This document shows positions 1 through 20,398 of a DNA stretch of 20,398 bases, piece after piece. This stretch comes from a virus. The position numbers and the translations under genes were made by a program. Under the pieces are notes generated by a model. It had not been told where the DNA came from. It saw only the letters and a program-made list of their open reading frames with translations, and did no database searches. The number at the start of each line of letters is the position of its first letter. The first letter of the stretch is position 1. The stretch lies in the IMG/VR virus record IMGVR_UViG_3300007539_000304, positions 1 to 20,398 of that record. The stretch is one strand, 5' to 3'.

Positions 1-3000
1 ATGAATCCAAATGGTTCCCATGCATTATTAACAGTGTAAATCCAACCAGCATAATCATTAACCAGTTTTGGACTTGCTTTGAATACCAAGTCACCTGGAG
101 TTCCTGCTTCTGTTGGAGTTGAACCAACACCAATAGTGCGCTTACGAGCTACATCTGCTTCACCTTGAATGTAGAGATTCTTAGTTTCAATACCTTCATC
201 AGACTTGGATGCAATCTTCTGGTTGAATACAACTGGACCATCGAATGTTGAGATGATGTCATTTGCTGGACCACCTTCAACATTAATGAACTCACTGACA
301 TTTGCGTCAGAGATGTTGATGCCATTTGTTCCAACTTTTGTATCAGATGGACCAGCATCTTCACCAGTTACGGTTTGAATTGGAGTGTTGTATGACTCTT
401 CATCACCAGAAACTGTACTCAGTTTTCTGTTAGCGGTATAGAAGTTACCTCTATCATCCATGCCACTGTAGTTAGTGACACCACCTTCAAGTCTCAGAGC
501 TTGTGCATTAAGAATCTCTTTCTCGGAAAGAATTCTGTTCTGTCTCTCTGGGAATGCTGTTGAATAGTTACCAGGACCGAAACCAAGATACTCAAACGTA
601 TGTGCAGATGCACGGATGATTGAGTTTCTACGCAGTTCGACTGGAAGTGGTTTAACTTTCTTGACCTGAGTTCCCAGTGCGTGATCTTGTCTTCTAGTAC
701 CAAGAAGTCCTCTGAAGATAGTCAGTGAATCACCTGATACGGTCTCCTTAATTCTAAAGATTTCGTCGTCAATTTGCAGATAATCACCAAGTCTCAGACC
801 ATTCAGTTCTGCATTGTCAACAACAATAGGAGTCAGATCCGAATCGGTTGAGTTAATTGCTGCACCAAGAGTTGTGCTGATACCAGCATATTGTGCAACT
901 AAGCGACCTGAGATTGCCTCATTGCTCTCAGAAATATCACCACCGTTAGATGAAAGTGATGGTCTGTAGATAGTAACATTACCGCCAGTTGCAGGAGCAG
1001 TGGTAGTAATACCTGGTTTGATTTCAACTTGAGTTGGTGAATTGACCTTAGTTACAAGGAACTCGCCATTATACAGTGAGGAATCGAATCCAGATGTCTT
1101 CAGTTTAGAATCAAGTCTAAATCCATGTGCTCCACTGAATGTAACTGTAGCAATACCAGTGTTTGCTTGATAGTGGAAAGTAGAGATGCCAGCAGTTCTA
1201 CCAGTATTGGTAGCTCTTGCCTTTGCTGTCATCGTGACACCAACACCTGCTGTGGTGAATGATGCAATAGTGTCAGAAGACTGTACTGTAATGTTATCAA
1301 TACCAACACTAGTAATCTTATACAGAGTGTTGTACTCATCATATGCTTGTGATTCGTTTCTGGTGACACCACCAACTTCGATACACTCACCAACACAGTC
1401 GTAAATGTTCTGAACTCTCAGAACTGCGGGAGTTGAAGGTGCAGTTGTTCCAACATCAACCAGACTGATGATGTCTCCAACCTCGTATGCAGAACCACCA
1501 TCCATGATGGTTACATCACTGATAGCACCTGTTCCGTCAACAGTTACTCTTGCGTTAGCATTTGCACCAGTGGTTGATACACCCAAACGGACACCATAGT
1601 AGGTTCCAGTCGTATATCCAGCACCAGCATTTGTAACGGTGACGCTAGTAATACCACACAGACCATGGTCATATGAAGTATAAAGAGTGTGTGCAATACC
1701 GCTGGTTGACTTAATATCTACCAGACCGATACCACTAGCGAAGTCAATCTGTGCTTTTTCTGCTGCTTCCTTGGTGACAGAGTTTTGTGGTTCGTTTGAG
1801 TAAACGTTACCAATAATCTCCTGATCAGCGTAAGAAGTTGCAGGTACTGGGTCAGATGCTGGATTATCTCTATTGGTTTGTGGATAGAGATTATCAAGAG
1901 GCTGAGACAGTTTCAGGGTATTGAATGGTGCAATACCTGGAGTGATACTTGTATTGACAACAGTCAGGTGATATACACCATCCTGGACATTTTGTACATA
2001 CTTTTGAAGTTCTTCTGCTTTGAAGACTGAGAAAGTATTGTTGTACTTTTTCTTTCTAAAATATGGGAGATTAGAGTTACGGGTTGTAGTTACACCAGTA
2101 AATGTTCCTGGATCTTGAGACAGAGTGTAACTAAACTGTTTGGTACTGCTGATACCAGTAACAGTGAATGTTCCGTTAAATGCTGTACTTGCAACACCAG
2201 CGGCATTGTTAGCAGAAGAAACATTCAGGACTTCAACCTGTGCTCCAACACTCAGATCGTGTGGAAGTTCGGTATTGATCTTAGCAACATTACCTGCCCA
2301 CTCTGCACTCTTGACGAAACGTGGGTTTCTGAGTTCTGTAGAGTTAGTAAGAGTTGCACCACCTGGAGCAAAGTACTTTTGAATCTCAGTGTTACCTGCA
2401 CCGATAACATTGTTAGATTCTTGAAGAACATATCCATCAAGAGGTGGTCTTGCAAAGGTTGTTGAATCCTTTGGAATTACATATCTGTATCTGTAGACTG
2501 TCTCCAGAGGACCTCTAGTATCTGGAGTTCTAGTGAAGTATGTTCTAGCAGTTTTGCCTGGGGGAATATTGTTCAGTACTTCAAATACACTATTCTCCGA
2601 TGAAGCAGTTGCAACATTGACATACCACTGTCCTTGTGACGTGTCAAATCCAACTGGGTGACCAATCTCACCTACTTTCTTATCACTTACTCTAGAGATG
2701 ACCTTAAGAATACCACCCTTCGCATTGATTGTGATAGGTGAATCATTAACAGCATCATTCAGAGTTTGTGCAATCTTAATCTGGCTAGTCGTCAGACCAA
2801 CAGATTTTTCGTTAGTGATTGCAAAGTAAACGCTATTGTTCTCCAGACCATCTGGAAGTTCACCGTTGTCACTAACAATACGAATCTTTTCTCCATTAGT
2901 GAGAAGGTGACCAGCACTCAGGTTGATAACATTAGAGTTGATGTTGTTGACATCATTGACTCTTTCAACATAACGTACTTTCTCTGAGGTTGTTTCCTCA

Positions 3001-4826
3001 TGAGTGTACTGGGTATTCGGCATAATGATTCTTGCCGAATAAGTTGTACTAACACCAGAGTTAGCAACTGAGAGATACAGTTTATCGTTAGTCTTAGCAC
3101 CAATTCTGTAACCATCAACAACAGTTGCGGGAGGATTATTTTGATCCGTTGCATCTGCAATGTAGAGTTTATCAGTAGAACCGACAGATACTGTTACTGA
3201 AGTATCAAGTGGCAGATAGTTGATGTTGTTGACAGTAGTGTCAACTTCTTTAGGTGACAGGATATGTGAAATATATCCAGTGTCATCCTGAGAGAATGCA
3301 CTATTTCTGAATCCAGAACACTGGAATGCTTTTGAACCAAAGTTAGAGTTAGAGTTGTTGATGGAGAAGTCACCACCAGACTCTACACTAAAGTGCTGAG
3401 CATAACCAATAGCAAAAACAGAAACTAACTGCATGTAGGCATCATTGATGCCTCTGATGTGGAAGTTCTCATATTCTGGTTTGAACTTAGCGAGTGAATC
3501 GCTATGCAGGTTAGAGAATCCGGTCGAATCTTTGTATGTTCCGGTGGTCGAATCATACTTGACGAAAGCCTTATCATCTTTCTGAAGACCAATACCCGTG
3601 AACTGTGCCACGACCATTGACTTAAATCCTGATGCTTTGCTGCCATCAGCAAGCATACCGCACATACCAAATACTGATCTCAGAGAACAGTTGAAGATAT
3701 ATGGAGATGCTGACGTAACAGTATCAACAGCAAGATTGACACTTGAACCAGTTACTGAAGGAAGAAGTTCTACTGGTGTGTTTTGTACTTGATAAGTAAA
3801 CTGAGTGTCACTTACAACAGAGCTGACAACAAATTGTCCGTTGTATCCTTGTGCCTGAAGACCAGAAATTCTGATAGGTGAGTCAACACTCAGGTTGGGG
3901 AAACTGTCAGTCGTAGTAACAGTGATGGTTGTGTTGCCAGTTGCACCATCACCAGACTTAATGCTGCTGATACCAACAGATCCACCACGAGAACCAACAA
4001 TACGGAATTCATCGATTACTGGTTCGATATCCTCATCAGCAGGATAATCAGGATCAATAGGTCTACCTGAAGAAGGACCGAATGCAATACCGACCTTCTC
4101 ATAGTACATATCGAGATCTGTTCTTGCAGTCTCGAAAGTTTGGAAGTCGTCGTCAATCTTGGTGGTGTTTACACCATCTGCATATTCAAAACATGCAAGT
4201 TTGTGGTGTGAGAAATTAGGAACGAACTTATTAGTTGTGTAGTCTTTATATACAGTTCCATTTGGATCTCCATCAAACATGGAGAACTGCCAGAAGTAAC
4301 ATGCACCAGTTACCCTGAAGATCGCGGATCTCTCAATATTATCGTTCTCAGGGTTAGGCACATACAGAGGACGAACCTTTGTTTTACGAAGGTCCATACC
4401 AACGATGGAAGTACCACGAGGGACGATAATACCACCGTGGATACTATTAAGCTTATAGAGATTATTGTTAGGACTTGTTAGATCTACATCAGTTGTTAAA
4501 CTGAATTCTCCAAAGTCAGAAGTAGTACCACCACTTCTCATTCTATAGTTATTTGTTCCGTCAGGAATCAGACCTGGACGGTTGTCAACGACATGCAATC
4601 CTGGATAGATGAGGATTGTTGTCTTTGCAAATCTATCGTTATCTAATCCTCTCTGATATGAAAATCTAGCGGCTTCCATGAGAGCACGCTGGATTGTTCT
4701 AAAAGGACGTGATAGTGAATTTCCTTGGTTCTCAATACTATCCGTCGCATCCAAAGCATTTGGGTCAACGTAAATGATAGTCCCGCGAGTTGACTTCAGA
4801 AAATTATCTAATCTGGAGAGACCCAT
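1..4826 (-). CDS. Giant virion structural protein (baseplate/tail-fibre region), 3' end beyond window
   Basis: The frame opens at the ATG at 4826-4824 (MGLSRLDNFL...) and stays open to the window edge, giving at least 1608 residues with no stop reached. The first 100 residues (RGTIIYVDPNALD..., then FRTIQRALMEAARFSYQRG, then TILIYPGLHVVDNRPG) match the large structural protein I recall from T4-like cyanophages; the pattern resembles a pectate-lyase-like beta-helix start. Further in there are at least three copies of a beta-rich module ending in Y/FNG-x-F-x-V (around 3790-3900, 2110-2290 and 1025-1160). A pair of G-x-GY/YEVGD segments lies at about 1465-1660. The last residues in the window (GWIYTVNNAWEPFGF) are typical of the C-terminal part of this family. 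It has no obvious T4 gene equivalent; a role in the baseplate periphery or host contact is inferred from position and repeat content. A terminator and late-type promoter box lie just upstream. The ribosome binding site is weak (AATAAG). Confidence 0.9.
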   Translation of the reverse strand, partial: MGLSRLDNFLKSTRGTIIYVDPNALDATDSIENQGNSLSRPFRTIQRALMEAARFSYQRGLDNDRFAKTTILIYPGLHVVDNRPGLIPDGTNNYRMRSGGTTSDFGEFSLTTDVDLTSPNNNLYKLNSIHGGIIVPRGTSIVGMDLRKTKVRPLYVPNPENDNIERSAIFRVTGACYFWQFSMFDGDPNGTVYKDYTTNKFVPNFSHHKLACFEYADGVNTTKIDDDFQTFETARTDLDMYYEKVGIAFGPSSGRPIDPDYPADEDIEPVIDEFRIVGSRGGSVGISSIKSGDGATGNTTITVTTTDSFPNLSVDSPIRISGLQAQGYNGQFVVSSVVSDTQFTYQVQNTPVELLPSVTGSSVNLAVDTVTSASPYIFNCSLRSVFGMCGMLADGSKASGFKSMVVAQFTGIGLQKDDKAFVKYDSTTGTYKDSTGFSNLHSDSLAKFKPEYENFHIRGINDAYMQLVSVFAIGYAQHFSVESGGDFSINNSNSNFGSKAFQCSGFRNSAFSQDDTGYISHILSPKEVDTTVNNINYLPLDTSVTVSVGSTDKLYIADATDQNNPPATVVDGYRIGAKTNDKLYLSVANSGVSTTYSARIIMPNTQYTHEETTSEKVRYVERVNDVNNINSNVINLSAGHLLTNGEKIRIVSDNGELPDGLENNSVYFAITNEKSVGLTTSQIKIAQTLNDAVNDSPITINAKGGILKVISRVSDKKVGEIGHPVGFDTSQGQWYVNVATASSENSVFEVLNNIPPGKTARTYFTRTPDTRGPLETVYRYRYVIPKDSTTFARPPLDGYVLQESNNVIGAGNTEIQKYFAPGGATLTNSTELRNPRFVKSAEWAGNVAKINTELPHDLSVGAQVEVLNVSSANNAAGVASTAFNGTFTVTGISSTKQFSYTLSQDPGTFTGVTTTRNSNLPYFRKKKYNNTFSVFKAEELQKYVQNVQDGVYHLTVVNTSITPGIAPFNTLKLSQPLDNLYPQTNRDNPASDPVPATSYADQEIIGNVYSNEPQNSVTKEAAEKAQIDFASGIGLVDIKSTSGIAHTLYTSYDHGLCGITSVTVTNAGAGYTTGTYYGVRLGVSTTGANANARVTVDGTGAISDVTIMDGGSAYEVGDIISLVDVGTTAPSTPAVLRVQNIYDCVGECIEVGGVTRNESQAYDEYNTLYKITSVGIDNITVQSSDTIASFTTAGVGVTMTAKARATNTGRTAGISTFHYQANTGIATVTFSGAHGFRLDSKLKTSGFDSSLYNGEFLVTKVNSPTQVEIKPGITTTAPATGGNVTIYRPSLSSNGGDISESNEAISGRLVAQYAGISTTLGAAINSTDSDLTPIVVDNAELNGLRLGDYLQIDDEIFRIKETVSGDSLTIFRGLLGTRRQDHALGTQVKKVKPLPVELRRNSIIRASAHTFEYLGFGPGNYSTAFPERQNRILSEKEILNAQALRLEGGVTNYSGMDDRGNFYTANRKLSTVSGDEESYNTPIQTVTGEDAGPSDTKVGTNGINISDANVSEFINVEGGPANDIISTFDGPVVFNQKIASKSDEGIETKNLYIQGEADVARKRTIGVGSTPTEAGTPGDLVFKASPKLVNDYAGWIYTVNNAWEPFGF

Positions 4827-4857
4827 CTTATTAAAGTTCGATATATCCGTTATGGAT

Positions 4858-4865
4858 TATTTAGG
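4858..4865 (-). promoter_or_regulatory. Late-promoter-like box CCTAAATA
   Basis: On the minus strand the octamer CCTAAATA differs at one base from the T4/cyanophage late consensus NATAAATA. It lies between the upstream terminator and the start of the giant structural gene, 31 nt before the ATG. That is where a phage-directed late promoter would be expected, because the terminator would insulate this gene from upstream transcription. The match is imperfect, so this is inference. Confidence 0.45.
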
Positions 4866-4869
4866 ACAT

Positions 4870-4897
4870 AAAAAAAGGGACTCTATCGAGTCCCTTT
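4870..4897 (-). terminator. Strong intrinsic terminator closing the accessory operon
   Basis: A perfect 10-bp stem (AAAGGGACTC/GAGTCCCTTT, minus-strand equivalents at 4874-4883 and 4888-4897) surrounds a 4-nt loop. On the minus strand it is followed by a run of T residues. On the plus strand no U-tract follows, so termination is for leftward transcripts. It separates the small-gene and tRNA operon from the giant structural gene. Confidence 0.88.
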
Positions 4898-4916
4898 CCA
4901 CTTCCTTCACACGGAA
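4870..4916 (-). ncRNA. Candidate ~45-nt short RNA or attenuated leader
   Basis: The perfect sigma70 promoter at 4950-4922 predicts a start near 4914-4918. The intrinsic terminator ends near 4870. The resulting RNA would be about 45 nt: a single-stranded purine-rich 5' part (GUGUGAAGGAAGUGG) followed by the terminator hairpin and a U tail. No credible reading frame lies inside it (an ATG after the hairpin meets a stop two codons later). It could be a stand-alone small RNA, a decoy, or an attenuated leader that reads into the giant structural gene when termination fails. This is inferred from promoter and terminator geometry only. Confidence 0.45.
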
Positions 4917-4921
4917 ACTAT

Positions 4922-4950
4922 ATTATATCATTCTTGCTGCATAGTGTCAA
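4922..4950 (-). promoter_or_regulatory. Perfect consensus sigma70 promoter (TTGACA-N17-TATAAT)
   Basis: On the minus strand TTGACA occupies 4950-4945 and TATAAT 4927-4922, with exactly 17 nt between them, matching both hexamers and the optimal spacing. It overlaps the last codons and stop of the 56-residue gene and points at the terminator 25 nt downstream of the -10 box. Early genes of T4-like cyanophages are read by host RNA polymerase from such promoters. Confidence 0.85.
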
Positions 4951-5098
4951 GCATATACTCTACAGTGTTTGCAACATCATTCATAGCATCGCGCAAAAAC
5001 GGTTGTTGACCAGATTCTTGACGCATGTCATCTTTTTCATCACATAGAGTCCAACGCCACTCTTTTTGATTTGCTGAATACCAAAGATTGATTTTCAT
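4928..5098 (-). CDS. Small conserved phage protein, unknown function (56 aa)
   Basis: This 56-residue protein begins MKINLWYSANQKEWRWTL and ends VEYMLDTMQQE. The beginning, a small beta-hairpin rich in Trp, resembles small proteins I recall from cyanophages and marine cyanobacteria; no function is known to me. The chosen start is the ATG at 5098. A second ATG at 5113 would add five residues (MQFTT). The longer open frame from 5176 is not credible because it runs through tRNA-Thr. It is the last gene of the accessory operon. Its stop codon sits inside the spacer of a sigma70 promoter, and a strong terminator follows 30 nt later. Confidence 0.7.
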   Translation of the reverse strand: MKINLWYSANQKEWRWTLCDEKDDMRQESGQQPFLRDAMNDVANTVEYMLDTMQQE

Positions 5099-5118
5099 AG
5101 TAGTGAATTGCATTTTGA

Positions 5119-5190
5119 AGCCCCCGATCTGATTTGAACAGACGACCTTCGCTTTACAAGAGCACTGCTCTACCACTGAGCTACAAGGGC
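5119..5190 (-). tRNA. tRNA-Thr (anticodon TGT)
   Basis: The minus strand folds as a full cloverleaf of 72 nt. The acceptor GCCCTTG pairs with CGGGGGC (two G-T wobbles), the D-stem is GCTC/GAGC, the anticodon loop CTTGTAA gives TGT, and the T-loop is TTCAAAT on a GTCTG/CAGAT stem. The 27-43 pair is a G-A mismatch. No CCA is encoded. It reads ACA codons, which an AT-rich phage would use more than its host. It sits 8 nt after the stop of one oxygenase gene and directly before the 56-residue gene. Confidence 0.93.
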
Positions 5191-5198
5191 AAATTTTT

Positions 5199-5789
5199 CT
5201 ACCTAACGTTTATATTTACCACAAATCGTGGTTCTTTTGTTGGGTAGGATGAACTGTGAAACAAATCTCCTTTGAAAGCAACTGCTCTACCTTTTTTAGG
5301 TGTGACCCGTTGTTTTTCGGTCCAAGTATCTTTAGATAAGAATGAAATGAATTCAGAAGAATTTTGAGTTCTCTCATTATAGATGATTGTATCACCATCA
5401 GTATCATTTAGATAGTAGATTATATTCCAACAGTTAGGAATAAAACTATCAACATGTGGCATTTGTACCTGATTAGAACCCATAGCAGGTACTGAATTTA
5501 TTCTCATTCTCAATAGTTGTTTTGCACCCAATGCCTCAAAGAACTGTAAGGCAAGTGGCATAAACCCATATGTGAGTTTTGAGCAGTATGATTCTTGATC
5601 ATTCTCAATCTCATACAAGTGGTGCAAGTTAACAAATCCATTACGAGGATCATTAACAAACTTAGGAATGTCTATGGTTGATTTATCCCGACGATACCAG
5701 GTAAGATCTGAATCATTTGCAAGAGTAAATAACCAGTTCTGATATGTTGATGGAATAATTTTATCAAAGACAATTACATCACGATTCAT
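5199..5789 (-). CDS. 2-oxoglutarate/Fe(II)-dependent oxygenase (prolyl-hydroxylase-like)
   Basis: This 196-residue protein has the facial triad of the 2OG-Fe(II) dioxygenase superfamily: H112-x-D114 (QMPHVDSF) and H178 (GDLFHSSSYP). R188 follows ten residues later (EPRFVVNINV) and would bind the 2-oxoglutarate carboxylate. These enzymes couple decarboxylation of 2-oxoglutarate to hydroxylation of a substrate, which cannot be predicted here. The C-terminal core (RAVAFKGDLFHSSSYPT) is the usual double-stranded beta-helix ending. The gene starts 5 nt after the upstream 87-residue gene, and its stop lies 8 nt before tRNA-Thr. It is therefore part of the sigma70-driven accessory operon rather than the structural operon. 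It is only distantly similar to the two other oxygenases in the window. Confidence 0.88.
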   Translation of the reverse strand: MNRDVIVFDKIIPSTYQNWLFTLANDSDLTWYRRDKSTIDIPKFVNDPRNGFVNLHHLYEIENDQESYCSKLTYGFMPLALQFFEALGAKQLLRMRINSVPAMGSNQVQMPHVDSFIPNCWNIIYYLNDTDGDTIIYNERTQNSSEFISFLSKDTWTEKQRVTPKKGRAVAFKGDLFHSSSYPTKEPRFVVNINVR

Positions 5790-5794
5790 AAGGT

Positions 5795-6058
5795 TTAGTC
5801 AATGGGTAGAAGTTCTGGATTTTCTACCTCAATGTCGAACAGAAGAGGATGACATTGTTCAGCAATCAAATAATAAGAGCTTTCATAAAGATCTTCTGGT
5901 TCAAGACTTGGAACTTGATTTGCTTCGTCAGCAACCATGATATCGTAACACGAATCTTCCAATTCGTCAAATGTAAAAGGAATGCCGTTTATGGAATACA
6001 TGAGCACGATTCTAGTACCGCGCTCAAACCAACAGTAAAAAGCATCAAGGTGATACAT
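5795..6058 (-). CDS. Conserved cyanophage protein of unknown function (87 aa)
   Basis: This acidic 87-residue protein starts MYHLDAFYCWFERG and contains DIMVADEANQVPSLEPEDLY, then YYLIAEQCHPLLFDIEVENPELLPID. I recall similar proteins in other T4-like cyanophages but no characterised domain. It has no signal peptide or membrane segment. The ATG at 6058 lies 26 nt downstream of the tRNA-Leu 3' end and 20 nt downstream of a CATAAATA late-type box. The gene might therefore be read both with the early operon and again late. The stop is 5 nt before the next oxygenase gene. Confidence 0.78.
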   Translation of the reverse strand: MYHLDAFYCWFERGTRIVLMYSINGIPFTFDELEDSCYDIMVADEANQVPSLEPEDLYESSYYLIAEQCHPLLFDIEVENPELLPID

Positions 6059-6078
6059 GATTAAGTATCAACTGCGAG

Positions 6079-6086
6079 TATTTATG
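6079..6086 (-). promoter_or_regulatory. Late promoter box CATAAATA
   Basis: The minus-strand octamer CATAAATA matches the NATAAATA late motif described for T4-like phages and S-PM2-type cyanophages. It straddles the 3' end of tRNA-Leu (the discriminator base and first acceptor base lie in it) and is 20 nt before the ATG at 6058. It could restart transcription of the downstream oxygenase and tRNA-Thr late in infection. One base of the motif is fixed by the tRNA acceptor, so chance is possible. Confidence 0.5.
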
Positions 6087-6169
6087 GGAGTAGAGAGACT
6101 TGAACTCTCACGACTGTTAATGTCAGCGGATTTTAAGTCCGATGCGTCTACCGATTCCGCCATACTCCC
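6085..6169 (-). tRNA. tRNA-Leu (anticodon TAA)
   Basis: This is an 85-nt class II tRNA on the minus strand. The acceptor GGGAGTA pairs with TACTCCC and the discriminator is A. The D-arm GCGGAATCGGTAGACGC is typical of tRNA-Leu, the anticodon loop CTTAAAA gives TAA, a variable arm of about 16 nt is present, and the T-arm is GAGAG-TTCAAGT-CTCTC. The 27-43 position is a T-C mismatch. No CCA is encoded. It reads UUA/UUG. It starts 4 nt after the stop of the upstream oxygenase gene. Confidence 0.94.
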
Positions 6170-6173
6170 AAGA

Positions 6174-6752
6174 CTAATCCCAATTACATCGAACAAATTT
6201 TGTGATCGCATATCTATCCTCTTCGAAAACCTTTGTGACAGAATGCTGTATCCATCCTGGGAAGATAACTGTTTTGTTGTTAGTTGTTTCGATCAAACAT
6301 TTTTGCTTAGGAAAGTATAAGTTTCCTCCAGCATCTTCTCCAAATGTGGTACTAATAATCACATGAATCTGACAATCTTCATGTGGTTTATATTCTTCAC
6401 CAGGATAGTATCTTCTGATCTTTGTAACGTCTTGATTAGAACGACAATATGTTTTCCAATACTCATTTGCTTCAAGTAAGTCTTTGAATAACTGTTCATT
6501 ATCAAAGAAAACTTTCTGAGTAATTCTTAGAATATCAGAAAAGCAACGCTCAGTATAAACGTTATCTAATTGCAGAGCTCCCGCTGTTGTCAGATACGTT
6601 CCATCTTCTTGTTTAGTAGAGTAATTCTCTGGTCCTTCTAGTTTATCACCAAGAAATTCAATCTCTCTCCAAATCAGTCTTAACTGATTCTCATCAAAGG
6701 TATTCTCTATGATGACATGTGGAAATGGATCATTGAAAATCTGGTAATTCAT
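6174..6752 (-). CDS. 2-oxoglutarate/Fe(II)-dependent oxygenase
   Basis: From the ATG at 6752 the protein has 192 residues (MNYQIFNDPFPHVIIENTF...). It shows H124-x-D126 (YKPHEDCQIH), H170 (PGWIQHSVTKV) and R180 (EEDRYAITKF), the Fe(II) triad and 2-oxoglutarate-binding Arg of the superfamily. A GGNLYFP segment between them is the usual strand before the distal His. The frame can also start at 6794, but that start lies inside the preceding 50-residue gene. The 6752 ATG begins one base after that gene's stop (TAATATG), which fits tight packing. The substrate is unknown. The stop is 4 nt before tRNA-Leu. Confidence 0.87.
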   Translation of the reverse strand: MNYQIFNDPFPHVIIENTFDENQLRLIWREIEFLGDKLEGPENYSTKQEDGTYLTTAGALQLDNVYTERCFSDILRITQKVFFDNEQLFKDLLEANEYWKTYCRSNQDVTKIRRYYPGEEYKPHEDCQIHVIISTTFGEDAGGNLYFPKQKCLIETTNNKTVIFPGWIQHSVTKVFEEDRYAITKFVRCNWD

Positions 6753-6753
6753 A

Positions 6754-6906
6754 TTACAAGGAATATGTGGGTGGATGGAATGCACAGTATTCATTGAAGG
6801 TGATTTTCATCTCCTTGTTAGTCAATCCACAATGTGACGCTGCTTTAGGAAGATTCCACTTTGCAGTGAACAGCATTTCCATTGCTTCTCTTGTTTCAGG
6901 TCTCAT
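6754..6906 (-). CDS. Small conserved HTH-like protein (50 aa)
   Basis: This short frame reads MRPETREAMEMLFTAKWNLPK, then AASHCGLTNKEMKITFNEY and CAFHPPTYSL. The segment AKWNLPKAASHCGLTNKEMK looks like the first two helices of a helix-turn-helix, as in small regulators. I recall near-identical 50-residue proteins from cyanophages, and related sequences in marine cyanobacteria. Its ATG overlaps the stop of the upstream gene by 4 nt (ATGA), which indicates translational coupling. The next oxygenase starts one base after its stop. A regulatory role is inference only. Confidence 0.8.
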   Translation of the reverse strand: MRPETREAMEMLFTAKWNLPKAASHCGLTNKEMKITFNEYCAFHPPTYSL

Positions 6907-7085
6907 TTAGGGCTGGCATATGAAAGAGCATCTTCGTCACAACGGTCACGAACAACTTCAAGTACGTTCATGAATTCTTCCATCGTTTCGCAGACAACCG
7001 TCTTTTTGCTTCCTTGGTCAGAATAGAGATAGAAGGAGCGATCTTGAACGTTGACTACACAACGATAGAGTTTCTCGTCAGTCAT
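6903..7085 (-). CDS. Small conserved phage protein, first gene of accessory operon (60 aa)
   Basis: The protein reads MTDEKLYRCVVNVQDRSFYL... and ends EDALSYASPK: a short beta-rich first half and an amphipathic helix (MEEFMNVLEVVRDRC). No known domain is recognised, although similar small proteins occur in cyanophages. The frame could extend to a GTG at 7106. That codon would lie at or upstream of the transcription start predicted from the sigma70 promoter (about 7102), so the ATG at 7085 is chosen. There is no clear Shine-Dalgarno sequence in the short 5' leader. It overlaps the next gene by 4 nt. Confidence 0.82.
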   Translation of the reverse strand: MTDEKLYRCVVNVQDRSFYLYSDQGSKKTVVCETMEEFMNVLEVVRDRCDEDALSYASPK

Positions 7086-7108
7086 GTCGTTTGATTGATT
7101 ACCCACGT

Positions 7109-7137
7109 ATTATAGGTCAGTCTGACGGGGGTGTCAA
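7109..7137 (-). promoter_or_regulatory. Perfect consensus sigma70 promoter (TTGACA-N17-TATAAT)
   Basis: On the minus strand TTGACA is at 7137-7132 and TATAAT at 7114-7109, separated by exactly 17 nt. It lies over the last codons and stop of the upstream oxygenase gene. The predicted start is about 17 nt before the ATG at 7085. It is the only evident entry point for the accessory operon running to the terminator at 4874-4897. A perfect host-type promoter inside a block of late structural genes implies early expression. Confidence 0.88.
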
Positions 7138-7731
7138 CCTCTTATACCAGAACGATAGGACAAATCTTTCACTGTCCTTCACTTCGCTGACATAATGAAG
7201 GAGTTGGGAGTTGGAGAACACGACTAGTTTACCTGTTTCTGGTCGGACATCATACTTCTCAAACAAAGTGTGACCACCCGTAAAGTCCTCATTCAAGTAA
7301 AGCATCGCAGCGAATACATCTGGGTTGTGGACGTTATTATCATCCACATGCGGATTCATATATGTCCCAACAGGCCAACGAACTACACCCACATAATCGA
7401 GTTCTATCTCACTGTCAAATGATTTGCATAACTTTGTGACTGCATGAACTACAGTCTTAAAAAGTTCATTATCATCAACTTCAATTGTAGTGGGATCGAC
7501 ATTTCCCCCGAGATAAATTGCCCCATAGTTACCATCGGGTTCTGGAACATCCATTCCTTTTGCCAATGATTCATCTGGATTAGAGGTATCAACAGTGGTC
7601 AAAAAAGTATCACCACCTCTATGCTCATCTCCATATGGCATCTCATCTTTATTTTTCTTCGCTAGTTTAACGAATGGTTCACAAAGAAAAGGATCGAGAA
7701 ACTTTTCTTCAACATAAATCAGTTTTTTCAT
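7117..7731 (-). CDS. 2-oxoglutarate/Fe(II)-dependent oxygenase (prolyl-4-hydroxylase-like) in the structural operon
   Basis: This 204-residue protein carries H128-x-D130 (MNPHVDDNN), H179 (SQLLHYVSEV) and R189 (SERFVLSFWYK). A GGHTLF strand and LYLNEDF match the prolyl-4-hydroxylase-type 2OG-Fe(II) fold. It probably hydroxylates a protein or small molecule; the target is unknown. Its ATG overlaps the stop of the tail-fibre-like gene by 4 nt, so it is translationally coupled to late structural genes, unlike the two other oxygenases, which lie in the sigma70-driven operon. That placement makes a virion protein a plausible substrate, but this is inference. Confidence 0.9.
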   Translation of the reverse strand: MKKLIYVEEKFLDPFLCEPFVKLAKKNKDEMPYGDEHRGGDTFLTTVDTSNPDESLAKGMDVPEPDGNYGAIYLGGNVDPTTIEVDDNELFKTVVHAVTKLCKSFDSEIELDYVGVVRWPVGTYMNPHVDDNNVHNPDVFAAMLYLNEDFTGGHTLFEKYDVRPETGKLVVFSNSQLLHYVSEVKDSERFVLSFWYKRLTPPSD

Positions 7732-8549
7732 CTAGTCTTTGTATTCTGTTCTGTTGCGTAGTCGGGATCCTTATAATTTCTCTCATCTTCTGGGATAGTG
7801 TGATGATTAGGATCTGGATAATCTTCACAAGTTTCTCCCTTATATTCTACGATAAGTGGATTGATATCCTTTCTTTCAGCATAGATGTGGAAGAAACAAT
7901 CAATAGGCATGTTACCTTTTGATTGGAGATATACACGCTCATCATCCCATCTCTTGATAATTATATCTTGATGAGATCCGATTGGTTGCAACTGAACGGT
8001 AATACTATCTTCATGCACAAGATCTTTCCAATAGTATGGAAGTTCGATAACTTTTGAATTAGTAATTCGACCACGATGATAAACACCAACTTCAGGTCCC
8101 TCAATACATGCATATCTAAGACGATATCCTTCTCTTGATGGGTGCTTCAGATCGAATGGTTTTGGTCTAGCATCTGCTGACGAAAATCTAGCAGCCAATC
8201 TTCCTTTATTATCACAGTCAACTTTTCCTGTGACATAAACGTCACCGTCAACATAAAGACTATCGACGGTGCCACCACCCGTCACATATAGAGCATTGGC
8301 GGTTCCATCATCACCATCAATTCTTTCGTTACCACGAATATGAACTGAGCGAGGCGGATTGTTTGAATCACTATTCTTATCTCTACCCACCATCAAAGTT
8401 GCTTCTACTTCACCTGGTGGTGTACCTAGAACGACTGGTGCCTCAATATATGCAGATCCACGAATCTCTTTCTCACCAGTGCCAAGAAGTTTTGGATCTC
8501 CTACGCCGACAAAAAGTCTCTTGCCAATGGCAACGTCATCAAATTGCAT
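7728..8549 (-). CDS. Short-tail-fibre-like virion protein
   Basis: The protein has 273 residues from the ATG at 8549, chosen because TGAGGAACAACTAATG supplies a Shine-Dalgarno (GAGGAA) 8 nt upstream and avoids a 68-nt overlap with the previous gene. The first half (residues 30-125) is low-complexity beta-strand sequence (RSVHIRGNE, ALYVTGGGTVDSLYVDGDVYVTG), typical of fibre shafts. The second half has KPFDLKHPSREGYRLRYACI then EGPEVGVYHRGR and ELPYYWKDLV-EDSITVQLQPIG. This conserved head domain is one I associate with cyanophage tail-fibre and structural proteins. The acidic, Pro-rich tail is probably disordered. It is expected at the baseplate surface. Confidence 0.78.
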   Translation of the reverse strand: MQFDDVAIGKRLFVGVGDPKLLGTGEKEIRGSAYIEAPVVLGTPPGEVEATLMVGRDKNSDSNNPPRSVHIRGNERIDGDDGTANALYVTGGGTVDSLYVDGDVYVTGKVDCDNKGRLAARFSSADARPKPFDLKHPSREGYRLRYACIEGPEVGVYHRGRITNSKVIELPYYWKDLVHEDSITVQLQPIGSHQDIIIKRWDDERVYLQSKGNMPIDCFFHIYAERKDINPLIVEYKGETCEDYPDPNHHTIPEDERNYKDPDYATEQNTKTR

Positions 8550-8559
8550 TAGTTGTTCC

Positions 8560-9150
8560 TCAGTTGTTTTCGGATTCTGCCGTACTTGCGTACTTAGATT
8601 TTCTGATCTTTGCTGCTCCAGTTGCACATGCTGCTAGACCACCATATAGATCTAAGATAGCATTTCCAACGATCTTACATGTTCCAGAAGAGAAAAACTT
8701 TGCCGATGTACCGGCATTGACTTCTACGTTCTTGGATTCAATCTGGATTCTTTCGTTTGATTTAAGAGTAATAACTCCATTCTGGTTATCATTACCCTTG
8801 GCAATAAACTCAATGTTTTCTGCCTGAAACTTAATTCTACCACGAGTTGCACTAAAAATTATATCCCCGTTGATACACTCCACATAAAATGCGGGCATAC
8901 CGTCAACAGGATCACTTATAACATCGTCACCACACTTGATTTGATAAGTTCCTGGACATCTATTGATAGTACCACCTTTTCTTCCTTGTTCTTGATTGCC
9001 AGTAGCATCCATCGTCATAAAATGACGAGGATCATATCCACTTCTCAGTTGCACAGCAGAGAGCTGATTATCTTCGTGAATGTGACCGAACTTTAGATCA
9101 CCATCACGATTTCCGTATCGGATAGTGTGATAATTCTTCCTTTTTGCCAT
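8560..9150 (-). CDS. Virion structural protein with beta-helix-like C-terminus
   Basis: The protein has 196 residues and begins MAKRKNYHTIRYGNRDGDLKFG. The C-terminal half has regularly spaced short strands (GVITLKSNERIQIESKNVEVNAG, SAKFFSSGTCKIVG, AILDLYGG), like the triple beta-helix spike of gp5 or VgrG proteins. It follows the gp5-like gene with a one-base TAATG overlap. One reading is that the spike part of gp5 is encoded here as a separate protein, or that this is a gp5-associated structural protein. No enzymatic motif is visible. Confidence 0.68.
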   Translation of the reverse strand: MAKRKNYHTIRYGNRDGDLKFGHIHEDNQLSAVQLRSGYDPRHFMTMDATGNQEQGRKGGTINRCPGTYQIKCGDDVISDPVDGMPAFYVECINGDIIFSATRGRIKFQAENIEFIAKGNDNQNGVITLKSNERIQIESKNVEVNAGTSAKFFSSGTCKIVGNAILDLYGGLAACATGAAKIRKSKYASTAESENN

Positions 9151-11597
9151 TAGTGCTTACCGACGCAATCAACAATACTAATAATTCTGTCACCTTCTTG
9201 TGCTGCAAGCAGTTCTTCTTCTGTTGCATCACCGATTCTATTTACACACAATACAGGATTCAATTCTGCATTATAACCTGTAGTAGTTTCTATACGAATA
9301 TCAGGTCTCTCTTTGTATCCTGTTCCAGTTGTAATGACATCGATACGTTCGATAACTCCAAACGGACCAACGACAGGTTTGGCAACAGCACCAAGATCAG
9401 GTGTAATTGTAATTGTATCACCTGAGGAGTAATTTATTCCACCATTTGATACATAAATCTCGCAAAGATACAGAACTGCTGGATATTGATCAGATGTGGT
9501 GCTTGGTTCTGTTGGTAAAGAACCTCTACCTGTGGTTGCCGTAGTTCCTGGAGCAAGTGGATCACCTGGTTCTGGTGGACAACCTGGAGCAGTTACTGAC
9601 TTATCTTCAATAGCGACAAATTCAGGTTGACCTGGGAACTTAACAGTATCACCAATCTTAATATCAATTACTTCTCCCTCATCATATGGCGTATCATATG
9701 TGCCATCCAGTCTAAACACTGTCGTTTGACATTTATCTGCCCAAACTCGACCATCACCACCCTGATCGCCGTTAGGTGTGGGAAGATATCCAAAACCAGG
9801 TTCTATAACAACGGCACCAACAACACCAATCTGAGTATCTGCAGGCAGACCCATATCTTCTAAAGCGCCAGGTTCACCAAAGCCTGGTCCCACTGTTCTG
9901 CCATCATCAGATGGAACAAAAACGGGTGTTACACCATCATCTTCAAATACAATATTACCTTCTTCGTCTTCTTTGGGTACAACTACACCCATGATTGGTT
10001 TAACTACTGCACCCTTTCCTTTGCCACAAGAATCTTCTAGGGCAATTATTGGTTCTTTCTTAAATCCAAATCCACTTGCAATAATATCGAGACCAAGAAC
10101 ATCACCAGTTGCACTAACAACAGCATTGGCAAGTGATCCACCACCACCCATACCGTAGATTGATACGTTTGGTGGTCCACATGCAAAAGGTCCAGAGAAG
10201 CATCCTTGTGCTCCTGCAATCAAACCACCAAGATTAGGCAGTCCGCCGAACAAATCACTGAGATCCATATTAAGAATGGACTCAAACATCTTTGAAAACT
10301 TTTTAACATTATTAAAGATGCTATCTACATTCAGTTTAATCTTTGGTACTGGAGATCCAGCGAATGCACCCCATGCTTTTCCACCACCACAAGTAAGATC
10401 CTCTTCACATGTTGGGAATCCTTTTAAGAAACCTTCTACGAATCCAAGAACACTATCTCCAATATCAAATGCTACTCCAATCGCAGCTTCAATTGGTCTG
10501 ATAGCAAGGTTGAGTCCTTTATTAATAACACCACTAATTGCTCCAGTGATAGCACCAATAATATTTTCAACAAGACATGATGCAACATTAATAACTTTAT
10601 CTAAAATGCCCTGCAAGGCATTTCTAACTGTGTTGAGCAGGTTACCAATAATATTATTAAACAAACATGCCACCAAATCATTTGCTTTTTCAACCTTAAT
10701 CTTAAGATCAGGTCTAGCGTTTGGAAGTAAGTTGTAATAAGTATCTTTGAATAAGTTGTTTAGTTTTTCTGTAGTATTCTTACGAATACCATCGACCATT
10801 TCTTTATAGAATTTGGTAATATCTGCAGATGCAGCACCAACTTTCATTGAAATATAGTCAGAGACTCCCATCTGAGTGCCCTTAAAATTGATGGGCTTGA
10901 TGATAGAGTTCTCCCAGGTCTTTGCCGTTTTCTTTGCCTTTTCAATATCTTTAATAAGGTTTTTGATAGTAATACCAATACCTTCTAATTCAACCTTTTC
11001 ACACTTTGACTGAATGGGATTCGTCACCTGAGCATCTTCTTCAGTCTCCACATCATCCATGGAGGTTCTCAGAGTTGATGCAGCAGAAGCACCCTCCATC
11101 GCTGAAGGATCGCCGTTAGCAGGCGTAGGAGAACCACTAGGTGTGATTGCATAAAAAGGCACCCCTTGACCGCCAGCAAACCCACTGAAGGGTTCAAACG
11201 GAGCAACGGGTACAGTTGTCGATAGTTTAGTTTGATCTTGGTTTGCGAAGCATCCCATAATGACAGGATCTTCCATGTCACTACCATCACGGTAGAAACC
11301 GACAACATATGCACCCTGTCTTAGGTTTGAAGATTGCCAACTAGAGGCATGACCAGAACCAGCGGTGACGGGATATAGCACTTCAGCCATATCCAGTTTT
11401 TCGTCTGGAATATCACCAGTATCTCGACCAAATATCCTTACTCTATAACGAGATCCCCATCCTTTGAGGTCTCCATAATCTTTCCACTTCTCTCTAGTCT
11501 CGTTGTCACGCCAAGTCAGGTCGTCAACGATCTGTCCGAACCACCAATAAAGTGGTTCATTGGTAATGTTTTCGGCGTTGAACAACTGATTGGGCAT
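9150..11597 (-). CDS. 5: Baseplate hub protein, gp5-like (OB-fold, no lysozyme domain)
   Basis: The 815-residue protein opens with the gp5/VgrG OB-fold: YRVRIFGRDTGDIPDEKLDM (51-70), AEVLYPVTAGSG (71-82), then GAYVVGFYRDGSDMEDPVIMG (95-115). No T4-type lysozyme domain is recognisable after it. Residues 210-440 are instead helical, with a long hydrophobic stretch (NNIIGNLLNTVRNALQGIL, ENIIGAITGAISGVINKG). The C-terminal third is Gly/Pro-rich and carries repeats of an I-x-V-x-x-x-G-x-GY type (VVIEPGFGYLP, YVSNGGINYSSGD, VITTGTGYKERPDI). These are related to segments in the giant protein at 1-4826. In T4, gp5 forms the central spike and binds gp27, and a gp27-like gene lies two genes upstream. 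Start and stop both overlap neighbours by one base (TAATG). Confidence 0.83.
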   Translation of the reverse strand: MPNQLFNAENITNEPLYWWFGQIVDDLTWRDNETREKWKDYGDLKGWGSRYRVRIFGRDTGDIPDEKLDMAEVLYPVTAGSGHASSWQSSNLRQGAYVVGFYRDGSDMEDPVIMGCFANQDQTKLSTTVPVAPFEPFSGFAGGQGVPFYAITPSGSPTPANGDPSAMEGASAASTLRTSMDDVETEEDAQVTNPIQSKCEKVELEGIGITIKNLIKDIEKAKKTAKTWENSIIKPINFKGTQMGVSDYISMKVGAASADITKFYKEMVDGIRKNTTEKLNNLFKDTYYNLLPNARPDLKIKVEKANDLVACLFNNIIGNLLNTVRNALQGILDKVINVASCLVENIIGAITGAISGVINKGLNLAIRPIEAAIGVAFDIGDSVLGFVEGFLKGFPTCEEDLTCGGGKAWGAFAGSPVPKIKLNVDSIFNNVKKFSKMFESILNMDLSDLFGGLPNLGGLIAGAQGCFSGPFACGPPNVSIYGMGGGGSLANAVVSATGDVLGLDIIASGFGFKKEPIIALEDSCGKGKGAVVKPIMGVVVPKEDEEGNIVFEDDGVTPVFVPSDDGRTVGPGFGEPGALEDMGLPADTQIGVVGAVVIEPGFGYLPTPNGDQGGDGRVWADKCQTTVFRLDGTYDTPYDEGEVIDIKIGDTVKFPGQPEFVAIEDKSVTAPGCPPEPGDPLAPGTTATTGRGSLPTEPSTTSDQYPAVLYLCEIYVSNGGINYSSGDTITITPDLGAVAKPVVGPFGVIERIDVITTGTGYKERPDIRIETTTGYNAELNPVLCVNRIGDATEEELLAAQEGDRIISIVDCVGKH

Positions 11598-11824
11598 TAG
11601 TTATCGTGGGTTTTACACTCTGGTGCGCCAGGTTCTACTTCACAAAACAATTCCAGTGGACTTGGATCGTGGTGATCGCCTGCTTCGATTTCGTCTTTGT
11701 GGTTTTTTGCGTAAATTTCTAATTCACGCAGTTCTTCTTCAACATGACGACGCTGTTGAGGAGATGTTGTGGGATCTTGAAGGATTTCTTTATCCTTCGC
11801 GATATGGGCTTCGATGTTTTCCAT
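11597..11824 (-). CDS. cp12: CP12-domain protein (Calvin-cycle inhibitor)
   Basis: The 75-residue protein ends DPSPLELFCEVEPGAPECKT plus HDN, the C-terminal CP12 signature with C61 and C70 eight residues apart (compare the usual C-x8-C ending in YDN). CP12 holds GAPDH and phosphoribulokinase in an inactive complex and so shuts down the Calvin cycle. Cyanophage-borne CP12 is a known auxiliary metabolic gene thought to divert NADPH and carbon to the pentose phosphate pathway. The N-terminal Cys pair of plant and cyanobacterial CP12 is missing, as in cyanophage copies I recall. It sits 4 nt after the gp27-like gene, and its stop overlaps the gp5-like start (TAATG). It is thus co-transcribed with baseplate genes and probably expressed late. 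Confidence 0.85.
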   Translation of the reverse strand: MENIEAHIAKDKEILQDPTTSPQQRRHVEEELRELEIYAKNHKDEIEAGDHHDPSPLELFCEVEPGAPECKTHDN

Positions 11825-11828
11825 AAGG

Positions 11829-13115
11829 TTAGAATGGTTTACGTCCGATTGATTCTCGCACTAAGTTCAGTTTAGTAAATGATTTATTAGTAGTAATCAA
11901 ATGGCACATATCTACTATCATATATAGACCACTTTTCTTCTGGCTCACTAGAGATGTTGATTTTTCTGAAACCTCAGGAAAATCACAATGTACGATATCT
12001 CCTGCTCTCAAACTAAAATCTCCAGCAATTGTGATGGAAAGTTTTGTTGTGAAGAGTTGATTATACCTCATGAATGACTGACGAATGATGCTATCAATGT
12101 CATAGTCATCTTCTCTAGCATTCTTGAGTTGATCTTCCAGATCTTTTCCTGGAGGAAGAACTCCCTTCTTATCATACTTAACTACCAATCGACTAGATTT
12201 TGACTGAAGGTCAACATCAGATGCAATTTTAGGAAACTCTTTGCCTCCCATTGTTTCTTCATTCTGTTGATCTTTGCTGTCTGCTTCGTTATCTCTTGGT
12301 TTGTTATCGTATAGATTTGTCGCTCTCAGAGTGGTCTTGAAAATAGATCCTGTAACCAGGGATTGTTCTACGTCTACATTACTACTAAACGAACTTGCTA
12401 AAATCTTAGCATCGTATTCGTCGGGAAGCAACGTACTATTAGTATACACAAACTTTTTCTTCACGTCTTCTTCAAATAACTTATCGATGGATCTGAACTG
12501 ATATCCATCAGATGTTTCATAGAAAAAATATCCAGCACTTTTCACCCCTTGTGGCACAGATCTCTTTGCCAACCAATGACACTTATAGAATGGTTTTGCT
12601 ACTCTACCCAAGAAACTCAGAGTATTTTGCGTATCATCAACTGTTACTTCCTTGGGACTTTTTAATACATCACTAACAATCTTTTTTACAGAATCCGACA
12701 ATAAACCATCATATCTCTTACTAACACGGTTTTCTACGAGTTCATTATCTTGACACTCTTTGGACCACAGATCTAATGTATATTGAACTTTGTTTGCCTC
12801 TTCAGTAACATTGCGAATACTTTTTACACGAAACTGATTATCATCTTCAAACTTTAAAGTGTTCTCATAATTATCTGAGATATTAAGATGAACCTTTTCG
12901 CCACCAGTCAAATTGGCACCATCAGAATCCATTGATGACGCAGGATTATCTCCACCACCAGTTTCAACAACCATCATTGATGCTCTGACAGTATTATCTA
13001 AGATACTTTCAAAGTATTGTAGTTGCACCGTTCCATGAGAGAGATCAATAGGATCTCCATAGTTCGAATAAACTTCAAACTTACCAATATTTCCTGTCTC
13101 AGCTGTCTTTGTCAT
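11829..13115 (-). CDS. 27: Baseplate hub protein, gp27-like
   Basis: The protein has 428 residues, near the size of T4 gp27 (391). It begins MTKTAETGNIGKFEVYSNYG, then HGTVQLQYFESILDNTVRAS and VHLNISDNYENTLKFEDD, the first hub tube-like beta-domain. A CHWLAKRSVP segment and SAGYFFYETSDGYQFRSIDKLF are features common to hub proteins of contractile tails. The late segment (LSITIAGDFSLRAGDIVHCD) is a typical return strand pair. In T4, a gp27 trimer adapts the threefold gp5 spike to the sixfold tube; here CP12 is the only gene between the two. The start overlaps the upstream gene by 4 nt (ATGA). Assignment rests on fold-like pattern and position, not close identity. Confidence 0.78.
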   Translation of the reverse strand: MTKTAETGNIGKFEVYSNYGDPIDLSHGTVQLQYFESILDNTVRASMMVVETGGGDNPASSMDSDGANLTGGEKVHLNISDNYENTLKFEDDNQFRVKSIRNVTEEANKVQYTLDLWSKECQDNELVENRVSKRYDGLLSDSVKKIVSDVLKSPKEVTVDDTQNTLSFLGRVAKPFYKCHWLAKRSVPQGVKSAGYFFYETSDGYQFRSIDKLFEEDVKKKFVYTNSTLLPDEYDAKILASSFSSNVDVEQSLVTGSIFKTTLRATNLYDNKPRDNEADSKDQQNEETMGGKEFPKIASDVDLQSKSSRLVVKYDKKGVLPPGKDLEDQLKNAREDDYDIDSIIRQSFMRYNQLFTTKLSITIAGDFSLRAGDIVHCDFPEVSEKSTSLVSQKKSGLYMIVDMCHLITTNKSFTKLNLVRESIGRKPF

Positions 13116-15382
13116 CCGATTTTACTTCTCAGTGGAGGTGTGGAGTATGCCAGATCTATTGACTGTGGGAAGTTGATATTGTCTTCACCAGATGCAGGTT
13201 CCCTAATATATCTATCTAACAAAAAGATAGTTGATTTTCCATCAGCATATGATGGATATTGTGCAAGATCTGGTATCTGTGCAGACGCTTTCAAAGGTTT
13301 TGTTTGAAGAGGAGTCTGATAAGGTGCTGTGGGAATAGTTAACCCAGGTGGTGGTGTGACTGGTGCGGTCGCCTGTGGCGGTAGTTTCAGATAATCCTCT
13401 GGTTTAACTGTATCAAACTCACTTCTACCAGTTCCAAATGGAGCATCTATAGCATACTTGGAAAGAGGGTCTACATGACCCAAAAGTTTGTATCCATCCC
13501 AAGCCTTACCAGTCTCCCAGTGTAGATGAGGTCCACTAGTTCTACCTGTCATACCAACAATACCAATAACATCACCTTTTCTGACAGATGTGATGCGAGC
13601 AGTATCTCTCAAGTGAGCATATAGGTGAACGTTACCTTTATCATCCTTAAAGACTAAGAAATTACCCCATCCATCTTTATCAAATCCAGAATCAATAACC
13701 TCACCATCTGTCAGTGCTCTTACTTCAGATCCTAAAGGTGCTGCAATATCAACACCTTTATGAGTTCTGAACAGTCCACGTTTTTCTCCAAAAACACCAG
13801 TGACTCTTAAACCTTCAATAGGTGTTGGTGGTTTGTATACAAATGATTGTCCTCCAAGACCAGAGATAATTCTCCGAATCCTTTGCATATGAGGATTATC
13901 GGGATTGAAGTCTCCAATTTTGTCTTTTTGATATAAGTAGTCTCCCATCTTATATCCATTATAAAAGATTTCTGCTGCTTCTTCAGAATCTTTAGATGTT
14001 AATAACTGTTGTCTAACTTTCAAAGGGGTAGTATCAATGAGCATCTCCATCTGAGCATCAAGACTCATAGGATCTTTACCTTTACGAATAATAAATTCTT
14101 GAATCTTTTCCCATGTTTCTTCAGGCCAACCAGCGATACCATATCTCCTTCTAGCTGGATCTTCAAATCCTGGATCAAGATCACTAAGTCTGATCAAATT
14201 TGCAACCACACCAAGTCCACCAGATTTTCCATATGATGCTTTCAAAATTTGCATTTGTGAAACAACTCTGGTCTGGGTTCCTTGCGTAGGTTGAATTGAA
14301 GGAGAATACGATTGAGTTCTTGCTACACCCTTTGCAATTTCAGCATTGATTTCACTGAAAATAGCATCAACTCTAGACTGAGTTTTGAATTTTAGTGATT
14401 GTGCATATGCTTTCATCACCGTCTCAATATCCATTCCTTCATTAGAACGGACAAGGGAGATAATTTGATTTGCAAAGTTATCATATAACCTTGCTGACGG
14501 TTTTTGACCCATCGCGATATCAACACCGGCACCCATAATGGGTCCAAGACCACCAATTTTTTTCAGTGCTTTAGCACTATTCATCAAAGATCTTAGAGGA
14601 TTTCTTTTCTTAAGATCCTCAGGATTTGAAAAAAGTTTTTCAATAGTTGGTTTTCCACCAACATCAAGACCGGGTTCAGATTTGCGTGGTTGAGTAATAA
14701 TAACTGGTTTATCTCTATTGACACGAATGCGTCTTGTTACTTTACCTTTATATCTCTTGTCACCAACAAGTCCACCACTACTTTTTGTAGGGACTGGTTC
14801 CTCTTTATAAGCATCAGCACTGAAGACACCAAGAGTCAATGCGGAGTTGGTGAAATCTTTCACACCCTCCATGAACTTATCATAACCCTTTCTAAATTCG
14901 GGTCCAAGACTACTTTCAAGTCCCTGAGAAATCTGATCATTTAGATCATATGCACCTTTAATAAAGGACGCAGTAAAATCAATAGTCGAAATCAGAACAT
15001 CTGATGCAACATTGATACCATCTTTAAGGACGGGAAGAAGTTTGTCCATCTCCTTCAAACTTTCGCTATGCTTTCCAAACATGTATCCAAGGAAAGTATA
15101 TCCGATGAAAGTTTTTACAGTATCAAACAGACCTGTAGATGGTAGTAGATTTTTCTTATCTACCTTCTTAGCTTCCTTTTTCTTTTCTAATTTGTCTTCT
15201 CTTAATTTTCTGTCTTTATTCTCCTCATCCTTTCTCTTTACAACGATTTCTTTCTTCTTCTCTTTGATTCTATCTGCAAATACTTTTTTTGCATCAACAA
15301 CTTTCTTGGATGCGACTACAAGCGCACCACCCTTTCCAGTTTGACCTGCTGCTGGAAGTAACTTTGCTGCTGAAATTGCCAT
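13112..15382 (-). CDS. Tail protein with M23 endopeptidase domain and degenerate tail-lysozyme-like region
   Basis: This 756-residue protein has three parts. Residues 1-80 are highly charged and Lys-rich (probable coiled coil). A hydrophobic stretch follows (FDTVKTFIGYTFLGYMFG, 86-103). Residues 375-480 (GLGVVANLIRLSDLDPGF, RRYGIAGWPEETWEKIQEFI, EEAAEIFYNGYK) resemble the phage tail-lysozyme fold, but the position expected for the catalytic Glu is L399. Residues 525-640 form an M23/LytM peptidase with H541-x3-D545 (HKGVD), H590 (LYAHL) and H619-x-H621 (PHLHWE), so the zinc site is intact. A Pro-rich linker follows. It would cut peptidoglycan cross-links during DNA entry, replacing the lysozyme absent from gp5. 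It overlaps the tape-measure gene by one base and the gp27-like gene by four. Confidence 0.87.
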   Translation of the reverse strand: MAISAAKLLPAAGQTGKGGALVVASKKVVDAKKVFADRIKEKKKEIVVKRKDEENKDRKLREDKLEKKKEAKKVDKKNLLPSTGLFDTVKTFIGYTFLGYMFGKHSESLKEMDKLLPVLKDGINVASDVLISTIDFTASFIKGAYDLNDQISQGLESSLGPEFRKGYDKFMEGVKDFTNSALTLGVFSADAYKEEPVPTKSSGGLVGDKRYKGKVTRRIRVNRDKPVIITQPRKSEPGLDVGGKPTIEKLFSNPEDLKKRNPLRSLMNSAKALKKIGGLGPIMGAGVDIAMGQKPSARLYDNFANQIISLVRSNEGMDIETVMKAYAQSLKFKTQSRVDAIFSEINAEIAKGVARTQSYSPSIQPTQGTQTRVVSQMQILKASYGKSGGLGVVANLIRLSDLDPGFEDPARRRYGIAGWPEETWEKIQEFIIRKGKDPMSLDAQMEMLIDTTPLKVRQQLLTSKDSEEAAEIFYNGYKMGDYLYQKDKIGDFNPDNPHMQRIRRIISGLGGQSFVYKPPTPIEGLRVTGVFGEKRGLFRTHKGVDIAAPLGSEVRALTDGEVIDSGFDKDGWGNFLVFKDDKGNVHLYAHLRDTARITSVRKGDVIGIVGMTGRTSGPHLHWETGKAWDGYKLLGHVDPLSKYAIDAPFGTGRSEFDTVKPEDYLKLPPQATAPVTPPPGLTIPTAPYQTPLQTKPLKASAQIPDLAQYPSYADGKSTIFLLDRYIREPASGEDNINFPQSIDLAYSTPPLRSKIG

Positions 15383-17262
15383 TAGTTAACCAGTCCGTAA
15401 ATTTGAGAAGTCTCACTTCTTCTATTGCCAGGAGCAACAGCAGAAAAACTAGGAACAGATGTTGATGGAGATTGAGTTGGTTGAACAGATCCTGCTGATG
15501 CATCAACAGAAGGTAATCTGATAATTTCAGTTCTAGATCCTCGCTCCAATGGAGTTGGCATTGGACCTTTATACATTGGATCATTATAATATGCATTAGG
15601 TCCAGTGACCTGATCATATACTGCTGTTGGTTGTGGGCTGATCAGATCATTGATGATCATTTCCGCTAACATTAGAAGCGGATTTCCAAAACTAGCCTGA
15701 CCAAAACTCTTTGCTGTACGAATAGGTCTCTTGATTAATTCTCTTGTAACTGGTGTTGGTGCAGACCCTGGTCCACCTAAGCTCGCAGGAACATACCTTG
15801 GTCTAGGTACACCCATTGGATTCCTAGGAGAAGGTTTTGAATGCCAATCAAGAAGATCTCTTCCAAATACTGCTCTATCTGGTCTTCCAAATACAGAAGG
15901 TTTCTTACCTGCTTTGAAGTTTTTATTACTCTGACCTCTTTGGATAGCATCATCACCAAAGAGTGTTGTAGGATCTGGATTCTTCTGGAAATACGAGAAT
16001 GGATTACCAAACTTTGCTTTCGATTCTACAGGAATACGAGTGTTTGCACCTTTGTTGAACCAATTCATAAATCCACCAACCATGCCACCACCTTGGGCAA
16101 ATTGGATTCCACCATCGAACTTATCCATGTTGGCATTTGCGCCACCAAATTTCTTGTTCGCTGCCAACAGATTATTTGCACCGATCGCAGATACTGCAGC
16201 CTTATTCATAACAACTTCACCAGGCATCAGCGCGGTGAGTTGCGTATCTGGTCCAGCACCTCTAATTCTTCTACCAGTGTCAGGACTGACCATTCCACCA
16301 CCAGACTTTGCTGGAGTGTTCAACGACGGCAAGATCATTCTGGTAAGAGTTTCCAGAATAGACCCAGGTTTAGATAGTTCTTTTGCTTGTTCTGTTGGTG
16401 CTGCTTCTTCTAAACCTTTTTCTTTAAGTTGCTGTTCTGTAGCAGTCTTACTCCTACCCACCAACATCGCTGATGCTATACCAATACCCGCTGCGGCAGC
16501 AATGATGGGGTTAGAAAGAAGTGCTCCACCAAGAGAGAACAACGTGCTTGCCAACGCCTTAATCAATCCACCTATAGGCGTTAGTAGTATTAATGCAGCA
16601 CCAGAAAGAGCAGGCCAGAAGTCTGACAAGAACTTTTTAATTGCATCAACCTTTCCAGCATTTTCTGGGTCTCCAAACCACTTGAATGCTTTATTGATTC
16701 CAGATGCAAGAAATGTATAGAATAAGAAATTAAAAATCTTATCCAAGATACCCTTTGTTGGAGTAAAGAGTTGTCTTGTTTTTTGAATGAGTTTCTTTGT
16801 ATTTGTCTCTAGTTTATTTTCTCTCTTCTCTCTCCTATCATCTTCCTTTTTCTTTCTATCCCTTTCGTCATCTTTCTTTTCTAACTTATTCTGATCTTCA
16901 ATACCTTTAGTGATACCATCAACTGCTTCAACAATAGTTGCTAAAGAACTTTGCATAGGCACAATCGCACCACCTTTGCCAGGAAGCAATGCAATAGGTT
17001 TCTTCAGATTAGTTACATTCTCAACTTTTACTTTCTTCTTCTTAATCTTAAATCTAACTTCTTCCTTATTTCTAACTCTCTTATATTCGTCCCTTAGTAA
17101 CTCATCCTCTTCTGCAGCAAGTTCTGATCCAGACATTCTGGCAGCAACCATCTTCTCCAGAAGAAGTTGCTTGTATGTCTCATAATCGAGATCGAAAACT
17201 TCTTCCAGACCAAGAACTCTTAGGATTCTTTCGTCAATAGATTCTTGGACTGTCTTAACCAT
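15382..17262 (-). CDS. Tape-measure-like tail protein (gp29 role)
   Basis: This 626-residue protein has a charged N-terminal half with Lys/Glu/Asp-rich coiled-coil sequence (125-165, DDERDRKKKEDDRREKREN). Hydrophobic segments occupy 174-190, 216-245 and 250-268. The segment GPDTQLTALMPGEVVMNKAA (337-356), then NNLLAANKKFGG, is a recurrent tape-measure signature. T4 gp29 has 590 residues, so length is comparable. A tape-measure role fits its place directly after the gp26-like chaperone and -1 frame, as tape-measure genes usually follow such chaperones. The start overlaps the -1 frame's end by 8 nt. The C-terminal third is Pro/Gly/Ser-rich. It may act together with the neighbouring M23 protein. 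The T4 numbering is inferred from position. Confidence 0.72.
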   Translation of the reverse strand: MVKTVQESIDERILRVLGLEEVFDLDYETYKQLLLEKMVAARMSGSELAAEEDELLRDEYKRVRNKEEVRFKIKKKKVKVENVTNLKKPIALLPGKGGAIVPMQSSLATIVEAVDGITKGIEDQNKLEKKDDERDRKKKEDDRREKRENKLETNTKKLIQKTRQLFTPTKGILDKIFNFLFYTFLASGINKAFKWFGDPENAGKVDAIKKFLSDFWPALSGAALILLTPIGGLIKALASTLFSLGGALLSNPIIAAAAGIGIASAMLVGRSKTATEQQLKEKGLEEAAPTEQAKELSKPGSILETLTRMILPSLNTPAKSGGGMVSPDTGRRIRGAGPDTQLTALMPGEVVMNKAAVSAIGANNLLAANKKFGGANANMDKFDGGIQFAQGGGMVGGFMNWFNKGANTRIPVESKAKFGNPFSYFQKNPDPTTLFGDDAIQRGQSNKNFKAGKKPSVFGRPDRAVFGRDLLDWHSKPSPRNPMGVPRPRYVPASLGGPGSAPTPVTRELIKRPIRTAKSFGQASFGNPLLMLAEMIINDLISPQPTAVYDQVTGPNAYYNDPMYKGPMPTPLERGSRTEIIRLPSVDASAGSVQPTQSPSTSVPSFSAVAPGNRRSETSQIYGLVN

Positions 17263-17419
17263 TTTGTTGTTGCTTTAACTGTTCTTCTTCAAGATGTTGT
17301 TGTAATAAAGCGACGTAGATGTCTCGTTCCCAAGGCATCAAGTTTTCAATCTCAGTTAGTGAGTATTTATGGTACTGAATCAAGGAAAAATTGAGTCGAT
17401 AGTACGACTCCAGATTCAT
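17255..17419 (-). CDS. Short frame in -1 phase, likely C-terminal extension of the gp26-like protein (54 codons)
   Basis: The frame reads MNLESYYRLNFSLIQYHKYS, then LTEIENLMPWERDIYVALLQ and QHLEEEQLKQQQNG. It can be translated alone from the ATG at 17419. However, there is no Shine-Dalgarno sequence, and the same frame is open upstream through the end of the gp26-like gene, in -1 phase. A slippery sequence sits at the junction (17437-17446), so it is probably also made as a fusion. The MPWERDIYVALL-helix pattern is conserved in cyanophage annotations I recall. It ends inside the first codons of the tape-measure-like gene (8-nt overlap). A tail-assembly role is inferred from context. Confidence 0.75.
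   Translation of the reverse strand: MNLESYYRLNFSLIQYHKYSLTEIENLMPWERDIYVALLQQHLEEEQLKQQQNG
17364..17371 (-). promoter_or_regulatory. Late promoter box CATAAATA inside the -1 frame
   Basis: The minus-strand octamer CATAAATA matches the NATAAATA late motif and lies about 100 nt upstream of the tape-measure start. It falls within codons for Q-Y-H-K-Y-S, so coding constraint may explain it. It is a candidate internal late promoter for the tape-measure to oxygenase operon. Confidence 0.4.
17393..17410 (-). other. 6-bp stem-loop downstream of the slippery site
   Basis: On the minus strand GAGTCG-TACTAT-CGACTC forms a perfect 6-bp stem with a 6-nt loop, beginning 26 nt after the slippery sequence. 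That is farther than the usual 5-9 nt spacer for a frameshift stimulator, so its role is uncertain. It lies early in the -1 frame. Confidence 0.35.
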
Positions 17420-17430
17420 GTGGATGAGTC

Positions 17431-18147
17431 CTATCCGAAAAAATTTGAGAGACCCTCCAGAGTAACCTTACTCTTCACTTTTGTCTTGGGGTTAGTGATG
17501 TTGACTGTATGTGTCAGCTTAGGCATCGTCTCGAAGAAACTTTCGATTTCTTTGAATTGTGACGAATTCATTTGATCCAAGAACTCTTTAATTTCTTTCT
17601 TTGTAAAATCTGCTGATGTCCAGACTTCCTCTTCACTGAATACTTTGTCAATACACGAAGCAACTAGATCAAAAGACTGGTCAACGTTAGTTTCTCCAAC
17701 TTCAAAATTAGATTTGATAAACTCATCAAGAGATGGATACTTCATCTCCATCATCAATTCATCATTGATTTTGATTTGGTTGTTATGATCATCTCTCTTG
17801 ACAACTTTAATGTCATCAATCAAGATAGTCACAGGAACCGTAGTTTCTTCATCATCTGGGCAAATAAGTTGCAACTCAACTTCTTCTCCAACAGACTTAC
17901 CACGAATATTCAAGAAAAGATATTCGATGTCAAATGTAGGAAGAGATTCTACTTTGACTCCCTTTGTCTGAATACAACTCTTGATAACTTGCTTGATTGC
18001 TGTTGTGATCTGTTTCGGATCCTCAGACTCAAGAGCAAGAATCAAAAGTTTTTCTTCACGAACAAGAAACGGTCTGTACTTAATTGTTTGACCAGTTGAA
18101 GGCAATTCTAACTCGTGAACAGGAGTAGAAATTTTTGGTAAAGGCAT
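17431..18147 (-). CDS. 26: Baseplate hub/tail assembly protein, gp26-like
   Basis: The 238-residue protein begins MPLPKISTPVHELELPSTGQ, then YRPFLVREEKLLILALESED and TTAIKQVIKSCI. This matches the T4-like baseplate protein family (T4 gp26/gp51 type), whose N-terminus has a PFLVKEEK-like motif. The middle is acidic beta sequence (EEVELQLICPDDEETTVPVTI); the end is helical (FLDQMNSSQFKEIESFFE, then KSKVTLEGLSNFFG). T4 gp26 has 208 residues. The gene lies directly before the -1 frame and tape-measure gene, where tail-assembly chaperones sit in many tailed phages. Its last codons carry a slippery heptamer. A GATAAATA late box is centred about 30 nt before the ATG. No Shine-Dalgarno sequence is seen. 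Confidence 0.82.
   Translation of the reverse strand: MPLPKISTPVHELELPSTGQTIKYRPFLVREEKLLILALESEDPKQITTAIKQVIKSCIQTKGVKVESLPTFDIEYLFLNIRGKSVGEEVELQLICPDDEETTVPVTILIDDIKVVKRDDHNNQIKINDELMMEMKYPSLDEFIKSNFEVGETNVDQSFDLVASCIDKVFSEEEVWTSADFTKKEIKEFLDQMNSSQFKEIESFFETMPKLTHTVNITNPKTKVKSKVTLEGLSNFFG
17437..17446 (-). promoter_or_regulatory. Programmed -1 frameshift slippery sequence (AAATTTTTTC)
   Basis: At the end of the gp26-like gene the zero-frame codons are TCA AAT TTT TTC GGA TAG. This contains two overlapping in-phase heptamers of the X-XXY-YYZ form, A-AAT-TTT and T-TTT-TTC. A one-base backward slip at either gives ...FF-R-I-G-L-I-H-M-N-L-E..., bypasses the TAG two codons later, and continues 61 codons to the stop at 17255. 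The predicted fusion is 297 residues. Confidence 0.7.
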
Positions 18148-18175
18148 GATATTTTAACGAAAATTTCAGTGTGAT

Positions 18176-18183
18176 TATTTATC
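18176..18183 (-). promoter_or_regulatory. Late promoter box GATAAATA
   Basis: The minus-strand octamer GATAAATA matches the late motif NATAAATA. It overlaps the stop codon of the gp54-like gene and lies 28 nt before the ATG of the gp26-like gene. Position and match both fit a late promoter for the chaperone, tape-measure and hub operon. Confidence 0.7.
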
Positions 18184-18913
18184 CGGGTAACGCACCATCT
18201 GTATTAGCGTTGGTGATGTAATATCTACTATAACTGAAGGACACTGTAACCTTCAGAAGTTGTGATGACTCGTAACTTACTGGAATAGAGTTAATCGAGA
18301 TTGGATATGCATTAATAAAGTTATATTTTATATGCGAAGTTGCATTTAAGTCAAGTTTTAATTCGCCAGTATGAAGTCCATCCTGATCTTTCTCAAACTT
18401 ATAGATGCACAGCTTTTGAGTCACATAATCTTCTGGGAATTTTGCCCTGAATGAAGAATTGGTATTTTCACTAAGTCCAGCAGCACTATCATCTGTGGGA
18501 CTTCCACCCCTTCCTTCTCTATCTGCACCTGTCCCTTCTCCAGCGATATAGTTAATCCACTGATTAAAGAGAAGTAGAATCTTATAATCTCTGTCAACGT
18601 AGAAAGTGAAGTCAGCTCTATCATCATAAGATCTTCTGTATGCGTGTCTCTCAGTAACTCCTGAGAAATCATCATTCAACTCATGAGTCAACAAAGACGC
18701 ACCAGGAAGACTCGCTTCAGCACAATTGACGCTAATCAATTCTGAAGGGAGTGGATTTGCAGAAAGACCGTCATTCATAAGCATACCCTTACCAATCCAC
18801 TGGCGAATATCGCTTGTGCCTGGTAAAGGAAACTCACAATAATAATGTGATGTTAACGCTGGACGTAATAGTTGGTGCTTGATATCACTCAGCGATTTCT
18901 TAAATTTTGCCAT
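18179..18913 (-). CDS. 54: Baseplate tail-tube initiator, gp54-like
   Basis: From the ATG at 18913 the protein has 244 residues (MAKFKKSLSDIKHQLLRPAL). A longer frame to 18997 would cross the divergent promoter and is rejected. HYYCEFPLP, the turn SVNCAEASLPGASLLTHEL, the segment ERHAYRRSYDDRADFTFYVD and the ending VSYESSQLLKVTVSFSYSRY are the tail-tube-like fold shared by gp19, gp48 and gp54. In T4, gp54 sits on gp48 and nucleates tube polymerisation. T4 gp54 is longer (320 residues). The distinction from gp48 rests on a separate gp48-like gene starting at 19792. Confidence 0.78.
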   Translation of the reverse strand: MAKFKKSLSDIKHQLLRPALTSHYYCEFPLPGTSDIRQWIGKGMLMNDGLSANPLPSELISVNCAEASLPGASLLTHELNDDFSGVTERHAYRRSYDDRADFTFYVDRDYKILLLFNQWINYIAGEGTGADREGRGGSPTDDSAAGLSENTNSSFRAKFPEDYVTQKLCIYKFEKDQDGLHTGELKLDLNATSHIKYNFINAYPISINSIPVSYESSQLLKVTVSFSYSRYYITNANTDGALPG

Positions 18914-18917
18914 TAGG

Positions 18918-18925
18918 CATAAATA
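18918..18925 (+). promoter_or_regulatory. Late promoter box CATAAATA for the rightward genes
   Basis: The plus-strand octamer CATAAATA matches the late motif and lies 29 nt before the gp4-like ATG, in the 41-nt divergent gap between gp54-like and gp4-like genes. It would drive gp4, gp53 and gp48 to the right. A matching perfect box for leftward gp54 is not seen; the nearest leftward sequence (ATATAAGC, 18938-18931) is only a partial match. Confidence 0.72.
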
Positions 18926-18954
18926 GAGATGCTTATATATTATGTATATGCGTA

Positions 18955-19398
18955 ATGGGAGAAAGTATAAAGAGTAGGTATCAACCTTCGTATCCAAACA
19001 AATATCAAGGTGATCCTAACAATATTATCTGTAGAAGCAGTTGGGAAAGAATCTTTTGCAGATGGTGTGATCTAAACGAAAACATTTTAGCATGGGGTTC
19101 TGAAGAAATCAGAATCAGATATTATGATCCCGTGAAAAAGAGAGTGAGAACTTACTATCCAGACTTTATCATTAAAGTTCAGGAGAGTAATGGAAAGATC
19201 AAAAAGTATTTGATCGAAGTGAAACCCAAAAAGCAGACTGCACCACCCAAAAAACCAAAGAGGCAAACTCAATCATACATTAACGAAGTATACACTTATG
19301 CCACGAATGAGGCAAAGTGGAAAGCTGCTAGAGAATGGTGTTTAGATCATCGACTTGAGTTCAAGATTATCACAGAAGACGAACTCGGAATCAAGTAA
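18955..19398 (+). CDS. 4: Head completion protein, gp4-like (nuclease-fold)
   Basis: The ATG at 18955 gives 147 residues, matching T4 gp4 (150), which is needed to finish DNA-filled heads before tail joining. The N-terminus is SRYQPSYPNKYQGDPNNIIC plus RSSWE, followed by Y-Y-P-D70-F-I-I and Y-L-I-E88-V-K90. Together with E31 these residues form the pattern of a PD-(D/E)xK (TnsA-type) nuclease fold, so DNA-end trimming or binding is plausible. A Lys/Pro-rich stretch (91-104) follows. An earlier in-frame ATG at 18907 lies upstream of the late promoter and is rejected. Its stop overlaps the gp53 start by one base (TAATG). Confidence 0.88.
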   Translation: MGESIKSRYQPSYPNKYQGDPNNIICRSSWERIFCRWCDLNENILAWGSEEIRIRYYDPVKKRVRTYYPDFIIKVQESNGKIKKYLIEVKPKKQTAPPKKPKRQTQSYINEVYTYATNEAKWKAAREWCLDHRLEFKIITEDELGIK

Positions 19399-19778
19399 TG
19401 ACACAAGGTTTTGGACAGGACATTCAGAAGTCATCTTCAAGAATTAGTCAACTAAAAAGAAAGTTGGATGGTTCTGAAGATGCAGAACTTATCATGATGA
19501 GTATTTTGGAGGTGTTCAGAGAAGTTGAATATGTTCCGGATGTAGGAAACTATTACACTTTCATATACCAAGCGAAAACTCCAAATACAGATTACGATCA
19601 GCATCCCTTGGTTGCAGTCACTGATATTTTTCCTTGGGGATTTCGGGGTATAAACTTTCACTGGGATGAGTCCAGAAACTATACTTGGCAAGAGGTCGCT
19701 GGTGCCCTACATAGAATATACAATAATGAAATATCTTACCTAAGATCCTTAGATTATCGCCAAGTAATCACTAAATAA
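19398..19778 (+). CDS. 53: Baseplate wedge protein gp53
   Basis: The 126-residue protein carries YVPDVGNYYTFIYQAKTP, YDQHPLVAVTDIFPWGFRGI and NFHWDESRNYTWQEV, the core of the gp53 wedge family. In T4, gp53 joins finished wedges around the hub. T4 gp53 is longer (196); the cyanophage version is compact. It begins by one-base overlap with the gp4-like stop, so the two are coupled. The 13-nt gap before the next gene holds a CTAAATA-like sequence over its stop. Confidence 0.87.
   Translation: MTQGFGQDIQKSSSRISQLKRKLDGSEDAELIMMSILEVFREVEYVPDVGNYYTFIYQAKTPNTDYDQHPLVAVTDIFPWGFRGINFHWDESRNYTWQEVAGALHRIYNNEISYLRSLDYRQVITK
19770..19777 (+). promoter_or_regulatory. Possible weak late promoter box ACTAAATA
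   Basis: One base from NATAAATA, located over the end of the gp53 gene and 14 nt before the gp48-like ATG. Because it forms the final Thr-Lys-stop codons, chance is quite possible. Confidence 0.25.
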
Positions 19779-19791
19779 CAGAAAGACGAAA

Positions 19792-20398
19792 ATGAGCAAA
19801 ACGGGAACGACTACTTCTGAAGAATTTCCTACAAGAGATGCCGATGGCCAGGTCGTTTCGTCTCGTGTAAAAGCTGATTATAGTCTAGATGGCAATCAAC
19901 TACTCAAAAAGTCTCTGACTTTTTATGAAGGTCTGGCAAAAGGAAAGACTGTTGCTGATACTGCATTTTCATTAGCTCAAACTGTAAACTTTGGAGGAAA
20001 AAACCTTCTTCCATCAGCATTTCAAGATGCTGCGGGTATTTGGACTGCAGCAAAAGAAGCGTCTTCATTTATTAAGGGGGCGGTAGCAGATGCAAATAGT
20101 GGAAAAGCCTCCATGTTAGATAATGTAGCACTACAAGCGTCGAACGCTATTAGTAGTGCTACAGGAATCAGTTTGCCCAATCTTTTGGGTTTAGATACAC
20201 CAGATGCATCGCCCCTAACTGATGCAGCTGAAGATATTGCTGATACTGCATCACCACAAAAAACACCAAAACCCAATACAAAAAATTACTTAAATCCTGA
20301 GGGTGGCGATACTCCATGGCAGTATCCAGAGAAAATGTCCTTACAATCTCAGGATCATGTCATGTTTACTGCACTTAAATATACACCAAGAGACTATA
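19792..20398 (+). CDS. 48: Baseplate tail-tube cap, gp48-like (partial, 3' end beyond window)
   Basis: The frame starts MSKTGTTTSEEFPTRDADGQ and is open for 202 codons to the window edge. The Ala/Ser-rich helical middle (NLLPSAFQDAAGIWTAAKEA, LDNVALQASNAISSATG) and the later YLNPEGGDTPWQYPEKMSLQ then HVMFTALKYTPRDY are characteristic of cyanophage gp48. In T4, gp48 caps the hub and receives gp54 before tube assembly. The segment in the window is the N-terminal part; the tube-like fold is expected further on. It belongs to the rightward operon after gp53. Only a weak Shine-Dalgarno (GAAAGACG) precedes the ATG. Confidence 0.82.
   Translation, partial: MSKTGTTTSEEFPTRDADGQVVSSRVKADYSLDGNQLLKKSLTFYEGLAKGKTVADTAFSLAQTVNFGGKNLLPSAFQDAAGIWTAAKEASSFIKGAVADANSGKASMLDNVALQASNAISSATGISLPNLLGLDTPDASPLTDAAEDIADTASPQKTPKPNTKNYLNPEGGDTPWQYPEKMSLQSQDHVMFTALKYTPRDY

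Follow-up and report, generated by a model that had tools for sequence, protein, structure and literature searches.

In phage lambda, the gene for the tail assembly chaperones follows the tail tube gene, and frameshifting in such tail-building helper genes is a trick common among tailed phages. Tail assembly chaperone genes were reportedly also identified in T4-like phages by Vladimirov, Gautam and Davidson in 2022 (Virology 566:9-15). The lambda chaperones gpG and gpGT are produced by a -1 frameshift (30:1; PMC5009743). In T4, gp26 and gp51 are described as hub assembly chaperones, gp51 being required, yet absent in the final particle (PMC3004832). For Adele and the Vandenendeviridae, a TAC-N/TAC-NC -1 frameshift with the invariant motif GTTTTT was proposed in a paper whose text also mentions that poly-T is known to signal -1 shifts in the TAC-N genes found in T4-like phages (PMC12846349), and the PRFect preprint mentions that some T4-like phages have the short gene along with a long, fused one.

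Here, we analysed a DNA stretch of 20,398 nucleotides (the window) from a marine T4-like virus, in which a gp26-like gene carries a putative frameshift site at its end. Based on sequence comparisons, we consider it very likely that two forms of a tail assembly chaperone are made from this gene via a -1 frameshift, with the gp51 C-terminal domain on the long form. The features of the locus are as follows:

18179..18997, minus strand: preceding gene, tail tube protein (mechanical ORF, start approximate; PF23849, E 1.7e-14; phrog_45, E 2.6e-32)
17431..18147, minus strand: gp26-like gene with a T4_baseplate domain, 238 aa, putative short form of the tail assembly chaperone
17453..17458, minus strand: GGAGGG, Shine-Dalgarno (SD)-like element 9-10 nt 5' of the heptamer, assessed with a synonymous-codon control
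17437..17443, minus strand: slippery heptamer T-TTT-TTC, in phase, read from the sequence and its relatives
17431..17433, minus strand: 0-frame stop TAG, one codon past the heptamer
17255..17443, minus strand: -1 frame extension, 60 codons past Phe-Phe (62 including Phe-Phe)
17393..17410, minus strand: possible 3' stem-loop GAGTCG-TACTAT-CGACTC, 26 nt past the heptamer (fold predicted on the identical L001 segment)
17255..17419, minus strand: 54-codon ATG reading frame within the extension (phrog_634, E 1e-25)
15382..17262, minus strand: next gene, candidate tape-measure-like protein of 626 aa, overlapping the extension by 8 nt

The gp26-like protein matched PF12322 (T4_baseplate; E 8.5e-75, 251.6 bits against a gathering cut-off of 24.5) and phrog_150 (E 2.2e-78), and PF12322 was matched by all 44 members of A5 at E 0.001 or better. 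On the minus strand, the gene ends with the codons TCA (17448-46), AAT (17445-43), TTT (17442-40), TTC (17439-37), GGA (17436-34), and TAG (17433-31), while the -1 frame shows no stop from the heptamer until TAA at 17257-17255; the predicted fusion product (long form) has 297 aa. Gene end, in-phase slippery site, and open -1 frame running into the small ORF were thereby confirmed as given in the initial annotation of the window. Its extension length of 54 codons had to be revised, as this value covers only what comes from the internal ATG (17419) onward, and the small frame is the known gp51 C-terminal region: relatives carry this 54-codon frame annotated as 'gp51 / baseplate hub assembly catalyst'. 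Judged from the sequences, the frame is most likely not an independent gene, its start being poorly kept.

As in lambda gpG/gpGT, the locus combines a short form and a putative -1 extended long form with an in-phase X XXY YYZ site near the 3' end, a -1 frame leading into a conserved extension, and a position after the tail tube gene. Differences from lambda are the contractile T4-like tail and the U-type heptamer, which is accompanied by an SD-like element under selection; the likeness meant here is one of arrangement. With the system proposed for Adele and the Vandenendeviridae, the window gene shares the poly-T site, the proposed -1 frameshift, and the downstream ORF reread as C-terminal part; the phage family and the motif GTTTTT are different. 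The chaperone genes of the 2022 study, going by papers that cite it, very probably belong to the same gene family as the window gene. While the initial annotation named no earlier description for T4-type cyanophage hubs, a role as chaperones has reportedly already been published for genes of this type from T4-like phages. Altogether, the window gene would be a strong addition to the known class of frameshifted tail-assembly chaperones, with some detail that appears to be new.

For the comparison with relatives, 204 sequences, i.e., the window and 203 loci, gave 205 ORF rows. Two of these come from L126, where gp26 is split by an in-frame stop; the 3' part with the heptamer is counted below, the 5' part is not. 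T4-type loci (L081, L114-L123) were kept out of the heptamer counts, L058 and L181 are one contig, some loci duplicate named phages, and identical junctions were merged. An in-phase T TTT TT(C/T/A) was found in 202 of the 204 non-T4-type sequences (95 clusters at 80% nucleotide identity), the two exceptions being L087 without heptamer and L133, which is cut at the contig end, whereas other Phe-Phe pairs in the same ORFs were slippery in 3/97 cases. In 145/169 unique junctions, a single codon separates the heptamer from the stop. Among further named phages, six of nine revealed the heptamer. A complete extension is present in 161 unique junctions, and in each of them the extension frame was open for at least 43 codons (range 43-71 residues). 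Relatives without a slippery site or with stops between the two frames had been named in advance as counting against the frameshift, and on both points the relatives spoke for it. Regarding chance, the window has 19 mechanical ORFs with a length of 100 aa or more, and only in the gp26-like gene do the last six codons include a listed heptamer; among 629 other mechanical ORFs of loci L001-L214, some of which are not genes, nine have such a heptamer and none also continues in the -1 frame for 40 codons or more. The second, overlapping heptamer of the initial annotation, A-AAT-TTT (17446-17440), is also present in the window, but it occurs in only 9/169 unique junctions, leaving T-TTT-TTC as the conserved one.

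Upstream of the site, pairing with the anti-SD about 10 nt 5' of the heptamer was stronger than in synonymous controls (-6.78 vs. -4.28, z -13.8, 95 clusters); control values at offsets -22, -9, -8, and -7, all away from this peak, were unusable due to failed duplex energies. Where Glu-Gly is encoded close to the site, GAAGGT is used in 1/76 cases, compared to 27/59 elsewhere. The SD-like element thus appears to be under selection at the synonymous level, which independently supports the frameshift, and GGAGGG is probably a frameshift stimulator. While the dnaX frameshift of E. coli yields a shorter product, that of the window gene would yield a longer one. The dnaX cassette likewise has an SD-like stimulator 5' of its heptamer, which is of A-type, and the spacing given for such stimulators of -1 frameshifting is 9-14 nt (PMC5009743); the element of the window gene falls within this range. 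A point against this reading is that T4-type genes, which do not shift, still show some SD-like pairing (-1.6 to -6.2). Downstream, four stretches revealed mean folding z values of -1.1 to -1.3 relative to shuffles, compared to -0.15 and 0.06 for two control regions. A single conserved hairpin was sought among the relatives and rejected, as several alternative helices differed between clades and none was common; L072 and L201 were omitted from this helix set as well as from the pN/pS set below.

How the small frame is started bears on two alternatives. The better surviving one, which we regard as doubtful, combines both routes: the fusion would arise by frameshifting, and phages that retain the internal ATG would in addition start a free small protein there. 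Met is indeed common near the window's clade (M in 77/161 unique junctions in the column of the window's ATG, the HM column), and in the window this ATG is preceded by a moderate SD (-3.9, measured on the identical L001), about the mean of gp26 starts. Counted by cluster, the same column holds D, E or N in 54/90 and M in 21/90, so that Met looks clade-specific, and the 21 clusters with this ATG have a weak SD on average (mean -1.0 vs. -3.9 at gp26 starts), with one of them at -6 or below.

In the other alternative, gp51 would be a small gene in its own right, its translation starting at ATG 17419 through coupling to the gp26 stop, and the poly-T would be incidental; in our view, this is highly improbable. 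It corresponds to the annotation in many cyanophages, overlapping TAATG or TGATG is found in some phages, and an in-frame ATG is present in 47/90 clusters. However, 18/90 have only GTG or TTG and 25/90 lack ATG, GTG, and TTG altogether (including the deletion locus L072; 8/169 unique junctions, or 5/95 clusters, with a cut extension were left out), so the independent start, which the initial annotation had named, if well supported, as evidence against its reading, is often absent. Further points against it are the near-invariant heptamer and the weak SD values given above, and the selected SD-like element lies more than 30 nt ahead of the ATG; an SD at such a distance from a start codon is too far for initiation. 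In addition, between stop and ATG column, the -1 frame had a pN/pS of 0.45 (four codons, 12 nt), compared to 1.5 and 2.3 in the two other frames (9 nt each), which suggests purifying selection on the -1 frame upstream of the ATG and supports the frameshift independently. T4 gp51, finally, is one colinear fusion. The -1 frameshift with a short product and a longer fusion, as initially annotated, is thus supported by heptamers, open frames, and missing starts.

Transcriptional slippage is known on T runs such as those found here, which comprise six or more and up to eight T (L099). RNA polymerase slippage instead of ribosomal frameshifting as source of the -1 frame nevertheless seems even less probable, since the heptamer is T TTT TTC in 167/202 and the run hence usually no longer than six, it is held in codon phase as X XXY YYZ (T TTT TTA in two cases), and the accompanying SD-like element acts on ribosomes. 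That Phe-Phe is conserved for protein reasons and its codons arose by chance is refuted as it stands: T4-type gp26 often retains Phe-Phe (EFFELL) without slippage, but with TTC TTT, TTC ATT, TTA TTT or TTT ATT and non-slippery ends in 11/11 read through to the stop, whereas in the 202 frameshift-type ORFs the first Phe codon is always TTT after a T, although the preceding residue differs, with a log10 P of about -36 if clusters are taken as independent, a value that is indicative only, as clusters are ungapped 80%-identity groups and not independent events.

Comparison with T4 links both parts of the gene to known proteins. The fused family aligned with the T4 gp51 family over nearly the whole length, colinear across the junction (hhalign E 6.7e-21), and the extension alone with the gp51 C-terminus (E 1.5e-7). 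gp26 and gp51 are paralogues (E 5.3e-17), both matching PF12322 like the window gene; BLASTP of the 54-aa frame against T4 gp51 gave no match, the likeness being visible by profile comparison only. T4 thus seems to make both forms from two divergently oriented genes without slippery site, gp26 corresponding to the short form and gp51, with the same domain plus extension, to the long form, in contrast to one gene with a frameshift in the window. Since T4 encodes the two forms as two genes, what is called 'gp51' in cyanophages most likely represents the tail of gp26 that is encoded via the frameshift. A full-length gp51 paralogue was also sought, and the record, which is a genome fragment, held a single match to P0001 in its 20,398 bases. 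T4 gp28, suspected from its N-terminus as third paralogue, was dropped after hhalign probabilities of 0.2-0.5 (one gp28 sequence).

The AlphaFold2 model of the short form (pLDDT 89.5) revealed, for residues 1-96, the best three solved structures (VIA) as 3fgx (Z 8.1), the HK97 chaperone 2ob9 (Z 7.8), and 3klu (Z 7.3), with 84-86 aligned residues and rmsd 4.0-4.2; the next structures had Z 5.0 and below. In Foldseek, the model matched 2ob9 (HK97 tail assembly chaperone) with E 0.9. The predicted N-terminal domain thus resembles solved tail assembly chaperones, a middling match at Z near 8. The fold search with the gp51 model gave no chaperone match (best C1QBP-like, Z 5.3), and PDB sequence searches with the gp26 profile and with T4 gp51 gave nothing at E up to 1.

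Regarding gene order, the tail tube gene lies directly upstream of the gp26-like gene, and the gene downstream is weakly tape-measure-like. Its 626-aa product matched phrog_35029 (E 1.4e-39, no function) and, weakly, the tape measure phrog_58 (E 3e-4), and BLASTP against part of the annotated HTVC008M tape measure gave E 0.07. The adjacent tape-measure gene of the initial annotation is plausible, but with these weak matches its identity is not established.

Four features were read from sequences, namely the heptamer, a -1 frame that is open and under selection, an SD-like element that is likewise selected, and a colinear match to T4 gp51. From there, we infer the slippage itself and its efficiency as well as chaperone action and partners. 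Most ribosomes would end at TAG and yield the short form (gp26, 238 aa), while a minority would go back one base at T-TTT-TTC, probably aided by pairing of the upstream GGAGGG with 16S rRNA and by downstream RNA structure. Shifted ribosomes would translate 60 further codons, leading to the 297-aa long form with the gp51 C-terminal domain. If the roles are like those of gpG/gpGT in lambda, the tape-measure protein may be coated by numerous short and few long copies, and the extension may recruit tail tube or hub parts. The SD-like element is a candidate stimulator open to direct test.

Across the T4 superfamily, it seems about an even chance that one ancestral chaperone gene reached its short and long forms differently by lineage, the T4 exception being secondary loss by duplication. 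The routes would be a -1 frameshift with a selected SD-like element in most sampled members, including cyanophages, Aeh1, phi-Grn1, phiN3, and Atu_ph07, two paralogous genes in the T4 type, and a stop-start in Vibrio phages of the Ackermannviridae kind. Four Vibrio phages (two typed Ackermannviridae, two untyped) keep the extension frame without heptamer and with an overlapping TAATG instead, which counts against the frameshift; the degenerate T_TTY site without SD and the overlapping TAATG start in phages of this kind suggest that recoding gave way to stop-start coupling.

When the small frame was used as query in a protein search, 544 phage records matched at E up to 1, and among the 60 of these listed, 16 had no feature there, 11 a 'hypothetical protein', 32 a gp51/hub gene, and one was unannotated; based on this, many protein databases probably lack the long form. 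The reading of gp26/gp51 as two forms is also relevant to the view that long-tailed phages share a conserved G-T frameshift 'except T4' (PMC5009743). When T4-like genomes were compared in 2010, cyanophage gp51 was given only about 20% of the usual length, and gp51 was listed as absent in Aeh1 (PMC3037559); both would follow, if the reading is true, from 'gp51' being the -1 extension of gp26. A tail-building helper made in a short and a long version would thus explain the stub-like 'gp51' gene of these phages.

At the 3' end of its gp26-like gene, the window carries the in-phase slippery site and the open -1 frame that the initial annotation had claimed, and this observation is real, with strong support at the sequence level. 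The junction consists of two reading frames:

18147-17431, minus strand: gp26-like gene, with a 3' end reading TCA AAT TTT TTC GGA TAG
17419-17255, minus strand: small frame, matching phrog_634 ('baseplate hub assembly catalyst', gp51)

The gp26-like protein belongs to the T4_baseplate family (PF12322) and matches phrog_150, to whose C-terminal end the small frame also shows a match. Past the end of the gp26-like gene, the -1 frame stays open to 17255.

For comparison, 214 loci were fetched, and each of them, like the window itself, gave a gp26-family match (215 sequences). Eleven of these were T4-type, leaving 204 for the heptamer count. Comparison of the junctions bore out the proposed conservation: 202 of the 204 sequences kept the heptamer, usually one codon 5' of the stop, as T TTT TT plus a last base that is C in 167, T in 33, and A in 2, and the -1 frame was open throughout complete extensions. 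The heptamer was lacking in Vibrio phage L087, while L133, whose junction is cut by the contig end, is not among the 202. In locus L126, an in-frame stop around 1987-1989, which may be a sequencing error, splits gp26 into two parts that each match the family, with the heptamer in the 3' part. Other Phe-Phe pairs within the same ORFs were slippery in only 3 of 97 cases. The residue preceding Phe-Phe is variable (Ser, Asp, Asn, Ala, Thr, Gly), its codon ending in T in 202/202. Ten further named records were read at the junction; six of the nine non-T4-type ones revealed the heptamer (Atu_ph07, XG4, phi-Grn1, S-H38, S-CAM1, and ACG-2014c) and the Vibrio phages K452, YC, and D492 did not, while the T4-type record (L223) was non-slippery.

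Merging identical junctions reduced the 202 heptamer-bearing sequences to 169, and grouping at 80% identity gave 95 clusters. Of the 169, 161 have a complete extension, and every one of these was open in the -1 frame over 43-71 residues from Phe-Phe, the shortest belonging to locus L072 (3208-3282), where a deletion, which could be an assembly artefact, takes out the first part of the extension and leaves the frame open. In the four-codon stretch that separates the gp26 stop from the ATG column of the small frame (122 sequences), pN/pS was 0.45 in the -1 frame versus 1.5 and 2.3 in the others. By these measures the -1 frame is coding. In some loci (L042, L056, L080) a -1 stop immediately precedes the heptamer, so that the frame begins there.

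The small protein has no conserved independent start: up to and including the conserved YY column, 47 of 90 clusters contain an in-frame ATG, 18 offer only GTG or TTG, and 25 have none of the three. The last group includes Aeh1 (L084), HTVC008M (L082), and Melnitz (L090); the annotated gp51 start falls within the domain in the latter two, and no gp51 is annotated in Aeh1. In this Aeromonas phage (L084, L107), the gp51 reported as missing exists as a -1 extension of gp26 that lacks a start codon and has escaped annotation. Shine-Dalgarno (SD) pairing before an ATG at the window's position (21 clusters) averaged -1.0 kcal/mol versus -3.9 at gp26 starts. In the window itself the ATG does not score as weak by this measure (-3.9, from the identical L001), so a free small protein may be made there alongside the fusion.

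Candidate stimulators of the proposed frameshift were found on both sides of the heptamer. Anti-SD pairing peaked in 8-nt windows starting 15-17 nt upstream, at up to -6.8 versus -4.3 kcal/mol in controls with amino acids kept (z -13.8, 95 clusters), and Glu-Gly codons used GAG in 53/76 cases near the heptamer versus 11/59 elsewhere. The window's element, GGAGGG, lies 9-10 nt 5' of the heptamer, inside the range of 9-14 nt reported for -1 frameshifting (PMC5009743). T4-type genes retain part of this pairing (-1.6 to -6.2; the 95 clusters have a median of -5.9), and thus the SD signal alone cannot separate the types. Downstream RNA showed more structure than its shuffled versions (mean z from -1.1 to -1.3 over four stretches; -0.15 and 0.06 in two control regions), and a search for a common 3' helix found helices differing from clade to clade. 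Four Vibrio phages (L087, L215, L216, L217; two typed as Ackermannviridae, two untyped) possess neither heptamer nor SD-like element (-2.1 to -2.4 kcal/mol); in these the extension persists in the -1 frame, together with an overlapping TAATG.

In T4, by contrast, the short gp26 (208 aa) and gp51 (249 aa) come from two separate, divergent genes without a slippery end, where the frameshift type has one gene with the heptamer. T4-type gp26 genes end in TTC TTT, TTC ATT, TTA TTT, or TTT ATT, non-slippery in all 11 readable to the stop (10 loci and L223; L116 is cut). Profile comparison with hhalign (fusion, 90 sequences; gp51, 10), whose E-values from single comparisons are rough, matched the fusion to gp51 across the junction over nearly the whole length (6.7e-21), the extension alone to the gp51 C-terminus (1.5e-7), the core to gp26 (1.4e-28), and gp26 to gp51 (5.3e-17). 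The extension did not match gp26, and gp28 matched none.

We infer the function of the gp26-like gene and its extension. The gp26 model (pLDDT 89.5) gave as best three solved structures for its N-terminal domain 3fgx (Z 8.1), 2ob9, the HK97 tail assembly chaperone (Z 7.8), and 3klu, YqbN (Z 7.3); 3fgx and 3klu are chaperones of the same kind as 2ob9. Since the Z values are middling, this predicted likeness is support, not proof, for a chaperone. The gp51 model (pLDDT 80.6), whose elements come in a similar order with additional low-confidence C-terminal helices, returned no chaperone match in its fold search.

A tail tube gene directly precedes the gp26-like gene. The initial annotation placed a tape-measure gene on the other side; the gene found there shares 8 nt with the small frame and shows weak tape-measure likeness. 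A 756-aa protein (13112-15382, minus strand) combines an M23 peptidase domain (E 7.8e-22) with a Phage_lysozyme2-like stretch scoring slightly below cut-off. It and the neighbouring 626-aa product of the gene after the small frame both match phrog_35997, and it may be a second protein of tape-measure type. Three 2OG-Fe(II) oxygenase family proteins (PF13640; 5199-5789, 6174-6794, 7117-7731, minus strand) cluster in the tail region, and an ORF with a TnsA-like endonuclease N-terminal domain (18907-19398, plus strand; PF08722, E 2.9e-22) overlaps, on the opposite strand, the beginning of the mechanically called tail-tube ORF.

According to a 2016 review, the G-T frameshift is conserved among long-tailed phages 'except T4' (PMC5009743), and a 2010 genome comparison describes cyanophage gp51 as short and notes that Aeh1 lacks gp51 (PMC3037559). 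The PRFect preprint, drawing on Vladimirov et al., reports that in some T4-like phages a short gene occurs along with a long, fused one (PMC10274946), and the Adele paper describes poly-T signals for frameshifting in TAC-N genes of T4-like phages (PMC12846349); frameshifted chaperone genes as a kind are therefore already published, and probably this family as well. Among the search listings and passages covered, largely from outside subscription journals, neither the SD-like element nor the absence of start codons nor the Vibrio exception was described for these genes. The comparison adds some new detail to what is known of this kind of gene.
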